A DNA stretch of 64,000 bases from an uncultured Desulfobacterales bacterium (GTDB taxonomy: Bacteria; Desulfobacterota; Desulfobacteria; Desulfobacterales; JAHEIW01), in assembly GCA_947259495.1 (NCBI GenBank), contig CAMYLV010000006.1, positions 62,001 through 126,000 on the forward strand. Reading direction: 5' to 3'. The translations under genes and the position numbers were made by a program. The stretch's first letter is position 1, and the number at the start of each line of letters is the position of its first letter. Of this stretch, positions 1-64,000 are shown piece after piece. The notes beneath the pieces were generated by a model. The model saw only the letters and a list, made by a program, of their open reading frames with translations. It had not been told where the DNA came from and ran no database searches.

Positions 1-378
1 GGCGGTTTCCAAGGTCGCCAGTTCCTGCAACGCATCGCAAACGCGAAGCTCGATGCGCTCTTGCAGACCGGCTGTTTTAAAGTTCTTGAGCGCCCTTTTC
101 GCCATGGCCGCATCTTGCTCCAGCGTTACGACCCGACCATTGACATTTTCACAGGCGCTTGCCAGAAAAATAGCCGAATATCCGGTCGCCGTGCCCAGTT
201 CCAGGATACGTTTGGCCGCACTGACACGGGCCAGGATAAACAGAAATTCACCAACGACCGGTCCAATAATGGGGATAGCCTCACGCCGGGCTTCTTCCTC
301 CAGCTCCATCAGAAATGCGTTTCTGTCGGGAACAAACTGCGTAAAATAGGCTTCGGGATTGTCGACTATGGCGGACAT
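1..378 (-). CDS. Class I SAM-dependent O-methyltransferase, partial (3' end beyond window)
   Basis: An open frame of 126 codons runs from an ATG at 378 off the left edge, so the C-terminus is missing. The SAM-binding motif I is visible as LELGTATGYS (residues 59-68), followed by VTLEQD (84-89), whose acidic residue would bind the SAM ribose. This is the layout of the caffeoyl-CoA/catechol O-methyltransferase family. The start is well supported by a strong GAGGAG ribosome-binding site just upstream. The substrate cannot be told from this part. A palindromic repeat fragment lies directly upstream at 412-455. Confidence 0.85.
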   Translation of the reverse strand, partial: MSAIVDNPEAYFTQFVPDRNAFLMELEEEARREAIPIIGPVVGEFLFILARVSAAKRILELGTATGYSAIFLASACENVNGRVVTLEQDAAMAKRALKNFKTAGLQERIELRVCDALQELATLETA

Positions 379-411
379 GGCACCTCCTCGGTTTTGGTTT
401 TGTGCTATCGC

Positions 412-455
412 TATACCGTTTTCCATAATAATGTTCCGGAATACAGAAGTGCGGC
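412..455 (-). repeat. Fragment of AT-rich palindromic repeat (family 1)
   Basis: This is the right half of the repeat seen complete at 27239-27342, 29561-29663 and 58603-58705. It carries the end TATACCGTTTTCC and the conserved core CATAATAATGTTCCGGAATA, then diverges after GCGGCATAAG. The hairpin half is missing, so this is a degraded or truncated copy. Confidence 0.75.
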
Positions 456-500
456 ATAAGGGGCAGCGGCATCAGCAGGCCAATTTTATGGCGGTCGCAT

Positions 501-1469
501 TTAAAACAGATCTCTTTGGTCCCGCTGAATCTCATCCATATGATCGATATACAACTGAACCTGTCTTTTAAGCGCGGCAATTGGTTCCGGGTTGGCCAGT
601 TTCCAGCGGTAAAGCTCATTTTTTAACTGGCGGCTTTCCTGCGCCAGCGCATCCTTCACCTGAACTTTGGCGGGGTCCCAGAGCAAATGCGCTTCAGTGG
701 CGGCCAGATCGATTTTCTTAAAATGCCACTGGCAGTACCCGTCCCACCACTTGGAAAAAATTTCTCCGTTTGTCAGAGAACCTTCGAAAAAGAAATAGGT
801 CCATTCCAGCTGCGACTGATGAATATGGAGGTCCCGGGCGATGTCCCGCAGCACCCGCCGGCCTTCGACGGTGTGGTTATCAAAAACGACCCAGTAGGGA
901 AATTTCGGATCCGGGGCCTGGCCCTCTGTGATCGACGGCAAATGACCGGTTGCCGTCAAATAGGCGGCGGCCTGAATGACAGCTTTGTCATGTGGCAGGC
1001 CGGCGTTCTTGAAGCGGGAGGCGCTATCGATCAAGATTTTTTCAGTGGCAGATGTTTTTTGCCAGCTGATCCATTGCCAAAAATCATCGGGGCGCCGAAT
1101 GGCAGAAGCCACGACCTTGATGGCTTTATCGTCGGCGGTGTCGGTGAGCACCGTGTCGTCCCCCTGGGAAAATGCATAGGCTAAATAGCCGAGCCCGGTT
1201 GCATCACGGGCCTTGGTGGCGCGGGTTACCTGGATCAACGCCGCAACTTTACTGTGAAATTTTTTGTTGAAAATTAATTCCGTCCCCAGCGGCCAGCATT
1301 CTTCAAAGGTGATGATGGCTGTTTGGGAACGGTACCAATTCTTATCTTTTGATCCAAGAGATTCAAGAAAACTGCTGGTGGTGAGGACCAGATCGGCGTT
1401 TCCGCGCCTGACGGCCTTTTGCAGCAATGAACGATATCGTTTTTCGATTTTTGATCGGCTGGCTTTCAT
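501..1469 (-). CDS. Conserved hypothetical protein (322 aa)
   Basis: I do not recognise a named domain. The protein is soluble, mixed alpha-helical and rich in Trp and aromatic residues, with no signal peptide or membrane segment. The N-terminus (MKASRSKIEKRYRSLLQKAV) is basic; a central ITFEECWPLG and a DDFWQW stretch look like structural motifs. I chose the ATG at 1469 because the longer frame to 1580 begins with TTG and adds 37 residues that look non-coding; neither start has a convincing ribosome-binding site. It appears to be transcribed alone. Weak similarity to helical collar domains of AAA+ clamp loaders is possible but I could not support it. Confidence 0.75.
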   Translation of the reverse strand: MKASRSKIEKRYRSLLQKAVRRGNADLVLTTSSFLESLGSKDKNWYRSQTAIITFEECWPLGTELIFNKKFHSKVAALIQVTRATKARDATGLGYLAYAFSQGDDTVLTDTADDKAIKVVASAIRRPDDFWQWISWQKTSATEKILIDSASRFKNAGLPHDKAVIQAAAYLTATGHLPSITEGQAPDPKFPYWVVFDNHTVEGRRVLRDIARDLHIHQSQLEWTYFFFEGSLTNGEIFSKWWDGYCQWHFKKIDLAATEAHLLWDPAKVQVKDALAQESRQLKNELYRWKLANPEPIAALKRQVQLYIDHMDEIQRDQRDLF

Positions 1470-1662
1470 TGCAACAGCAAATTGGGGGTAATCGACAATT
1501 TCTGGTAAATCGCCTCGCAACTTGCGGAAAATCCAAAAGCGTGTCAATCGGCCGTGTAGTCGAAATATTTCTGTCGGCAATCCGTCAACCGGGGATCACT
1601 ATCCGCGGGTTTCCTTATGGCGTGCTGCGGTGGTCTGGATACCTGCAATGATCTGATCTACG

Positions 1663-2151
1663 CTAATTCCCGCCGCGAAAACCCGGCGGCTCGGGTGTAA
1701 AGACGGCGATTTCATTGTCCTCTTCGATGATGATGGTGGTCCATTGTTTGCTTGAATACCACACACCCAGTTGCTGACCCTTATGGTCTAGTATACGAGA
1801 TCCATAGGGCGGGTACCCGTAGATAATATCCATCTGGCGGATCCAGTTTCTGAGCAGCGGTACGGTGACCTCAATTTCTTTCCACAACCCCTTGCGAAGC
1901 TTGTATTGGCGCTCAATGGCTATAATGGCGTAGGGAACGGAACCCCAGCTGCTGTAATAGTATTTGTGATCGGGTAAAATCTTATGCGTTTCAAAGACAT
2001 TGGTGATGTCGCTATTGCGCTCCAATTTGCCATATTTGAGGTTAAGCCCCGGCAGCTGGAGCTCGATAGCCCCACACAGCGCGGGCAGGAGAACGCCGAT
2101 GGCGATTAATACAAGGCTCTTTGCGCGAAATTTTGAGGTTGCCGCTTGCAT
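1663..2151 (-). CDS. Secreted hypothetical protein (162 aa)
   Basis: A clear Sec signal peptide (about residues 1-27, basic start then a LVLIAIGVLLPALCGA core) is followed by a small soluble domain with many aromatic residues and repeated beta-strand patterns. It is probably periplasmic. The start at 2151 has AAGGA eight bases upstream. No known domain is recognised and neighbours give no hint of function. The gene is separated from the J-domain gene by about 250 bp, so it probably has its own promoter. Confidence 0.75.
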   Translation of the reverse strand: MQAATSKFRAKSLVLIAIGVLLPALCGAIELQLPGLNLKYGKLERNSDITNVFETHKILPDHKYYYSSWGSVPYAIIAIERQYKLRKGLWKEIEVTVPLLRNWIRQMDIIYGYPPYGSRILDHKGQQLGVWYSSKQWTTIIIEEDNEIAVFTPEPPGFRGGN

Positions 2152-2407
2152 CTGTCTGATCCTTTCCGCTTGCGTCAGTCGAATCTGGTGTGATTCACAT
2201 TTTGGCGAAGGTTTTAGAACGTGCAGCTGTCTTTCTGCAGGGCTTTTTAAGGCAGCGAATAATTCGTTTGATCCAAATTCGGTTTTTGTGTAACCCCTAT
2301 ACTAACACGCAATAATTGCATGTCAATTGTTCGGTTTTATACCGTTTAATTGCCCGATCATGATTTCAATATGCCGGTTACTATCCCGGGCGGGCGGATG
2401 TTTTGAC

Positions 2408-3211
2408 TCATTTGCGCAATTTTGATAGAAAATCCTTTACATGCTGCCGCAGCGGCTTTCGCAAATGGACCCTCAAATAAAGGTCTCCAGCCTGACCGCC
2501 GCCTTTTCCGCATTCTCCCATTCCCGCCAGCCGGATCCGCTGATCGGGTTTGGTGCCCGGTGGAATTTTAACCACCAGTTTTTTATTTTTTTTGCGTAAA
2601 TAGTAGGCATAAGGTCCTCCCTGGCGGGCTTGTTCCGGATTCAACCAGATCGTATCATGGAAATCAGCGCCGTCTTCAGGAAATTCAATCCCGCTAAATT
2701 GCCTTAATAAAAAGCGGGTGAGTTTGCCGACGCCGCCTTGCAAAGGAAGGCCGGTATGATTCATTTTGCGGGCGCGCCGGGGTCCTGTAAATATATAGCT
2801 TTTTGCAAAAAAACCGGGTTTACGGAATTCATACTGTCGATACCCCTGTCCATAAAATTCTTTGAAAATTTCATCAAATCCTCTTAATCCGAACGCCCGG
2901 GCCATCTGTTCTAATATTTGATTGATATCTGAGCCGCTGAAGATATCCTGCTCGGAGTAGTTCTGCCTGAACTGGCTGTAAGCAGATGAGCCGAATTGTT
3001 GCCGCAGGGTGTCATATTCGCGACGCTTATCCGCATCCGACAAAACGGCATAGGCCTCATTGACACTTTTCATTTTTTCGGCCGCCTCCGGGTTCTTATT
3101 GTTGCGATCCGGATGATATTGAAATGCAAGTTTGCGGTAGGCATCTTTGAGCTGTCTGGCGCTGACCTTCTGATCCACGCCTAAAATCTGATAATAGTCA
3201 CTTTGCGACAT
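2408..3211 (-). CDS. J-domain (DnaJ-type) co-chaperone
   Basis: Residues 4-70 form a J domain with the HPD tripeptide at 33-35, which stimulates DnaK ATPase. The zinc-finger and Gly/Phe-rich regions of classical DnaJ are missing. The C-terminal third (about 190-260) resembles the last beta domain of DnaJ/CbpA ([15 protein letters not shown], then GDLYLRVHL). At 267 aa it is shorter than DnaJ (about 375 aa), so it is a specialised co-chaperone. Its start lies 14 bp after the stop of the upstream zinc-ribbon/TPR gene, so the two are probably co-transcribed and may act together on client proteins. Confidence 0.88.
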
Positions 3212-3225
3212 GCTGAATATCCATA

Positions 3226-4137
3226 TTAGCTGTTTTGGGTTAATTTAGATTCATAGCGCTTGGCATCGCGACAGCCGTCTTTGTAACCCAATTTGCAGGC
3301 TGCATTTGCATTTTCGAAGGCTTTTTGCAGGTCTCCTTTGTTAAAAAAGACTCGACCGCGCATATAGTGGGCCCAGCCGTTATCAGGTTTCAACTCAATC
3401 GATTTGTTGAGGTTTGAAAGGCTTTCATCAAATTTATTGCGGCGCATAAGCAGCCAGCCGAGATTGTCATATGCCGGACTGTAGCGTGGGTTGATGCCCA
3501 CCACCTGATTCAAATCCGCTATGGCATTGTCAAATTGCCCCATGCGAATGTAGGTGCGGGCCCGCCAGAAATAGGCTTCGTAATTTTCCGGGTTGATTTC
3601 AATTGCCAGGCTCAATTTTTCCAATGCTTCTTTGAGCCGGTTATCCTTATAGTAATTGTAACCCTTGCGCACGTGTTTTTGGGCCTGGCGTGCCTGCTTG
3701 TTCTTTGGCTGTCGCTCTTTTTGAATCTGTCCCCAAATGGATTTGCCGTAGCCTACAACGTCGTCTACCAGTTCGGAAATCATTTGCAGTGGCTGGTTCA
3801 ATGCCCCCTGGCTTATGTTCAGGGAAAAGTAAACACCGGTGGCAATTAGCGCGCATAAAACCAGCGCAAATACACATATGGCCAGGTGATCTCTGCGACC
3901 CTTTTCCTGGGGCCGCGTTGACAGTACCGGCGACATTTTATATTTTGACCGGCGACCGGACGAATCCCCATCCACTGGTGCGCGGTGCTTCTCGGTTAGC
4001 GCTTGAACCCGCCCGGTCTCGTGCACGATGCTCAGGTCCGTGCCACATTTTTTGCATGTTGTCTGGGTTGCCGGCGGAGCCGCGCCCTCCTCGGGAATAT
4101 TGCCGGCGGTTTTGCACATCGGACATACGTACTTCAT
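3226..4137 (-). CDS. Zinc-ribbon, single-TM, TPR-repeat protein
   Basis: 303 aa. Order of parts: a C4 zinc ribbon (C5, C8, C28, C31, CPMC and CKKC), a basic linker, one membrane helix at about 85-106 ([18 protein letters not shown]), then about four TPR repeats from residue 155 on (for example [19 protein letters not shown]). The ribbon is on the N-terminal side of the membrane helix and would be cytoplasmic, with the TPR domain outside or vice versa depending on topology. The start at 4137 has AAGGAG at good spacing; the longer frame to 4242 is unsupported. Probable operon with the J-domain gene. Likely a scaffold; partner unknown. Confidence 0.85.
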
Positions 4138-4415
4138 ATGCATCTCCTTTGACGATCCCGCCATCCGGTTGGCCGGTTTTGCCCGTTGAGCCGGCATAAT
4201 CCGTAAAATCGGAAAAATGTCTAATTTTATTCTTACGGGCAAACGGGTAACGGGTCAACAGGCTCAACCTAAACCATGTTAGAATATAATACCGATAGCT
4301 GAATTTTGTACCAGTCGGCGGTTATCATATTTTCATTAATTTTCATGCAAGGTTCAGATTATACGGAATCCTTTCTGCATTCAATCTTCTCAGCGGATTT
4401 CTGGAGTCATGCTTA

Positions 4416-5066
4416 TCAGGCGTTTTCTTTCTCCTTTACCAGATAGATGGCGGGCAGACTGATAACGGTCACCAAACCTTTCACGATGATATTTGCAAAA
4501 AAAATGGACCAGACCACCGAATGCGGCAGTACGAAACCAAATGCCACCCAGCAAAAAATCAGGCTGTCGATCGGGATGCTGACCGCATTGCTGGTGAGCA
4601 CCCGCGCCCATTGGTACTTTTGCGTGATACGAATGACCCAGAAGTGATAAACTTCGGTGTCAATAAATTCGCTGATGACTTCCGCTGCAATACTGGCGAT
4701 CACGATTCGCCACACCGGGCCCAGAATGCTCGCAAACTCCTTGCCCAGTCCCCAGACGGGATCCTGGGGCAGCCAGGCGGCAAATTGAAAGAAAGCCACC
4801 ATAAACAGATTGATGGCGGCCGCCAGAACGATGACGGTGCGTGCGGCTTTTTTCCCGAGCTCTTTATGAACCAGGTCGCGGATGGTAAACGTTAAAGGAT
4901 AGATAAAGGTCCCGGCATCAATACTGAATCCGGCAATCCTGGCAATTTTAAGACTACCGACATCTGACAGCAGCTGGGCAGCAATATACACGGAAATGAT
5001 GACCACGGCAGAGGTGGCGACGGGACTATCGGTACCGGGTTTTAATAATTTGTTATCCATCTGCAA
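4416..5066 (-). CDS. Queuosine precursor transporter (YhhQ/VUT family)
   Basis: About 216 aa with six hydrophobic segments. The conserved family features are visible: DAGTFIYPLTFTIRDLVHKELG near the start of the membrane core, then AEVISEFIDTEVYHFW and the SNAVSIPIDSLIF segment. Members import preQ0/preQ1 or queuine for tRNA queuosine synthesis in the inner membrane. The first codon is either TTG at 5066, which has GGGGAG at better spacing, or ATG at 5060. No queuosine synthesis gene is adjacent in this window, so the assignment rests on the family alone. Confidence 0.88.
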   Translation of the reverse strand: MQMDNKLLKPGTDSPVATSAVVIISVYIAAQLLSDVGSLKIARIAGFSIDAGTFIYPLTFTIRDLVHKELGKKAARTVIVLAAAINLFMVAFFQFAAWLPQDPVWGLGKEFASILGPVWRIVIASIAAEVISEFIDTEVYHFWVIRITQKYQWARVLTSNAVSIPIDSLIFCWVAFGFVLPHSVVWSIFFANIIVKGLVTVISLPAIYLVKEKENA

Positions 5067-5221
5067 TTGAAACGGCTCCCCGCCGCTGAAAGGTTTGGCG
5101 GAAATTCGTTAATGCCTGATTATTGCCTAAAATTAATGAGAATATGAAAGCCTCCGGCTTGTCCGCCTCTGGTGGACTCTTGCAAAATCCAGGTAAAAGC
5201 CTCATGTGGAACGATTGGATT

Positions 5222-5342
5222 GGTTGTTTTTAACCGGGTGCTTTGCACCCGGTTACAACCGCAACGATTAAAGCACCGAGGTGCTTTTGCCTTTCCGGCC
5301 TATGGCCGAAAAGGCAAGCCACCCGCTTCGCGGGTGGTCGTT
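5222..5342. repeat. Four-hairpin GC-rich cassette, copy A
   Basis: Four successive hairpins: H1 ACCGGGTG/CACCCGGT (5233-5253, extended by GGTTGT/ACAACC outside a bulge), H2 AAGCAC/GTGCTT (5271-5286), H3 14-bp arms 5287-5300 and 5304-5317 with one mismatch, H4 CCACCCGC/GCGGGTGG (5319-5337). Copy B at 17853-17990 has the same order and spacing, with compensatory differences in the stems. The layout suggests a folded RNA or a transposon end (for example of an IS200/IS605-like element), but no transposase or nuclease gene is nearby. The last part is inside the Nudix reading frame. Confidence 0.8.
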
Positions 5343-5911
5343 GACTCAGCAAACCGGGAGATGACCAGCCAGGCTTTCGCGTCAAACTTAAGGGTTGTAT
5401 CATTTAACAACTCCAACGCCTCCCTGGGTGAAACGAGCAGAATTTCAATCATTTCGGATGCGCTGTTGGCGCTGGTTGATGGTGCACCTTCACATTCCAC
5501 ATATACCATTGCCACGGATTCATCGGTCATGCCGGCGGAAGAGTAAATCGGCGGGCTGATTTTTGTGAAGCGGCTGACGGTTAATCCGGTTTCCTCCATC
5601 AATTCGCGGCGGGTGGCCTGCTCAACGGATTCACCCCGATCAACCAATCCGGCGGGGAAGCCATATTCATAGTCATTTAACGGCACGCGATACTCCCGCA
5701 GGATGACCATTTTATTCTCTACGGTGTGATATGGCACAATTACCACGGCATCCGGTTGCCGGTAACGGCCGGTGACGCATTTGGGTTCTTTTTGCCGGGA
5801 CGCAATTTGCCAGGATTTTTCTTCACCGGTTCTGGCGACATATTTTACATCAAACAGATTTAGCCAGCGCTCGGCGGTCAGCTTGCTCGAGTCCTTAATT
5901 TTCACCTTCAT
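5300..5911 (-). CDS. Nudix hydrolase, ADP-ribose pyrophosphatase-like
   Basis: 203 aa. The Nudix box GX5EX7REUXEEXGU is complete: G88, E94 and RELMEETGL at 102-110, which binds the metal and cuts nucleoside diphosphate-X substrates. A GFPAG motif precedes it, as in ADP-ribose/NDP-sugar pyrophosphatases. The last dozen or so residues (TTTREAGGLPFRP) are encoded inside hairpins H3-H4 of the repeat cassette, so the natural 3' end seems to have been replaced and the gene now stops in the stem of H3. The catalytic core is intact, so the enzyme could be active. The start at 5911 is the only reasonable one. Confidence 0.88.
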   Translation of the reverse strand: MKVKIKDSSKLTAERWLNLFDVKYVARTGEEKSWQIASRQKEPKCVTGRYRQPDAVVIVPYHTVENKMVILREYRVPLNDYEYGFPAGLVDRGESVEQATRRELMEETGLTVSRFTKISPPIYSSAGMTDESVAMVYVECEGAPSTSANSASEMIEILLVSPREALELLNDTTLKFDAKAWLVISRFAESTTTREAGGLPFRP

Positions 5912-6442
5912 GGGGTCATATGGCTTTTAATGTTGAATTAAGATTATACAGATCGGCCCCAGTGCGTTCAAACCGCAGCGGTCAGGCTTGGACCGAACCT
6001 GTTTTGTGAAGCAAGTGCTTCCAGTCTTCTGCCACCCTGAAAACCGATTTCCTGCATTTTTTATCCCTTTTTACGATGTCCAAATGCCTGGCGCTGATCC
6101 CGACGATAAACATATTATCTTATATCCGGACCCCTGTCAAAGTACCGTGTCGGTTTTGCCGAAAGCGCAAGCCGTGGTCCAACCTGCTGATTAAATGACG
6201 TTTATTGGTATAAACCGGGCTAAAGTTATGGGTCAGATGTGCCGATAATACAGGTTGTGAGTCGGTTTGATTGTCTATCCGTATGGTGGAGGTGACTTCA
6301 GGGCTGTGGCAAGGGGGGTATTGCCTGATTGTTTCGGATCGGATACCATTGGACGGTTCGATTCGCTGCACCGAATCCTGAATAATATTGTCAATTTGCA
6401 GATGAATGCGCAATTGCGGACGTTCATTGCCAAGGGGTAAAA
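5912..6442. other. 531-bp intergenic region without a supported gene
   Basis: Divergent spacer between the Nudix gene and the DUF5658 gene. Short frames exist on both strands but none has a ribosome-binding site or protein-like composition. Promoters for both flanking genes should lie here, though I cannot point to a convincing pair of boxes. No repeat of the two main families is seen. Confidence 0.5.
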
Positions 6443-6943
6443 ATGGCCAGTTCACCTAGTCGCAAAGACATATCCGGTTCCATCTCAGATCAAACTGAAA
6501 AGCGCTCCGGCCAGGATCGGCGCACCCATCAGTTCCCGAAACTGAAATACCTGCTATTTTCCGGTACTCGGGCCAAAGTCCGCCGTAAGGAAGATTTGCA
6601 CCATACATTTTATTTTGATCGTTACAGTTCAAGCCTTTTTGCGGCCATCGTTGCCATCCTGCTGCTGAGTGTTCTCGACGCATTGTTAACCCTGCATTTG
6701 ATCGGCAGAGGATCAAACGAAATGAACCCCATCATGTCCTATTTCCTCAAATACGGACCCTTTGCATTCATGGGGGCAAAGTATTTTCTAACCTGTTTCG
6801 GTGTTGTTATTCTGCTGTTATTTAGAAATGTTTTGCGAAAAAGATCGAATACCCACGCCCAGAACATCTTCTCCTATATCATCTGCGCCTTCGCCAGCGT
6901 TATTGTATGGGAGCTTTATTTAATTTTTTTTGTGGTATCTTAG
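6443..6943 (+). CDS. DUF5658 membrane protein
   Basis: 166 aa. A polar N-terminus containing the motif EKRSGQDRR is followed by three hydrophobic segments, with the typical DUF5658 pattern LDALLTLHLIGRGSNEMNP between the first and second. The SxxDxxxT...NPxM arrangement is the family hallmark. Function is not established for this family; it is an inner-membrane protein. The RSGxDRR motif is shared with the small protein at 56423-56611. A likely start is the ATG at 6443, after an AAGGGG sequence. Confidence 0.8.
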   Translation: MASSPSRKDISGSISDQTEKRSGQDRRTHQFPKLKYLLFSGTRAKVRRKEDLHHTFYFDRYSSSLFAAIVAILLLSVLDALLTLHLIGRGSNEMNPIMSYFLKYGPFAFMGAKYFLTCFGVVILLLFRNVLRKRSNTHAQNIFSYIICAFASVIVWELYLIFFVVS

Positions 6944-6984
6944 ATTTCTCACGCAAAGGCGTAAAAATTTTCCATACCGCTTTC

Positions 6985-7012
6985 TTGACTTTTGGGAGAC
7001 AACCCCTATTAT
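6985..7012 (+). promoter_or_regulatory. Predicted sigma-70 promoter for the zinc-ribbon gene
   Basis: TTGACT at 6985-6990, a 16-bp spacer, and TATTAT at 7007-7012, each matching the consensus at five of six positions. It lies 31 bp before the ATG at 7043, giving a short leader that contains the AGAGGAG ribosome-binding site. Confidence 0.5.
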
Positions 7013-7042
7013 TTATAAAAATTATTCACAGAGGAGCTTTAG

Positions 7043-7246
7043 ATGCCGATTTACGAGTATCAATGCAAGGCCTGTTGTCATTGTTTTGAAGCACTAATGA
7101 TGTCGTCCAGGGACCCGCAACCCGAATGCCCTGAATGTCAATGCGGGGATGTTGAAAAGCTGATGTCGGCGGGTTGTATCAGAGCCGAGGGCATGCCCTC
7201 CGGTTCAGGCGGCTTTGATGCGCCGGCCTGCAAGCCCTCCGGATGA
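7043..7246 (+). CDS. FmdB-family zinc-ribbon protein
   Basis: 67 aa. It starts MPIYEYQCKAC and has two CxxC knuckles (C8/C11 and C29/C32), then a Gly/Ser-rich tail (GMPSGSGGFDAP) as is usual for FmdB-type putative regulatory proteins. Members are small zinc ribbons of unknown function, often suggested to be regulators. The start is supported by AGAGGAG and a predicted promoter just upstream. It is a monocistronic gene between divergent and convergent neighbours. Confidence 0.88.
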   Translation: MPIYEYQCKACCHCFEALMMSSRDPQPECPECQCGDVEKLMSAGCIRAEGMPSGSGGFDAPACKPSG

Positions 7247-7359
7247 GGGATTTAAGTTTCTTTCCTCAGTTTGAGGAAAAAATAACTCAAAACCCCATCT
7301 TATTCCCTGTGAGGTTGTTTCCTTAGAACCCAGGCAGGTGCCCCACAGCCCATCCATTT

Positions 7360-7731
7360 TTACTCAAATCTTCCCTGCGCAAGCTTTGCGTGAACCTCAT
7401 TGTGATCTTCTGCTGCCGGCGGTGGCTGGACCACATGTAAGATTGTCAGCTCTGTCAGGGCCTTAACCCCTCTTTTAGCACCTTTAGGGATGACGATTAA
7501 ATCGTTTTGCCTGGCAGTCAAGCGTTCATCCCCGGCCACAACCTCTGCCTCGCCTTCGAGAATAACCAGAATCAGATCGACCGCCGGCGTATGGACCGGA
7601 ATAAACTGCCCTGTTTTAAAGTAGGCCAGGACGACCTTAATATCGGCGCTCTGGTAGACAACATTGGGAGCAAAATTTGTCTCGCCAAAGGACTTTAATT
7701 CTTTGGCATTTACTTTGACGATTTCAGCCAT
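7360..7731 (-). CDS. Small cupin-domain protein
   Basis: 123 aa. A single cupin beta-barrel: GQFIPVHTPAVDLILVILEGEAEVVAG is motif 1 and NDLIVIPKGAKRGV is motif 2. Only one of the usual His ligands is visible in motif 1 (H48 region), and the second motif lacks a His, so metal binding may be weak or absent. Such stand-alone cupins may bind small molecules. The start at 7731 has GAAAGGAG. The C-terminal EDHNEVHAKLAQGRFE tail looks specific to this subgroup. Confidence 0.8.
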   Translation of the reverse strand: MAEIVKVNAKELKSFGETNFAPNVVYQSADIKVVLAYFKTGQFIPVHTPAVDLILVILEGEAEVVAGDERLTARQNDLIVIPKGAKRGVKALTELTILHVVQPPPAAEDHNEVHAKLAQGRFE

Positions 7732-7811
7732 TTTAGACTCCTTTCTCTGAAAGCCCTCTTCTTAGAATCACCATACAGCTCGAGAGATTCAGCGAAGATC
7801 AAACTTGCCGG

Positions 7812-8105
7812 TTAAATGATGCTCATCAATCCGCCTAAAAATAAGACGAAGCCGAAGATGCCAAATGTGATCAGCATTTGATTTTTAAGAGAAAAGAAAT
7901 CATCACGCATCATCCGGTAGGAAAGCTTCACACCCGCGGCAATCGATTCCAATTCAGGCCGATGCAACCCGGTCACCTCCTGTAATGCATCCAATGTGTG
8001 TTGCGTCTTTTGCACATTTAACCTTTCCTGTTGCAGGTTGTCCGCGCGCTCAAAAGCACGCTTGCGAATTTTTTTCTGGATCTTTGTTTCTAATTTGTAA
8101 TTCAT
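7812..8105 (-). CDS. Small coiled-coil, tail-anchored membrane protein
   Basis: 97 aa. A charged helical N-terminal part with coiled-coil character (residues 1-65) ends in one hydrophobic segment (about 75-97, MLITFGIFGFVLFLGGLMSII). This is the form of DUF1640/CCDC90-like tail-anchored proteins (ELESIAAGVKLSYRMMRDD), but I hold that as a resemblance only. The ATG at 8105 follows AAAGGGGGAA; the longer 118-aa frame is not needed. Probably in the inner membrane with the coiled coil in the cytoplasm. Confidence 0.7.
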   Translation of the reverse strand: MNYKLETKIQKKIRKRAFERADNLQQERLNVQKTQHTLDALQEVTGLHRPELESIAAGVKLSYRMMRDDFFSLKNQMLITFGIFGFVLFLGGLMSII

Positions 8106-8210
8106 GGTTCCCCCTTTCCGATGTATAACATAAGCGCTTATCTCTGTTGCACAACCGACCCCTGCCATCCCGCAGAGAACGGAACGTTTTTATGACAACC
8201 GCTATACAAC

Positions 8211-8258
8211 AAAAAACGGGCTGTTACCGGAAAATGAAATTCCGGAAATGCCCGTTTG
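8211..8258 (-). terminator. Rho-independent terminator after the MBL-fold gene
   Basis: Read on the minus strand, AAACGGGC pairs with GCCCGTTT, with an inner stem TTCCGG/CCGGAA, and is followed by a run of six T. It lies about 25 bp beyond the stop of the hydrolase gene at 8281, so it ends the parvulin/hydrolase transcript before the coiled-coil gene. Confidence 0.75.
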
Positions 8259-8280
8259 GCGTGTTTAGACTTAACCAACC

Positions 8281-8964
8281 CTAAAGTTCAATCGATTCCC
8301 CGGGGTTCATTACGTTTACTTTTGCAGTGGTTTCTTTCTGTACCCGCTCGGCCCAGGCGTGAGGATCCTGCTTGATGACATCAAAGGTGTCGTAATGAAT
8401 GGGAACCACCCGTTGCGGTTCGATTAGTTTGACAGCACGAAGCGCATCATCGGGGCCCATGGTAAAATTGTCACCAATGGGCAATATCGCCAGATCGATG
8501 CCCTCCTCACCGATCAGCTTCATGTCGTAGAAAAGACCGGTGTCACAGGCGTGATAGATTTTTTTGCCTGCGATATAAAATAAAAACCCACAGGGGTTGC
8601 CACCGTAGGACCCATCCGGCAGTGCCGATCCGTGCTGGGCGATGGTCAGCTTGACCCGCCCCCAGGGATAATCGAAGCCGCCGCCGATGTGCTGTGGATG
8701 CGTATTTTCAACCCCCTGGTTGGCCAGCCAGATCTGGATCTCATAATTGGAGATGACCGTTGCCCGGGTTCGTTGGGCGATGTTGATCGTGTCGCCCAGA
8801 TGATCACCATGGCCGTGAGATACCAGGATATAATCCGTTTGAATCTCATCGGCCTTGCCGGATGCCAGAGGGTTGTCGCTGAGAAAGGGGTCGATCAGCA
8901 AACGGGTTTGATCGGTTTCGATCAGAAAGCAGGCATGACTGAACCAGGTAATTTTGATTGCCAT
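8281..8964 (-). CDS. Metal-dependent hydrolase, metallo-beta-lactamase fold (UPF0173/UlaG-like)
   Basis: 227 aa. The metal-binding motif HGHGDH is at about 50-55, with the later ligands in the AQHG, HACDTG and IHYDTF segments. This is the UPF0173/YtkL-like branch of the MBL superfamily, cytoplasmic hydrolases whose natural substrate is mostly unknown. The ATG at 8964 follows GGAGGG and is preferred over a longer frame to 8985. It lies 29 bp downstream of the parvulin gene and upstream of a terminator, so the two probably form one transcript. Confidence 0.88.
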   Translation of the reverse strand: MAIKITWFSHACFLIETDQTRLLIDPFLSDNPLASGKADEIQTDYILVSHGHGDHLGDTINIAQRTRATVISNYEIQIWLANQGVENTHPQHIGGGFDYPWGRVKLTIAQHGSALPDGSYGGNPCGFLFYIAGKKIYHACDTGLFYDMKLIGEEGIDLAILPIGDNFTMGPDDALRAVKLIEPQRVVPIHYDTFDVIKQDPHAWAERVQKETTAKVNVMNPGESIEL

Positions 8965-8993
8965 CTCAACCCTCCATTTATTCATCGTGAGAT

Positions 8994-9977
8994 CTATAAA
9001 AATTTTTCGATTTTGGCGCCGCTTCTAAGGCTCTGGATGTAAGTGTTGGCTTCTGAATCCATTTTCTGTTTTTTCAGGTGCTCTGAAAGCCGCTCTTTGA
9101 CATCGGCATAGGCCATCTTTTGAGCGGGTTTTTTATCAACGACTTTGATCAGGTGATACCCGAATTGGGTCTCGACGATATCACTGGTCTCGTTGGGTTT
9201 CAGGTTAAAGGCCGCTTCTTCAAAGGGTTTGACCATCTGGCCGCGCCTGAAATAGCCCAGGTCGCCGCCTTGCGGACCACTGGGTCCCTCGGAATAGGTT
9301 TTTGCTAACGTTGCAAAATCTTCTCCTTTTTGTGCTTTTTTCTGAACCGATTCGATTTTTTTGCGGGCCTCATCTTTTTGTGCCTGGGTAGCTGTGGCAT
9401 CCACTTTGACTAAGATATGGCTGGCCTGCACCTGTTCGGGTTGCTGGAAGAGCTGCGGATTGGCATCATAGTAAGATTTAACCTCTTCGTCGCCGATCTT
9501 AATCTTATCACCCACTTCTTTGTCGATCAGCTGTTGGATGGCCATGCCGCGACTGATCTGTTTCTGTACATCTGATTCGGTGAGTCCCATTTCGCTTAAC
9601 AGTTTCTTGAATTCGTCTTTGCTGGGATACCTTTGCTGGATTTTTTGAAATTGATCGGAAACCTCTTTAGGGTTAATTTTGATTCCTTTTTTCTCGCTTT
9701 CCTGAAAGAGCAATTCGCGGTCAATGAGGCTGTCCAGAACCTGGTTTTGCATCATACCCATTTGGGCTTGCGGAACCTGTTGCCCGCGCTGGTTGGCCCG
9801 TTTGACAAAAAAGTCCAGTTCACGATCAAAATTGTCTTTACTGATTGTAACACCGTTGACAACCGCCGCTTTGTCGGCAGGTGCTTTTTTCTCTGCGGCC
9901 AAAGCCAGAGTTGACACCATAATAAGCGCCAACACCATAAATAATTTAATAACCGGCCGGATCTGGGAAAAATTCAT
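8994..9977 (-). CDS. Periplasmic peptidyl-prolyl isomerase, parvulin type (PrsA/SurA-like)
   Basis: 327 aa. A signal peptide (residues 1-28, ending ALAA) precedes a SurA/trigger-factor-like helical chaperone domain (about 35-170) and one parvulin domain (about 185-285) with the hallmark ASHILVK, GGDLGYFRRGQM and FGYHLIKV motifs. It should fold or escort exported proteins in the periplasm. The start has AAGGAG eight bases upstream. The gene is first in a probable two-gene transcript with the MBL hydrolase. SurA usually has two parvulin domains, so this is closer to the one-domain PrsA/PpiD-like form. Confidence 0.92.
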   Translation of the reverse strand: MNFSQIRPVIKLFMVLALIMVSTLALAAEKKAPADKAAVVNGVTISKDNFDRELDFFVKRANQRGQQVPQAQMGMMQNQVLDSLIDRELLFQESEKKGIKINPKEVSDQFQKIQQRYPSKDEFKKLLSEMGLTESDVQKQISRGMAIQQLIDKEVGDKIKIGDEEVKSYYDANPQLFQQPEQVQASHILVKVDATATQAQKDEARKKIESVQKKAQKGEDFATLAKTYSEGPSGPQGGDLGYFRRGQMVKPFEEAAFNLKPNETSDIVETQFGYHLIKVVDKKPAQKMAYADVKERLSEHLKKQKMDSEANTYIQSLRSGAKIEKFL

Positions 9978-10397
9978 TTAATGGTCTCCTTTGAAGTTGT
10001 GTAAAAAAAAATGACCCCGAAGAGCCCCTTCTTTTAAGAAAAATATAAGGTAATCGATTAAAAAAATTAACTCTGAGATTTACAGGGCGCCCAGTTCTTT
10101 GTGTCCCTGTTTTATGAAACAATGCTGTTATTATAAAACACCGCCAATAAATTTTCAACCGTATCGCGATATTCGTGAAAAAATCGCTCGTATTCTGAAA
10201 TGATATGGCAAATCTTAATTCTGTAAGTTCTTTCCGGGACAGCACCCCATCAGCCGCTCCGTGATCTCGCCAATCTCTCTGAGAGATGAGACCGTCAGAA
10301 GAGTCATTGTATTGACCCGCCCTGTCGAGTGTGAAATAATACTCAAAAAAGTGGTTAACACCCTGCCTCTTCAACGCCTTAACCGGGAGGACGCGCC
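9978..10397. other. 420-bp divergent intergenic region
   Basis: Separates the parvulin gene (minus) from the aminotransferase gene (plus). It holds the predicted aminotransferase promoter at 10312-10340. A minus-strand frame through the region (to 10374) has no ribosome-binding site and no protein-like composition, so I leave it out. No repeats are seen. Confidence 0.5.
10312..10340 (+). promoter_or_regulatory. Predicted sigma-70 promoter for the aminotransferase gene
   Basis: TTGACC (10312-10317), a 17-bp spacer and AATAAT (10335-10340), each five of six matches to consensus. Transcription would begin near 10347, giving a leader of about 50 nt before the ATG at 10398. Confidence 0.55.
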
Positions 10398-11603
10398 ATG
10401 AAAGCTCAGGACTACATCAACCTGGAAGATGAACTCGGTGCTCATAACTACAAGCCACTGGATGTGGTCTTACAGCGCGGTGAAGGCATCTGGGTCTGGG
10501 ATGTTGCGGGCAAAAAGTATATGGACTGCCTGTCGGCCTACTCGGCGGTTAATCAGGGTCATTGCCATCCGAAAATCATGGGCACCATGATCGAGCAATC
10601 ACAGATACTGACCCTGACATCCCGGGCGTTCCGTAATGATCAACTGGGCCTGCTGTATAAAGAGCTCTGTGATTTGACCCATTCCCATAAAGTATTGCCC
10701 ATGAACAGCGGCGCCGAGGCGGTGGAGACCGTCATCAAGGCTGTCCGCAAGTGGGGCTATCAGGTCAAAGGGGTCCCTCAGAATCAGGCTGAAATCATCG
10801 TGTGTGAAAATAACTTTCACGGGCGCACGATCACCATCGTTGGTTTCAGCACCGATCCACCGTCGCGGGAAAATTTCGGTCCTTTTACCCCCGGTTTTAA
10901 GATTATCCCCTATGGCGACAGTGATGCCCTCGAAGCGGCCATCACTCCGAACACGGTGGCTTTTATGGCAGAGCCCATTCAAGGCGAGGCCGGTGTGATC
11001 ATCCCGCCCGATGGCTATCTGCGCAAAACCCGATCCATCTGTTCGCAAAACAATGTCGTCATGGTCCTAGATGAAATCCAGACCGGCCTGGGGCGCACCG
11101 GCAAGTTGCTGGCCGAAGAACATGAGGGGATTGAAGCCGATCTGACACTGATCGGTAAAGCACTTTCCGGCGGTTTTTACCCAATTTCAGCAGTGCTTTC
11201 CAACAAGGAGGTTATGGATGTTTTACGTCCCGGTGAGCACGGAAGTACCTTTGGCGGCAACCCACTGGCCTGTGCCATTGCGCGGACAGCGCTCAGGGTT
11301 CTGGTCGAAGAGGAAATGATTGAAAATGCCGCCCAGATGGGAGATTATTTTTTAGCGAATCTTTCCAAGATCAAGGCCCCGCATATTAAAGCGATGCGGG
11401 GCAGGGGACTGATGCTGGCCGTTGAGCTGACCGATGATGCCGGCGGTGCCCGCAAATTCTGTGAGCAATTGATGGCCCGGGGCTTGCTCTGCAAAGAAAC
11501 CCATGAAAACACCATTCGCTTTGCGCCGCCTTTGGTCATCAACCGGGCCGAAATCGACTGGGCCCTGGAGCGTATCGAAGCGGTTCTAATGCAACGCAAT
11601 TGA
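10398..11603 (+). CDS. rocD: Ornithine--oxo-acid aminotransferase
   Basis: 401 aa, the usual length. A fold-type I class III PLP aminotransferase: NSGAEAVET (103-111) holds the phosphate, VLDEIQTG (223-230) has the PLP-ring Asp, and K254 in LIGKALSGG forms the Schiff base. [13 protein letters not shown] and RAFRNDQ near the N-terminus are typical of ornithine aminotransferase rather than of acetylornithine or GABA enzymes. It would convert ornithine and a 2-oxo acid to glutamate semialdehyde and glutamate in the cytoplasm, linking arginine and proline metabolism. It is monocistronic, with a promoter upstream and a large inverted repeat downstream. Confidence 0.9.
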
Positions 11604-11622
11604 AGCGGTCATGTCATTTCCC

Positions 11623-11770
11623 GAAAGGCGATATGAAATTTAAAGTACCGGTGTCCCGATATTTGGGACTATACGAGTGTCCTGATTAGACCCAAATGTT
11701 TGGTTGCCAATCATCCCAAATATCGGGACACTGCCTTGCTTCAGGGCAAACCATCCGCATATCGCCTTTC
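11623..11770. repeat. Nested long inverted repeat downstream of rocD
   Basis: Outer arms GAAAGGCGATATG (11623-11635) and CATATCGCCTTTC (11758-11770) match perfectly over 13 bp. Inner arms GTGTCCCGATATTTGGGA (11651-11668) and TCCCAAATATCGGGACAC (11714-11731) match perfectly over 18 bp. The whole forms a 148-bp cruciform or RNA hairpin that starts about 20 bp after the rocD stop. It may be a small palindromic mobile element or act in 3'-end formation; there is no T-run. Confidence 0.85.
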
Positions 11771-11900
11771 AAAAAATAACATGCCCGCTTTGCAACTTTG
11801 GCAGTGCCCAAGCGCTATTGCCACATTTCTTCCGGAAACTGATGCTCCTTTGAAAAAACCGAACCGGTTTCAAAACCTTTGTGCTTTGCATTTCTGCATT

Positions 11901-13163
11901 TTATAGGGAACAATAGAGGAACCCGCACACAGCCTTCGGGTAAAAAAAGGTGGATTTTGGGGGCATGGTGCAACCGCAGCCGCAGGCGCGTTTCACGTCC
12001 TCAATGCAAACGTCATTGGTAAGAATCGCCATCTGCGCTTTTGCCTTCATAACGGCGGTCATACATTTTGTGAAATTTCTTTCATATTCAATATTGTCCG
12101 AAGTATTTTGTTTCTTCCCCGGAATGCCCAGAATTTCCTCAATGATAAAATAATGCGCCACCGTTAGATCCAGCTGCTTTATCTGCTCCGGAAAATTCCA
12201 TTTCAACTCCAGGAAGGCTTCCGGTTTTAACCGGACCGCATACGCATTTTCTTTAAAAATAAGCCCGAATGTCCAGGGTTTGCCCAGAATGAACTCGTGA
12301 ATTTCGCCCGCATCCGCCACCGGCTTAATCTTAAAATTTTTTTCAAATTTTTTTATGATGGTGGTTTCATTAAAATGGTCCAGGCCTTTGATCAGGCGAT
12401 GGGTGGGCAGTATGCGGAGGTCATTTGCTTCGGTGTTGGTTAACCACATCAGGTGATAATTGTAGCCCTCATTGCCCGTATGGACCGGGTTGTTGATCAT
12501 TTGCTGCTTCATATAGGCCAGAGAACCGGCATAGCGGTGATGGCCATCAGCCAGAATGATCTGTTCGTCTTTTAACCGCTTTACAAATTTAGCAATAATG
12601 CTTTCATCCTGGATAATACCCATGGCATCAATTACTCCCTGGTAATCTTCCGCTTTGCAAATCGGGTCCTGAATGCAGGCATCCATATAGCGCTCCAGTT
12701 CAAACGCCTCATCCGTGTATAGCCCGTGCGTCGGACTGGCATTCAGCCGGGTTTCAGCCAGCAATTCGAGTTGCCCGGCGACGGCATCATCCATTGTGTT
12801 TTCATGCCTTAAAATGATATTGTCCTGCCATTCATGGACTCTGATCTTGCAGATAAACCCTTTGCGGCAATACGGTTCGGGTTCGGATGGTAACGAAAAA
12901 TATTGATAATATACGTAGATGCCGGGCACTGTATCCTGCATGATAACATTTTTCTGCTTCCATTCCTCTAAAACAGCGGCTGCGTTTTTAGCCGGTTGGT
13001 CCCCCCGGGGGATCGACAGGTGAATACTGTTCAACGGATTGCCGTAAAGCGCCTCGCGCTGCTTTTCAGAAGCAACGTCAAACAGCGGCGAGGTCAGTTC
13101 CCCGACATTTTTGAATAATGATGGGCGATACCGCCACGCTTTGAATGGTTTAATCTCGGCCAT
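11901..13163 (-). CDS. DUF1015 family protein
   Basis: About 420 aa, the normal size of the family. Family marks: IKPFKAWRYRP at the N-terminus, the LYGNPLNSIHLSIPRG region, ILADGHHRYAGSLAY in the middle, and a C-terminal MPPKSTFFYPK followed by a Gly-Phe. The CGCGCTMP just before that end is Cys-rich. The DGHHR motif suggests an enzyme, and the family has been linked to phosphorylated sugar or amino-acid metabolism, but no reaction is certain. I chose the ATG at 13163; the longer frame to 13250 adds unsupported sequence. The PlsC gene lies upstream on the same strand. Confidence 0.88.
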   Translation of the reverse strand: MAEIKPFKAWRYRPSLFKNVGELTSPLFDVASEKQREALYGNPLNSIHLSIPRGDQPAKNAAAVLEEWKQKNVIMQDTVPGIYVYYQYFSLPSEPEPYCRKGFICKIRVHEWQDNIILRHENTMDDAVAGQLELLAETRLNASPTHGLYTDEAFELERYMDACIQDPICKAEDYQGVIDAMGIIQDESIIAKFVKRLKDEQIILADGHHRYAGSLAYMKQQMINNPVHTGNEGYNYHLMWLTNTEANDLRILPTHRLIKGLDHFNETTIIKKFEKNFKIKPVADAGEIHEFILGKPWTFGLIFKENAYAVRLKPEAFLELKWNFPEQIKQLDLTVAHYFIIEEILGIPGKKQNTSDNIEYERNFTKCMTAVMKAKAQMAILTNDVCIEDVKRACGCGCTMPPKSTFFYPKAVCGFLYCSL

Positions 13164-13276
13164 GGTTCGACAAACTCTGGATCGACGGTCAACGCTGAAA
13201 GCTGCCTGAATTCGGCCTGTCATTATACGGTTGAATCGCGTCACATTCAAGCACCAAAATCATGCGGCAACACATC

Positions 13277-13996
13277 TTAATTGATGGTCAACCCTGAAAG
13301 TTCGGCAATCTCTGTCATCATGCGGTTAACCAACGTGTCTGCTGTTAAAGCCGGTCCCGCAGGGTACGCTTTGCCGAAGCTTACGCGGACGCGGGTTCGT
13401 CGGCCGCTGGCCGAATAATTGATGCCGACCGGAATAAAGGGCAACTCCAGGCGCGAAAGCACAAATTTGACCATGCCAATCTGGCCGGGTCCCATTTTGT
13501 CACGGTAATACGTACCTTCCGGGAAGATCACGATACCTTCTCCCGCTTTAAGAATGGCAATTGCGGTCTGCAAAAAGTGCCGGCTTGCGAGGGGACGGTG
13601 GCGGTTCAGGGGAATACCGCCCAGGGCGGAGCAGAACCAATTGCTCAGGGCATTTTGGAAGAGTTCATATTTGGCAATGTAGTAAAGCGGTCGGGGCGTT
13701 GCGAGACCCAGCAGAGGGATGTCTTCCCAGCGCTGATGTTTGACTAACAAGATAAATGCGCTGTCCCGGGGCAGGTTCTGCATGCCGCTGGCTTCGAGGC
13801 GGAAAAAGGGCAGGAGCAAGAGCCTGGCCAGAAACTTGAAGACCTGTAAAAAACATTCATTCCGCACCGACGGGTACTGCGTCAGATTGTGTTTTGGCCA
13901 AAGCGGCGATTTGTTCACAGCAACCAAACCTTCTCTTTTATTGGGCTTATTACCGGGTTGTATCAATCCAGCACTTTGGAAAGCGCCCGGGCGCAT
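13277..13996 (-). CDS. 1-acyl-sn-glycerol-3-phosphate acyltransferase-like protein (PlsC family)
   Basis: 239 aa. The catalytic HX4D is seen as HQRWED (H87-D92), and the acceptor-binding FPEGT is at 158-162, with a hydrophobic segment near 50-66 that would hold it at the inner membrane. It would acylate lysophosphatidic acid or a related lysolipid. The N-terminal 28 residues are uncertain; a GTG near residue 26 is an alternative start. It begins 58 bp after the MFS carrier gene on the same strand and may be co-transcribed with it. Confidence 0.85.
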   Translation of the reverse strand: MRPGAFQSAGLIQPGNKPNKREGLVAVNKSPLWPKHNLTQYPSVRNECFLQVFKFLARLLLLPFFRLEASGMQNLPRDSAFILLVKHQRWEDIPLLGLATPRPLYYIAKYELFQNALSNWFCSALGGIPLNRHRPLASRHFLQTAIAILKAGEGIVIFPEGTYYRDKMGPGQIGMVKFVLSRLELPFIPVGINYSASGRRTRVRVSFGKAYPAGPALTADTLVNRMMTEIAELSGLTIN

Positions 13997-14053
13997 TTGA
14001 CTTTGGCGGCTTCGGGGCCTTCCAGGTGGAGTATCTTATTTCCCAGATCAATT

Positions 14054-15325
14054 TCAACCAAAACGGTGTCTTTTCTCTTTTATGGCCAGACTGCTAACAA
14101 TGGCGATGACCGCCAGGGCGGCTGATAGCATAAACGCGATTTGATAATTGCCGGTTTTATCGAAGAACACCCCGCCCAGATAGGCCCAGAAGCCGCCACC
14201 AAGGTGGTGGACGGTGGTAATAAAGCCTGAAATCAAACCCACATGCGTAAATCCATAAAGCCGTCCCGACAGGGTTGTGGTCAGCGGTGCGGTAATCAAA
14301 AAGGTAAACCCAAATCCGGCTGAGAATATGAATAAGGTGATGGGGCTGCGATATTTTAAAACTATCAAAAACAAAATCAGCCGCAGGGCAAAGGTGATGA
14401 CGATGGGGGGTTTATTGCCGATCAGATCCGAGGCGGGCCCGGCAAGCAGGATTCCCCCCATGCTCATAAGGCCAAACCAGGCCATCATGTTGGCCGCTGT
14501 GGTGGGAGAGACACCATAATCGGTTACAAAAGGAACCAGATGCGCGGCCACCAAAAAATCACCGCTGCCGCAAACGAACATAAACGTCAAAAAAAGCCAG
14601 AATGAACGGGTTTTGGCGGCCTGCAGCAGGTTCAAGTCGTTTGGCTGCGAAATGCTATCATCTGATTTCGCGGGTGCGCTGGATGGATCCATCGATTCAT
14701 ACCCATAGGGTTTGAGACCCATATCTTCCGGGTCGCCCTTTATGACGGCAAAGGTTAGCACGGTATTTCCTGCCAGAATGATACAGCCGATCAGAATGTA
14801 TGATAACCGCCATCCGTAGGCTAAAACAAGCCAATTGATGATGGGGACCAGCACAAATTGGCCCAGACAGCTACCTGACAGGGCCAGACTGATGGCCAGG
14901 CCTCTGCGTCTGGCAAACCATTTGCTCATCAGGGCCGCAATCAACGGAATCGATGCACCGCCGGTGCCCACCGCAGCGAAAACGCCGTAAAAAAGATGGA
15001 ATTTCCACAGACGATCAACCCAGGCGGTGCTGATATAACCCGTTGCCAGCAGCACCGTTGAAACTAAAATGACCCACCGGGGTCCGTAGCGGTCATAAAG
15101 CTTGCCGGCAACACTCAAGGTCAGGGCGAAGAACACCATATTGAGGAAAAAAACCGATGAAATTGATGCCCGATTCCAGCCCATTTCGGCAAGCATGGGC
15201 TTAAACATGATCCCAAAGGAAAAACGGGCCCCGGATTGGAAAAAAAGGAGAAAAAAACTGACGGTCAGCACATACCAGCCATAGAAAACACGCGAAGTTG
15301 CGGCGCTTTTTTGTGAAAAGATCAT
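14054..15325 (-). CDS. MFS transporter, oxalate/formate-antiporter-like
   Basis: 423 aa with twelve hydrophobic segments. The first helix region VFYGWYVLTVSFFLLFFQSG and the loop motif GKLYDRYGPRWV (motif A) fit the monocarboxylate/OFA-like branch of MFS carriers. It should move a small organic acid across the inner membrane, but the substrate is not known. The ATG at 15325 starts just before the first membrane helix and is preferred over a longer frame to 15415. The downstream PlsC gene is on the same strand. Confidence 0.85.
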   Translation of the reverse strand: MIFSQKSAATSRVFYGWYVLTVSFFLLFFQSGARFSFGIMFKPMLAEMGWNRASISSVFFLNMVFFALTLSVAGKLYDRYGPRWVILVSTVLLATGYISTAWVDRLWKFHLFYGVFAAVGTGGASIPLIAALMSKWFARRRGLAISLALSGSCLGQFVLVPIINWLVLAYGWRLSYILIGCIILAGNTVLTFAVIKGDPEDMGLKPYGYESMDPSSAPAKSDDSISQPNDLNLLQAAKTRSFWLFLTFMFVCGSGDFLVAAHLVPFVTDYGVSPTTAANMMAWFGLMSMGGILLAGPASDLIGNKPPIVITFALRLILFLIVLKYRSPITLFIFSAGFGFTFLITAPLTTTLSGRLYGFTHVGLISGFITTVHHLGGGFWAYLGGVFFDKTGNYQIAFMLSAALAVIAIVSSLAIKEKRHRFG

Positions 15326-15562
15326 ATCATTCCGTTCTGATTGGATCAGTGAACGCGAGGAAAGTTGGAACAATTCAAAGCTCCATATCAGATGCGTTTG
15401 CCCGATTGCAAGCAACTCCTCATTCCAACGTTCAATTTATGGCATCCCGGTATAAAAGAGATTTGCGCTTGAAACCGGATCGATCAATTCTTATATAAAG
15501 TCTGAACATGCAATCTAAAAGGGCGCGAACAAGGCGCCATCGGGAGTAGAAAGAAAAGCAAT

Positions 15563-15949
15563 ATGGAAAACTGGATCCCATTTGCCGAAGGCGAATATGA
15601 CGTCGATCAGGTGCTTATCATTGCACCCGATGAGCGTGCGGTTGCCATTGAAAATGCGGTAATTGAAATCTTTGCCGCGGCCGGGGGGCAGCGCCATCTG
15701 AAAGGCAGCGGCCGGATTCAAAACATTCTGCTGGTGGAGTTGCTCGAGGACACCGACGATCTGGATCTCATTCTGGATCTGGGTGATGAGTATAAATACC
15801 GGCTCAAAAAACCCGAACTTCAATCCGGCAAGTTTTTTGCCCCGGACGCCAAATCATCGATTCAATTCAGACCCTCAGAGCCCTGGGAACCAATACCCCG
15901 GGCTGATTTTGCAAAGCTGATGTCACGAATCGACAGGATCGACATCTAG
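15563..15949 (+). CDS. Acidic hypothetical protein (128 aa)
   Basis: A small soluble protein with an alternating beta/alpha pattern and an acidic middle (LLEDTDDLDLILDLGDEY). No domain is recognised. It starts MENWIPFAEGEYDVDQVLII and lacks a signal peptide. A GGGAG sequence lies about 16 bases upstream with a second purine run closer. It is alone on the plus strand, divergent from the MFS gene and convergent with the GhrA-type gene. Confidence 0.65.
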   Translation: MENWIPFAEGEYDVDQVLIIAPDERAVAIENAVIEIFAAAGGQRHLKGSGRIQNILLVELLEDTDDLDLILDLGDEYKYRLKKPELQSGKFFAPDAKSSIQFRPSEPWEPIPRADFAKLMSRIDRIDI

Positions 15950-15974
15950 TTTATACCGCTTTATGGACGGTCGT

Positions 15975-16904
15975 CTAATAGCCCTTTTTCGGATCAACGA
16001 CATTCAGCAGGGGTTTGCCGGTTTGGGCACACTTATAATTTTCAATGATTTGCGGCGCCACGGCTTTGGCAAAGGTGATGCTGGAGATGTGGGGCGTCAC
16101 TATAATTTTGGGGTGGTGCCAGAACGGGTGGGTTTGCGGCAGGGGCTCGACCGCAAACACGTCCAGACAGGCGCCGGACAGCCGGCCGGAATCCAGCGCC
16201 GCAAGCAGATCTTTTTCAATCAGATGCTGTCCCCGGGCCACGTTGATCACATAGGCGCCGGTGGGCAGTTTATCAAATGTGTCATGGTTTAAAATGCCCC
16301 GCGTTTTGGGGGTCAAAGGCAGCATGCAGATCAGGATGCTGGCCTGAGATAAAAAATCATCCAGTGCATCCGCTCCGGCCAAACAGTCAACCCCCTCGAT
16401 GTTTTTGAATGTTTGACTCCAGCCGCTAACCGGAAAACCCAGGGTGCTTAGCTTATTCGCCACATCTGTGCCCAGCTGGCCCAGGCCCATGATGCCGATC
16501 CGCATGTCGGCAGCCAGCTGCGGTATCCGGGGCTGCCATTTTTTTTTAGACTGATCGGTCCGGTAGGCATCAAACTGACGGCAGTGGTTGAGGACACCTA
16601 AAACCACGTATTCGCTCATCGACTGCGCCATTGAATGTTCCACCACGCGGGTGATCGGCACTCCTGCCGGCAGATTTGGATCAGTCAGGATGTGGTCCAC
16701 CCCGGCCCCTAGAGAAGCAATACACTTTAGATTCTTATATTTATTAAATTCACCGGACGGATGATGCCAGCTGAGTGCGAATTCAATCTCATCCGCATCG
16801 CCGGTATCGGGCCAGATTCGAACATCGATACCCGGGTCCAGCAGGCTGAGATGTTTGACCCAGGAGGTAACTTTGGTGTCCGGTGCAATAATCAAGAATG
16901 CCAT
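15975..16904 (-). CDS. ghrA: D-2-hydroxyacid dehydrogenase, GhrA-type (glyoxylate/hydroxypyruvate reductase A)
   Basis: 309 aa, the usual GhrA length. The NAD(P)-binding glycine motif GIMGLGQLG is at 137-145. The catalytic trio is visible: R224 in NVARG, E253 in VEP and H272 in TPHIS. It would reduce glyoxylate or hydroxypyruvate (or another 2-oxo acid) with NAD(P)H in the cytoplasm. AAGGA precedes the ATG at good distance. It follows the TIM-barrel gene by 76 bp with a small CCCCAAA/TTTGGGG hairpin between them, and an FAD amino-acid dehydrogenase lies further upstream, suggesting shared 2-oxo-acid metabolism. Confidence 0.88.
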   Translation of the reverse strand: MAFLIIAPDTKVTSWVKHLSLLDPGIDVRIWPDTGDADEIEFALSWHHPSGEFNKYKNLKCIASLGAGVDHILTDPNLPAGVPITRVVEHSMAQSMSEYVVLGVLNHCRQFDAYRTDQSKKKWQPRIPQLAADMRIGIMGLGQLGTDVANKLSTLGFPVSGWSQTFKNIEGVDCLAGADALDDFLSQASILICMLPLTPKTRGILNHDTFDKLPTGAYVINVARGQHLIEKDLLAALDSGRLSGACLDVFAVEPLPQTHPFWHHPKIIVTPHISSITFAKAVAPQIIENYKCAQTGKPLLNVVDPKKGY

Positions 16905-16948
16905 CTTCGGCCGTCCTTTTCATTTGGTTTGCCGGTTAGCCTGTTGTG

Positions 16949-16966
16949 CCCCAAACCCATTTGGGG
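16949..16966. other. Short perfect hairpin between two co-directional genes
   Basis: CCCCAAA and TTTGGGG (7 bp, loop CCCA) lie between the TIM-barrel gene and ghrA. There is no T-run on the minus strand, so it is more likely an mRNA stability or spacing structure than a terminator. Confidence 0.45.
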
Positions 16967-16980
16967 AAAATATAAGGTCT

Positions 16981-17778
16981 TCAAGCTGCGGCAAGCATCT
17001 GAGCAAACCGCTCCCTGCTTTGCTTTAACGCCCGGCGGTCTTCTGAAAATATTTCCAGCGTGGCCGTGTCGTCGTATCCGCAGTGCTTGATGGCGCGCAC
17101 GATTTTTTTAAAGTCGATGACGCCGCTGCCCAGCGGCATATGATCATCACGTTTCCCAAAATTATCACTGACGTGCAGATGGCCAATGCGGTGGCCAAAT
17201 TTTTTGATAAATTCCAGAATGCGTCGGCCGTTTTTAGTGCCGATGTTGGCATGTCCGGTGTCCAGCGTTAGCTTAAGATCCGGAAAGCGCTGCATGATTT
17301 CAACAAAATCATCCGGCTCAACAAAGGCCCGGCACCTGGGAAACATGTTCTCAAGACACACACAAAGTTTCAGCGTTTGTGCGCGGTCGATAATCGCCGC
17401 CAGACTTTCATTTGCATGGGCCAGGGCGGTCTCTATCACATAGCTCCCCAGCCCCCCGATGTGGCCGGGGTGCAGAACGACCTTCCGGGCCCCGAGCTCG
17501 GCAGCGACTTCCAGCGAGTGAAACATTTCCTGCACGGATGCTTGCCGGATGCTGTCGGTCAGGTCGGCTGTGGAGACAAAGGTCGGCAGATGGCAGATGA
17601 CGGACATGCACCGGGAATTCAGGGTATTGACGATTGCGTGCATCTGTTGCCGCAGGGTCGTGTGGTGCGCCTGGGGCGGGTCCATCGTCAGCTCCAGATA
17701 ATCAAATCCCAGGGCGGCAATTTCGGCCAGCTCATCGGTGACCGGCTCGATCGGAAAATTCATTGCACCGTATTGCAT
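16981..17778 (-). CDS. Sugar-phosphate isomerase/epimerase-like TIM-barrel protein
   Basis: 265 aa. An AP-endonuclease-2-type TIM barrel: VVLHPGH, CLENMF, LTLDTGHANIG and IGHLHVSDN carry the His, Glu and Asp residues that bind the divalent metals. Members isomerise or epimerise sugars or act as endonuclease IV; the short size and the LENMF/DTGHAN motifs favour a carbohydrate enzyme. The substrate is unknown. Probable operon with the downstream ghrA-like gene. A composite repeat lies just upstream (17792-18016), between it and the FAD dehydrogenase gene. Confidence 0.85.
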   Translation of the reverse strand: MQYGAMNFPIEPVTDELAEIAALGFDYLELTMDPPQAHHTTLRQQMHAIVNTLNSRCMSVICHLPTFVSTADLTDSIRQASVQEMFHSLEVAAELGARKVVLHPGHIGGLGSYVIETALAHANESLAAIIDRAQTLKLCVCLENMFPRCRAFVEPDDFVEIMQRFPDLKLTLDTGHANIGTKNGRRILEFIKKFGHRIGHLHVSDNFGKRDDHMPLGSGVIDFKKIVRAIKHCGYDDTATLEIFSEDRRALKQSRERFAQMLAAA

Positions 17779-17791
17779 CGGTCCCTACCTT

Positions 17792-18016
17792 TATAGTGGT
17801 TGTCAAAAAAACGTGCCGTTATTTCAACGTTTTTTTCTACAACCACTTATACCCCAATTCCTTAATTGGGTGTAACCGGGTGCTTTGCACCCGGTTACAC
17901 CCACACCGATTAAGGCACTACCGTGTCTTTGGTTTTTCCGCTGACGGCGGAAAAATTCAAGCCACCCTCTCTGCGGGTGGTCGGTGGCTCGGAACATCAT
18001 TATGAAAAGCGGTATA
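17792..18016. repeat. Family 1 AT-rich palindromic repeat carrying the hairpin cassette
   Basis: The left part TATAGTGGTTGTCAAAAAAA and the arm AACGTTTTTTTCTACAACCA form the family 1 hairpin. The right end reads GGAACATCATTATG and then CGGTATA, as in intact copies. Between them, where other copies have only about 18 bp, sits the four-hairpin cassette (copy B). So one repeat seems to have been inserted in the other, or they form a composite element. It separates the FAD dehydrogenase and TIM-barrel genes. Confidence 0.85.
17853..17990. repeat. Four-hairpin GC-rich cassette, copy B
   Basis: An extra leading hairpin CCCAATT/AATTGGG (17853-17870), H1 with perfect 15-bp arms (17868-17882 and 17888-17902), H2 AAGGCAC/GTGTCTT (17912-17929), H3 TTTTTCCGC/GCGGAAAAA (17933-17955), H4 CCACCC/GGGTGG (17962-17980). 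Relative to copy A at 5222-5342 the outer H1 pairs change from GGTTGT/ACAACC to GGGTGT/ACACCC, and H3 from CCGGCC-type to CCGC-type arms, so pairing is kept while sequence changes. Confidence 0.8.
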
Positions 18017-18079
18017 AACTGATTATTTTTTACCCCGGGGAGCGGGTGCGCCCAACTCTGCCAGTGGCGCCCGGAAAAT

Positions 18080-19333
18080 TCAGGTACCAAATCGCCGGAT
18101 ACCGTAGGCGGTCGCATCGATATGCGGCTTACGTCCGGTAATGATTTCAGCAACCAGTTTTCCGGTGCTGGTCGCCATGGAAATACCCGACATCCCATGT
18201 CCGGTGGCGACCACCAGGTTGGAGTGATTCGGGGCACGATCGATGATCGGCAGATCGTCGTAAACCATGGGGCGCATGCCGACCCACTCTTCCATCACCT
18301 GCTCACCAAGGGGTTCTTTTAAATATTCTGCGGCGGCGGAAGTCAGATTTTGAATCCGGCGGGCAAGAATATTGGAATTAAAGCCCGAAAATTCCATGGT
18401 GCCGCCCAGGCGAAAACCGCTTTTCCAAGGTGTTGCCACTACGCTTTTCTCATAAAAATAGCAGGGTATTTGTGGACAGGCTGCCGGCCGTGGCATGGTG
18501 AGGCTGTAACCTTTGCCGGGTTGAACCGGCAGGTCCAGCTGCAATTGCCGCGTCAGCTGCGGCGTCCAGGCGCCGGTAGCCAGCACATACGCATCGGCCG
18601 TATAGGAATCGCGGGCCGTCTGAGCGTTTCGGATTTGTCGGTCACCGGCAACCAGGGCTTCCAGCCGGCAATTCTCTTCCAGGGCAACCCCCTGCGCCTG
18701 CAGGACGCGCTGCCAGGCCGGCATCAGTTTATCCGGTCGTAGATGACCGTCAGTTTTATGCAACCAGCCGCCATACAGGCCTCTGCGCAGGGCCGGTTCC
18801 AGGCGAATGAGCTCGTCGCCTAACAGGGAAATCGCATTTTGACCGTACGGCTTTAATAGCGTGTTGGTTTTGTCATATTTTTGCATTGCGGATCGGGAGT
18901 TGAATATCATCAGCACACCTTTTTCTTCCCAATCACATTCAAGCGGCTCCTCTTTGAACAGTTTCGCATACAGCGTTCTGGAATGGGTTAATATTTGCTC
19001 CCTGGCTTTGATGGCGTGGGTCAGGTGGGTGGGGTTGCATTTTCTGGCAAAGTTCAGAAGCCACCTGAACCGTTTCATATCCGGTGAGAGCTTAATATAG
19101 AGAGGGGAGCTTCCCTGCAGCCAGCGTTTCGTTTCCTGCCCGATGGCACCCGGGGCGCACAGGGGGACCAGGTGGCTGGTAACAATCAAACCGCAATTGC
19201 CGTAGGAGGCGCCGGCACCGATGGTATCCTGTTCCAGCAGGCGGACTTTTTGGCCGGCTTTTGCCAGATAGTAGGCACAGGCCAGACCAATGACCCCGCC
19301 GCCGATGATCAGAACATCACTGTGTTTTTCCAT
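18080..19333 (-). CDS. FAD-dependent D-amino-acid dehydrogenase-like oxidoreductase (DadA family)
   Basis: 417 aa. The FAD-binding IIGGGVIGLACAYYLAKAG is at 9-27, and the GYSLTM, VGMRPMVYDDLPIIDR and VATGHGMSGISMATSTGK regions are typical of the DadA/glycine oxidase group. It would oxidise an amino acid to a 2-oxo acid plus ammonia, passing electrons to the membrane pool. The ATG at 19333 starts the conserved region; AGGAG lies 12 bases upstream. Genes for 2-hydroxyacid reduction follow on the same strand after a repeat. Confidence 0.85.
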   Translation of the reverse strand: MEKHSDVLIIGGGVIGLACAYYLAKAGQKVRLLEQDTIGAGASYGNCGLIVTSHLVPLCAPGAIGQETKRWLQGSSPLYIKLSPDMKRFRWLLNFARKCNPTHLTHAIKAREQILTHSRTLYAKLFKEEPLECDWEEKGVLMIFNSRSAMQKYDKTNTLLKPYGQNAISLLGDELIRLEPALRRGLYGGWLHKTDGHLRPDKLMPAWQRVLQAQGVALEENCRLEALVAGDRQIRNAQTARDSYTADAYVLATGAWTPQLTRQLQLDLPVQPGKGYSLTMPRPAACPQIPCYFYEKSVVATPWKSGFRLGGTMEFSGFNSNILARRIQNLTSAAAEYLKEPLGEQVMEEWVGMRPMVYDDLPIIDRAPNHSNLVVATGHGMSGISMATSTGKLVAEIITGRKPHIDATAYGIRRFGT

Positions 19334-19575
19334 GAATGGCTGAATCTCCTGCTGACTGGAATTCTTCAACCATATGAAAATGGGGCCGCTGTGTCAACTC
19401 GGGCCGGCAGGGGGGTATCAGGGTGGACGCGTGCAAAGTTCAGGTATTAAGTTTTTTAGGTGACGAATGGCCAAAAGACGGTTATATTTAGCTCATCTGA
19501 TGGGTGGCCCATCTCAGAATTTGACAGGGGGGCAGTTTCTGTAAGCTTGAACGCTTAACAAGAGGGAATCGGGTT

Positions 19576-20028
19576 ATGAAAAAAAAATCGATTTTCAGGA
19601 TGCTTTCGACCGGGGTTTTGGTATTGGTGATTGGCGGTTTTATGACCAGCCTGCCCTTGCCGGCAACAAGTCCGGCTAAATCCCTGAACGACGGGAAATC
19701 GGATATTGATCTGATTGGCATTATGGATCCGGATGGCCGCAAACACACCTGGGCTCTGCCGGCAGAGACCGCCGCCGGCATCAGCCGGCGGCTGGCGGCC
19801 AAATACCCCAGCAAATCAATCGATGGTGTTACTTTCTACAGGGTTCATTCCTGGCGGGATACCGCCAATCTGGCGATTGAGGCCCATGCGCAGCAGGGCA
19901 TTCTAATTGTCGATTTAATCAACCATATTGAGCGGTTACAAAAATTCGGCTCGGACAGGCGAATGACACGCCGAGTGACGGCACTCGAAAAGCGCTTAAA
20001 TGAAATGTCATTTTCGGGGTATCGCTAA
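19576..20028 (+). CDS. Secreted hypothetical protein (150 aa)
   Basis: The N-terminus (MKKKSIFRMLSTGVLVLVIGG) is a signal peptide or signal anchor. The rest is a soluble domain ending in a helical basic stretch. No domain is recognised. It is followed after 20 bp by a membrane protein gene, so they are probably co-transcribed. AACAAGAGGGA upstream acts as ribosome-binding site. Confidence 0.7.
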   Translation: MKKKSIFRMLSTGVLVLVIGGFMTSLPLPATSPAKSLNDGKSDIDLIGIMDPDGRKHTWALPAETAAGISRRLAAKYPSKSIDGVTFYRVHSWRDTANLAIEAHAQQGILIVDLINHIERLQKFGSDRRMTRRVTALEKRLNEMSFSGYR

Positions 20029-20048
20029 TCGATCACACATGCTACCGG

Positions 20049-20627
20049 ATGTCTTCAAATGCGGGTACAATGAATTTACTTGAAAAACATCGACAGCTTT
20101 TTCTACTTTTTTATATGCTGATCGGCGGCTTTTTCTTTTACCTGATGGGCATAACCATTGATACCATCTTTGTTCCAAATATAGAACAGCCGGAAGGATT
20201 TTGTGCAGAATGGAGCGAAAGAGCCTTCCGATGGCACCGTGCGCAGGATTGTGTGAAATTTAAAAGCAACCTTGAAGAACTCAAATATAAACATAACAAA
20301 CGCATGGAGAAGCGGTCTGCCCAGAAAGTCCTCTTTCTCTTTCTACTGGCCACCGGGGTGACCTACCTGCTGATGGTGCTGCGACCCACACTTTTTTTCG
20401 AAAAGAGCAACTATTTGAGTTACACCACCGGCATCATCGCCACAGCCATTTTGATGGGGGTGGTGCTGGGGTTCATGATGCCCATTATTTACCAGGCATT
20501 ACTGCCGGTACCCTCGGAATGGCTGCCGCAAGAATTTATGGAAATCCGGCGCGCACGAACCGAGTTGATTTTAAATGAAATTGCAGAAAGAATTCAATTG
20601 GCGTCACAGGAGGGAAAAGGGCCTTAA
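20049..20627 (+). CDS. Membrane protein with three hydrophobic segments, unknown function
   Basis: 192 aa. Membrane segments lie at about 17-36 (LFLLFYMLIGGFFFYLMGIT), 92-111 and 124-150, with a hydrophilic loop of about 50 residues containing two Cys (FCAEWSE, QDCVKFK) between the first and second. The loop may be periplasmic with a disulfide. The first ATG at 20049 or the next at 20070 could be the start. Likely operon with the secreted protein gene upstream. No family recognised. Its stop is 11 bp from the stop of the convergent gene at 20639. Confidence 0.7.
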   Translation: MSSNAGTMNLLEKHRQLFLLFYMLIGGFFFYLMGITIDTIFVPNIEQPEGFCAEWSERAFRWHRAQDCVKFKSNLEELKYKHNKRMEKRSAQKVLFLFLLATGVTYLLMVLRPTLFFEKSNYLSYTTGIIATAILMGVVLGFMMPIIYQALLPVPSEWLPQEFMEIRRARTELILNEIAERIQLASQEGKGP

Positions 20628-20638
20628 TTCGAATGGTC

Positions 20639-21229
20639 TCAGCGCGGACCGATGAACGAACGCTTCTCATTCATGAAATCGATCGCCTTTTGCATTCTGC
20701 GTTCATCCAGGGGAAACACTGGATTTCTGAAGTTTTCGTGAAAGGTTTCTTGCTGCGCTTCATTCACCTGAGCGGATAATGGCGTATAGTATAATGCCAT
20801 TTTCATGTTATTTCTATTTTCGTAGGTCTTCAGCTTGATTTTCGTCTTCTTTGACTTCCATTGATAAGTGGTCAGTTGTTGGGGCGCCCCCATTGAGATT
20901 TTGGGCACGCCAAACTTGCTGTCGAAGCGTCTTCTGAGCTGGCTGAACACCTCGATGGTTTCAATGTTGATATAAACGGCAAAAAATTGATTGGCATAGG
21001 CACCATAGATCACATCCGGTATTTTGACATCATCAATCGCGTAAACGCGCTCTGGATTGGCAAAATAACTGACATTTAAATTTTCGCCGACCTTTTTAAA
21101 TCCGGTTTGCTCTGTCAGGTCGGCTCTCCACTGGATCCCAAAAAAGCCGTCTTTCAGATCGGCTGCAGGCACGCTGCTGCTCAGCAGAAATATGGCTGCC
21201 AGAAAAATCAGATAAGTTGCCCAGCGCAT
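20639..21229 (-). CDS. Secreted hypothetical protein (196 aa)
   Basis: A signal peptide (MRWATYLIFLAAIFLLSSSVPAA, cleaved near 23) is followed by a soluble domain. The FFGIQWRADLTEQ opening, the LRRRFDSKFGVP segment and the YQWKSKKTKIKL strand resemble periplasmic proteins that bind or measure small ligands, but I cannot name a family. GAGGG lies upstream of the start. Convergent with the membrane protein gene. Confidence 0.7.
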   Translation of the reverse strand: MRWATYLIFLAAIFLLSSSVPAADLKDGFFGIQWRADLTEQTGFKKVGENLNVSYFANPERVYAIDDVKIPDVIYGAYANQFFAVYINIETIEVFSQLRRRFDSKFGVPKISMGAPQQLTTYQWKSKKTKIKLKTYENRNNMKMALYYTPLSAQVNEAQQETFHENFRNPVFPLDERRMQKAIDFMNEKRSFIGPR

Positions 21230-21471
21230 TGACTTGCCCTCGTAAATGTTGCCGAAATAGATCCATTCGGATGTGTAAAAGTATTCCCTTTCAGGCCATT
21301 AGTCAACATAACCGGCGCCATTCAATTAATTTTTATATTCGATCCTGTGGCAGTCCTGGCGTGTGACACACAGCCGATCCGGGGCCGGTTCCCTGTGATA
21401 CTGAAAAGCGCCGGCCAAAAACGGCGCGAATTCGTCTGCAAGAAATTAAGTGGTTACAATTATCTTTGTTG

Positions 21472-21957
21472 CTATGGTTTAAGCAGCTTCTTTTTGGCGA
21501 TGACAAACTCGTCGCGGGTAATGATATCCTTCTCAAGCATATTGGCCAGTCTGTCCAAATCCCGGATTTGGATGGTATTCGGGTCTTCCAGCTGATGGCG
21601 TGGATCGTGAGATTCAGCGGCTGCATTTTCAATAGCCATCGATCTTTCGGGCTGACCGATCTTCAATGATGCCACCCCGCCTAAAAAACGAACTTCAAGA
21701 CTTCTGTTATTAAATACAGCGGATTCTGCAATATCCTTAAGCGTCTGTTTGCCTCTGGTTTTAATGAACCGGTAGCAAAAAAATCCTGAGGCGAGCAAAG
21801 CCGCTGTTATGCCCAGAAAAATCCAGAGCATATACTGGGAAACCCCGCGGAAAAAAATAATCACAACCCCCAGGCCAACGATGAACAGCAGATGCAAAAA
21901 CAAAATAAGATGCGCCAGTAAAATGCCTCTGAAAAGATCTCCGGTTTCTTTTTGCAT
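21472..21957 (-). CDS. Two-TM protein with C-terminal SHOCT-like segment
   Basis: 161 aa. Two membrane helices (about 10-35 and 42-63) are followed by a linker and a C-terminal LDRLANMLEKDIITRDEFVIAKKKLL, which matches the short SHOCT helix-turn-helix motif seen at the ends of many small membrane proteins. SHOCT may promote oligomerisation. Role unknown. It lies downstream of the HtrA-like gene on the same strand, about 50 bp away, so the two may share a transcript. Confidence 0.75.
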   Translation of the reverse strand: MQKETGDLFRGILLAHLILFLHLLFIVGLGVVIIFFRGVSQYMLWIFLGITAALLASGFFCYRFIKTRGKQTLKDIAESAVFNNRSLEVRFLGGVASLKIGQPERSMAIENAAAESHDPRHQLEDPNTIQIRDLDRLANMLEKDIITRDEFVIAKKKLLKP

Positions 21958-22007
21958 GTGGTTGTGCCCTTTGAACGTTATGATTCAGTCATGCCCGACC
22001 CATCCGG

Positions 22008-22997
22008 TTAACGCTGCCGGGATACTTTTAAAAACTTGTAGCGGTCTGCGGACGGCACCCTGATGTCAAGTACCCGCGTTTCCTGCAGGATGCTCAGTGT
22101 TACCTTCACACCGGCGGGTCCCGCTGACCAGATCTGTCGGAAAAACTGGGCCAGCCCGTTAACCGGCTTTTGGTTGACCGCCAGAACAATGTCTCCGACT
22201 TTGAGGCCGGCTTTTGCAGCGGGGCCTCCGGGAGTCACGCGAATGATGAAAACGCGCCCGTGCGCCTCATCGGCATGGACGCCCAGCCAGGGCTGTGGGG
22301 GCTCCGAAGAACGCCCGGTGTTAATCAGGTCCACCAGAATTGGTTTGAGAAGATCAATGGGGACCGACATATTGCAGGGAATGGCCCCCAGCCCCGCAAT
22401 ATTGAGTCGGGTGAAAATGGATCCGATTCCCAACAGTTGCCCGTCACGGTCAATTAGGGCCGCCCCGCCGTAATTGGGATAAGGCGGACTGGTGTAGATG
22501 GCATCTTCGAGCAGATATTCCCAATAGCCTGCAAATTCTTTGCGCGAGACAACCCGTGAGCCCAGAACCGCTTCAGAGCCGCCGAAACCGGCAATCAATA
22601 TCGGGTCGCCTGCTTTCAACCGGGAGGAATGGCCCATCTGAAGAGGGGCGATGGACAACGGCTGCGCCGCCCGTAATATGCCGAAACCGGTTTGATAGTC
22701 ATAAGCCACAAAATCGGCTTTGACCCGCTCACCATTGGCTTCAGTAACTTCAATGGTTGCAGCTTCCAGAATCAGATAGCCGATGGTGAGGATGTGTCCC
22801 CTTTCATCGATTACCACACCGTTGCCTTCACGCTCGGTTCCCAGGATCTGAGCCGTGGAAGCATCATGAGGTATGGTGGCTTTGATCTTGACAATCGCTT
22901 TGAGGATGTTGGCCGGTGTCTGCGCAGCGCAAACCGGCCCACTCAAAATTAAAACAAATCCAAAGAACAGGAGATGACATAAACGATTCTTTTGCAT
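22008..22997 (-). CDS. HtrA/DegP-like protein with PDZ domain, catalytic triad missing
   Basis: 329 aa. A signal peptide (1-25) is followed by a trypsin-like fold (about 30-220) and one PDZ domain (about 230-310, with PWLGVHAD, GGPAAKAGLKVGDIV and VNGLAQF). In the protease part the positions of the triad differ: the His of TNxHV is Y74 (TIGYLI), the Asp of the DxAVL motif is G104 (TGFGIL), and the Ser of GNSGGAL is Y176 (PNYGGAAL). So it is very likely a pseudoprotease that binds rather than cuts peptides in the periplasm. It lies upstream of the SHOCT-like gene. Confidence 0.85.
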   Translation of the reverse strand: MQKNRLCHLLFFGFVLILSGPVCAAQTPANILKAIVKIKATIPHDASTAQILGTEREGNGVVIDERGHILTIGYLILEAATIEVTEANGERVKADFVAYDYQTGFGILRAAQPLSIAPLQMGHSSRLKAGDPILIAGFGGSEAVLGSRVVSRKEFAGYWEYLLEDAIYTSPPYPNYGGAALIDRDGQLLGIGSIFTRLNIAGLGAIPCNMSVPIDLLKPILVDLINTGRSSEPPQPWLGVHADEAHGRVFIIRVTPGGPAAKAGLKVGDIVLAVNQKPVNGLAQFFRQIWSAGPAGVKVTLSILQETRVLDIRVPSADRYKFLKVSRQR

Positions 22998-23384
22998 GAC
23001 TCCACTCCGTTACTGCACCGGCGACTGACGTCGATCGGCAGATGCCCTTTTAGATATGGCTTCCATTTGAGGCCATACCGGTGTTCATGACGGGCCGTGT
23101 TGTTTTGCGATCGGGCTTTCATAAGGGTCAGAATGGAATTCAACCCTTATCGCAATGTGGTTGACTTACATCCAATATAATCCCATCGAATGGTTTTGCA
23201 AACAATGGATCATAAAAACGAGGGAATTTCAGCCGGATATCATTCGGGTGTTCATTATTGCGTGTCGTCCTAAAAGACGCTATATTTATTGGGAGAACCA
23301 CATCTATTTTGCTTTTGAACTCCAGAAATGGATAACGCCCGCTCGGCAGGAGGCCCTAAGTTTTATGATGAAAGGAAAATCAAA
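22998..23384. other. 387-bp divergent intergenic region
   Basis: Between the HtrA-like gene (minus) and a short plus-strand gene. A weak hairpin AAGGGT/ACCCTT occurs near 23125-23148. A TATAAT at 23176 has no -35 box at a proper distance (TTGACT is only 9 bp away), so no promoter is called. A 90-codon plus-strand frame here lacks a ribosome-binding site. Confidence 0.45.
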
Positions 23385-23699
23385 ATGGATTTTGAGCGTT
23401 ATTACCTTGATTTGTTTGACATGCTGAATGCCTGCTGTAAAAAAATAGCATCCGGTAAATATGACAAAGCAGATTCGGAACGGTTGTTTGAACTGTCAAA
23501 GAAGGGCAGATATCCGAGTATCCTGGCAGAATTAGCCGAATCTTTTGGTATGATGCTGGTTAAAGTTGAAGCCCGGGAATTTGAACGGGAGCATATTATT
23601 GAAGAACTTGAAGCAGCTAAAGCCAAACTCGAGGACTACTCACAGAAATTGGAGCAAGAAATCCAAGAGTGCTGTCCGGAAGAATCTCGCAAAACGTGA
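23385..23699 (+). CDS. Short helical protein resembling the N-terminal part of a signalling protein
   Basis: 104 aa. An all-helical segment (YYLDLFDMLNACCKKI, then ILAELAESFGMMLVKVEARE) is followed by a coiled coil (IIEELEAAKAKLEDYSQKLE). In my recollection such a segment usually precedes a kinase, cyclase or PAS output domain, with the coiled coil as connector. Here the frame stops right after the coiled coil, so the output domain is missing. It may be a remnant or a free regulatory subunit. The ATG at 23385 has AAAGGA upstream. An ankyrin gene follows 55 bp downstream. Confidence 0.6.
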   Translation: MDFERYYLDLFDMLNACCKKIASGKYDKADSERLFELSKKGRYPSILAELAESFGMMLVKVEAREFEREHIIEELEAAKAKLEDYSQKLEQEIQECCPEESRKT

Positions 23700-23760
23700 G
23701 TTCGCTGAATAATCCGAGCGGTTACTTTGAAATTTTAGCCAGCTCCGGGGAGATATGGAT

Positions 23761-24525
23761 ATGTCACGCCTAAGCGCTATGCTTTCGATCCTGATCGCTT
23801 TATGCGGTTTTATTATGTTATCGAATGATCGGGCTTGTGCCGGAAAGCTTTCTGATCAACTCATTAGCGCTGCTGAACTGGGTGAAATCGATGACGTAAA
23901 AAAAATTCTGGATCAGGGCGTGCCGGTGGAGGCAAAGGACCCGGACGGATGGACGGCATTAATGAAAGCAACCTATGAGGGCCACGAAGAAATTGTCCGG
24001 GAGTTAATCGACAGGGGGGCCATCGTGGACGTCCAAGAAAATGCCGGTTGGACGCCGTTGATGATGGCAGCCCAGTTCGGCCATCGTGAAATCGCCAAAA
24101 TATTGCTGCAAAGCGGTGCAAGAATTGAGATTCAAAATAACGCCGGCGGTACTGCCATCATGTTCGCGGCCTTAAACGGTCATCGAGGGTTGCTTCAGGA
24201 CCTGCAAGCCACGCCTGCCGATGTCAACCTAAAAGACCAGAGCGGGAAAACCGCCTTAATTTTTGCAGCTGCCGGCGGATATCCGGAAGTCATTGAGCAG
24301 TTGATAGCATCTGGCGCCGACGTCAATGCAAAAGATACGGCCGAAAACACCGCCCTGATTCTGGCCGCCCAACGGGGGCATGAAAAAGTGGTGCGAACGC
24401 TTCTGGCCAATTGTGCTGATGTTCACGCAGCGGATAACCAGGGGAAAACAGCTTCGAAGTGGGCCGTGGAAAAACAGTATACCGGGATTTTTCAACTGCT
24501 GGTTTCAGCCCCGCCCTGCAATTAA
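23761..24525 (+). CDS. Periplasmic ankyrin-repeat protein
   Basis: About 254 aa. The signal peptide (MSRLSAMLSILIALCGFIM, cleaved near ACA) is followed by about six ankyrin repeats with the usual GWTALMKATYEGHEEIVREL pattern. Repeats mediate protein binding, so it may be a periplasmic inhibitor or scaffold. The ATG at 23761 sits eight bases after GGGGAG; an ATG two codons earlier (23755) is also possible but too close. Perhaps co-transcribed with the helical protein upstream. Confidence 0.85.
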   Translation: MSRLSAMLSILIALCGFIMLSNDRACAGKLSDQLISAAELGEIDDVKKILDQGVPVEAKDPDGWTALMKATYEGHEEIVRELIDRGAIVDVQENAGWTPLMMAAQFGHREIAKILLQSGARIEIQNNAGGTAIMFAALNGHRGLLQDLQATPADVNLKDQSGKTALIFAAAGGYPEVIEQLIASGADVNAKDTAENTALILAAQRGHEKVVRTLLANCADVHAADNQGKTASKWAVEKQYTGIFQLLVSAPPCN

Positions 24526-24575
24526 ACCCCGTCTCAAAAATGCATCCAACTATTTTTAAGATAAAGAATATCTTG

Positions 24576-25037
24576 CTATTTTTCAGGTATCTTGTATCTT
24601 CTATTCTTTACCTGTATAAAGTACTCTTTATCTTCAAACTCCAGCAGATCTGAGATTTTCAGCAGTCCTCTTTCGGTAAACTTGATGGTTTCCGCTCCCA
24701 GTTTCATATACAGGCTGTCATTTTTGATGAAAAGGTTTTTTGGTTTTAATTTTAACTGTTTACGCGTATTTAGGATTAAGGTCGTTTCCGGATCGCTGAA
24801 TAAATCCACAGCAAACAGGGCCGTATCTTCGTAATGAAAATAAACCTTTTCCCGGAAATTGTCTCTTTCCTGAAAAAGGTAGTAACCCATATCGTCTCTT
24901 TTGATGGCGGCATGAAAATAATCGATGATCTTTTTGTGCTGAAATTCACCATGCGCGTTGTGCCAGCGCCCATTTTTATCCAGCCAGAATATGGCTTTAT
25001 CTTTCGGAATCACGACTTCGGTGTGCTTTTGGTTCAT
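24576..25037 (-). CDS. Hypothetical protein, DUF1285-like
   Basis: 153 aa, soluble and beta-rich. The layout (FWLDKNGRWHNAHGEF at the start, IKRDDMGYYLF, then VYFHYEDTALFAVDL and a C-terminal strand-rich half) resembles DUF1285 proteins, a two-domain family without known function. I hold this as a resemblance. No ribosome-binding site is clear upstream of the ATG at 25037. It is convergent with the ankyrin gene. Confidence 0.7.
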   Translation of the reverse strand: MNQKHTEVVIPKDKAIFWLDKNGRWHNAHGEFQHKKIIDYFHAAIKRDDMGYYLFQERDNFREKVYFHYEDTALFAVDLFSDPETTLILNTRKQLKLKPKNLFIKNDSLYMKLGAETIKFTERGLLKISDLLEFEDKEYFIQVKNRRYKIPEK

Positions 25038-25502
25038 ATCAGATGCCGCTGCCTTTTCTGATTTTTGTTACCGATGGCAGCAATCCATTTTTGCTGCATC
25101 TTATCATAGGAGATCTTCTTGACAATTCTTTTTTTAGCTCAATTATGAAGATAAATTCCTTGCACAACATTTATAGTGGTTGTCAAAAAAACGTTCCGGA
25201 TTTTCAATCGACGTGCGCTATAAGCCGCACCGCGCTGGGTGAATTGCCCCCCTCTTTGTTGGGTTAAAGGGATGGCCGTCATCGGTGCATTTAGCACTAT
25301 TTAACTTTATTTCATTTGGTTAGATAAATCTTTGTTGGGATTGCACGCACAGATGGGTTGATGGCACCCTTATTGCTTTTTGAGCCTAATAAGGGTCTAA
25401 ATCCGCCTTTTAGCATCCGGTTGAGGTTCAAATGCGGTCGGTCAACTATCGGAGCCGGGAACCGCTAATATAAACATATTTTCTTTTTGCGGGAGAACAA
25501 TT
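25038..25502. other. 465-bp intergenic region with a partial family 1 repeat
   Basis: Contains the left hairpin arm of the family 1 repeat at 25172-25200 (TATAGTGGTTGTCAAAAAAA and six more matching bases), after which the sequence diverges, so this copy is truncated. The rest shows no gene. A possible -35 TTGACA at 25119 has only a poor -10. Confidence 0.55.
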
Positions 25503-26348
25503 ATGACAAACAAAAGCAAATCTGTATTTATTGGCATTCTGGTACTCATCTTATTTTGCGGCGGTGTTGTGGTCGGCTACTACATCTGGGGTATTGCAAA
25601 CGGCCCAAAGCCGGATTATCCTGCACTTCTTAAAGACGCGGCTCAATATGTTGCCAGCCTGGAGACGCGCAAAAGTGAACTTGAAACACAGATAGAAGCC
25701 GGGGGCAAAGTGACGCCGGTAACGGATGAAGCGGAAGGTTCGGTCGAAGGGGCTGTTGATGATCCCGTCAAAAGCCTTGAGATGCGATTAGAATCACTGC
25801 AAGAGGAAAATGCTGCCCTCCAGACAGCTCTCAGTTCCGATAAAACCGCAAACGAAAAAAATCTGGAATTAACCGATCGGATTCAGGCGCTGATTCAGGC
25901 CAAAAACACCATGGAACAGGAGAATTCCACGCTGCGCACGCAGATCAGCCAGGCGCAGGGTCTGTCCGCTGAAAATAAGAAACTGAAGACCCAGATAGCA
26001 TCTTTAGCTGATATTAAAACCCGTCTGGAAAAAGAAAAGGCTGAGTCCCAATCCACCGGCGGCCAGGAAAACCAACTTATGGCCGAAAACCGGGAATTAG
26101 AGACGCAAGCTCAAATCTGCGCTAATGAAAAAGCTGCGCTTGAGACAAAAAATGCCGCGCTGCAATCGGTAAACGATCAGAATCAAGATCTGCAGACCGA
26201 GAATCAGAAACTCAAAACAACGCTTGCATCCAATGCAGAAGAGATCAATACGTTAAAAATGCGCTTGGATGAAATTCGAGCAATGGCCAATATGAAAGAA
26301 ACATCTGATGCTCAAGGATCGGCGGGCGAAACCGACAGCACCCAATGA
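25503..26348 (+). CDS. Membrane-anchored long coiled-coil protein
   Basis: 281 aa. One N-terminal membrane helix (about 8-30, VFIGILVLILFCGGVVVGYY) is followed by a long, Gln/Glu/Lys/Ala-rich coiled coil from about residue 50 to the end. It probably spans part of the periplasm as a structural rod or tether. No family is recognised. GGGAG lies seven bases upstream of the ATG. The DUF4197 gene follows 146 bp later on the same strand. Confidence 0.75.
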   Translation: MTNKSKSVFIGILVLILFCGGVVVGYYIWGIANGPKPDYPALLKDAAQYVASLETRKSELETQIEAGGKVTPVTDEAEGSVEGAVDDPVKSLEMRLESLQEENAALQTALSSDKTANEKNLELTDRIQALIQAKNTMEQENSTLRTQISQAQGLSAENKKLKTQIASLADIKTRLEKEKAESQSTGGQENQLMAENRELETQAQICANEKAALETKNAALQSVNDQNQDLQTENQKLKTTLASNAEEINTLKMRLDEIRAMANMKETSDAQGSAGETDSTQ

Positions 26349-26494
26349 TGTATTCAAGGCGCATGATCGCAGAGAGGCAGGCTTACGCAAACAGCGGGCC
26401 GTGCCCGGCTGAACCGCGTTGAATGCCAGCATTTAGGTCATAAATAAACAACAGCAATATTGCACGATCAATCCTCTTTGGAAAGGAGTCACAT

Positions 26495-27235
26495 ATGAAA
26501 ATATATCGATCTACGGGCATTCTGGTGATGATGGCCCTGCTGGCTTTTAGCGTTCACTTTGGCTTTGCTGCCGGTCTGAGTGATATGCTCAAGGATGCTC
26601 AGAAAACACTGGGCGGATCCTCTGGAGGGCTCAGCACTGATGAAATCACGGCGGGCCTTAAAGAAGCGCTACAGGTTGGGACCGAAAAAGCGGTGGGCCT
26701 CGTGTCCAAGCCGGATGGTTTTTATCAGAATCCGGCGATTAAGATCCCGCTGCCTGAATCCGTTCAGAAAGTTGAAAAATTGCTAAGGGCTACTGGCTAT
26801 GGAGAAAAAGTAGACGCTTTTGAATTGAGCATGAACCGGGCTGCTGAGCGGGCTGCGCCCGAGGCCAAATCAATTTTCTGGGAAGCCATCACCGATATGA
26901 ATTTTGATGATGCTCAAAAAATTCTGAACGGGGGCGATAATGAAGCGACCCTCTATTTTGAGGATAAAACTTCAACCCGGCTGCAGGAGGTTTTTAAACC
27001 CATCGTCAAGGATGCCATGGGTGAGGTGGGTGTGACGCGGTCCTACCAGGACTTAAGCGACAAGATCACGAGTATGCCGTTTGGCAAAAGCGCCAGTTTT
27101 GACTTAGACCAGTATGTTACCGATGGTGCATTGAAAGGGCTATTTAAAATGCTGGCTGAACAGGAGAAACAAATTCGCACCCAGCCGGCCGCCCGGGTCA
27201 CCGATCTGCTTCAGAAAGTTTTTGCCGGTCAATAG
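26495..27235 (+). CDS. DUF4197 family secreted protein
   Basis: 246 aa. A signal peptide (1-26) precedes the DUF4197 domain, whose hallmarks are visible: LSTDEITAGLKEALQVG, KPDGFYQNPAIKIPLPE, MNRAAERAAPEAKSIF and the C-terminal KSASFDLDQYVTDGALKGLF. The family is all-helical and periplasmic or lipidated; function is not established. GGAAAGGAG precedes the start. A complete family 1 repeat lies directly after the stop. Confidence 0.9.
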   Translation: MKIYRSTGILVMMALLAFSVHFGFAAGLSDMLKDAQKTLGGSSGGLSTDEITAGLKEALQVGTEKAVGLVSKPDGFYQNPAIKIPLPESVQKVEKLLRATGYGEKVDAFELSMNRAAERAAPEAKSIFWEAITDMNFDDAQKILNGGDNEATLYFEDKTSTRLQEVFKPIVKDAMGEVGVTRSYQDLSDKITSMPFGKSASFDLDQYVTDGALKGLFKMLAEQEKQIRTQPAARVTDLLQKVFAGQ

Positions 27236-27238
27236 GCT

Positions 27239-27342
27239 TTATAGGGGTTGTCAAAAAACGTTGCGGTATCCAAAACGCTTTTTTCTACAACGCCTCATGC
27301 CGCACTTCGGTATTCCGGAACATTATTATGGGTAACGGTATA
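27239..27342 (+). repeat. Complete family 1 AT-rich palindromic repeat
   Basis: Starts TATAGGGGTTGTC and ends CGGTATA. The first half forms an imperfect hairpin (GGGGTTGTCAAAAAACG against CGCTTTTTTCTACAACG-type arm); the second half carries ATGCCGCACTTCGGTATTCC and the ATTATTATGG core. It begins three bases after the DUF4197 stop and might also act as a 3' structure for that mRNA. Confidence 0.85.
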
Positions 27343-27407
27343 GCTGATGATTGAACACACAGGGTAAGATCAGCGGTCTACTTTCGGGAGCATTTCTGAG
27401 CTAGCTT

Positions 27408-27680
27408 CTAAAAATTGTAGGGGCGGTTATCGGCTTCTGCCTTGTAAAAGCCGTCAATTTCATCGCCTAAAGATTCAAGATAGTCCTTTAGCTCTTTTTG
27501 GTTGTTGAAGTTAAGGGTCCCCACATGACCGCTTATAGGGTCTGTATCCCCATCGGGCCCCCGACGGCACATGGCTTCCAAAAACATATCGGGATCGTTC
27601 TGGTATGTCTCGGCCAGTTCTGAGGCGCTGACGGTCCGGCGGGCATTTCCGTAGGCGTCAAAGTATACGTAATATTTCAT
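27408..27680 (-). CDS. Small hypothetical protein (90 aa)
   Basis: A soluble protein beginning MKYYVYFDAYGNARRTVSAS, with no recognised domain. Its ATG overlaps the stop of the 64-aa gene upstream by four bases (ATGA), which suggests translational coupling. It is last in a probable minus-strand operon with the 64-aa gene, the 363-aa gene and the CsgG-like lipoprotein gene. Confidence 0.65.
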   Translation of the reverse strand: MKYYVYFDAYGNARRTVSASELAETYQNDPDMFLEAMCRRGPDGDTDPISGHVGTLNFNNQKELKDYLESLGDEIDGFYKAEADNRPYNF

Positions 27681-27871
27681 CGGGCACTTTCCTGGTCCGT
27701 CAACTCGGTGATGATGGCAACGACTTTTTCATATATCTCCCGGGTTTCAGCTGGTTCAATCGAATTTATCTGTTCAAAGGCATCCAGCAACAAAAATGCA
27801 CCTCTTTCCGGTTGCTTGCAATTTCCCCTGATTTCAGGTGCCCGGATTATACTCTCGTTTGATTTTTTCAA
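27677..27871 (-). CDS. Small hypothetical protein (64 aa)
   Basis: A short helical protein (EQINSIEPAETREIYEKVVAI). It overlaps the 3' end of the 363-aa gene by 38 bp in another frame and the start of the 90-aa gene by ATGA. The tight packing on both sides is the main support that it is real. No domain is recognised. Confidence 0.5.
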   Translation of the reverse strand: MKKSNESIIRAPEIRGNCKQPERGAFLLLDAFEQINSIEPAETREIYEKVVAIITELTDQESAR

Positions 27872-28925
27872 ACAGGCGTTTTTCGATTTGTTCTTTGGCC
27901 CACCGCAGCTGTTTTTTTTTCTTGCCCGTTTGAAACAGCTGAATCATTTCAGACGTGACATTCTTTGCGTGCTGGTGACCTTCAGCAGCAGCATCCTTTA
28001 TCATATGCCAATTGTACGTTTTGGTAAAGTCTTCAAAAGCGTTCTGCAACTGGGGAAACAGTTCTTTTAACATTCCATCTAAAAAAGCGGCATAGAATCC
28101 CAGACCGGCCAATTTGCGATTTTCGACCAGATGGTAAAGCGTTCCGTTTGGATGCGTATCCGCCAGCAGATCTTTGAGCCCTCTGGCCAGCAGCTCAGCC
28201 GGTGAGTGCGGAAAAGCGGCAATCAGTTCGCGCCAGATTTTGGGGTCAAAGGTAGAATCACTGAGTTCTCCAATCTCATGGTATATATAATTGTCTTTTT
28301 GAGCTGCCAAAATTGCAGGCAGATGTTGCTGCATCGCCTCAGGGTTCTGTTTTTTCAGCCCACAGTGTTTGAGGGCAAACCGTAATGCCGCGCGGCCCGA
28401 TTTTTTTATATAGGCCATTTGATCCCACAGAAACAATCTGGCGGAATCGATGCGCACCAGGATCCGCTGCTCTTGCGTAAGCGCCGGCAACGTCAGCAGG
28501 TCGCGGGCCAGCTCGCGTCCGAGCGTATAGACCGTGTATCCATTATTCAGGCTTTTATTTTCGATTTCAGCCAGGAAAAAAGTCGGTTTCAAACTAAACG
28601 CATAGCCGGCTCCGTATAAAACGCCCCGGGGCTCTAAAACCGCATTGATTGCGGGGGTGTCAAACGGATCGTAGTCTTTACCCTGGAGCGAAAGGTTCGT
28701 GTGTTTTGCATCTGCCAGTTTTTCCCAGAGTGCTTCTTTTTCACCAATCCAATCCAGAATTTCAGAAGTGTCTTTTTCTTCCCAGGGATTTAGGCGGTGT
28801 TCCCATTTATAAAGATCACGCAATCGAAGGGCCAGTCCACAGGTCGAATACAATCCGGCGTGCTGCGCATCGGAGATGTCGCAATTATGTAAAACCTGGT
28901 GGGTTATGTTTTCTACATCATTCAT
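27834..28925 (-). CDS. Conserved hypothetical protein (363 aa), possibly Sfum_1244 family
   Basis: A soluble helical protein with no signal peptide. LRLRDLYKWEHRLNPWEEKD near the N-terminus and the KKSGRAALRFALKHCG segment look conserved; I recall such proteins in sulfate reducers and syntrophs under the Sfum_1244 name, but this is memory, not a search. It follows the CsgG-like lipoprotein gene by 18 bp and overlaps the 64-aa gene, so it belongs to a four-gene group of unknown role. Confidence 0.72.
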   Translation of the reverse strand: MNDVENITHQVLHNCDISDAQHAGLYSTCGLALRLRDLYKWEHRLNPWEEKDTSEILDWIGEKEALWEKLADAKHTNLSLQGKDYDPFDTPAINAVLEPRGVLYGAGYAFSLKPTFFLAEIENKSLNNGYTVYTLGRELARDLLTLPALTQEQRILVRIDSARLFLWDQMAYIKKSGRAALRFALKHCGLKKQNPEAMQQHLPAILAAQKDNYIYHEIGELSDSTFDPKIWRELIAAFPHSPAELLARGLKDLLADTHPNGTLYHLVENRKLAGLGFYAAFLDGMLKELFPQLQNAFEDFTKTYNWHMIKDAAAEGHQHAKNVTSEMIQLFQTGKKKKQLRWAKEQIEKRLFEKIKREYNPGT

Positions 28926-28943
28926 CTCAGTTTTTACACCTCA

Positions 28944-29528
28944 TCACTTGCCAAGCTTTGTGATCAGGTCCTCAAGTGCGTCCTGTGATGCGGCATGGGC
29001 AATTGCAGTGGAATTGGTCATAGCCATGTCCAGGTTGGCACTGGCTGCCCATATCAAGCTTCCTGAGTTGACCTGAACCAGCCGGGCGCTGAAGCCGACC
29101 GCACCACCCCAATTAAATTTTCCGCGCCAGTCACCATACTCCATCACCACGCCGACGATCAACCCATCGACGTTCAAGACCTGTTGCATTTCGTTGATTT
29201 TATCCGCGGCAAAAAGTTCGCTCGTATCAATCTCAAAATCCTGCATCAGCCGGACGACCTTCCTTCTTTCGACCACCTCATATAAGCCGGATCCCAGCAA
29301 ATGCTCTGCGAAAATGTCCGCCATAATCGATCCGGCATTCATGGGTCTGGTGATGCGCCCCCGATCGGTTCTGCCGATTTCGGGTCTGGCAAAATCAAAG
29401 TCAATTACGGCAACTCGCTTAATCTCGGGATTGGGATCGGTGATCGATGCATTATGATCGCTGATGTCAAAACTCGTGCAGGCCGATATCAGGATCACCA
29501 AAAAAGATGACAGAATAAATTTTTTCAT
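28944..29528 (-). CDS. CsgG/HfaB-family lipoprotein
   Basis: 194 aa. A lipoprotein signal with lipobox ISAC (14-17) would give lipid attachment at C17. The rest fits the CsgG-like fold: RVAVIDFDFA, then ADIFAEHLLGSGLYEVVERRKV and a DGLIVGVVMEYG segment. In CsgG itself these form an outer-membrane secretion pore, but many CsgG-like lipoproteins are smaller and have other cell-envelope roles. AGGAGG precedes the start. First gene of a probable operon. A family 1 repeat lies just upstream. Confidence 0.82.
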   Translation of the reverse strand: MKKFILSSFLVILISACTSFDISDHNASITDPNPEIKRVAVIDFDFARPEIGRTDRGRITRPMNAGSIMADIFAEHLLGSGLYEVVERRKVVRLMQDFEIDTSELFAADKINEMQQVLNVDGLIVGVVMEYGDWRGKFNWGGAVGFSARLVQVNSGSLIWAASANLDMAMTNSTAIAHAASQDALEDLITKLGK

Positions 29529-29560
29529 GCATTCCTCCTATGGCAGTCAACCGAAGCGTT

Positions 29561-29690
29561 TATACCGTTTTCCATAATAATGTTCGGGAATACGGAAGTG
29601 CGGCATAAGTGGTTGTAGAAAAAAACGTTTGAATATCGCAACGTTTTTTGACAACCACTATAAATACCGCAACACTTTTTTGACAACCCC
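29561..29690 (-). repeat. Family 1 repeat, complete copy plus an extra arm
   Basis: A complete copy (29561-29663) runs from TATACCGTTTTCC to AACCACTATA, with hairpin arms GTGGTTGTAGAAAAAAACGT and AACGTTTTTTGACAACCAC. Directly after it, TACCGCAACACTTTTTTGAC and then AACCCC (29665-29690) is the arm of a second copy. This fits a full element inserted in the hairpin loop of an older one whose other half is lost, as seen complete near 44.0 kb. Confidence 0.8.
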
Positions 29691-29725
29691 AAAATCACAA
29701 AGAAATCTTTACGACCAAGACAGGA

Positions 29726-30379
29726 TCATTCGTACCAGAAGCAAAAAGCATCCAGGTTTTCGCGCTCGGTTTTAAACCGGTTAATCGGCGATTGCGGGTC
29801 GGCATATCCCAGCGCAATGCTCAGTATTATTTCCTTGTTTTCCGGGATATCAAGGGCTTCTGCGATGTCGTGTGCATAGGCGGTGACCAGCCCGATCGGA
29901 CAGGTTGCCAGGCCTCTGGCGTGTGCGGCCAGCAGCAAATAGGATACACTCAGCCCCACATCCAGATAGCGGATTTTTGGAAACAGCCGGTCGATTGCTA
30001 CGATAATAGCCACCGGCGCTCCGTAAAAAGAACAGCTGCCATCCTCGACAAATGGATTAAATTCCTGACCCATCTCAGCGATCCTGGGCGCCATGGCCGC
30101 TGAAGCCCGACGACTGCGGTTTTTAAATATATCCGGCAATGGATTTTCGGTTCCCGGGCCGCATGTGATTTTACGTTCGGCCTGGGCTTTCTTCAATCGC
30201 TGCACCAGGCGATCCTTTTCTTTTCCATAAACAACCACATATTCCCAGGGTTGTACATTAATTGCCGACGGCGCCTGGCCGGCATATTTGAAAATGTCTT
30301 CAATATCAGCACGCGCAACCGGTTTTGGTAGATAGGCCCGGGCACTTTGACGATCGCTCATGGCGGCAAACACATCCAT
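29726..30379 (-). CDS. Nitroreductase-family protein
   Basis: 217 aa. The FMN-binding elements of the family are visible: DRQSARAYLPKPV near the N-terminus, APSAINVQPWEYVVVYG at about 35-50 and the LDVGLSVSYLLLAAHARGLAT helix, then the ILSIALGYAD end. It would reduce nitro-, quinone- or flavin-type substrates with NAD(P)H; the actual substrate is unknown. CGGAG lies upstream of the ATG. Monocistronic. Confidence 0.88.
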   Translation of the reverse strand: MDVFAAMSDRQSARAYLPKPVARADIEDIFKYAGQAPSAINVQPWEYVVVYGKEKDRLVQRLKKAQAERKITCGPGTENPLPDIFKNRSRRASAAMAPRIAEMGQEFNPFVEDGSCSFYGAPVAIIVAIDRLFPKIRYLDVGLSVSYLLLAAHARGLATCPIGLVTAYAHDIAEALDIPENKEIILSIALGYADPQSPINRFKTERENLDAFCFWYE

Positions 30380-30609
30380 AACGGTCTCCGAGTTTGGTTA
30401 TGGGTTAATAGTTATTAGAAGCCATTTCAAAACCTCTTTAGAGCTGATTTTGCGGACTTTTGTTAAAAAGCGCTTAGCGCAGTGGAGCGTAAAATCTTGA
30501 ATTGTTTGAGGGCTTTAGCCCGAGTTTTTAAGATTTAGTGCAACAATCATTGGTTTTTTTTTCATATTTCCTGGCCAATAACGATTAACAAATAACAAAT
30601 ACCTGAGTC

Positions 30610-30636
30610 TTGACAGAGTCAACGGATGATTATAAT
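30610..30636 (+). promoter_or_regulatory. Predicted promoter for the 118-aa gene
   Basis: A perfect TTGACA (30610-30615) and a perfect TATAAT (30631-30636), but the spacer is only 15 bp, two short of optimal. The ATG at 30674 follows with TAAGGAGG. The stretch before it (30440-30560) holds a small GGGCTTTAGCCC hairpin and no gene. Confidence 0.45.
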
Positions 30637-30673
30637 CTCATAGGTTTACGGCTTATGTCAATAAGGAGGCAGC

Positions 30674-31030
30674 ATGGAAAGAGCGATGTTGTGGTTCAAA
30701 TGTGCGGCCATGCATGATCCGGTGCGGCCTGTAATCAAACAACCCGCCGTTATTGGCTGGGAAGCAAAACAGCGGCAGATTGACCTGGTGATCGAACGGT
30801 CATTTAAGGGCGAGGAACTGCTGCGCCGCATGAAAGGCTGGTTTACAGTCGACGTCCATCAGGCGATCGATATTATTCAGCAACACGGAAAACTCAAAGT
30901 GCTGGATGATTATGAACTGGTGGTCGAGACCCGGAACCCGTCTCAAATGGCGGCTGTATCCCAAAAACTGGCCGAGATGTTTGGCGAGGAAGCCTGGTTG
31001 GAGCCGATTGCCAAAACATTGCTGACATAG
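30674..31030 (+). CDS. Hypothetical protein (118 aa)
   Basis: A small soluble alpha/beta protein. It has no signal peptide or membrane segment. The second half (FTVDVHQAIDIIQQHGKLKVLDDYELVVETRNPSQ) suggests a small ligand- or protein-binding fold. No family is recognised. The start is strongly supported by TAAGGAGG and a promoter-like sequence. A family 2 repeat follows 30 bp after the stop. Confidence 0.7.
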   Translation: MERAMLWFKCAAMHDPVRPVIKQPAVIGWEAKQRQIDLVIERSFKGEELLRRMKGWFTVDVHQAIDIIQQHGKLKVLDDYELVVETRNPSQMAAVSQKLAEMFGEEAWLEPIAKTLLT

Positions 31031-31059
31031 TGGCTGCGGTAATCCTCCAGATGCGGATC

Positions 31060-31128
31060 TTCGACCTCGGCAATCGCTCAAATTAGGCCCTAAATTGAGC
31101 GATTCAAATTTTAAAAATTGGTTTTTTA
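31060..31128 (-). repeat. Family 2 palindromic repeat
   Basis: The reverse complement reads TTTTAAAATTTGAATCGCTC, then a near-palindrome with arms AATCGCTCAA and TTGAGCGATT around TTAGGGCC, then TGCCGAGGTCGA. The same order occurs at 37813-37876. It lies between the 118-aa gene and the Nudix gene. Confidence 0.75.
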
Positions 31129-31163
31129 TATTTTAAAACTGTTCATCATCATTATTTATAATC

Positions 31164-32072
31164 ATGCAGCCTAAGTCTACAAATCCCCCCAAACCGCTAC
31201 CGGCCGCTACGCTTATCCTGGCGCGACAGCATCGGGCAGAGATTCAAATTTATCTGCTAAAACGGCATTCCAAAAGCGGATTTATGGCCGGCCATTATGT
31301 TTTTCCGGGCGGTATTCTGGATCCGGAAGATTGGCAATACAGCATTTGGCAAAATCACGTGGATCTGGACGAAAACGCCCTTTGCATTCGGCTGGGAGGC
31401 GGAAGCCTGACCGCAGAACAAATTATCTCTTATGGCGTCGCGGCGATCCGCGAGACATTGGAGGAAGCCGGCGTTTTTTTTGCAAAGCGCTTTAATCAGA
31501 GCCGGGTGGATTTAGAGCAGGTTGCACGCCTCCGCAGTCGGGCGGACCTGCCGCGCGAGTGGTTTATCAATCTGGCGGTGTCACAAGGTTGGACGCTGAT
31601 GCTGTCGGCTTTATTCCCCTGGAGTCATTGGATCACTCCCGTGCTCATGAAACGCCGCTATGATACCCGGTTCTGGCTGGCATGCATGCCCGCCGACCAG
31701 AAATGCCAGCCGGATCGGCACGAAACTTGCCACGGGCTGTGGATAAGCCCCGCACAAGGCTTGGCCGGCAATCTTTGCGGGCAGGTTCCCCTGAGCCCGC
31801 CGACCATGGTAACGCTGCAACAACTGTTGGTGTATCGCTCGCTTGAAGATTTGAAAAAAGAAATGGCTAACCGGACGTGGGGGACGACTATTTTCCCGCG
31901 GATGATTCCCCTGGATCGCGGGGCGGTGCTGCTCGAACCCTGGGATGCCGCCTACGATCAGCCTGAAGTCGAAATCGATGCCGCCGGACTAGAAAAAGCC
32001 CTCCTGCCAGCTGGAGAGCCGTTTTCCAGAATATGGTATCATGAGGGTCTGTATCGGCCCATAAAAGGGTGA
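31164..32072 (+). CDS. Nudix hydrolase, NUDT19-like
   Basis: 302 aa. FMAGHYVFPGGILDPED (40-56) and RETLEEAGVFF (96-106) are the two halves of a Nudix box with an insertion of about 45 residues between them, which is the mark of NUDT19/RP2-type enzymes that cut CoA or acyl-CoA. The box glutamates are present, so it should be active. There is little room for a ribosome-binding site because a family 2 repeat ends about 35 bp upstream. The substrate call is by family only. Confidence 0.82.
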   Translation: MQPKSTNPPKPLPAATLILARQHRAEIQIYLLKRHSKSGFMAGHYVFPGGILDPEDWQYSIWQNHVDLDENALCIRLGGGSLTAEQIISYGVAAIRETLEEAGVFFAKRFNQSRVDLEQVARLRSRADLPREWFINLAVSQGWTLMLSALFPWSHWITPVLMKRRYDTRFWLACMPADQKCQPDRHETCHGLWISPAQGLAGNLCGQVPLSPPTMVTLQQLLVYRSLEDLKKEMANRTWGTTIFPRMIPLDRGAVLLEPWDAAYDQPEVEIDAAGLEKALLPAGEPFSRIWYHEGLYRPIKG

Positions 32073-32101
32073 TACGAAAACGGATTTGAATGCGGCCATT
32101 T

Positions 32102-32464
32102 TTAGGTGTCGGTTTCGATGTAACCAGGACCGAATACACTTCTTCCGATCGCAAGCCTCAATTCTTTATCCGGCAGTTCACTTTCATCACCGGGCCAGTG
32201 AATACCCTCCCAGATGACACGATGCAGGCCACCGTCTCTTTTGCATCTGAAACAAATCGGCGGCTTTTTATCTTTCTTTACCGACTGACCGGAAACATGG
32301 TTCAGCTCACCAATGGGATTCCCTTGAGCACCAACCCCGCACAGCAGCGAACATCCACAATCCAAAAATTTAAAAGCCACCCCGATCGCTTCGGGAAAAG
32401 ACCGCAAGATGGTCTGACAGGCCTGGTCAAAAGCAGTTGATCGAAAATTCGTTTTTTCTTCCAT
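32102..32464 (-). CDS. Cys-rich hypothetical protein (120 aa)
   Basis: A small soluble protein with FLDCGCSLLCGV and PICFRCKRDGG clusters, five Cys in all, that could bind a metal. It ends IGRSVFGPGYIE. No family is recognised, but the even Cys pattern and lack of stops support coding over the plus-strand frames here. The ATG at 32464 is preferred to the frame start at 32488. It is convergent with the Nudix gene, with 29 bp between stops. Confidence 0.65.
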   Translation of the reverse strand: MEEKTNFRSTAFDQACQTILRSFPEAIGVAFKFLDCGCSLLCGVGAQGNPIGELNHVSGQSVKKDKKPPICFRCKRDGGLHRVIWEGIHWPGDESELPDKELRLAIGRSVFGPGYIETDT

Positions 32465-32546
32465 ACCGACCGTTTCCCGGTTTCCCAATCCAGATGGGTG
32501 ACAAGCATTTCAGCGAGGGGATGCAAAGCCCGGCAGCGGGGAGGGA

Positions 32547-32834
32547 CTATGCATGGGTGTACATCTGGTACTCGGTTTCTTTGCCCAGCAGGGCATCGAT
32601 TTTTTTTTGCAGCTGTATACGTTCGGGATTTTCTATCCAGCGGTTCCAATCTGCAGCCGACTCCCAGGTGCTGACCACCACGGTTTCGCCGGGTTTGTCA
32701 ATACGCTGCAATGTTTCACCTGAAATATAGCCGTTTTGCTTGGTTGTTGCGATTCTTAACGCCTTGATGAGCGGCAGTAAAGAAGATTCTTTATTTTTAG
32801 TTACCATACGTTTGATGACAATTTTAACAGTCAT
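32547..32834 (-). CDS. Antibiotic biosynthesis monooxygenase (ABM) domain protein
   Basis: 95 aa, a single ferredoxin-like ABM domain. VKIVIKRMV at the start, GYISGETLQRIDKPGETVVVSTWES in the middle and the W-x-x-W helix (ADWNRWIENPE) are typical. Members include quinol monooxygenases and haem-degrading enzymes; the function here is open. AAAGGA precedes the ATG. A close paralogue lies at 38881-39186. Confidence 0.85.
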   Translation of the reverse strand: MTVKIVIKRMVTKNKESSLLPLIKALRIATTKQNGYISGETLQRIDKPGETVVVSTWESAADWNRWIENPERIQLQKKIDALLGKETEYQMYTHA

Positions 32835-32913
32835 GGTGGATTCCTTTGCGTTTTTGTCGATGATTATAAGACAAAATTAAAAAAGATAGCAATCCCACTA
32901 AATTAAAACAGTA

Positions 32914-32946
32914 CCCCATTTTAGAATTTGAAACGCTCAATTTAGG
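32914..32946 (+). repeat. Family 2 repeat, short copy
   Basis: CCATTTTAGAATTTGAAACG followed by CTCAATTTAGG. The core TTTGAAACGCTCA matches the copies at 37813 and 38019. The rest of the element is degraded. Confidence 0.6.
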
Positions 32947-33010
32947 CTTAACTGAATTTGACCTGCTTTGCAATGGCTATTCTGAGATTCGCTCAAAGGT
33001 TACAACCCCT

Positions 33011-33997
33011 TTAAATCTGCAACTCTACGATGTCGCCATCCTGCAGGACATAATCCCGCTGAACCATCTGGCCGTCAAACACCGCAGGACCCCATACTCT
33101 GGCAGACTTCAATTTTTGCGCGAAATCCTGGTGAACTTTGCCGGTCAAATCGGCCATGGTGCTGCCTTTTTTGAACACAAATGGTGCGGCCCGATCCGGT
33201 TTCTTGCCGGGTGATTTCGTGTATACCCGGATAATGTTCAATCGCTCCAGCAGAGCCGCTTTGAGCTGATCCATGTTGCGGCCGGTCTTGACCGAAGCTG
33301 ATACCATCGGCCAGTTATCAGCAAGCAATTCCCGAAAAATTTCTAAATTTTCATCAGTTTGCGGATCATCATTTTTATTGGCTAAAATCAAAAACCGGAC
33401 CGGACTGATGCCGCGTCGGTCCCTGTAGCGATCTTTAAGCCGCATGGGAACAATGCGCTGCGCTTCGAGCGAGGCAAGCGAATCCTCCAGCTGCTGCAGC
33501 GGGTCGGTTTGCAGATCCACCATTAAGAGCACCAGATCACAGCGGCGAATCATATCCATCATTTCCGGGTCAACGTATGCGGCGGCCAGTGGTGGGGTGT
33601 CGATCAGCTGAATCTGAATATTTTCTACCGCCATCATGCCCGGCGTCGGCTTCCAGGTAGAGTGGGGAAAATCAGCGACTTCAGGGCCGGCATTGGTCTC
33701 CCGGGCTACCAGGGAAGACTTGCCGACGTTGGTCACACCGACAATCACCACCTGCCCGGCGCCCTCTTTATTAATGTGATAGGCGGATTCGTGCCGACCC
33801 AAACTTTTTTTGGCCTGGGCGGTCGATTTTAATTTTGATACCCGTTTGCGCAAATCGGCGCGCAATTTGTCAGTCCCTTTGTGTTTGGGGACGATGCTGA
33901 TCATTTCTTCCAGGCAGGCGAGTTTTCCCGCAGGTATTTTGCTTGAACGGTAACGCCTTTCGGCGTCATAATACTCCGGTGGCAGGTTTGTTGGCAT
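33011..33997 (-). CDS. OBG/DRG-type GTPase with TGS domain
   Basis: 328 aa. P-loop GVTNVGKSS (87-95), switch region with HSTWKPTPG, G3 as DTPP instead of DTPG, G4 NKND, and a C-terminal TGS domain (VFKKGSTMADLTGKVH, RDYVLQDGDIVELQ). This is the DRG-like branch usually found in archaea and eukaryotes and sometimes in bacteria; such GTPases bind ribosomes or RNA. The N-terminal 80 residues are helical, as in DRG. The DTPP change in G3 is unusual but conserved in part of this group to my knowledge. Confidence 0.85.
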   Translation of the reverse strand: MPTNLPPEYYDAERRYRSSKIPAGKLACLEEMISIVPKHKGTDKLRADLRKRVSKLKSTAQAKKSLGRHESAYHINKEGAGQVVIVGVTNVGKSSLVARETNAGPEVADFPHSTWKPTPGMMAVENIQIQLIDTPPLAAAYVDPEMMDMIRRCDLVLLMVDLQTDPLQQLEDSLASLEAQRIVPMRLKDRYRDRRGISPVRFLILANKNDDPQTDENLEIFRELLADNWPMVSASVKTGRNMDQLKAALLERLNIIRVYTKSPGKKPDRAAPFVFKKGSTMADLTGKVHQDFAQKLKSARVWGPAVFDGQMVQRDYVLQDGDIVELQI

Positions 33998-34210
33998 AAT
34001 GATCTACTCTGGGTCGGCATTTCATTATTGGCAACAGTGTCGTTTAACGTTAAAGAAATTCGAAAAGAAAGTCAACCGGCAGCATACCGGCCCAATTTCA
34101 ACGCTTGATTTTCGGACGGTTGAAGCTTATTGATATACCATGTCTTCAGAAATACATTGTTATAACTACTCAGAAAAAATGATGCCCCCTACAGAAAGGA
34201 GATCCAACTC

Positions 34211-35590
34211 ATGGCTTCCTGGGAAAGCTATCTGAAAGAAAATCAGGAACGTTATCTGGAAGAACTGCTGGCGTTTTTGCGCATTCCCAGCGTCTCCAGC
34301 TTAAGAGAGCACAAAGAGGATGTTCAGAAAGCAGCAGACTGGGTCGCCGCCCGGATGCGGGCTGCCGGCATAGGAAATGTGCAGATACTGCCCACCGGCG
34401 GTCATCCGGTCGTTTATGGTGATTGGCTGCATGCAGCCAATAAACCGACCATTTTGATTTATGGACATTTTGACACCCAGCCGGTCGATCCGCTGGATCT
34501 CTGGTCACAGCCGCCGTTTGAGCCGGTCGTCAAAGAAGATCGCGTCTATGCCCGGGGGGCATCCGACGACAAAGGCAACATGCTGGTGCCGATCCTGGCC
34601 GTTGAAGCGATGCTCAACAGTTTGGGCCGGCTGCCGGTTAATGTTAAATGTTTTTTTGAAGGCCAGGAAGAGATCGGCAGCCCGCAACTGCCTGAATTTA
34701 TTTCAGCCAACCGTGAACGATTGGCCTGTGATCTGATTTTTAGTGCGGACGGCGGCCAGTGGGATGAAAATCAACCGGCGCTGATGATCGGACTCCGGGG
34801 ATTGTGCAACCTGCAGATTGATGTTCAGGCGGCCAAAAGCGATACCCATTCCGGAACCTTCGGCGGAACCATTATGAATCCGATCCACGCCCTTGTGCAG
34901 CTGCTGGACTCAATGCACACCCGGGACGGCAAAGTCGCCGTCGACGGTTTTTATGATGCGGTGCGCACGCTGACGGAAACCGAAAAAGCCCAGATCGCAG
35001 ACATCCCTTATGATGAATCCGCTTACCAGGCTGAGCTGGGGGTCGAGCAGCTTTTCGGCGAGCCCGGCTATTCGACTTATGAACGGGCCTGGATACGACC
35101 CACGCTGGAAGTAAACGGAATCTGGGGCGGGTTTCAGGGTGAAGGGGTCAAAACCGTTTTACCGAGCACGGCCCATGCCAAAATCAGCTGTCGGCTGGTG
35201 CCGGACCAGAATCCCGCAACGATCCTTAAGCTGATCGGCACCCATATCGACAACCATCTGCCACCGGGCGTGAAGGTTACGGTTGTACCGAATCCCAGCA
35301 CAGCAGAACCCTATTTAATTCCGTACGATCATCCGGGAAATCAGGCTGCAGTGGAGGTTCACAAAGGGCTTTACGGCAAGCAGGCGTATTACGCGCGGAT
35401 GGGGGGCAGCATTCCGGTGTGCGGCCTTTTTCTAAAAGAACTGGGCGCCTATACGGTCAATTTCGCCTTTGGCCTGCAAGATGAAAACATCCATGGGCCG
35501 GACGAATTTTTGCGCCTCAAAAGCTTTGAACGCGGACAGCTGGCGTATGGCCTGCTGCTGGAACAGTTGAGCCATGTCAAACTCACATAA
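34211..35590 (+). CDS. M20-family metallopeptidase (dipeptidase)
   Basis: 459 aa. The dinuclear zinc site is visible: H86 and D88 in YGHFDTQP, D119 in GASDDKG, and the catalytic Glu in FEGQEEIGS (150-157). The lid domain lies at about 200-340. The protein resembles the dipeptidase/ArgE/DapE group, especially carnosinase-like enzymes that begin WESYLKENQERYLEELLAF. It is cytoplasmic and cleaves small peptides. GAAAGGAG lies upstream. Convergent with the 96-aa gene at 35599. Confidence 0.92.
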   Translation: MASWESYLKENQERYLEELLAFLRIPSVSSLREHKEDVQKAADWVAARMRAAGIGNVQILPTGGHPVVYGDWLHAANKPTILIYGHFDTQPVDPLDLWSQPPFEPVVKEDRVYARGASDDKGNMLVPILAVEAMLNSLGRLPVNVKCFFEGQEEIGSPQLPEFISANRERLACDLIFSADGGQWDENQPALMIGLRGLCNLQIDVQAAKSDTHSGTFGGTIMNPIHALVQLLDSMHTRDGKVAVDGFYDAVRTLTETEKAQIADIPYDESAYQAELGVEQLFGEPGYSTYERAWIRPTLEVNGIWGGFQGEGVKTVLPSTAHAKISCRLVPDQNPATILKLIGTHIDNHLPPGVKVTVVPNPSTAEPYLIPYDHPGNQAAVEVHKGLYGKQAYYARMGGSIPVCGLFLKELGAYTVNFAFGLQDENIHGPDEFLRLKSFERGQLAYGLLLEQLSHVKLT

Positions 35591-35598
35591 TCATGTGA

Positions 35599-35889
35599 TC
35601 AGGTTTTTTTTATCCGCAGCGGGTTTTGCATCTTGTCGATCAGCATTTTGAAAAGTTCTTCTTTGAATCCGTAGGGCATTACTTTGAAGATGTCTTGCAG
35701 GCGTTCTTCCCAGCGGTTCATAATTCCGGTGGGCGTGGGTTTTTCCCAGGTCAGCAGATTGTATACCTCATCGCGAATTTTTCTGCGCATGCGCATCTTC
35801 TGGCGCTTGTCAGCGCGCCGAGCCTGGTTTAGCGCTTCTTCAAAAACCTTGCGAATTTCGAGTATTTCCAGATCCGTTATTCTGGGCAT
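35599..35889 (-). CDS. Small basic helical protein (96 aa)
   Basis: A helical protein with a very basic stretch (ARRADKRQKMRMRRKIRDEV), which may contact nucleic acid, and a Trp-containing C-terminal half. No domain is recognised. GGAG precedes the ATG. It ends 9 bp from the dipeptidase stop in the convergent direction. Confidence 0.65.
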   Translation of the reverse strand: MPRITDLEILEIRKVFEEALNQARRADKRQKMRMRRKIRDEVYNLLTWEKPTPTGIMNRWEERLQDIFKVMPYGFKEELFKMLIDKMQNPLRIKKT

Positions 35890-36096
35890 AACCGAACAAC
35901 TCCAGGATTTAATTGAGGATTGCTTAAATAAAAAAGAAAAGCTATAATTTGTCTTATTTTCAATAGTTTATCATATAATCTGTCAGAAAGTCAATTTTTG
36001 CGTCCCGATCTGCATTGACACAACGGGATCGCCGGCCTGGCCACTATAATCGGGCGCACCAGAATACAGCCAACCACAGAATAGGACAAAGCTATT

Positions 36097-36804
36097 TTGA
36101 AGATTGTCATAACCAATGATGACGGTATTGATGCCCCGGGTCTGGACACGCTGTATCAATGTGCGCGGCAGCTGGGCGACCTTGTGATTGTTGCGCCGCA
36201 ACAGGCACAAAGCGGCATGGCGCACCGCGTCACCATCCGTGACCCCATTCGTTTTGATCAGCTGGGTCCCAATCGGTTCAGTATCGATGGAACGCCAGCC
36301 GATTGCGCCCGGATTGCCCTGAAGCGATTTGTGCCGGATGCCAACTGGCTGATTTCCGGGATCAACCCCGGGGCCAATCTGGGTTCTGATGTTTACAATT
36401 CGGGCACGGTGGCGGCAGCCCGGGAAGCGACCATTTTAGGGTGTCGCGCGATTGCGATCTCGCAATATATTGCCAGAGATCAACAGGTAGACTGGAACGT
36501 TACCGGTTATCATGCCCGGCCGGTTTTACAAATGTTGTTGAGCCGGGACCTGGCTCCCGGGCATTTTTGGAATGTCAACCTGCCCCACCTGCTCGGCATG
36601 GATGCTGAACCGGCCTTTGAATTCTGTGGCCTGGATATCCATCCCCATCAGTATACCTATCATCAACAGGGTGACGCACTCATTTATAAAGGCACCATTC
36701 ACGAACGTCCGCGGGATGTTGGCAAAGACGTCGCTGTGTGTTTTGATGAGCACAAAATTGCGATCACCTGCCTGGCAGTGGGAACAGGTGATCTTCAGGG
36801 ATAA
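36097..36804 (+). CDS. surE: 5'/3'-nucleotidase SurE
   Basis: 235 aa. The SurE acid-phosphatase fold: ITNDDGIDAPG (5-15) gives the metal-binding Asp pair, APQQAQSG the Ser, and SGINPGANLGSDVYNSGT the Asn. It removes phosphate from nucleoside 5'- or 3'-monophosphates. The start is a TTG at 36097, with AGGA eight bases upstream. The -10-like TATAAT at 36045 has no -35 at proper distance (TTGACA is 24 bp away). Its stop codon abuts the stop of the convergent gene. Confidence 0.9.
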   Translation: MKIVITNDDGIDAPGLDTLYQCARQLGDLVIVAPQQAQSGMAHRVTIRDPIRFDQLGPNRFSIDGTPADCARIALKRFVPDANWLISGINPGANLGSDVYNSGTVAAAREATILGCRAIAISQYIARDQQVDWNVTGYHARPVLQMLLSRDLAPGHFWNVNLPHLLGMDAEPAFEFCGLDIHPHQYTYHQQGDALIYKGTIHERPRDVGKDVAVCFDEHKIAITCLAVGTGDLQG

Positions 36805-37497
36805 CTAAAAATTCAGCTCAAAATATTTGCCGGCCGCAAAATGCGTCTGGCGCTCGCTTTTATACAGGGTTACCCCGCCGGCGCCATATACCTGCCACCG
36901 GCCGTGCGGGCCGTCGTTGAGCATACCGCATTGTTCATCAATGCCGATTAAAATCACATCGGCCAGACGTTGGATCAGTTTGGGCGCCCAGCTTTTACCG
37001 AAGGTATTGTGGTGCGGCAATACACTGGCGTCGGGTATCAATCCCAGCCCGCCGAATGTTTTTTTCGCATGGGGGTCGTAATAGGTATCACACAGGATCA
37101 TGGCTCCGGCGCTGCTGCCGGCAATGAGTGCACCGGATTGATGGGCGCTCAGGATGGCCTGCCAGCTGTCGCTGCCTGCCAGCGATTGTGCCAGGTGTCG
37201 GGGAAAGCCGCCCAGCAGGTAGATCATCTTGGAGTGATGCAGGGCTTCGACCACGGCCGGGTCATCTGCGGATTTACGGTCAATCAGCGGCAGGGCGCTG
37301 ACATTGACGGCACCCAGATTCTTAAACCAGCAAACCCCGTTTTGTCCGGCACGTTGATGATTGTTGTCCGGTGCCGCCGCGGCCGGCACAATGCTGATGC
37401 GCGCCTTGGTTCCGCCGGCCAGCGCGATGGCTCTGCGGTCAGGTGCTGCCATGCGGCCGCTAAATTCGGCACCGCCTGCTAATAAAATGTGGCCCAT
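36805..37497 (-). CDS. Cyanophycinase-like peptidase S51 family protein
   Basis: 230 aa. The glutamine-amidotransferase-like fold of S51 peptidases: ILLAGGAEFSGRM at the start, IYLLGGFPRHLAQ, and the nucleophile S129 in AGSSAGAM. The DTYYDPHAKKTFGGLGLIPDASVLPHH region carries the second catalytic group. It might be a dipeptidase E or cyanophycinase relative that cuts a beta-Asp peptide. Start has no clear ribosome-binding site. It ends base-to-base with surE. Confidence 0.85.
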   Translation of the reverse strand: MGHILLAGGAEFSGRMAAPDRRAIALAGGTKARISIVPAAAAPDNNHQRAGQNGVCWFKNLGAVNVSALPLIDRKSADDPAVVEALHHSKMIYLLGGFPRHLAQSLAGSDSWQAILSAHQSGALIAGSSAGAMILCDTYYDPHAKKTFGGLGLIPDASVLPHHNTFGKSWAPKLIQRLADVILIGIDEQCGMLNDGPHGRWQVYGAGGVTLYKSERQTHFAAGKYFELNF

Positions 37498-37812
37498 TAT
37501 GATACTATTCGCAGAAAATTGGTTTCAAAATATTATTTTTTGTCCGACGGCTGTGCGAATCACGCCACCTATCGGATTGAGCCCGTTAGCCTGTTGCCGG
37601 TTTAAATGTGGTCTTATTCCTTTTTAACGGGCTCAACTGGAAACGGGCCTACCGGCTAACCGATAATGAAAAATATGACACGAAAGACCTGACGATGCAA
37701 GTTTGTCGGATGCTGGACGGGCTGCCAGGGTTTAACCGCCATGAATGTGTAGTCCTTATTTACAGATGGTCACCTGATATGGTAGGCCAAACCAGATATG
37801 CGGACCGCACGG

Positions 37813-37876
37813 CCCCTTTTAAAATTTGAAACGCTCAGTTTGTCCCTAAGTTGAGCGATTGTCGAGGTTGCCGCAG
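37813..37876 (+). repeat. Family 2 palindromic repeat
   Basis: Same order of elements as at 31060-31128 in reverse: AAAATTTGAAACGCTC, the facing arm TTGAGCGATT, and the tail GTCGAGGTTGCCGCAG. Middle bases differ between copies but the GCTCA/TGAGC pairing is kept. Confidence 0.7.
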
Positions 37877-38018
37877 CTACAAGAAAGATGGCGTGCCGCT
37901 ATAGTTGCCTATGCGGGACGGCATCTGACACAGTAGATGCGGTAAGATCGGCAAGCCCGGAGGGTTTCAGATTTTAAAAATTAAGTACGATAGAATTCAT
38001 TCGGGAAAAAATATTTCA

Positions 38019-38050
38019 CCCTTTTTAAAATTTGAAACGCTCAGTTTAGG
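38019..38050 (+). repeat. Family 2 repeat, partial copy
   Basis: CCTTTTTAAAATTTGAAACG followed by CTCAGTTTAGG; the right arm is missing. It ends 18 bp before the ATG of the glycosyltransferase gene, so it supplies that gene's leader. Confidence 0.65.
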
Positions 38051-38067
38051 TAAGTGAGTGATAGACC

Positions 38068-38736
38068 ATGAATGCCTCTTTGATTGTGGTTGCCAAAAAG
38101 CCGGAGCCCGGGTTTACCAAAACCCGCCTCTGCCCGCCGTTTACCCCCGAAGCGGCGGCTGAATTTTATGGCTGCCTGATGCGGGACACCCTGGCGTTGG
38201 CCGGTCGACTGCCGGGGGTTGATCGGACCCTCGCATTTACGCCGGCTTCGGCAGTTGATTATTTCCAAAAATTGTTGCCGAACGGGTTTCGCCTGACCCC
38301 CCAGGAAGGCGCCGATCTGGGAGAACGACTGGCGAATGCCCTTGCGCATCATCTGAAGCGGGGTTATCGCAGGGCGGTCATCATGAATAGCGATGGGCCG
38401 ACCTTGCCCCTGGCCCATCTGAAAGAAGCCTTTGTCCAACTTGATCATGCCGATGTAACCCTGGGCATGGGCCATGATGGCGGCTATTATCTGATCGGCC
38501 TGAAGCAGCTGCACCCGGAGCTGTTTGAGAATATCGATTGGAGCACGGCAAGGGTCATTCCCCAGACTTTAGAAATCTGCCGGCACTTTCAGCTAAAGGT
38601 TCATCGATTGCCGGAATGGTATGACGTCGATGTGGCTGACGATCTAAAAAAACTGCGGCGTGATCTGGTACGAGACCCGGCATCGGCTCCGCACACCGAT
38701 GGTTTTTTAAAAAAATGGGACAAATTATCAGCCTAA
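38068..38736 (+). CDS. DUF2064 glycosyltransferase (TIGR04282 type)
   Basis: 222 aa. A GT-A fold: VVAKKPEPGFTKTRL at the N-terminus, MNSDGPTLPLAHL as the nucleotide/metal motif, LGMGHDGGYYLIGL as the acceptor side, and the C-terminal WYDVDVADDL. The family contains the glycosyltransferase of arsenosugar biosynthesis (ArsM/ArsS partners), but none of those partners is in the window, so the substrate is open. The start has only a weak ribosome-binding site. It lies just after a family 2 repeat. Confidence 0.85.
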   Translation: MNASLIVVAKKPEPGFTKTRLCPPFTPEAAAEFYGCLMRDTLALAGRLPGVDRTLAFTPASAVDYFQKLLPNGFRLTPQEGADLGERLANALAHHLKRGYRRAVIMNSDGPTLPLAHLKEAFVQLDHADVTLGMGHDGGYYLIGLKQLHPELFENIDWSTARVIPQTLEICRHFQLKVHRLPEWYDVDVADDLKKLRRDLVRDPASAPHTDGFLKKWDKLSA

Positions 38737-38880
38737 AAATTTTGGAGTCGGATCTTTATAGCGTGCGTTAAGGCTGTGACCGGGTTTGTCCGGTTTGCCG
38801 GTTGCGCCGGTCAAGGCGTGAAAGGCTTTCAGACTTGAACAGAAATATGCGCGGTTGTAAAAAATCGGTCTAATGCGATC

Positions 38881-39186
38881 TTAGCGGTTATTTGTCGGCC
38901 GGCCCAAGTCATAAATCTCAAAATTGGTTGGTCCTTCCTGCAAGCCTTCCATTTGATCTTCTTTGGCGGACCGCGCATCACTTTCCTGCCACCGGATCCA
39001 ATCATCGATAGTCTGCCAGGTTGAGACCACGGTTATGTTACACGGATCGTAGTGGTTTACCAGGGTTTCACCGGAGATATATCCCGGCTGTTTGAGTGCG
39101 TGACTGCGAACATCTTTCAGCAGATCTAAAGCCGCCTCGATTTTGCCTTTCTTAACATATCTTTTGATGAACACCCTAACTGCCAT
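38881..39186 (-). CDS. ABM domain protein, paralogue of 32547-32834
   Basis: 101 aa. Same fold and order of motifs as the other ABM protein: VRVFIKRYVKKGK, PGYISGETLVNHYDPCNITVVSTWQ and DDWIRWQESDA. It has a longer C-terminus (FEIYDLGRPTNNR). The ATG at 39186 follows GGAGG at five bases. The two paralogues lie 6 kb apart on the same strand and probably arose by an old duplication. Confidence 0.85.
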   Translation of the reverse strand: MAVRVFIKRYVKKGKIEAALDLLKDVRSHALKQPGYISGETLVNHYDPCNITVVSTWQTIDDWIRWQESDARSAKEDQMEGLQEGPTNFEIYDLGRPTNNR

Positions 39187-39507
39187 GTCATCCTCCACAG
39201 ATGCTTAAATTTAAGCTAAATTTGCAAACAATTTCAAAATAATTCTTGTTTTCGCCTGACGCACTGAACGCCGCTATGCAATCGCTGTGAAATCGTCTGC
39301 GTGCGCCCGGGAAAGAGCAGGTGATAGTGACCGCCACTCATGGCCCCTTTTACCCCCCATGGATATGATATATATTAATTTGATTAAATCAAATAGATCT
39401 TGTAATAGAACGCTTGAAGCGTTTCAGGTATTGCAGTCCAGCTGGCCCATGAAGCCTGAGACGTTCAGCGTTAAATTTACTGATTTACTGCTGCGAAAGG
39501 ATACGGC

Positions 39508-40707
39508 ATGGTAAACAGTCTGCTCGATACGGATTTTTATAAACTGACCATGATGCAGGTGGTTTTTCATCAATATGCCAGTGCCTGGGTACGCTACGCA
39601 TTTAAGTGGAGAAATTGGGAAGAAATGCACTTAACCGTCTCGCCGCAGAATTTCAAGCGCAAAGTGGATGCCGAAATCGACCGCCTGTGTGAGTTACGCT
39701 TTACCGATGACGAGGTGAATTATCTGGCTGGCATCCGGTTTTTTAAACCCGACTTTATTGAATATCTGAGACTTTTCCAACTGAATCGGAAATACATCGA
39801 TACGTTTATTGAAAAAGGCCGCTTGAAAATCAATATCGAAGGACCGTGGTTAAATACCATTCTCTACGAGATACCAGTTCTGGCCATCATCAGTGAACTT
39901 TATTCCAATTTGCACGGCGTTGATGACGAAACCTGGATAAAAGAGGGCCGCAGGCGCCTGAAAGACAAAGTCAGTTTTTTGATCACAGCCACTGTAGATG
40001 AACACCGCTTTAAATTCGCTGAATTCGGTACCCGCAGACGGGCGGCACATGCCTGGCAGAAAGAAGTCATTCGTTATCTGATCGACAACTGTGAAGATCG
40101 CCTGGTGGGCACCAGCAATCCCCATTTTGCCATGAAGTGCGGGATCAGACCGATTGGGACCATGGCCCATGAGTTTTTTCAGGCCCATCAGCAACTGGGT
40201 CCCCGGCTGGTGGACAGCCAGAAAGTTGCCCTGCAATGCTGGGCGGATGAATATCGAGGGGAGCTGGGCATTGCACTTTCCGATACCTTGGGCTTTGACA
40301 AATTTTTAAAAGACTTCGACCGTTTTTTTGCCTTGCTCTTTAACGGCTGCCGGCAGGATTCCGGCGATCCGCATCGTTGGACAGAAAAGCTCATCGCCCA
40401 CTATCAGAAAATGCGAATTGATCCGAGAACCAAATCGGCCATTTACAGCGATGGTTTGACGCTTGAAACGGCGGTTGATATTTTTAACCGCTTCCACAAT
40501 CAGATCGAAACGTCTTTTGGCATCGGGACCAATCTGACCAATGACTGCGGCTTTTTAGCGCCCCAGGTCGTGATCAAAATGGTGGAGTGTAATCGCAAAC
40601 CGGTTGCCAAAATCAGCGATAGCCGGGACAAGGGCATGTGCGAAGATGAGGAGTTCTTAGATTATTTAAATTATGTCATTCGTGAAGACATCAATTCTGA
40701 TAATTGA
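39508..40707 (+). CDS. pncB: Nicotinate phosphoribosyltransferase
   Basis: 399 aa, normal length. LLDTDFYKLTMMQ starts the protein, with the active-site EFGTRRR, the ISDTLGFDKFLKDF and SGDPHRW regions, and SIGIGTNLTND-like GIGTNLTND near the C-terminus. It makes nicotinate mononucleotide from nicotinate and PRPP in the NAD salvage pathway. AAAGGA precedes the ATG. The sulfite-oxidase-family gene follows about 120 bp later and may be co-transcribed. Confidence 0.94.
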   Translation: MVNSLLDTDFYKLTMMQVVFHQYASAWVRYAFKWRNWEEMHLTVSPQNFKRKVDAEIDRLCELRFTDDEVNYLAGIRFFKPDFIEYLRLFQLNRKYIDTFIEKGRLKINIEGPWLNTILYEIPVLAIISELYSNLHGVDDETWIKEGRRRLKDKVSFLITATVDEHRFKFAEFGTRRRAAHAWQKEVIRYLIDNCEDRLVGTSNPHFAMKCGIRPIGTMAHEFFQAHQQLGPRLVDSQKVALQCWADEYRGELGIALSDTLGFDKFLKDFDRFFALLFNGCRQDSGDPHRWTEKLIAHYQKMRIDPRTKSAIYSDGLTLETAVDIFNRFHNQIETSFGIGTNLTNDCGFLAPQVVIKMVECNRKPVAKISDSRDKGMCEDEEFLDYLNYVIREDINSDN

Positions 40708-40829
40708 GGTCTTGCCCTTCAGATCGATGCAGCGCTGATCACCATTCTGTTAAAGGGTCCGATGAATCCCAGCCCACTTTAATTCAAAGTGTCCATTACC
40801 CTCAACTCCAGCGTGAAGGAAAAGGCAAA

Positions 40830-41876
40830 ATGGATAAGAAAAAAATGCGCATCATGAGCACCAGGCCGCGCAATGCCGAAACGCCGGTTGCATATCTGCG
40901 CTCCTGGATTACCGCTAATTCGGTCTTTTTTGACCGCAATCAAGGCCAGATTCCCGCCCGCAAGATCCCGCTGTCCAAATGGAAACTCAGCGTCGCGGGT
41001 GAGGTCTGTCAGCCGCTAAATCTGACATTTGATCAAATCTACCGCCTGCCGAAGGTGATTGTTTCCAATACCCTGGAGTGTTCCGGCAACAGCCGTTCGT
41101 TGCTGAATAAAAAAGCACGGGGAAACCCCTGGACCATCGGAGGTGTCGGAAATGCGGTCTGGGGCGGAATTTGGCTCAGAGATCTTTTAACCAAGGCGGG
41201 ACTGAAAGAGGCTGCGCATCACGTGGCTTTTGAGGGCTTTGATAAACCCCTGGGATCGGCCCAAATTAAGTTTATCCGCAGCATTTCGTTGGAAAAAGCG
41301 CTGTCCTCCACCCTGCTCGCATACGAGATGAACGGGGAGCCCCTGCCGCTGAAACACGGCTATCCCATGCGGGCGTTGGCCCTCGGTTGGACCGGTGCGA
41401 ACTGTGTTAAATGGCTGCGTAAAATTATGGTGTTGCGTCAACCGTTTGAAGGATTCTTCATGGATCAGGTCTACCGGGCCTATCAGAAAGGGCAGGAGCC
41501 CAAAACCGGTGCGGTGATGACCGGAATCCAACTAAAGTCCATCATCACGCAGCCGGTTGCGGGCGATAATCTTCCGGTCGGGCCCGTGACCGTCCTGGGG
41601 GCGGCATATGCCGGGGAAGCTGCAGTCGCACGCGTTGACTTATCGTTCGATAACGGGAAGAGCTGGCAGGCGGCTTCGTTTATCGGTCCCTATGAGCCGT
41701 ACGCCTGGCGGCAGTGGCAGTTTGTCTGGCAGGTCCCGAAAAAAGGCGAGCACATTTTGCTGGCGCGTGCCTCGGATTCAGAGGGCCGTCAGCAGCCGAT
41801 GAACGCAACCTGGAATGTTCTCGGCTATGGCAACAACGGAGTGCGGGAACACGGTGTCATCATTCAAATCGTCTAA
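40830..41876 (+). CDS. Sulfite-oxidase-family molybdopterin oxidoreductase, cytosolic
   Basis: 348 aa. An N-terminal Moco domain with the Mo-ligand C84 in NTLECSGNSRS, GGVGNAVWGGIWLRDLL and HGYPMRALALGWTGANCVKW, followed by the Mo-co dimerisation domain (about 235-345, with ARVDLSFDNGKSWQAA). There is no Tat or Sec signal, so unlike SorA/SoxC/MsrP it probably stays in the cytoplasm. The ATG at 40830 has AAGGA upstream; a longer in-frame start at 40704 overlaps pncB and looks non-coding. Substrate unknown. Confidence 0.88.
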   Translation: MDKKKMRIMSTRPRNAETPVAYLRSWITANSVFFDRNQGQIPARKIPLSKWKLSVAGEVCQPLNLTFDQIYRLPKVIVSNTLECSGNSRSLLNKKARGNPWTIGGVGNAVWGGIWLRDLLTKAGLKEAAHHVAFEGFDKPLGSAQIKFIRSISLEKALSSTLLAYEMNGEPLPLKHGYPMRALALGWTGANCVKWLRKIMVLRQPFEGFFMDQVYRAYQKGQEPKTGAVMTGIQLKSIITQPVAGDNLPVGPVTVLGAAYAGEAAVARVDLSFDNGKSWQAASFIGPYEPYAWRQWQFVWQVPKKGEHILLARASDSEGRQQPMNATWNVLGYGNNGVREHGVIIQIV

Positions 41877-41973
41877 TCGGACGCAATCGCCGGCCGGCTT
41901 GATTAGCAGACCGGAAACAGGCGTGCCCGTCAGCCAGACCGGCTGATTCCGCTTCAACCGATCACGGCCAGAT

Positions 41974-42735
41974 CTACTGCCACGTGGTCACTTTGCCCTT
42001 TACCCCATCGATTTCAACGTTGCCGCTGCCGGCTTCTTTGATGAGAACGTTCCGGCTCACATGCTTTATTTCGATTCCGCCGGAGCCATCCCGAATCGTT
42101 AGATTGCCGTCAATATCCTTTATAAGCATGTCGCCGGAACCATCGACCAGGCGCACATTGCCCTTGATCCGATCGATTTGAATACTGCCGGAACCATCTT
42201 TAACTTCGAGATTGCCGCTGATGTCAACGATTTGAATTTTCCCGGAGCCATCTTCAATCCTAACATTTCCCTGAACATCTCTGATCTTTATCGATCCGGA
42301 GCCATCTTTAATATCCAGGTTTGCATCCAGATCACTCACATCTATCCAACCGGATCCATCATTTATTTGCAGCCGCAAATTTTTTGGGACCGCAACGGTT
42401 AATTCGATTTTTGCATCTGCCTTCATCAGGTTTTGATTTTTAAAGACGCTTTTTAAAACGGCTTTATGTGACTGTTTATTCAGAGACAGCAGCACATGTC
42501 GGTCCAGATAGTCAGGCAGCCTGTTTGGAGGGATGCCGCTAATTATAACGGTCGCCGTTACGCTGATGCGGTCGGTTCCATCAACCCCATATACTTCCAG
42601 CAAGCCGGCTCCGCATGTAATCTGCAGGATCGTCACATCTGTAATGGATAATTCCAGATGCTGAGATTGTTCGATCGTTCCGGCCATAGCTGCCAGCGGC
42701 AACAAAACAACGATACAGACAACGTGTATTCGCAT
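41974..42735 (-). CDS. DUF4097-type secreted beta-solenoid protein
   Basis: 253 aa with a signal peptide (MRIHVVCIVVLLPLAAMAG). The C-terminal half is a regular series of at least six 18-residue units of the form DGSGxIxIxDxxGNxxI, which should stack as a right-handed beta-helix. It is probably periplasmic or surface-linked. DUF4097 proteins are often near sensory genes, but none is here. AGGAGG precedes the start. The strict period also appears in the DNA as a 54-bp pattern. Confidence 0.88.
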   Translation of the reverse strand: MRIHVVCIVVLLPLAAMAGTIEQSQHLELSITDVTILQITCGAGLLEVYGVDGTDRISVTATVIISGIPPNRLPDYLDRHVLLSLNKQSHKAVLKSVFKNQNLMKADAKIELTVAVPKNLRLQINDGSGWIDVSDLDANLDIKDGSGSIKIRDVQGNVRIEDGSGKIQIVDISGNLEVKDGSGSIQIDRIKGNVRLVDGSGDMLIKDIDGNLTIRDGSGGIEIKHVSRNVLIKEAGSGNVEIDGVKGKVTTWQ

Positions 42736-42950
42736 CTCGATCCTCCGAGCAAAATAATAAATTTAGCTGCTGCTGATAGGAAAACAGAAGGCTACGATAA
42801 TTCTGCGGCCACGCGATCCCGAAAATTATTGTTAAAGGCAACACATCGCGCAACAGTCAGTTTCATTTACACTTACCCTGTGACAAATATCAATATTTTT
42901 TGTATGTAAAATAGGGTCGTAATTTGTTCTTATAACTGTGGGCAATCCGG

Positions 42951-43844
42951 ATGACGGATTCGACGGCGATGATGCGCGCTAAACTTGATGCCAGAGCTGT
43001 AATTATATTAACGGTGCTGTGTTTCATCTGGGGCTTGAATGCCGTTGCCATGAAATATGCCACCGCGGGCATTGCGCCTATTTTTTGTGCGGGTCTTCGA
43101 TCCGTTATCGCTACCATCTGTCTGATCATCTGGATGACCGGCCGGCGAATAACCCTTTTTGTCGGCCACCTTAAAGACGGCATGATCATCGGGCTGTTGT
43201 TCGGCGCCGAATTCGGGCTTCTGTACATGGCCATAAAATTTACAACCGCCTCATCGGCCTGGATTCTGCTGTACACGTCACCGTTTTTTCATGCCCTGGG
43301 AGCTCACTTTTTCCTGCCCGGTGACCGTTTATCGATTGTTAAAGCCGCCGGGATGATGTTGTCTTTCGCCGGCATTTTAATCCTGTTGAGTCAGCACCTG
43401 GGCTTGCCTTCGGTTCATCAATTTGCCGGGGATCTACTGGCTCTTGCCGCTGCCATGCTCTGGGCGCTGACAACGGTGGTGATCAAACGCCGCCTGGTAG
43501 CGGCTGTTTCGCCGTATCACACCCTTTTTTACCAGACTTTTTTTTCGATTCCCATTCTGTTTTTACTCAGTTTTATGTATCAGGAAACACCGGTTCACTA
43601 TATTGATGGACTGATTTTGATCTCAGTCGCCTACCAGGGTGTTCTGGTTGCGTTTATCAGTTACCTGGTGTGGTTTTTTCTGGTTCACACCTATCCGATC
43701 AGCCGGCTGTCGGCATTTACCTTTCTAACGCCGGTGTTCGCGACCCTTGCCGGGGTCTGGTTGCTCGGCGAAACGCTGACGCCGCGCATAATCCTCAGCC
43801 TGACCCTGGTCAGTATTGGAATTTACATCGTCAACCGCAAATAA
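42951..43844 (+). CDS. EamA/DMT-family transporter
   Basis: 297 aa with ten hydrophobic segments in two EamA repeats (about 14-145 and 160-295). LCFIWGLNAVAMKYA begins the first, and FLTPVFATLAGVWLLGETLTP ends the second, both typical. It would export a metabolite such as an amino acid or an organic compound across the inner membrane. Either ATG at 42951 or the one at 42969 could be used; the upstream ribosome-binding site is weak. Divergent from the DUF4097 gene. Confidence 0.88.
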   Translation: MTDSTAMMRAKLDARAVIILTVLCFIWGLNAVAMKYATAGIAPIFCAGLRSVIATICLIIWMTGRRITLFVGHLKDGMIIGLLFGAEFGLLYMAIKFTTASSAWILLYTSPFFHALGAHFFLPGDRLSIVKAAGMMLSFAGILILLSQHLGLPSVHQFAGDLLALAAAMLWALTTVVIKRRLVAAVSPYHTLFYQTFFSIPILFLLSFMYQETPVHYIDGLILISVAYQGVLVAFISYLVWFFLVHTYPISRLSAFTFLTPVFATLAGVWLLGETLTPRIILSLTLVSIGIYIVNRK

Positions 43845-43926
43845 GCGGCGGCACTAAAATGGTTACAAATGGGGACACTGAATAAGGATATACGGATTTT
43901 GTTAGGATTGTACGAAACGGCTGAAA

Positions 43927-44133
43927 TTATAACGTTTTCCATAATAATGTTCCGGAATAAGGAAGTGTGGCATAAGGGGTTGTAGAAAAAAACGTTTGTA
44001 CCGTTTTCCATAATAATGTTCCGAAATACAGAAGTGCGGCATAAGTGGTTGTAGAAAAAAACGTTTGAATATCGCAACGTTTTTTGACAACCACTATAAA
44101 TACCGGAACGTTTTTTTGACAACCCCTATAAAT
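43927..44133 (-). repeat. Family 1 repeat with a second copy inserted in its loop
   Basis: The outer copy starts at 43927 (TTATAACGTTTTCC) and reaches the first hairpin arm GGTTGTAGAAAAAAACGTTT (to 43998). A complete second copy (43999-44098, TACCGTTTTCC to AACCACTATA) follows. Then the outer copy resumes with its other arm (AACGTTTTTTTGACAACCCC, ending TATAAA at 44132). The join fits insertion into a TA within the loop. This is good evidence that the element has moved. Confidence 0.85.
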
Positions 44134-44162
44134 AAAAAAGAGATTCTCATCTATTTTCATAC

Positions 44163-44201
44163 AATAAAAAAAACTGGGGCGATCCCAAAGGACCACCCCA
44201 G
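44163..44201 (-). terminator. Rho-independent terminator of the cystathionine-synthase operon
   Basis: On the minus strand, CTGGGG pairs with CCCCAG around a loop with an inner GGTCC/GGATC-type stem (two mismatches), followed by a run of eight T. It lies 112 bp after the stop of the PLP-enzyme gene. Confidence 0.65.
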
Positions 44202-44313
44202 ATTCCGAAGTTAGTAAAAGAAGGTGACTTAGCGTGTCTCCCGAAACACGCATATCATCAATATCGGTATTTTTAAAAAAAACTTTAGCACTTTTTTATA
44301 CTGAAGCCCGGTT

Positions 44314-45498
44314 TTAGATCGATTTCAAGGCCTGTTTCAGATCAGCGATTAAATCAGCAGGATCTTCGATTCCCACCGAATACCTCACCAGATTTTCAGG
44401 AATGCCCATTGCCGCTCTTTCGCGGGAACTTAATTCCACATGACTGGTGGTTGCCGGTGGTCCGACGATGGTCTCTACCGCCCCCAGGTTAGCAGCCCGA
44501 TGGGCGTATCGCAGGCGCGGTAAAAATTGCTTGACGGCTTCATATCCGCCCTTTACCGAAAAGGCGAACATACCGCCGAAGCCCTTCATCTGCTGCCGGG
44601 CGATGGCATGTTGCGGGTGAGAATCCAGACCGGGGTAAAAAACCTGTTCCACGGCCGAATGGGATTGCAGATAGCGGGCAATTTGGATTGCGCTTTGATT
44701 CTGGCGCTCGATGCGAAGCGGCAGGGTTTTCATGCCGCGCAGCAGCAGATAGGCGGCCATCGGATCCAGGGCGGCGCCGTTGATTTCCCGGAAATGGAAG
44801 ATGCGCCGGATATGATCCCGCGGCCCGCAGACCGCTCCGCCCAGGGCATCGGCATGGCCCCCCAGATATTTGGTGGCACTGTGAAGGACCAGATCGGCGC
44901 CCAGCTCCAGGGGCTTCTGATTTACCGGCGTGGCAAAGGTATTGTCGACCACGACCAGCGCGCCGGCCCGGTGGGCCGCAGCAGCCAGGCGGGCAATATC
45001 GACAATTTTCATGGTCGGATTTGTGGGGCTCTCCAGGTAAAGAACCCGGCAGCCTTGCGAAACAGCAGCTTCAATTGCCCCTTGATCAGTCGTGTCGCAC
45101 AGGGTCACTGTGATGTTGAATCGGGGTAAAAATTCCTGAAAAATTTTATTGGTTCCCCCGTAACCGTCTTTGATCGAAACGATGCGATCGCCGGGAGCCA
45201 GCAGGGTAAACAGGGTGTTGGAAATTGCGGCCATGCCGCTGGCAAAGGCTGTGGCAGCCTGGGCCCGCTCCAGTCGGCATATTTTTTCTTCAAAAACCCG
45301 CACTGTCGGATTGCTGTTGCGGCTGTAAATGTGGCCGCTGATCTCTCCGCGGCCGATCTGTGCCCAGTGTTCCAGATCGTCATAGCCAAACGAGACGCTA
45401 TGGACCACCGGCACCTGGGTTGCATTTTCCCAAAGCGGGCCCTCCTCGCCGGCCCAGACGGCCAGGGTGGCATCTTTTGGATTGCCATGATCATTCAT
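44314..45498 (-). CDS. Cystathionine gamma-synthase/lyase-type PLP enzyme
   Basis: 394 aa, fold-type I trans-sulfuration enzyme. YSRNSNPTVRVFEEK (58-72), SGMAAISNTLF, YLESPTNPTMKIVDI and K210 in HSATKYLGGHADA are the hallmarks. It may make cystathionine, release methanethiol (methionine gamma-lyase) or act on O-acetylhomoserine; the sequence does not settle which. GAGGAGG precedes the start. The Zn-dehydrogenase gene ends 38 bp upstream, so the two form an operon ended by the terminator at 44163-44201. Confidence 0.9.
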   Translation of the reverse strand: MNDHGNPKDATLAVWAGEEGPLWENATQVPVVHSVSFGYDDLEHWAQIGRGEISGHIYSRNSNPTVRVFEEKICRLERAQAATAFASGMAAISNTLFTLLAPGDRIVSIKDGYGGTNKIFQEFLPRFNITVTLCDTTDQGAIEAAVSQGCRVLYLESPTNPTMKIVDIARLAAAAHRAGALVVVDNTFATPVNQKPLELGADLVLHSATKYLGGHADALGGAVCGPRDHIRRIFHFREINGAALDPMAAYLLLRGMKTLPLRIERQNQSAIQIARYLQSHSAVEQVFYPGLDSHPQHAIARQQMKGFGGMFAFSVKGGYEAVKQFLPRLRYAHRAANLGAVETIVGPPATTSHVELSSRERAAMGIPENLVRYSVGIEDPADLIADLKQALKSI

Positions 45499-45536
45499 TT
45501 CGCTTTTCCTCCTCAGAGGGTATGAGGGTTGACGGT

Positions 45537-46511
45537 TTACTGACCCATATCAAATAAAACTTTGAGCACCCCGGGTGCGGCCGCGTGTTCAAAAGCCGCC
45601 AAGGCGTCATTTAGAATATAGCGTTTAACGATCAGCGGGTAGGGGTCCACCCGCCGTTTTTCGAGTTGATCGAGCGCCGCGGCCATCGGTCCGCAGCGCG
45701 ACCCCACCAGAGTGATTTCATCGACCACCAGAGATGAAAAATGTACCGGCCATTTTTCCCCGTCCGAATGCCGGTAAGTGCTTTTGAGGACAATGGTCCC
45801 CCCGGGCCGGACCGCCTGGCGGGCCATTGCAAAACCGGCGGCTGAGCCGGCTGCTTCGATGACGATATCATATGCGCGTTCGCTAATATTGTCTTCTTGA
45901 ATCCAGACAATGTCGCGCTCGGTCAAAAGCGCCTGCTGGCTGGGGTAGCGGGCCGCCACCGTCAATTGACCGGTTTTTGTTGCCAGGGTCTGAGCGATCA
46001 ACTGCCCGAGTCGGCCGGCGCCGGTGACCAGCACGCGGTCCGCCCGCCCGATCTGAATCTGCTGCTGGATTTGCAGCGCGGCTGCCAGCGGTTCTGTAAA
46101 AACGGCCGCATCATCAGCTACTGACGCCGGAACCGGCATCAGATTTTTGAGAGGCAGGCACAGGTAATCGGCGAAGGCCCCGTTGCGGTTTTTGATACCC
46201 AGGACGCTGCGAGCTTGACAATGAGCGTGACGGGCTGCCAGACAATCAGCACACTTCCCGCAGGCGATGTTGATATCCCCCACAACCCGCTGCCCGATGC
46301 GCTGCGGCGCTGCGGGGGCCTGAACAATTTCGCCGACAAACTCATGCCCCGGTATGCCGCTAAACGGATAATAACCGTTTATCAGCTCCAGGTCGGTGCC
46401 GCAGATGCCTGCCAATCGAACTCTGACCAGGGCCTCGTCTTTCAACAGTTCCGGCTTCGGCAGATCTTCGCGAAAACTCAGAACCTGATTTTCCAACCAA
46501 ACTGCACGCAT
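45537..46511 (-). CDS. Zinc-dependent alcohol dehydrogenase-like protein (MDR family)
   Basis: 324 aa. Catalytic zinc ligands C37, H56 and E57 (GICGTD, GHEF) and four structural-zinc Cys (C84, C87, C90, C98) are all present. The Rossmann motif is GAGRLG in VLVTGAGRLGQLI. The substrate is likely a polyol, amino alcohol or threonine, but cannot be fixed. AAGGA precedes the ATG. It is first in an operon with the PLP enzyme gene, so it may act on a related alcohol or aldehyde. Confidence 0.88.
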   Translation of the reverse strand: MRAVWLENQVLSFREDLPKPELLKDEALVRVRLAGICGTDLELINGYYPFSGIPGHEFVGEIVQAPAAPQRIGQRVVGDINIACGKCADCLAARHAHCQARSVLGIKNRNGAFADYLCLPLKNLMPVPASVADDAAVFTEPLAAALQIQQQIQIGRADRVLVTGAGRLGQLIAQTLATKTGQLTVAARYPSQQALLTERDIVWIQEDNISERAYDIVIEAAGSAAGFAMARQAVRPGGTIVLKSTYRHSDGEKWPVHFSSLVVDEITLVGSRCGPMAAALDQLEKRRVDPYPLIVKRYILNDALAAFEHAAAPGVLKVLFDMGQ

Positions 46512-46709
46512 GTTCGGGGTCCTTAATTTAGCGGTGTTTCAGGTTTCTGGTTTCGGGTCGGGAATTATAAATGCCTTAGTATTCATAGATGAATCCGCAT
46601 ATTTTGACAATCAATTCCGATTTTTATATGTTTTTCTGATATTTTCCGCTTTCAGGGGGTCTGATTTTCTTGATTATAGCTGATCTGGCCGATAAAATGG
46701 ACGACAAAT

Positions 46710-47474
46710 ATGCTGATTTTTGATTTTGACGGGGTCCTGATCGATTCACTCGATGAAGTTATCTTAACCGTATACAACACGGCCACCGGCCAGCAGGTGA
46801 CTTGCCTGACTGATCTGGCACAACCGCTGGTCGAATTGTTTCGGCGCAACCGGTTTCATGTTCAGCCCATCGGTGATGGTATCCTGCTGATGAACTGGTG
46901 CTTGCGCAAATACCCCGATGAATCTGAAAGAATTCTACAGCCCCAGGAATACCGGGCGATCATCGACACAGCTGCTGAACTCGTCGCCCGGCGCAGCCTG
47001 CAGGTATACGAAACGCGTCAGCGGTTTGTCGAACGGGATGCCACCGGCTGGACCGCCCTGCATCGGCCCTTTCAGCCCCTCTGGAATGAACTAGTTCGGC
47101 GCCAAAACCAACGCCGATTTGCTATTTTGACCAACAAAAACCGCACTGCCACCGAGCGGCTTTGCCGCCATTTTGGACTTAACATATCTTCTAAAGACAT
47201 TTACAGCGGTGATAATGGGGTCTCCAAAATCGAGAATATGCAGCACATTCAGCAACGCTTCGGGGCAAATACATATTATTTTTTAGACGATTCCCTTAAA
47301 AACCTCCAGGAGCTTGACCGGGCCTTTAGCCGGCGCAAAAAGGTACTCGTACCGCTGCTTGCCGCCTGGGGGTACACAGGCCCTGAAGATCAGAAATTAG
47401 CGCGAAATTCCGGTTATGACGTCCTGCGGCAGGCAGATGCGATCGCATTGCTGGCAACAATGATGCCGCTTTAA
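46710..47474 (+). CDS. HAD-superfamily hydrolase
   Basis: 254 aa. Motif I DFDGVLIDS (5-13) carries the Asp nucleophile and the acid/base Asp; FAILTNKN is motif II, and YYFLDDSLKN is motif IV. The cap domain lies between I and II. The family is phosphoglycolate- and beta-phosphoglucomutase-like phosphatases; substrate unknown. The ribosome-binding site is weak. Divergent from the Zn-dehydrogenase gene and convergent with the RluA gene, 39 bp between stops. Confidence 0.85.
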   Translation: MLIFDFDGVLIDSLDEVILTVYNTATGQQVTCLTDLAQPLVELFRRNRFHVQPIGDGILLMNWCLRKYPDESERILQPQEYRAIIDTAAELVARRSLQVYETRQRFVERDATGWTALHRPFQPLWNELVRRQNQRRFAILTNKNRTATERLCRHFGLNISSKDIYSGDNGVSKIENMQHIQQRFGANTYYFLDDSLKNLQELDRAFSRRKKVLVPLLAAWGYTGPEDQKLARNSGYDVLRQADAIALLATMMPL

Positions 47475-47513
47475 AAAAGAAGCGATGACGGCTGTTGAAG
47501 ACGACAAAACAAA

Positions 47514-48344
47514 TTAAAATTCAGCAGCGGTTTTAAACACCAATTTAAACTGTTCAAAGGGACACTGAAATTCAAGGCCCGTGGCGATGAGCTGCAGGCC
47601 GGTTGAATTTTTGTTGTCCTGCCCGTAACGGGGATCTCCCATCACCGGGTGGCCGATCATGTCAAAATGGCGGCGAATCTGGTGTTTCCTTCCGGTGGCG
47701 ATTACAATGCGCACGGTGCTGGTATCGGTTGCCGGTTCGTAGACGTCAACCCTAAATTCAGTCACGGCAGGTCTGCCGTCCAATTCAATTTCGATGCTGC
47801 CCGCGGGACTGGATTCGGCCGGATTTCCCCGTACCCGAGCGGTGTAGCGTTTGATAATCTCCTGCTTCTGAAACAGTTCGGAAATTTTAGCGGCGGCAAT
47901 TCTGTCGTGGGCCATCAGCACCAGACCGGATACCTCACGGTCAAGGCGGTGAACGAGATAGACCCGGCGCTTGGATTGATAGATCTGCCCGACCTGTCTG
48001 AGAAGGGCGCAATGATCTCCGTATTTTGTGCCTTGGGACAACAAACCGGCCGGTTTCAGCCAGACACTAAAGCGTTTTTGATCGCTGATCAGTTGTGGCC
48101 CTTGCGGGCTAAGGGAAAGCAGGGCACCATCATAGTAAATCCAAACCCGATCGCCCGGCTTGAGAGCTGTGCTGGCGCGCCGAACACGGTACTGGCCGCG
48201 GTTCGATTTTTTCAACCAGACGGCGCCCTTGGCCATGGCATCTTTGATGCGCCTTTTGGAAAGGGGGGTGAAGGTTGCCAGAAATTCACAGGCGGTTGCC
48301 GGGTCGCCGGCCGCGACGGTTTGGCTTAAAGCAAATCTTTGCAC
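47514..48344 (-). CDS. RluA-family pseudouridine synthase
   Basis: 276 aa. The catalytic Asp is in VHRLDREVSGL (near D135), with KRYTARVRG and GRKHQIRRHFDMIGHPVMGDPRYG as the other motifs. The N-terminal part resembles an S4-like domain (PLSKRRIKDAMAKGAVWL). It converts uridine to pseudouridine in rRNA or tRNA; the site is not known. The start is GTG at 48344, with AGGA eight bases upstream. Confidence 0.9.
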   Translation of the reverse strand: MQRFALSQTVAAGDPATACEFLATFTPLSKRRIKDAMAKGAVWLKKSNRGQYRVRRASTALKPGDRVWIYYDGALLSLSPQGPQLISDQKRFSVWLKPAGLLSQGTKYGDHCALLRQVGQIYQSKRRVYLVHRLDREVSGLVLMAHDRIAAAKISELFQKQEIIKRYTARVRGNPAESSPAGSIEIELDGRPAVTEFRVDVYEPATDTSTVRIVIATGRKHQIRRHFDMIGHPVMGDPRYGQDNKNSTGLQLIATGLEFQCPFEQFKLVFKTAAEF

Positions 48345-48462
48345 CAATCTGATCCTATTTTACCTTCAAGTGCCTAAATCGACAATAGATCTTTCTATCT
48401 GATTCATGGTTCAGAACAATTGCCTTTTATTCGCACGCAAAGCCGCAAAGAAAGATCACCGG

Positions 48463-49101
48463 TTAAATCTTAGGCCGCTCACCGAACCGGGGCTCTGTCT
48501 CCCGGGTGCGTTTGAGCTCGTAAAAACCGGGCGTTCTGCCGGCGACGATAATTGCCTCCCACAGGGCAACGGCTGCTTTGTCCGTCGGCGCCGGGCTGCA
48601 GACCGGACCGAAAAAACCCGGCCCTTCGCCGCCGTCAAGGACAATCAGCGGTACGCCCACATCTTTACCGACTTTGGCAAGCGCCTGATCCATATCAGCG
48701 CGAATCGTTTTATCCCAATCAGGGTCAGCAGCCGCTTTTGCCAGCCGGGTCGGATAGCCGCCGGCCGTCAGGATCTCTACAAAATCTTCGGGGGCATCAA
48801 TATCCGCATCGTCATGGTGGTAGCGGGTACCCATCAGCGTATAGATCCTTGCCAGACCGTCATTGCCATGCGCTTTGCGCACCGCAGCAGCAACCCGCAG
48901 GGCCTTCAGGCCCATTTTGTGAAGCGTTTTATACGGTTCGGGTATATCGCGCTCGGCGTTGATTATCTTGAGACTAAACAGCTTCCAGTTGACTCGAATC
49001 TGTTTTTGACGACCCACATCAATCATCCAGCGCGAGGTAATCCAGCACCACGGGCAGATCGGGTCCCAGTAAAAGTCGACGATATTTTTTTTGGCAACCA
49101 T
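48463..49101 (-). CDS. DsbA-family/FrnE-like oxidoreductase
   Basis: 212 aa. A thioredoxin fold with a CPWC motif (C16-C19) and a helical insertion, as in FrnE and 2-hydroxychromene-2-carboxylate isomerase relatives. VPLIVLD is the cis-Pro region. No signal peptide, so it acts in the cytoplasm, perhaps in thiol or polyketide-like chemistry. The ATG at 49101 follows GGAGG. It lies on the minus strand between the RluA gene and the divergent SOUL gene. Confidence 0.85.
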   Translation of the reverse strand: MVAKKNIVDFYWDPICPWCWITSRWMIDVGRQKQIRVNWKLFSLKIINAERDIPEPYKTLHKMGLKALRVAAAVRKAHGNDGLARIYTLMGTRYHHDDADIDAPEDFVEILTAGGYPTRLAKAAADPDWDKTIRADMDQALAKVGKDVGVPLIVLDGGEGPGFFGPVCSPAPTDKAAVALWEAIIVAGRTPGFYELKRTRETEPRFGERPKI

Positions 49102-49267
49102 CTTTTCCTCCGGCACAATTCCTATTCATTTTCCTTTTTAGGGGCGCCGGCATCCTAATTCCGGGGTTGAAACTGCGCCCTTTCATACATACTGTTCTTT
49201 GCATTGTTCATCGTCAATACTGAAAGTTGATCTTAATAAAATCACAACCCAGGAGGACAAACCGCAT

Positions 49268-49903
49268 ATGAAAGCGCAAAGCGTTCTGATACAAACAACT
49301 ATATTTGTTTTCATCACAATGCTGCCGTCGTTTGCCGTTGATGCTATGGCAATTGAAAAAGCAAAATACCAGGTTCTGGAAAATACCGAAAACTTTGAGC
49401 TCAGACAGTATGCACCCCGAACCGTTGCCGAGACATTTGTGGCAGGAGATTTTGAAGCGGTCGGCAATGTGGGCTTTCGCCGCCTTTATGATTACATCAA
49501 CGGCAAGAACGTCAAAAAACAAAGCCTTGCCATGACAGCCCCGGTGACCCAGGAAGCGGAGTATGAAAAAATTGCCATGACCGCTCCGGTAACTCAGGAA
49601 AAGTCGCAAGACCAATGGCGGATTACCTTTTTAATGCCAACCCAATACACTATGGAAACGCTTCCCGAGCCGCTAGACCAGCGCGTTAACTTAATAGAAG
49701 AGCCCGGCTATCTGATGGCCGCCATCCGGTATTCGGGCACCTGGAGTCAGAAACGCTTTGAACAAAACAAGGCTCTGCTGGAGGCATCAATTGCAAAGCG
49801 CGGGCTTAAGCCGGTCGGCAAACCGGTTTGGGCCCGCTATGATCCGCCCTTTATGCCATGGTTTTTGCGCCGCAACGAAGTTTTAATCCGCGTGCAGTAT
49901 TAG
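49268..49903 (+). CDS. SOUL haem-binding family protein, exported
   Basis: 211 aa. A signal peptide (about 1-27) precedes the SOUL domain: YQVLENTENFELRQYAPRTVAET, KIAMTAPVTQE (two related copies, which is normal for bacterial SOUL proteins), TFLMPTQYTMETLPEP, and AAIRYSGTW. Related proteins bind haem or act on membranes. GGAGGA precedes the ATG at 49268. It is monocistronic. Confidence 0.88.
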   Translation: MKAQSVLIQTTIFVFITMLPSFAVDAMAIEKAKYQVLENTENFELRQYAPRTVAETFVAGDFEAVGNVGFRRLYDYINGKNVKKQSLAMTAPVTQEAEYEKIAMTAPVTQEKSQDQWRITFLMPTQYTMETLPEPLDQRVNLIEEPGYLMAAIRYSGTWSQKRFEQNKALLEASIAKRGLKPVGKPVWARYDPPFMPWFLRRNEVLIRVQY

Positions 49904-49974
49904 AGGACGTACCCGGTTAACGGCAAGGCATCTGACAGAATTACACTAAAGGGCATTAGCAGTAGATCCATGCA

Positions 49975-50460
49975 TCAGGACCCTTTTATCCCGGCAATCA
50001 ACTTTTCTTTAATATTCTGAAACCAGCCTTTTTCCGATTCACGGATAATACAGGCATCCTTGAGTAATTTTATAAACTCCGGTTGGGTTTCTTTATAGGA
50101 AAGGATGCGTTCCATCGAAAGGATATTGTCGAGGTTTGGCGGCGCCAATCCGAATTCGTCGTTTCTGTTGATGGATTCCATCGTAATCGAGAGGGCATAA
50201 ATCACCATCTTCTCCGCCATCTCCTTGGGCGTCAGATCAGATTTGTCTGCATACTGATAACGCAAAATTTCATATACACAGGCGGCCAGAACCGGATCAC
50301 CGATCTCCCGCGCATCGGTGCACGCGTGCAGGTTGAAATTGCTGTCCAAAAAATCATCGGCCATTTTCTGCAACTGCTGAAGCCATTTGCTGTTCAGATT
50401 CTGCGGCAGAACCGCAACCGGCCCAAACGTCAAAATCTCGTTATAGAATTCTGATAGCAT
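49975..50460 (-). CDS. Hypothetical protein (161 aa)
   Basis: A soluble helical protein, with AACVYEILRYQYADKSDLTPKEMAEK in the middle and no signal peptide. No domain recognised. GGAAAGGAG precedes the start. Convergent with the SOUL gene and divergent from the PNPOx-like gene. Confidence 0.7.
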   Translation of the reverse strand: MLSEFYNEILTFGPVAVLPQNLNSKWLQQLQKMADDFLDSNFNLHACTDAREIGDPVLAACVYEILRYQYADKSDLTPKEMAEKMVIYALSITMESINRNDEFGLAPPNLDNILSMERILSYKETQPEFIKLLKDACIIRESEKGWFQNIKEKLIAGIKGS

Positions 50461-50617
50461 CTTAACGCTCCTTTCCGGTTTTTTGCGTTCAGTGCTTTTC
50501 TTCTCTTCTATCCTTTATGTATCAAGCCGCATTTATTTTCAAGTCTCTTCTTGACATCTTTTGGGGTCGTCAGCTTAGTAGAACAGCATCCTTTTCATCA
50601 ACTAAAAAGGAGATGTC

Positions 50618-51040
50618 ATGAGTGATCTGAAAGCCAAAATCCTTGAAAAGATGAAAGCACACACCCTGGCTTCGTTTGCCACAGTCACCGATGAGCGCAA
50701 ACCGTGGACGCGCTATGTGGTTATTACGGCAGATGACCAGATGAACATCTGGTTTGCGACCTTCAAAGGCTCCCGTAAAGTGAACCAGATTGCCGATAAT
50801 CCGGAGGTCCACCTGACCCTGGGTGTCGGTGATATGCAAAACGCGGTGTCCTGGGTGCAGGTCCAGGGGCGGGCTGAGATCCTCGAAGACATTGAGACCA
50901 AAAAGACAATCTGGTACGATATGCTGGAGCCGATTTTTAAAGGGCCGGACGATCCGAATTATGTGGTCTGCAAAATCGCGCCTTACCGGATTGAATATTA
51001 CACAATGAATAAGCAAAATCCAGACATTTGGGAAGCCTGA
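50618..51040 (+). CDS. Pyridoxamine 5'-phosphate oxidase-like FMN/F420-binding protein
   Basis: 140 aa, a single split-barrel domain. TLASFATVTDERKPWTRYVVI, then WFATFKGSRKVNQIADNPEVHL, and VQGRAEILED are typical of general-stress/PNPOx-like proteins that bind FMN or F420. The reaction is not known. AAGGAG precedes the ATG. Monocistronic. Confidence 0.88.
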   Translation: MSDLKAKILEKMKAHTLASFATVTDERKPWTRYVVITADDQMNIWFATFKGSRKVNQIADNPEVHLTLGVGDMQNAVSWVQVQGRAEILEDIETKKTIWYDMLEPIFKGPDDPNYVVCKIAPYRIEYYTMNKQNPDIWEA

Positions 51041-51309
51041 CCGGTATTCTGAAAAATCGGATCCTTTTTCGTATTTTCTATGTTTTGCCATCTGCAAAGC
51101 CTTTTTCTTTGTTGCCGTGATTCTCTGACTGAGAATCTGACGCTGATCATATTCCCACGTTTTTCTTCCACACGACACCGCCCCCGGGGTCACTGAAAAA
51201 AATCGAAAAGTTCTCTTCGTTTGATATCGCCGCCTGTATTTGATAATAGAATTTGGGGTTATCAAAAGAGCTTTTTCTTATCTGCGATTGTCGATTGAAG
51301 GGGGGCGTA

Positions 51310-51798
51310 ATGAAAGACGAAAAGCACATTCTGACGATGCTGGTTGAAAATGAACCCGGCGTCACAGCACGGGTGGCAGGACTTTTTGCCAGCCGGGGTT
51401 ACAATATCGAAACCATCTGCGGCGCGCCGACGGCCAACCCGAAAATGTCCCGCATCACCATAGCGACCCAGACAAACCCGGAGATGCTCGAACAAATCAT
51501 GAAGCAGGTCCGCAGGCTCGTCAACGTGATTAAACTCAGGGATATGACGGGCGAGGATGCTGTCAAGCGTGAAATGGCCTTGATCTGTGTGAAGGCCAGG
51601 ACAAAAGACCGCAGCGAAATATTAAGAATCATTGAAACCTTCAGAGGCCGGATTGTTGATACCGGTGCAACCCACTTCATTATCGAAGTAACCGGCAGGC
51701 GGCAAAAGATAGATGCACTCATCCAGCTGCTGGAACCGATGGGGGTCAAAAAATTGGCGCGCTCCGGGGTCCTGGCACTTTACCGCGAACCCCAATAA
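51310..51798 (+). CDS. ilvN: Acetolactate synthase small (regulatory) subunit
   Basis: 162 aa, normal length. An N-terminal ACT domain (HILTMLVENEPGVTARVAGLFASRGYNI) and a second ACT-like domain (GRIVDTGATHFIIEVTG). It binds valine and controls the catalytic subunit in branched-chain amino acid synthesis. The ATG at 51310 follows AGGGGG. The catalytic-subunit gene usually adjoins it, but neither neighbour is ilvB, ilvI or ilvC, so here it stands alone. Confidence 0.93.
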   Translation: MKDEKHILTMLVENEPGVTARVAGLFASRGYNIETICGAPTANPKMSRITIATQTNPEMLEQIMKQVRRLVNVIKLRDMTGEDAVKREMALICVKARTKDRSEILRIIETFRGRIVDTGATHFIIEVTGRRQKIDALIQLLEPMGVKKLARSGVLALYREPQ

Positions 51799-52017
51799 GC
51801 CCGCTGCCCTGTGGGTTCATTTCTTTGATCAAATTTCAACGCCTTGGAGAAACCACCCATGGTGAAGGGACTTCAGGCAAAAAAAAATGAAAATCAAACT
51901 GATGCATTGAGCGACGATGCTTGATTTAGCGCGGCTTGGCCTTATTATGATACATGCTACTGTTTCCCCCTTGCCGGCTAAAACAAAGATATATTGCGAC
52001 CAAATGTGGTGGCGAAA

Positions 52018-52353
52018 ATGATTAAAAACAGCTTTCTCATTTGTGCTTTATTGACGATTCTGACCGGTTTTACGCAGATTGCGAACGCGTTTGACTATTG
52101 GTCGTTGGCCGATCAGTCATCTTACAGATGCCCCGGAGGGATAGTGGCCCTTGGAGACTCTGATCGATCTGTCCGGGATACATGTGGCGACCCGCTGGAG
52201 GTCACCAGCAGAGAGGACAAGGGGATCATCTGGGTCTATCATTTCGGTCAGGAGCGGTTCATGTATTACCTTGATTTTGTTTTTGGTAAGGTGGTGCGAA
52301 TTCAAAGCGCCCCCTGCGATCGAAACAATTACGAGTGTTTTGACTTAAACTGA
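52018..52353 (+). CDS. Small secreted DUF2845-like protein
   Basis: 111 aa. A signal peptide (1-24) is followed by a domain with CPGGIVALGDSDRSVRDTCGDP, the pattern of DUF2845 (a cell-envelope protein with a BLIP-like fold), and a Cys-rich end (SAPCDRNNYECFDLN). Probably periplasmic, with disulfides. The ATG at 52018 is preferred over a TTG eight codons earlier. Confidence 0.78.
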   Translation: MIKNSFLICALLTILTGFTQIANAFDYWSLADQSSYRCPGGIVALGDSDRSVRDTCGDPLEVTSREDKGIIWVYHFGQERFMYYLDFVFGKVVRIQSAPCDRNNYECFDLN

Positions 52354-52661
52354 CCCACTATCCTACCGGCAGCAATGCTTTCATCCCTCCCTCCATATCG
52401 TCTTTAGCATCCCTTTTCTCACCCTCGATTTACCGGATAACTACCATATATAGACAAAAAAAATTCGGTTTTATACCATATAATGTGTTTTGGTGTTGAC
52501 AGACGGTAGCCAGCAGTGTAAGGGAATCCGGTAGTTCGCACCTTGACGTCAGATGGAGTCATCTATCGAAATTTAGCCAGGGGGGTTAGACACGTATTCA
52601 GGTGAAGACCAAACAAGTGTATCGAGACTTCGCATTCTTTTAATTCCAAGAGAGGAGGGAG
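52354..52661. other. 308-bp intergenic region before the ParA gene
   Basis: AT-rich centre with TATAAT at 52479-52484, but the nearest -35-like TAGACA is 22 bp upstream, so the promoter is uncertain. A second TTGACA at 52496 has no good -10. Nothing else is seen; no parS-like repeat was found. Confidence 0.45.
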
Positions 52662-53378
52662 ATGATGATTATTAGTTTTGTTAACCAGAAGGGGGGGGTC
52701 GGCAAAACCACCTCTGCAATCAACTTTGCTGCCAGTTTGAAAAGAAAAAATTACAAGCTGCTGTTTATTGACGCGGACCCGCAGGGCAGTGCCACCCAAT
52801 GGCACGCGGTTGAAAACAACACAGCATTTGAAGTCCTGCATCATCCGGAGCCGATTACGAGAAGCGAAATCGAAACGCTATCACAAGAATACGATTACCT
52901 GGTGATTGATGCGCCTCCGGCTATTGGCGACATCACCAAATCCATATTGGCGGTAGCAGAACTTTCCATTGTGCCATTAAGCCCCAGTTCGCTCGACATC
53001 TGGTCCTGCAAGGGGACGCTGGAAATGATCGATACTGCCCGGGAAGAAAATCCAGATTTGGACGTCAAGCTTCTGATCAATCGAAAAATACCGGGAACCC
53101 GGGTGGGGCGCGAAGCGCGGCAGTCACTGGGAATTTTTGATATGGACATCCTGGATACTGAACTGTGCCAGCGAGTTGCCTATATCGACGCCATGACCTC
53201 CGGTGTATCGGTTATGCAATATGCCCCCGGCAGTAAAGCGGCGAATGAAATTGAAAACCTCTGTGATGAAGTTACGCTTCTGGAAGCAAACCAACAGCCT
53301 CAAGTAGAACCGGAGCCACTTGCGGCACCGCATAATGCTTATGGTGACAAGTCTGTTTGGAGTGATGGCTATAACTGA
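52662..53378 (+). CDS. Orphan ParA-family ATPase
   Basis: 238 aa. Deviant Walker A KGGVGKTT (10-17), Walker B-like LVIDAPPAIGD, and LFIDADPQGSATQW as the ParA Walker A' motif. ParA proteins form ATP-dependent dimers on DNA and position plasmids, chromosomes or protein clusters. No ParB gene is adjacent, which favours a cargo-positioning or orphan role. The C-terminus (about 210-238) is acidic and Gln/Pro-rich. AGAGGAGGGA precedes the start. A structured leader and an FN3-like gene follow. Confidence 0.88.
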   Translation: MMIISFVNQKGGVGKTTSAINFAASLKRKNYKLLFIDADPQGSATQWHAVENNTAFEVLHHPEPITRSEIETLSQEYDYLVIDAPPAIGDITKSILAVAELSIVPLSPSSLDIWSCKGTLEMIDTAREENPDLDVKLLINRKIPGTRVGREARQSLGIFDMDILDTELCQRVAYIDAMTSGVSVMQYAPGSKAANEIENLCDEVTLLEANQQPQVEPEPLAAPHNAYGDKSVWSDGYN

Positions 53379-53516
53379 TAAAGTTACAGTTCTGTGAACA
53401 AACAGGCAAATCATTTATTTTGCTCCGGTCTGTCAACTAAAAATTGTGTGTTTGGCGTTTGTTTTCTTTAATTCACCGTCGAGCGCGTTACCAGAAAAAT
53501 AGATTATCTTACTAAC

Positions 53517-53637
53517 CGGCAAACCGGACGGGGCGACAGTCCCGTTTCACGAAGACCTTCGGCGAGCAGCGGGCTGAAGGGTGCGTGCTCGCCTCTGGAG
53601 GGCCTGTCCGCAGGTTTGTTCGCCGGAGGTGAACTGA
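53517..53637 (+). ncRNA. Candidate structured leader upstream of the FN3-like gene
   Basis: About 120 nt that can fold as one domain. CCGGCAAACC near 53522 can pair with GGTTTG and GCCGG near 53620. Inside are ACGGG/CCCGT (53527-53552), GGCGAGCA/TGCTCGCC (53571-53603) and CCTG/CAGG. The domain ends shortly before AAGGAG and the ATG at 53668. It might be a riboswitch or a protein-binding leader. It does not fit the c-di-GMP-I consensus beyond GGCAAACC. Confidence 0.4.
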
Positions 53638-53667
53638 GATCGCTTTTCAACGATAAGGAGTGCCAGC

Positions 53668-54171
53668 ATGGCCAAAATAAAAAAAAGAAGGCTCAGGTGG
53701 ACAGCATCTGATTCCGCTCAGGTTGTTGGATACAAACTTTACTGGTCTGAAAACGGTGAAGTCAATTACGATTCCAAGAGTGTGACCCTGGGAAATATTA
53801 CCGAAATTGTCTTGCCCGATGATGTGGATTCTTTCATACCCGTTGGCGGACCGATTGTTTTTGCTATCACAGCCTTGGATGAAATAGGGAACGAGTCGGA
53901 CATGACAACGCTGGGGGTGCCCTATCAGTTTAATGTGCCCAAAGCCCCGGAGGATCTGTATTTGCAAAAGTTAGATGATTTCGGCATCACCTCATGCCGG
54001 GATGATAACGTGGATTATTATCTGACGAGCCTTCAGGATGATGAATCGGATGAAGTTGAACCGATCAGGCTGGTCGAAGCGGTGGAATCCATCCGTCGCG
54101 GCAACTATGGGCGATCTGAGGTCGATTTTGAATCAGCTTATAAGAAGCAGCGGGCAGGCGGAAAGGTTTAA
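53668..54171 (+). CDS. FN3-like domain protein, cytosolic
   Basis: 167 aa. Residues about 5-90 look like a fibronectin type III domain (LRWTASDSAQVVGYKLYW, then VFAITALDEIGNESDM), with an acidic C-terminal half ending VEAVESIRRGNYGRSEVDFES. FN3 domains are usually extracellular, but there is no signal peptide here. A structured leader precedes the gene and AAGGAG is at a proper distance. It follows the orphan ParA gene on the same strand, 290 bp away. Convergent with the small gene at 54175. Confidence 0.75.
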   Translation: MAKIKKRRLRWTASDSAQVVGYKLYWSENGEVNYDSKSVTLGNITEIVLPDDVDSFIPVGGPIVFAITALDEIGNESDMTTLGVPYQFNVPKAPEDLYLQKLDDFGITSCRDDNVDYYLTSLQDDESDEVEPIRLVEAVESIRRGNYGRSEVDFESAYKKQRAGGKV

Positions 54172-54174
54172 AAT

Positions 54175-54369
54175 TTACTTTTCTTTCAGCGGTGCCTTGG
54201 GGATCTGATACGTGCCGTCTAAGCGCCGCAGCATCTCATCATAGCGGCGATCAAGCGCTGAGAGGGCATTTTTATATTTCTGTGCGCCAATCTCCCCGGC
54301 CTTGAGGCGGGCATCAAGTATACTGCGCTCATCATCGTACCACCTGTCCGGATCAAAATTATACGTCAT
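54175..54369 (-). CDS. Small SHOCT-like helical protein (64 aa)
   Basis: A short charged helical protein; ILDARLKAGEIGAQKYKNALSALDRRY resembles a SHOCT-type motif. The start has only a weak ribosome-binding site. It begins MTYNFDPDRWYDDE. Its stop is four bases from the stop of the FN3-like gene. Role unknown. Confidence 0.5.
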   Translation of the reverse strand: MTYNFDPDRWYDDERSILDARLKAGEIGAQKYKNALSALDRRYDEMLRRLDGTYQIPKAPLKEK

Positions 54370-54547
54370 CTGCTAATCTTTGGATACTGTCACATCTCGT
54401 GTTTATATCCAGATTGACCATCCCGGACCGGTCTTCTGATGTGGCCCGGATTTCTGTGATCATACCGCAGATTCCGGACATGACGTTTACGATACCTCTC
54501 ATAATAACGCCTTACTTTTCGACAAGTAATTTTAATCTGAATTCGTC

Positions 54548-54862
54548 TCAGGCAGACGCGTAATTGGTGAGCATCATTATCGTATTAATCTTATTTTTGG
54601 GCACTTCAATAGTTTGGCCATCAATCAATTTTATCCGGATAACGGTCTCCTGAAGGGACCCTTTAAATCGGTTTAAATCCAGGGTAATGATCTGGTCAGT
54701 TCGAAATTGAATCCCGCGCATGTGAATGTTGGCGACGTCCTTTTTTTTGACGACAATCTCACCATACGATGTTTTGATCGGAAAGGCTTTGTTTAAGATG
54801 CTGCCGTTTAACAGCTCGCCTTCTTTTAAAACGATCACGTCAAGTATCGCGCGTTTTGCCAT
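54548..54862 (-). CDS. Small beta-rich protein (104 aa), Lsm/PRC-like
   Basis: A beta-rich protein made of two similar halves: GELLNGSILNKAFPIKTSYGEIVVKKKDVANIHM and GSLQETVIRIKLIDGQTIEVPKNKINTI. The pattern of short strands resembles a duplicated Sm/PRC-barrel-type fold, which I offer as a guess. AAGGAGGG precedes the start. Monocistronic. Confidence 0.65.
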   Translation of the reverse strand: MAKRAILDVIVLKEGELLNGSILNKAFPIKTSYGEIVVKKKDVANIHMRGIQFRTDQIITLDLNRFKGSLQETVIRIKLIDGQTIEVPKNKINTIMMLTNYASA

Positions 54863-54934
54863 TTAATCCCTCCTTTTCATATACGGTGTCAGATGTCGTC
54901 CCGCATTCGCGCAACATAGGTTTTAATTTTTAAA

Positions 54935-55519
54935 TTAGAAATGATAGGCCGCGCGCAGTGTAAACGTCATGTGGTTGAAATCCGAAACATCGCCGGTGCC
55001 CCACACGTACGTGCCGTCGAGGCCGACACTCACCTGGTGGGCAACAAAGGCATCGACACCGAGCCCGATATTATAAGCCCAATCACTTTCGTCGGAATTA
55101 ACCGTTTTGGCATCGATCTCAACATCCATCCACCCCCCGCCGACTCTGACGTATGGAAATATTCTGTCTTGCCACAGGGAGGGGGAGAACACCCGCACAT
55201 CCAACATTGCCGTCCAGATGCTGATATCGAAATTCATGTTACTCGCCGCCTGACCGTTAAAATCGGCATACCAGTCGTAGTTGCCTTCGATGGCCAGATG
55301 CTTGTGAAACCAATAGCCGGCGAAAACATTAAAGCCCCATGAATTATCAATGCTGGAGTTACCGGGGAAGTCCTTCAAGTCGCCATCATCAAATTGCTCG
55401 GTCACATAGCTTAAACCGGCACCGGCAAAAAATCGGCCATACTTTTCTTCTGCTTCAGAAGTAAATGTGAAAGAGAAAACACTAACTACCGCAGTGAAAA
55501 TGATGAGGGTCTTGCGCAT
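54935..55519 (-). CDS. Outer-membrane beta-barrel protein
   Basis: 194 aa. A signal peptide (1-23) is followed by amphipathic strands with the OmpA/OmpW-like GAGLSYVTEQF, GFNVFAGYWFHKHLAIEGNYDW and a final LRAAYHF ending in Phe, the outer-membrane insertion signal. An eight-strand barrel is likely. AGGAGG precedes the start. Function unknown, perhaps a small porin or adhesion-linked barrel. Confidence 0.88.
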   Translation of the reverse strand: MRKTLIIFTAVVSVFSFTFTSEAEEKYGRFFAGAGLSYVTEQFDDGDLKDFPGNSSIDNSWGFNVFAGYWFHKHLAIEGNYDWYADFNGQAASNMNFDISIWTAMLDVRVFSPSLWQDRIFPYVRVGGGWMDVEIDAKTVNSDESDWAYNIGLGVDAFVAHQVSVGLDGTYVWGTGDVSDFNHMTFTLRAAYHF

Positions 55520-55693
55520 CGCAACCTCCTGTTGGGCACTTAAAAATAAAACCTAACAGAGAATTGTGCGATCCGTCAAGAACATAGAAAGGCAATCGTT
55601 AGTGGACACAATCACTGTCCGCTTGTGCACCAACCGACAGCGCGAGCATTGTTTCTGCAACGGAGTCAATATCGAACTCATTACCTGAGTCCA

Positions 55694-55882
55694 TCATTCT
55701 CCGATCTCGATATCTTCAATATCGGGCAGTTCAATTTCTCTGGCTGCCGCCATTAAACAGGCGATGGCAGCACCTATACAAGATATCGCGGCAATAATGA
55801 CAACGATGAGTAATATCTTAATAATGGTCAATCCCCCCTTCAGGCAAACTTGGTAAAAATGCAAGGCGATTGGCCAATGCAT
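55694..55882 (-). CDS. Possible small single-TM protein
   Basis: Up to 62 aa. A hydrophobic helix (IIKILLIVVIIAAISCIGAAIACLM) is followed by an acidic tail (EIELPDIEDIEIGE). The true start may be a later TTG beside AAGGGGGG, but spacing is too short. The regular TM-plus-acidic-tail design is the main support. A family 1 fragment (TATACCGCTTTCC) lies just upstream at 55884. Confidence 0.35.
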   Translation of the reverse strand: MHWPIALHFYQVCLKGGLTIIKILLIVVIIAAISCIGAAIACLMAAAREIELPDIEDIEIGE

Positions 55883-55905
55883 TTATACCGCTTTCCATTT
55901 CGGAA

Positions 55906-56337
55906 TCAGAGCTGATGTTGGGCAGACATTAAAGCTTCTGCTTCTGCACGTGCTTTCAGCAACCGATCCGCTGAGTTCACCCGCTTTAAGCCCTTCATCT
56001 GCAATATGGATAAGCCAACCTTATAATGACCTTTAAATGGTTCCTGATTCTGTCTGGTAATATTCTTAATTTGTGCACGGACATATTTGACCAGTCTAAT
56101 TTTTTCAGCGGTCCAATATTTCATATCCAGCACAGAGCCGACGTCCAGAATGTTTAAGACAGCAGAATTTTCACTGACAAAAAAACACCCGTGATGTTCA
56201 TCGATCTCCTGCAATTTAAACTGGTATCCAAGGTCGTTTCGGCTTATTTTAATTTCGGCTCTCAGATGGCTGTCGGCTTTTCGCAGGTGCCGATATTTGT
56301 TCTCGAACCGATTTTTTGCGATAACGTATTGAGCCAT
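55906..56337 (-). CDS. Hypothetical protein (143 aa), possibly PilZ-like
   Basis: A soluble protein with a beta-rich middle and a basic C-terminus. VLNILDVGSVLDMKYW and VRAQIKNITRQNQEPFKGHYKVGLSIL have the look of a divergent PilZ barrel, but the RxxxR c-di-GMP motif is not clear. GAAAGGGG precedes the ATG. Monocistronic. Confidence 0.6.
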   Translation of the reverse strand: MAQYVIAKNRFENKYRHLRKADSHLRAEIKISRNDLGYQFKLQEIDEHHGCFFVSENSAVLNILDVGSVLDMKYWTAEKIRLVKYVRAQIKNITRQNQEPFKGHYKVGLSILQMKGLKRVNSADRLLKARAEAEALMSAQHQL

Positions 56338-56422
56338 GTTGCCCCTTTCTGCTTTTACGCTATGCTAAAAAGTTTTTGTTAGGGCATGATTAGTTTCCAT
56401 TCTACCCCCATGATTCTAAGAC

Positions 56423-56611
56423 TCACGCCCGAGTTATGTTTTTTCGCTCTGTTGCCTTTTGATTCAAATTCCGCCTGCGGTCGAAACCGCTTCGCCGATC
56501 AACCCCTTTTCTGCGGTCACGGCCTGTTCTTCTTTCAGCTGGCGGGTCCTGTGAGAGCGTTTTTTGCCGTTTGGGTTTCGATTCATTTTCCTTCTTGGCG
56601 GGTTCACTCAT
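56423..56611 (-). CDS. Small basic protein with RRxGxDRR repeats
   Basis: 62 aa, very rich in Arg and Lys. The middle consists of ERRTGRDRR, KGVDRR and SGFDRR repeats. The same RSGxDRR motif is at the N-terminus of the DUF5658 protein at 6443. AGGAG lies nine bases upstream of the ATG, which supports it. It may bind nucleic acid or another acidic partner. No named family. Confidence 0.6.
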   Translation of the reverse strand: MSEPAKKENESKPKRQKTLSQDPPAERRTGRDRRKGVDRRSGFDRRRNLNQKATERKNITRA

Positions 56612-57227
56612 GTCAGACAGCTCCTATGGTAATGGTTTAAAAGACAGCTCCATATCGCTACAGATTGATGGCGGGTTTTCAAAAACCCGGCACTGAAATC
56701 CTACATTTAGATTGCTGGCGGGCAGGCGTCAGGGCGGATATTTGGCTTGTTTAATACAATCCCTCAGGGGGCGAAAACGAATCCGGCTGGGAATCGTTAG
56801 TGCGCTTTGGGCCCTGCATTATAATGGCGCTGCAATATCCATGCAAAAGTTGAAGACAAATCTGAAATCAAAAAAATATAAACAATTACTAGTACTTATT
56901 TTAAATTTAACCGCGTGCCAGGCGATGTGTGTGAAAAAAAGTGGCCAAAGTATAGGTAAGCATTTACCCATTGCAGCACCACCGTAATGAAAGTCGGTTA
57001 TTTTCTACAGGCCCGATGGCCGCCGAAAAAGGCTGCGTTAAATAAAGTACTTGATTTTGATGGGAAAAAAAATTTATAATTTATATATTGATCAGAGTCT
57101 GTCTTGATTGAAGGCTGGTTTCATTCTGCAGGAAAGATCCATTCGTCCGGGTGGCATCCTGAAGTATGGGACTATGGTAATTACAGAAACAAAGGGGGTG
57201 TCACAGTGGCAAATAGGGGGTGTCACA
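56612..57227. other. 616-bp region with the cold-shock promoter and leader
   Basis: Contains a GGGTTTT/AAAACCC hairpin at about 56672-56688, then AT-rich sequence and the predicted cold-shock promoter (57051-57080). A 91-codon frame at 56712 has no ribosome-binding site and its composition is not protein-like. Most of the last 140 bp is the cold-shock leader. Confidence 0.5.
57051..57080 (+). promoter_or_regulatory. Predicted promoter of the cold-shock gene
   Basis: TTGATT (57051-57056), an 18-bp spacer and a perfect TATAAT (57075-57080). Transcription from about 57087 would give a leader of about 140 nt before the GTG at 57228, a normal length for cspA-type genes whose leaders fold differently at low temperature. 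Confidence 0.6.
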
Positions 57228-57236
57228 GTGGCAAAT
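57193..57236 (+). repeat. Perfect 22-bp tandem duplication of the ribosome-binding site and start
   Basis: The unit AGGGGGTGTCACAGTGGCAA plus AT occurs at 57193-57214 and again at 57215-57236, with no change. Each unit has a GGGGG ribosome-binding site and a GTG start. The first start (57206) is out of frame with the second (57228), so it opens a 17-codon frame that ends with TGA at 57257-57259, overlapping the real gene. Confidence 0.9.
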
Positions 57237-57428
57237 GGTGTTGTAAAATGGTTCAATGACCGTAAGGGTTATGGCTTCATCGAGCAAGAAGATGGCTCGG
57301 ATGTTTTCGTCCACCACACCGGAATCGATGCGTCCGGATTCAGATCTCTCAACGAAGGTGATCAGGTTACCTTTGAAATTGAAGAGGGACCCAAGGGTGC
57401 ACATGCTGTAAATGTAAAAGTAGTTTAG
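57228..57428 (+). CDS. Cold-shock-domain protein (CspA family)
   Basis: 66 aa, standard length. The RNA-binding RNP1 (KGYGFIEQ) and RNP2 (VFVHHTGI) motifs are present, with VKWFNDRKG at the start and a C-terminal NVKVV. It binds single-stranded RNA as a chaperone. The start is GTG at 57228, the second copy of a duplicated start region. It has its own promoter, a long leader and a strong terminator. Confidence 0.93.
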
Positions 57429-57449
57429 CCGGCAGTTTAAACCTGGAGA

Positions 57450-57487
57450 GGGCAACCCTTCAATCGTGAAGGGTTGCCCTTTTTTTC
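57450..57487 (+). terminator. Rho-independent terminator of the cold-shock gene
   Basis: GGGCAACCCTT (57450-57460) pairs perfectly with AAGGGTTGCCC (57469-57479) around an eight-base loop, followed by eight T. It lies 21 bp after the stop. Confidence 0.92.
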
Positions 57488-57580
57488 TGATTTGACACAT
57501 CCTTATCTTTATTCTATATTCCTGCCCGAAAATTGTATTCTTCTGCACTGACGCAGTATAACCGGTAAAGGAGCAATCCC

Positions 57581-58576
57581 ATGTTACAGGACACCGGTGC
57601 CGACCGCATTTACCTGGAGGATGTCGGTGAAATCGTAATGTCGCGTGCTGGCAAGGACATCTGGCTTGTTAAGTCAATCACCCGGCATGAGGCCTTTCGG
57701 GACCGATGTTTGCCGGAGCGGATTTACGTGGTTGATTTTCCGGGCCGGGGTCTGGGTGAGGAATTTCTGCTCAATCGGCAGGCCTGCGGGCCGGAAAAAT
57801 TCCTGATGATAAAAGAGGTGGGTCACGACATGATTCGCCTTTTTGAAAGGATGTTCGACGGCAAGGTGGCGCAATATGTCATTCTGTGGGGCGGGCGCCC
57901 GCTTGACCTGCTGGATGCCAATCCGCCGTTGCAGCGCTCCGGGCTTCTGGACACCACCTATATTAAGCTCACCCGGGTTGAAGACAGCGACGGTTTTCGC
58001 GGCTGGAACATCGTGGAGAGCTCCTTTGTAGGCGAATGGTGGCCGGACGAGACCTGGATTATCATGGAGGAATGCATTGCATCGGGTCAGACACTAACCT
58101 ATTTTGTTGATGAGGCCCTTAAAAACCATCGCCCCCAAAAGATATTTCTTTTTCCGGTCTGTGCCAGCCTTGAGGGTCTTGAGGGAATTTGCAAGATTTG
58201 CAGCGATCACGGCGTTGAATTAATTCCGGTTTTCAACGGCGCCCTTATCGAGGTGGCAGCAGAGGGGGTAACAATGCCCTTTACCGATCTGGGACTTCAA
58301 CCCCGCACCATCACCACCCGGCATTTCTACCATGATGTGCACGACCGGTATCAGGGGACGCCGCTTTGTTGGGTGGGTGATATCGGTGACTCGATTTACA
58401 AACCCGAAGAACACTTGATTGAGACCCTCAGTGATATGCTGGCGGTGGGAATGGATTTTGAACGCGAAGACTTCTCACTCTGGAGTCCGATCGTGCGTTC
58501 AGCGCCTTTCCTCACCCGGCTCCAAAACAAACACCCGCAGGTCTTCAAACAGGTTCACCCTTACCTTAATCCTTAA
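57581..58576 (+). CDS. Phosphoribosyltransferase-like protein of unknown substrate
   Basis: 331 aa. A soluble protein whose second half has IIMEECIASGQTL (160-172), which resembles the PRPP-binding loop of type I phosphoribosyltransferases (usually DD or ED, then ATGGT), with the following helix and QKIFLFPVCASLEGLEGI strand. The first acidic pair is EE. The N-terminal 90 residues and C-terminal 100 residues are not of a known PRTase. AAAGGAG precedes the ATG. A nucleoside/purine ABC importer (minus strand) is next to it, so a salvage-type role is possible. Confidence 0.7.
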   Translation: MLQDTGADRIYLEDVGEIVMSRAGKDIWLVKSITRHEAFRDRCLPERIYVVDFPGRGLGEEFLLNRQACGPEKFLMIKEVGHDMIRLFERMFDGKVAQYVILWGGRPLDLLDANPPLQRSGLLDTTYIKLTRVEDSDGFRGWNIVESSFVGEWWPDETWIIMEECIASGQTLTYFVDEALKNHRPQKIFLFPVCASLEGLEGICKICSDHGVELIPVFNGALIEVAAEGVTMPFTDLGLQPRTITTRHFYHDVHDRYQGTPLCWVGDIGDSIYKPEEHLIETLSDMLAVGMDFEREDFSLWSPIVRSAPFLTRLQNKHPQVFKQVHPYLNP

Positions 58577-58602
58577 TCGTCGGCAACCGCTTGATCAGGA
58601 GT

Positions 58603-58705
58603 TATAGTGGTTGTCAAAAAAACGTTTCGATATTCAAACGTTTTTTTCTACAATTACTTATGCCAAAATTCCGTGAATCGGAACACTATTATGGAAAGCG
58701 GTATA
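58603..58705 (+). repeat. Complete family 1 AT-rich palindromic repeat
   Basis: Starts TATAGTGGTTGTC and ends CGGTATA. The hairpin arms are AGTGGTTGTCAAAAAAACGT and AAACGTTTTTTTCTACAATT; the later core has ACTATTATGG. It lies between the convergent PRTase-like gene and the importer permease gene. Confidence 0.85.
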
Positions 58706-58709
58706 ATTG

Positions 58710-59660
58710 CTACCCGCCTTTTTCCTCTCTGCGATAAGGTTTTAACAAACCCGCCGGGACCGCTGCCCGTCTGGAAACGCCGATGAGCGCGATGATGGTT
58801 AACAGATAGGGAATCATTAAAAATAGGTGGAATGAAAGAACGAGCCCCACGCTTTGGAGCCTGAGCTGCAGACCGTCTAAAAAACCAAAAATGAGGGCGC
58901 CGATGGTGGCTTTGAACGGATTCCAGTTTCCAAAAATGACCATGGCAATAGCCACCCAGCCGCGACCGCCGATGACATCGATCAAAAACATGTTCTGATG
59001 GGCGAGCGTCAGAAATGCCCCGCCGATGCCCATGAGGGCCCCGCCGGCGACCAGGCACAGGGTGCGGGTTAACGTTACGTTCACCCCCACGGTGTCGGCG
59101 ACCACCGGGTTTTCGCCAACCGTTCTGATTTTCAATCCGATGGTTGTCTTATAGAGCAGAATCGACAGGGCCGGCACCAGCAGCCAGGCGATATAGGTCA
59201 ATGTATACTGGGTGAAAAGGCCCGGACCGATCACCGGGATTTTTGAAAGTACCGGCAGCGCCACCTGTTTAAACGGCTGGATAATCGGGGGCACGGTCGG
59301 AGAACCAAAATGCAGTCGGTAGATGAACATGGCCAGGCCGGTTGCAAACAGCGTAATGCCTAATCCGGAAACATGCTGGCTTAATCCCAGGTTCACCGAA
59401 AGCAATGCCATCAGCAGACCCAAAAGCATGCCCATACAGGCAGCGGCAAACACGCCGAACCATATGGAGCCCGTAGAATAGGTAAACAGAAATCCGGTCA
59501 TGGCGCCCATCAGCATGATGCCCTCGATTCCCAGATTCAGGACACCGGCCCTTTCCGATAAGATCTCACCCAGGGCCGCAAATATGATCGGGGTGGCCAT
59601 CCGCATGGTTGCCCCGATGAGGCCGGAGATAAAAGCGAGATCTAAAAATTCAGCCATCAT
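58710..59660 (-). CDS. BMP-family ABC transporter permease 2 (nucleoside importer)
   Basis: 316 aa with about eight to ten membrane helices. SERAGVLNLGIEGIMLMGAM and TVGENPVVADTVGVNV are typical for the BPD_transp_2 permeases of nucleoside importers (NupQ/YufQ-like). The ATG at 59660 overlaps the stop of the preceding permease gene (ATGA), so translation is coupled. Last gene of the importer operon, in the inner membrane. Confidence 0.92.
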   Translation of the reverse strand: MMAEFLDLAFISGLIGATMRMATPIIFAALGEILSERAGVLNLGIEGIMLMGAMTGFLFTYSTGSIWFGVFAAACMGMLLGLLMALLSVNLGLSQHVSGLGITLFATGLAMFIYRLHFGSPTVPPIIQPFKQVALPVLSKIPVIGPGLFTQYTLTYIAWLLVPALSILLYKTTIGLKIRTVGENPVVADTVGVNVTLTRTLCLVAGGALMGIGGAFLTLAHQNMFLIDVIGGRGWVAIAMVIFGNWNPFKATIGALIFGFLDGLQLRLQSVGLVLSFHLFLMIPYLLTIIALIGVSRRAAVPAGLLKPYRREEKGG

Positions 59661-60718
59661 TTGCGCAGCACCTTAATTTTGAATTCTGTAAACAGCAGAA
59701 AAATGAGCATCACCATCAGCGCCATTCCCTGGATGACCTCGGCGATATAGGTGGGAACGCCGGTCATGCGGCTCATGGTCTGGGCGCCCACAATAATTAC
59801 GCTGAAAAAAAGTGATGAAAACAGCACTCCTACCGGATGAAGGTTGCCAAGCATGGCGATCACGATGCCGGAATACCCGTAGCCGGGAGAGATATCCATA
59901 ATGAGCCGGTATTGAAGGGCGCACAGCTCGCCCACCCCCGCCAGACCCGCCAGACCGCCGGATATCAGGGCGGTCCACAGAATCACAGACGTGGTATTAA
60001 TGCCGCCGAAATGCGCGGCGCGGATGTTGAAACCGACAGCTTTGGCCTGGTATCCGAAGGTGGTTTTTTTGTTTATGAACCAGATGATCAGCATCGCTAC
60101 AAAGGAAATAATGATGCCCATATGAAAGCGCGAACGCGGCATCAAAATAGGATAGCAGGCGGCCTTGACAATCGCCGATGATCGCGGCCAGCTGGAGCCG
60201 GGTTGTTGAAGGGGGCCGAAAAGCAGCGCGCCCATTATGTGGATCATGACATAGTTTAACAACAGGGTTGAAACCACATCATCTACTTTGAGTTTGGTTT
60301 TCAGCAAAGCCGGGATCGAGGCCCAGAGGCCGCCGGCCAGAAATCCCGCGATGATAACAATCGGTAAAACCAGTATTGACGGGATGCCGCCCAGATTTAC
60401 CCCTAAAACGGTGGCCGTCAGGGCGCCGGCAAGCAGCTGGCCCTCGGCGCCGATATTCCAGAATTTGGCCCGGAAGGCAAAAGCAACCGCCAGACCTGTT
60501 AACAATAGAGGGCTGGCTTTGACAAAGGTTTCTAATAGATTGTAGCGGGTTCCCAGCGCGCCGTGAAAAAGGTAAAAATAAGATTTCCATAGATGCCCTC
60601 CGGCCAAAAGAATGGGAATGGCTGACAGAATCAGCGTGGCCAAAATGGCCGCGATCGGGATAACGATTTTAGCCCAGCCCGGCAATGGCTTCCGTTTTAT
60701 GATTCTGAATCGGATCAC
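59657..60718 (-). CDS. BMP-family ABC transporter permease 1 (nucleoside importer)
   Basis: 353 aa with about ten membrane helices. FAFRAKFWNIGAEGQLLAGAL and GYQAKAVGFNIRAAHFGGIN are the hallmarks of NupP/YufP-like permeases. The start is GTG at 60718, seven bases after GGAG and overlapping the ATPase gene's TGA (GTGA); a longer frame to 60739 is less likely. It forms the channel with the second permease. Confidence 0.9.
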   Translation of the reverse strand: MIRFRIIKRKPLPGWAKIVIPIAAILATLILSAIPILLAGGHLWKSYFYLFHGALGTRYNLLETFVKASPLLLTGLAVAFAFRAKFWNIGAEGQLLAGALTATVLGVNLGGIPSILVLPIVIIAGFLAGGLWASIPALLKTKLKVDDVVSTLLLNYVMIHIMGALLFGPLQQPGSSWPRSSAIVKAACYPILMPRSRFHMGIIISFVAMLIIWFINKKTTFGYQAKAVGFNIRAAHFGGINTTSVILWTALISGGLAGLAGVGELCALQYRLIMDISPGYGYSGIVIAMLGNLHPVGVLFSSLFFSVIIVGAQTMSRMTGVPTYIAEVIQGMALMVMLIFLLFTEFKIKVLRK

Positions 60719-62235
60719 GCTTTTACTCCGCTCATCCACAGACCGATCTGTTCGCGAGAAGCCGTCGCACCGGGGGCCTCTCCCAGTATTTTGCCTTCAT
60801 ACAAGACCACGATGCGGTCACTGAGCGCAAATATTTCATCCAGATCATCTGAAATCAGAAGGATGCCCGCGCCCCTTTCCCTCTCTTTCACAATGCGCTG
60901 GTGGATATACTCCATGGCACCCACATCGAGGCCCCGGGTGGGTTGTGAAGCGATGATCAGCGACGGTTCTCCAGCCAGTTCCCGGGCGAGCATAACTTTT
61001 TGCAAGTTGCCGCCGGACAGGCTCTTGGTGGCGGCATCGCGGCCGGCGGTTTTGATCTTGTATGCTTTGATCAGGTCTTCGCTGAATTGGTGAATTCTTT
61101 GCGATTTCATCAGCCCGCAAAACTGAAACTCGGCTGAAGAATGATTTTCCAAAATGAGGTTCTCTTCCACCGAGAGATCCATCAGCAGTCCGGTATCGAT
61201 GCGGTCCTCCGGTATTCTGCCCATATGGGATTTAATCGATGCCGTCGGGCTTCCGAAATTAAGGAGCCGGTCGTTAATTTGAATGGCACCGCCTGTCGGG
61301 GAGCGCATCCCGAAAAGCACCTCTGAAAGTTCTGTCTGACCGTTTCCGGAAATTCCGGCCATCCCCAGAATCTCATTCTGCCGGACGATTAAATTAAGGT
61401 CCATTAAGGCCGCTAGCTTCTTGTCATTTAAGACATTGAGGTTTTTGATGTTAAGGACGGGTTCACCGGGTGCGAGTTCTTTTTTTTCGATACTTTCCAG
61501 AAGCTCCCGGCCCACCATCAGATTGGCCAGTTCGCGCGCACTGGTTTCGCTGGTTTTGCGTTCGGCCACCACCTGGCCGCCGCGCAAAACGACAATACGG
61601 TCTGAAATGTCCATCACTTCATTGAGCTTATGAGAAATGAAAACAACCGATCGGCCTTCTTTGACCAGCGACTGCAGGGTATTGAACAAATCCGCGGTTT
61701 CAGCCGGAGCAAGCACGGCCGTCGGCTCGTCCATGATGAGGATGTCTACATCCCTGTAAAGCGCTTTCAGAATTTCAACTTTTTGCTGCTCGCCCACCGA
61801 CAGGGTCCACACGCGGGCGTCCGGGTCGATTTGCAGGCCGAAACGTTCCTGCAGTTCAAGAAGCGCCTGCCGGGCGGATTTTAGATCCAGAAAAATACCC
61901 CTGCGCGAAGCCGTACCCACAATAATGTTTTCGAGCACGGTCTGGGACGGAACCAGGGCAAAGTGCTGATGAATCATTCCCACACCACGGGAAATTGCAT
62001 CTTTGGGAGCGGCAAGATCGACCTTTTCATCTTTAATGAAGATCTCGCCCGCATCACAGGTGTAATAGCCAAATAAGATGTTCATCAGGGTCGTCTTGCC
62101 CGCACCATTTTCACCCAGCAGGGCACAAATTTCTCCTGGATACAGGTCGAAAGAAACATCCTTATTGGCGGTCACATCTAAAAAGCGTTTCGTGATGGAT
62201 GACATCCTCACGACCGGCTGGTCATTGTTACCCAT
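60715..62235 (-). CDS. BMP-family ABC transporter ATP-binding protein (two ABC domains)
   Basis: 506 aa. First ABC domain: Walker A GENGAGKTT (41-49), signature LSVGEQQKVEIL, Walker B ILIMDEPTAVL. Second domain: degenerate Walker A GISGNGQTE, signature LSGGNLQKVMLAREL, Walker B SLIIASQPTRGLD. This two-domain form is normal for sugar/nucleoside importers of this kind. GGGGGAA precedes the ATG. It follows the binding-protein gene after a 395-bp gap with several hairpins. Confidence 0.93.
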   Translation of the reverse strand: MGNNDQPVVRMSSITKRFLDVTANKDVSFDLYPGEICALLGENGAGKTTLMNILFGYYTCDAGEIFIKDEKVDLAAPKDAISRGVGMIHQHFALVPSQTVLENIIVGTASRRGIFLDLKSARQALLELQERFGLQIDPDARVWTLSVGEQQKVEILKALYRDVDILIMDEPTAVLAPAETADLFNTLQSLVKEGRSVVFISHKLNEVMDISDRIVVLRGGQVVAERKTSETSARELANLMVGRELLESIEKKELAPGEPVLNIKNLNVLNDKKLAALMDLNLIVRQNEILGMAGISGNGQTELSEVLFGMRSPTGGAIQINDRLLNFGSPTASIKSHMGRIPEDRIDTGLLMDLSVEENLILENHSSAEFQFCGLMKSQRIHQFSEDLIKAYKIKTAGRDAATKSLSGGNLQKVMLARELAGEPSLIIASQPTRGLDVGAMEYIHQRIVKERERGAGILLISDDLDEIFALSDRIVVLYEGKILGEAPGATASREQIGLWMSGVKA

Positions 62236-62630
62236 CGATTCCCCCGGGGCGGTGATTCATTCAAATTCGCTGTTTGCCAAAACTTAGCAGTGTAGCAGAC
62301 ATACAAAGGTGTTTCAGACAGAATTTTAGCCTGCGTGAAACACCTTCAGTCCAACTGATATTTGATACGGAATACCGGATACCACCTCAATTGCGTTTGG
62401 CGCAATTGAAGTGTCAGCTCGGATATTGAACGAGTTCGAGACGTTCCTTTACAAGGCGCATTCAGGGGCGTGGCTGTACTTAGGTACCGCACGCCCCTGA
62501 TAACGCAGTAAATGGACGACTCGCCTCTCCAGCAGGTGAAATTATCACGAAATTGAAAAAAATCCGAATATACTCAGTTACATTTTTTTTTGAAAAGTGC
62601 CCTCGTGACAATGTTCATTGGATATTTGAG
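62236..62630 (-). other. 395-bp intra-operon spacer with three hairpins
   Basis: Between the ATPase gene and the binding-protein gene. AAGGTGTTTCA/TGAAACACCTT (62306-62346, perfect 11 bp), TCAATTGCG/CGCAATTGA (62388-62410, perfect 9 bp) and CAGGGGCGTG/CACGCCCCTG (62463-62500, perfect 10 bp). None is followed by a T-run on the minus strand. They probably shield the 3' end of the binding-protein mRNA, which must be made in larger amounts. Confidence 0.6.
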
Positions 62631-63617
62631 CTATTCTGAGGCTGGCTTCTGCTCATCAACCGGCACCCTAAATGTGCCGCTCATAATTTTCTGTTCAAGA
62701 TCCCTGACTTCTTTGAGCACGCCCGCGGGCAGTGTTTTTTCAAATGAATGAAAAGGGGCCAGACGGGCGCCGCCTTTTCCCATCATGGACCATTCGCCCA
62801 GGTCCATGGACACCCAGGTCTTTTTTTTGACCATCTCGATGCAGAATTTAATGGTGGGATACATATCCCATACCGGTCCAGTAATCACTACACTGGGAGC
62901 CAATGCATTTTGATCCGACATGTTGCCAAAAGCCAGGACGCCCTTTTCTTTGGCGGCTTCAAAGACGCCGAATCGTTCAGCAAAGATCAGGTCCGCACCC
63001 GATTCAATCTGGGCGATGGCCGCCTCTTTGGCTTTGGGCGGATCAAACCAGCCGCCGATATAAGAGATTTTGACTTTAACCTTGGGGTTGACGCTGAGCG
63101 CGCCGGCCTTGAAAGCATTGACCAGTCGGTTGACTTCCCCGATGGGTATGGCTGCAATCACACCGAGGGTATTGCTTTTTGTCAGCCGGCCGGCAATGAC
63201 GCCGCACAGGAAGGCCGGCTCGTGAATCCAGTTGTCAAAAACGGAAAAATTCGGTGCAACCGGACCGAACTCGGATCCGAAAGCAAAGGCAATCTTAGGG
63301 TAATCTTTGGCGATCCTTCTGGCCGGTTCTTCGCCTGCCAGGAACGCATCGCCCACGATCAGGTCAAACCCTCTCTCAGCATACTCTCGCAAAACTTTTT
63401 CAAAATCAGCAGCGGCTATTTTTTCGGTGAACTCATATTCGATGTTGCCCATTTCTTTTTTGGCTTTCAGGCAGGCCTGATGAATGACGCCATCCCACGG
63501 TTCCTCAATCGCCGTCTGAAAAATAGCCGCGATTTTAAATGGCTTGGCCTGGCTGGCGCTGAAGGCAAATAAAACCGCTAACACCACCATCAGTGTAATC
63601 CATAATGCTTTTTTCAT
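62631..63617 (-). CDS. BMP-family substrate-binding protein (nucleoside importer)
   Basis: 328 aa. A signal peptide (1-25, ending ASQA) and a periplasmic BMP/PnrA-like domain: FKIAAIFQTAIEEPWD, DLIVGDAFLAGEEPARRIA, FGSEFGPVAPNFSVFDNWIHEPAFL, and GADLIFAERFGVFEAAKEKGV. Such proteins bind purine nucleosides or related bases. The lipobox Cys of PnrA is missing, so it is soluble. The start at 63617 has GGAGG six bases upstream. First gene of the operon. Confidence 0.93.
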   Translation of the reverse strand: MKKALWITLMVVLAVLFAFSASQAKPFKIAAIFQTAIEEPWDGVIHQACLKAKKEMGNIEYEFTEKIAAADFEKVLREYAERGFDLIVGDAFLAGEEPARRIAKDYPKIAFAFGSEFGPVAPNFSVFDNWIHEPAFLCGVIAGRLTKSNTLGVIAAIPIGEVNRLVNAFKAGALSVNPKVKVKISYIGGWFDPPKAKEAAIAQIESGADLIFAERFGVFEAAKEKGVLAFGNMSDQNALAPSVVITGPVWDMYPTIKFCIEMVKKKTWVSMDLGEWSMMGKGGARLAPFHSFEKTLPAGVLKEVRDLEQKIMSGTFRVPVDEQKPASE

Positions 63618-63853
63618 GCACATCCTCCTTTCATTTCTTCGTTTTTTAAGGCAGGTGATATGTTTGCTTTTGTTGGCTTTGTTTTGTTCGGAACAACTTC
63701 CGGGGGGGCGATGCAGCGGAAAATTGTGTCAATGCCTTGTGCAGGGGAAACGACAGCGGGAGGTTCGCTCCAATGCTTCCGATTCTTGCGATAGAGTGTC
63801 GCGTTCATAGTCGCACTGCTCCCGGGAGTCATGATCTTTAGGTAAGTGTTCAA
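63614..63853 (-). CDS. Possible leader ORF (79 codons) before the binding-protein gene
   Basis: A frame that begins with TTG right at the predicted transcription start and ends with TGA overlapping the binding-protein ATG (ATGA). It lacks a clear ribosome-binding site and has no recognised domain, so it may be chance. If it is translated, it would couple to the binding-protein gene. I list it with low confidence. Confidence 0.25.
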   Translation of the reverse strand: MNTYLKIMTPGSSATMNATLYRKNRKHWSEPPAVVSPAQGIDTIFRCIAPPEVVPNKTKPTKANISPALKNEEMKGGCA

Positions 63854-64000
63854 GGTACCATAGAGGAGCGGTTCCGGTTTGTCAATAGAAGGCTATAGTA
63901 CTGAATTTTATCATGTTTTAGCCTTGGTTCAGCTCGCGCGGTGGCCGGGCGCGGTTTTGCAAAAACGTTTTGAGTTGACCCGATCATCGGCTGCGGGCGA
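63618..64000 (-). other. Leader and upstream region of the nucleoside importer operon
   Basis: The predicted promoter (63857-63885) leaves a leader of about 235 nt before the start at 63617. The leader includes CTCCCGGGAG, a short palindrome, and CTGCAC/GTGCAG-like stems. It does not fit a purine riboswitch by eye. The last 115 bp of the window hold no gene that I can support. Confidence 0.4.
63857..63885 (-). promoter_or_regulatory. Predicted sigma-70 promoter of the nucleoside importer operon
   Basis: On the minus strand: a perfect TTGACA (63885-63880), a 17-bp spacer and TATGGT (63862-63857, four of six). Transcription would start near 63850. Confidence 0.55.

Follow-up and report, generated by a model that had tools for sequence, protein, structure and literature searches.

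A covarying hairpin cassette in Desulfobacterales genomes is probably a PATE-like, tnpA-less IS200/IS605 element

Introduction

The 64,000-nt stretch of DNA from an uncultured Desulfobacterales bacterium analyzed here (the window) carries, in two places, the same short array of hairpins, the stems of which differ in sequence from one copy to the other while remaining paired. What kind of element preserves a fold in this manner, and is it as RNA or as DNA that the fold is preserved? A reading made from the sequence alone had taken the altered stems as a sign of selection for a folded RNA or a folded DNA end, had thought of non-autonomous elements or free structured RNAs, and had known no named family that fits. 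Our own search of the literature, conducted mostly at the level of titles and abstracts, brought up no description of this cassette family.

The answer that we favor, and that sequence comparison makes very probable, is that the cassette is a non-autonomous IS200/IS605 element of the PATE kind, comprising folded left and right ends of the IS200 type without a tnpA gene. Such an identity would account for a class of intergenic folds, conserved and easily mistaken for a new RNA by a reader or by an RNA search, and the balance of G·U against A·C mismatches in the stems offers a simple test that points to DNA. The cassettes also make available many naturally occurring IS200-type ends that differ by compensatory changes. 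Some of these changes lie in a stem touching the right cleavage site, so that the pairing of guide and target might be put to the test. At the same time, they raise the question of what moves such cassettes where a cognate tnpA is not found.

Architecture of the Two Copies

The cassette unit measures 122–125 nt. Copy A, on the forward strand at positions 5222–5346, is a complete solo element of 125 nt as counted from the start of stem P1 to a terminal GACT (covariance-model match of 146 bits), the length of the insertion being shown by an empty site in the genome G001. Just upstream, the left target ATT (5219–5221, forward strand) is retained in the flank, here as GGATT, where the family consensus from a tally of 72 flanks is TT[G/T/A]ATT. 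When single-stranded, whether as DNA or as RNA, copy A is predicted to form a left-end hairpin (5222–5260), in which P1 (GGTTGT/ACAACC) encloses a bulged P2 (AACCGGGTGC-TTT-GCACCCGGTT), followed by a four-way junction (5262–5343), the closing stem of which, P3, pairs CAACG at 5262–5266 with CGTTG at 5339–5343 around the hairpins P4 (5270–5287), P5 (5288–5316), and P6 (5319–5337), all on the forward strand. The left hairpin, the junction, P4, and P5 are assigned from folding together with an alignment of 52 copies. P6, CCACCCGC-TTC-GCGGGTGG, resembles, as matches to the R2 model described below show, the hairpin that comes last in the right ends of IS200 tnpA elements. The element ends with GACT (5343–5346, forward strand), the equivalent of a right cleavage site according to the flank tally and the empty site, with the C at 5347 already belonging to the flank (+1 C). 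Copy A has entered the 3' end of a NUDIX hydrolase gene (5300–5911, reverse strand), the last codons of which are now derived from the element.

Measured against dinucleotide shuffles, the z-scores for the fold of copy A are −9.2 as DNA and −8.1 as RNA, those for its minus strand are −9.7 as DNA and −10.1 as RNA, and that for copy B is −8.9 as DNA, with 0 of 200 shuffles as stable in each test; both strands of copy A fold strongly. The sequence-only reading had placed two copies of four stems, in the same order, where they are indeed present, and its four hairpins were correct; it had overlooked the enclosing fifth stem, P3, which folding reveals, and the exact ends, which can now be refined to 5222–5346 for copy A and, by sequence comparison, to 17868–17989 (forward strand) for copy B. 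Its description of A and B as partners is right insofar as they belong to one family, but the two are not equivalent, A being a solo element and B a cassette inside another MITE.

This other element, which we call the S-MITE, is a separate unit of ~105 nt (TATAGTGG...GCGGTATA) with TATA...TATA ends and a long A/T-rich 5' hairpin; the composite of S-MITE and copy B spans 17792–18016 (forward strand), its right edge having been read from the sequence. The S-MITE has many copies in the window's own genome (G000), where its left hairpin is present in 19 of the 24 B-type cassette copies, and its left part gives at least 71 matches (40 of 301 first-look candidates were scored, and composites as well as reverse readings of the palindrome are included). 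Many fetched loci hold the S-MITE without any cassette. From these sequences it appears that one cassette landed in an S-MITE and then multiplied with it, in G000 and in G003. Further S-MITE copies or pieces lie in the window at 27240–27342, 29560–29662, 43927–44130, and 58603–58706, and partial ends at 412–438, 8178–8206, and 25172–25198. The locus L032, considered as a holder of an autonomous element on account of a second partial copy, was rejected, the second piece being another S-MITE. A third short repeat (CCTCCGGCTTGTCCGCCTC...) occupies 5150–5197, with nine more copies of 44–64 nt in G000 and a piece near the NUDIX locus of G001.

Insertion Sites and Mobility

The flanks of 72 copies were tallied, three S-MITE composites being omitted and three G074 copies (in a larger repeat or similar) being kept. 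The left flank reads TT[G/T/A]ATT, with T at −6 in 45 copies, T at −5 in 59, A at −3 in 55, T at −2 in 65, and T at −1 in 62. At the other end, GTTGACT is found in 43 of the 72 copies and GTTTACT in 9, and the only strong signal in the right flank is a C at +1 (52 of 72). For copies with a strict TT[G/T/A]ATT, this C follows in 20 of 32 cases, where the background, taken from occurrences of that hexamer in flanking DNA, is 22% (p ~ 1e-6).

Empty sites give the same picture. Joined at ATT|C, the flanks of copy A correspond to an orthologous empty site in G001, a member of the same genus, in a gap-free alignment of 395 nt that continues for 41 nt beyond the junction and keeps the NUDIX stop codon in register; with G002 and G003, the alignments of the joined flanks end at the junction. 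At the locus L031, removal of the element lets a tyrosine recombinase frame (PF00589) continue across the junction, the PF00589 domain itself ending before that point. Copy A and L031 were picked from 77 joined copies since the interrupted gene was recognizable, and many of the 77 junctions are crossed by chance frames. Both states of one site are seen on a single contig at L063, where an S-MITE occurs empty, as CCGTCATT|CGGAAC, and filled, as CCGTCATT-GGGTG...GACC-CGGAAC. All three sites point to insertion after ATT without loss of sequence and without duplication, apart from one base that may be shared.

The cassette is mobile. As read from its sequence, it has hairpins near both ends, no inverted terminal repeats, and no transposase gene. 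The earlier suggestion of a non-autonomous element is borne out. Cassette orientation compared with local GC skew gives 33 of 62 loci having at least 4.5 kb of flank, a measure by which no bias toward the lagging-strand template is evident; DnaA_C matches were obtained in five of six single- or few-contig genomes, G190 having none.

Fold Conservation: DNA or RNA

In a 30-copy MAFFT alignment, 21 of 47 pairs are changed on both sides, as opposed to 10.6 in shuffles, and the covariation score is reached by 0 of 500 shuffles. With 52 diverse copies, the number of such pairs rises to 40 of 47, with 89.3% of cells paired (71.4% when shuffled) and a covariation score of 0.443 (0.141 when shuffled); this larger alignment was fitted to the covariance model, and so leans toward structure, and it includes four rows (L239–L242) from a bigger repeat with other ends. 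RNAalifold, applied to an earlier and poorly registered alignment, gave 2 such pairs among 22. In G614 and G667, the stems are mostly exchanged with pairing retained. Compensatory change of the stems, first noted from just two copies, is a property of the family, and selection for a folded form finds support both in the fold z-scores and in covariation above that of shuffles.

Were an RNA selected on one strand, G·U would be expected to be more tolerated than A·C. The stems of the cassette display these mismatches in ratios (G·U:A·C) of 58:59 in 52 sequences, 86:101 in 84 sequences, and 31:26 in 30 sequences, pair positions with less than 70% Watson–Crick pairing being omitted from the count. 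A small control, the acceptor stems of 13 tRNAs, gives 3:0; here fixed acceptor-stem positions were used rather than ARAGORN brackets, which may be drawn only on pairs. Because G·U and A·C are equally common in the cassette stems, we take selection to act on folded DNA and not on RNA; the conservation looks like single-stranded DNA pairing. Of the two possibilities left side by side by the sequence-only reading, it is the DNA end that is favored, and the free structured RNA, with G·U no commoner than A·C, that finds no support.

Consider nonetheless the proposal that the cassette is a structured noncoding or cis-regulatory RNA that has spread as a repeat, its fold being kept since the transcript works as RNA. 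The strong fold, the covariation, and the elaborate four-way junction would all suit such a molecule. We regard it as very unlikely, given the mismatch counts (58 against 59, or 86:101 in the larger set), which lack the signature of RNA selected on one strand, and given the strong folding of both strands. Orientation with respect to neighboring ORFs also varies (−/− in 32 copies, +/+ in 22, −/+ in 20, and +/− in 13, for 87 copies that include composites, with naive ORF calls), and the recurrent neighbor families are generic, namely a PAS histidine kinase and an ABC transporter group. Nor does the window have a match to Rfam at gathering scores, the best sub-threshold match being sok, which scores 23.5 bits where its gathering score is 59, and 14.4 in another copy.

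Relation to IS200 Elements and PATEs

If the fold is one of DNA, to what does it belong? The right end of an IS200-type tnpA locus in G037 (L247), the product of which is classed as NCBIfam transpos_IS200, reads like the right half of the cassette. This likeness prompted a test with R2, a covariance model of the right half built from 26 cassettes only. TnpA homologues occur in 119 of 389 genomes of the order (E ≤ 1e-20), and R2 matches 23 of 30 IS200 tnpA loci (E ≤ 1e-3), the idea-giving L247 being among the 30, with a 24th at 0.003; of the seven loci that miss the 1e-3 threshold, two are truncated by the end of a contig. For control loci (RAYT-like Y1 and NUDIX) the result is 0 of 30, none reaching 0.01 and the best standing at 0.21. 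The best matches in the 24 loci (E ≤ 0.003) all share the strand of tnpA and lie at −19 to 111 nt relative to its 3' end, and in 20 of the 24 they end in TGACT.

The autonomous element can be delimited from 20 IS200 copies in four genomes, each bounded by TAATT on the left and by TGACT on the right, in a layout that runs variable flank, TAATT, 9–10 nt, AAACC hairpin (altered in one of the 20), tnpA, right-end hairpins, TGACT, variable flank. The plan of the cassette is the same without tnpA: TTNATT, 10 nt, (A)AACC hairpin, three hairpins, GTTNACT. At the left end the likeness is one of layout, with similar spacing and an AAACC start, and the strict left-end pattern is found in 13 of 29 tnpA loci. 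IS200 elements of the order (G733, G739, and G037:C188) share with the cassette an AAGCC[A/T]CC..GG[T/A]GGT right-end hairpin preceded by further hairpins, the TGACT end, and, as a matter of layout, the 9–10 nt between the left edge and the AAACC hairpin, whereas they differ from it in carrying tnpA, in having a mostly imperfect P3, and in targeting TAATT rather than TT[G/T/A]ATT. Because its right half matches the right ends of IS200 tnpA elements, the cassette fits the tnpA-less IS200/IS605 (PATE-like) kind, and the earlier statement that no fitting named family was known is incomplete. That reading had also advised a look for copies next to IS200/IS605, TnpB, or IscB genes; in 20 genomes surveyed, no TnpB was found over the cut-off.

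The stem P3 deserves separate comment. In the 52-copy cassette alignment it is paired in 88.8% of cells and covaries from CAACG/CGTTGACT to AAACT/AGTTTACT and to CACCG/CGGTGGCT, but most of the eight right ends compared from tnpA loci have it in imperfect form. Since P3 shares bases with the right cleavage site and for the most part varies in step with it, some rows being mismatched, this stem may be a guide interaction.

PATEs, as characterized in those parts of the published accounts on which we draw (PMC3119063, PMC7290912), are free of transposase genes, terminal repeats, and target duplications, and have palindromes close to their termini, related to IS605-type ends. Like the PATEs of Haloquadratum and Halanaerobium so described, the cassette lacks inverted terminal repeats and target duplication, has near-terminal palindromes, is too short for a transposase, and possesses ends related to those of IS200/IS605-type transposons; since it has the features of a PATE wherever these are settled, we file it under that kind. 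On the other hand, and again as far as these partial accounts go, it is unlike PATEs in that the family spans 30 of 138 sampled genera of one bacterial order, in that a single compound hairpin forms the left end and a fifth stem encloses the three hairpins of the right end, in its conservation by compensatory changes, and in that no parent tnpA was found in G000. Among autonomous relatives, again from partial accounts, ISDra2 inserts 3' of TTGAT (PMC2806898), while IS608 inserts 3' of TTAC, uses guide tetranucleotides that pair with the cleavage sites, and prefers a C at +1 (about 70% TTAC|C; PMC5934647). With the cassette these two share insertion 3' of a short AT-rich sequence, hairpins near both ends, and a +1 base preference; they are unlike it in being autonomous, and a right block of three hairpins is not among their features as described in the parts of the sources used here.

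The Mobilizing Enzyme and Alternative Identities

A search at E ≤ 1e-20 found no IS200 tnpA in G000–G003, i.e., in the window's own genome and genus. The Y1 genes of G000 number only three, RAYT-like to judge from their length and flanks, and no Y1 transposase is found on the window's contig; TnpB (PF07282) is over the cut-off in 0 of 20 genomes, G000 included, with one sub-cut-off match in G141. The earlier observation that no transposase or TnpB lies nearby is consistent with these results as regards Y1 on this contig and TnpB in G000. The PF01797 and TnpB surveys revealed no gene travelling with the cassette, and an autonomous partner nearby was rejected, none being recognized among 594 clustered neighbor ORFs, where representatives identify the two biggest clusters, of 11 and 8 loci, as the PAS histidine kinase and the ABC transporter group mentioned above. 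Over the order, IS200 tnpA is present in 17 of 54 cassette genomes as against 68 of 237 others, i.e., with no association (Fisher p 0.74, on the assumption that the 389 genomes of the tnpA search include the 291 of the cassette search). With no IS200 tnpA in G000 or its genus and no co-occurrence of cassette and tnpA, the mobilizing enzyme is one that we infer. A cognate tnpA in the genome is usual for a PATE and not defining, and a PATE can outlive its parent.

In the mechanism that we envisage, a Y1 (HUH) TnpA would be supplied in trans by an IS200 copy now lost from, or unsampled in, the genus. This enzyme would bind the cassette hairpins, cleave after TTNATT on the left and after TTNACT on the right, and excise the cassette as a single-stranded circle, which would then be pasted after a new TTNATT. 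In P3, the partner bases of CAACG overlap the right cleavage site, and this stem may play the part of the known pairing between guide and cleavage site. Within the genus, one cassette would have gone into an S-MITE and then been amplified along with S.

The cassette might instead be moved by a RAYT-like Y1 protein, a relative of TnpA_REP such as the three in G000, and not by an IS200 TnpA. PF01797 matches occur in 18 of 19 cassette-bearing genomes tested, including some without IS200 tnpA. Of the seven RAYT-like Y1 genes in G003, two have a composite cassette at distances of 1.4 and 1.8 kb, and a third has a cassette 4.3 kb away; G004 has such a gene with a cassette fragment 2.2 kb away (L102, L103, L104, L105). 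The proximity in G003, noticed after the fact, has a p of 0.008 in a crude simulation for which the cassette count is a floor; it keeps this explanation alive. We nevertheless judge it quite unlikely. REP/RAYT systems resemble the cassette in combining dispersed palindromes with Y1 genes in the same genomes, but REPs, as described in the part of the source used here (PMC8266576), are palindromes of 20–50 nt behind a GTAG-type tetranucleotide, so that neither unit size nor tetranucleotide agrees with a 125-nt unit of four hairpins. Moreover, the right end of the cassette matches IS200 right ends and not the RAYT-like control loci, no PF01797 (Y1) match was obtained in G263 in spite of its 11 or more cassettes (although MAGs can miss transposases), and the 23 inspected Y1 genes have other edge sequences. 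On these edges the RAYT-like genes were rejected as parents, with the G003 proximity standing against that rejection. These genes (L067, L068, L069, and L102–L121) mostly encode ~320–345 aa, and many are flanked, by eye, by inverted GGGTCAAATCTT-like or GGGACGTCC-like motifs; several RAYT-like Y1 sites in G005 and G074 also match the DnaA C-terminal domain.

A further conception would make the whole four-helix fold the working part, a DNA cloverleaf in which P3 serves as a programmable guide for the element's own right cleavage site, the cassette being an orphan that multiplies without IS200 tnpA by way of some other single-strand enzyme in trans, e.g., a RAYT-like Y1; we find this unlikely. 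Another alternative is an IscB/TnpB-linked RNA element (HEARO or omega-RNA) or other relic of an RNA-guided nuclease. It would have in its favor a multi-stem fold and the relationship to IS200/IS605, and is rendered extremely improbable by a window without Rfam matches at gathering scores and by TnpB (PF07282) remaining absent over the cut-off in all 20 genomes, the one sub-cut-off match being that in G141. Equally hard to credit is an integron attC site or a rolling-circle (IS91/Helitron-like) end, notwithstanding that these too would entail a folded single-stranded substrate and no target duplication. The attC core is GTTRRRY, which the right end GTTGACT misfits, the cassette fold is multi-branched, and the right ends match those of IS200 tnpA elements.

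Distribution and History

How widely, then, has this PATE-like element spread in the window's own genome and among related sulfate reducers, many of which carry it? In G000 (69 contigs, 97% complete), DNA search and inspection identified 31 cassette loci, 24 of which are like copy B and form one subgroup, the other seven being like copy A. The sequence-only reading had recommended a covariance-model search of related genomes, and such a model (R1) finds a match in 54 of 291 genomes of the order, the window's own included, in 30 of 138 genera (E ≤ 1e-3). In a sample of the phylum, 10 of 395 genomes match, again including the window's own; seven are outside the order, three of these with a single marginal match (E > 5e-4). 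Counts per genome in both searches are lower bounds, with 11 or 8 candidates scored in each genome. An exact 23-mer from the core hairpin, which is the whole of the search beyond Desulfobacterota, retrieved 17 stretches, all labelled as Desulfobacterota-type MAGs (Desulfobacterales and other Deltaproteobacteria), and no cassette match was found in phage, plasmid, and viral collections, the viral scan being for one exact pattern.

Within genomes, the mean identity of fetched copies is 0.91–0.95 in G190, G263, G667, G127, G131, G256, and G614, 0.87–0.89 in G067, G279, and G037, and 0.81 among five solo copies of G000 itself. Judging from these values, the cassette would seem to have spread fairly recently in some genomes and long ago in G000.

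Several loci show other arrangements. L036, taken up as an array, was rejected, being a full copy beside a partial one. L239–L242 (G497) belong to a bigger repeat with a similar hairpin array and different ends, which may be an analogous element; being weak matches, they were excluded from the cassette family count. In G074, a 283-nt repeat that holds the cassette occurs as an inverted pair 3 kb apart and 97% complementary (L154:3437–3719 and 6710–6992). Finally, at L027:4018–4143, a solo cassette lies between the arms of a terminator-like inverted repeat and adjoins a tRNA-Lys (4162–4238).
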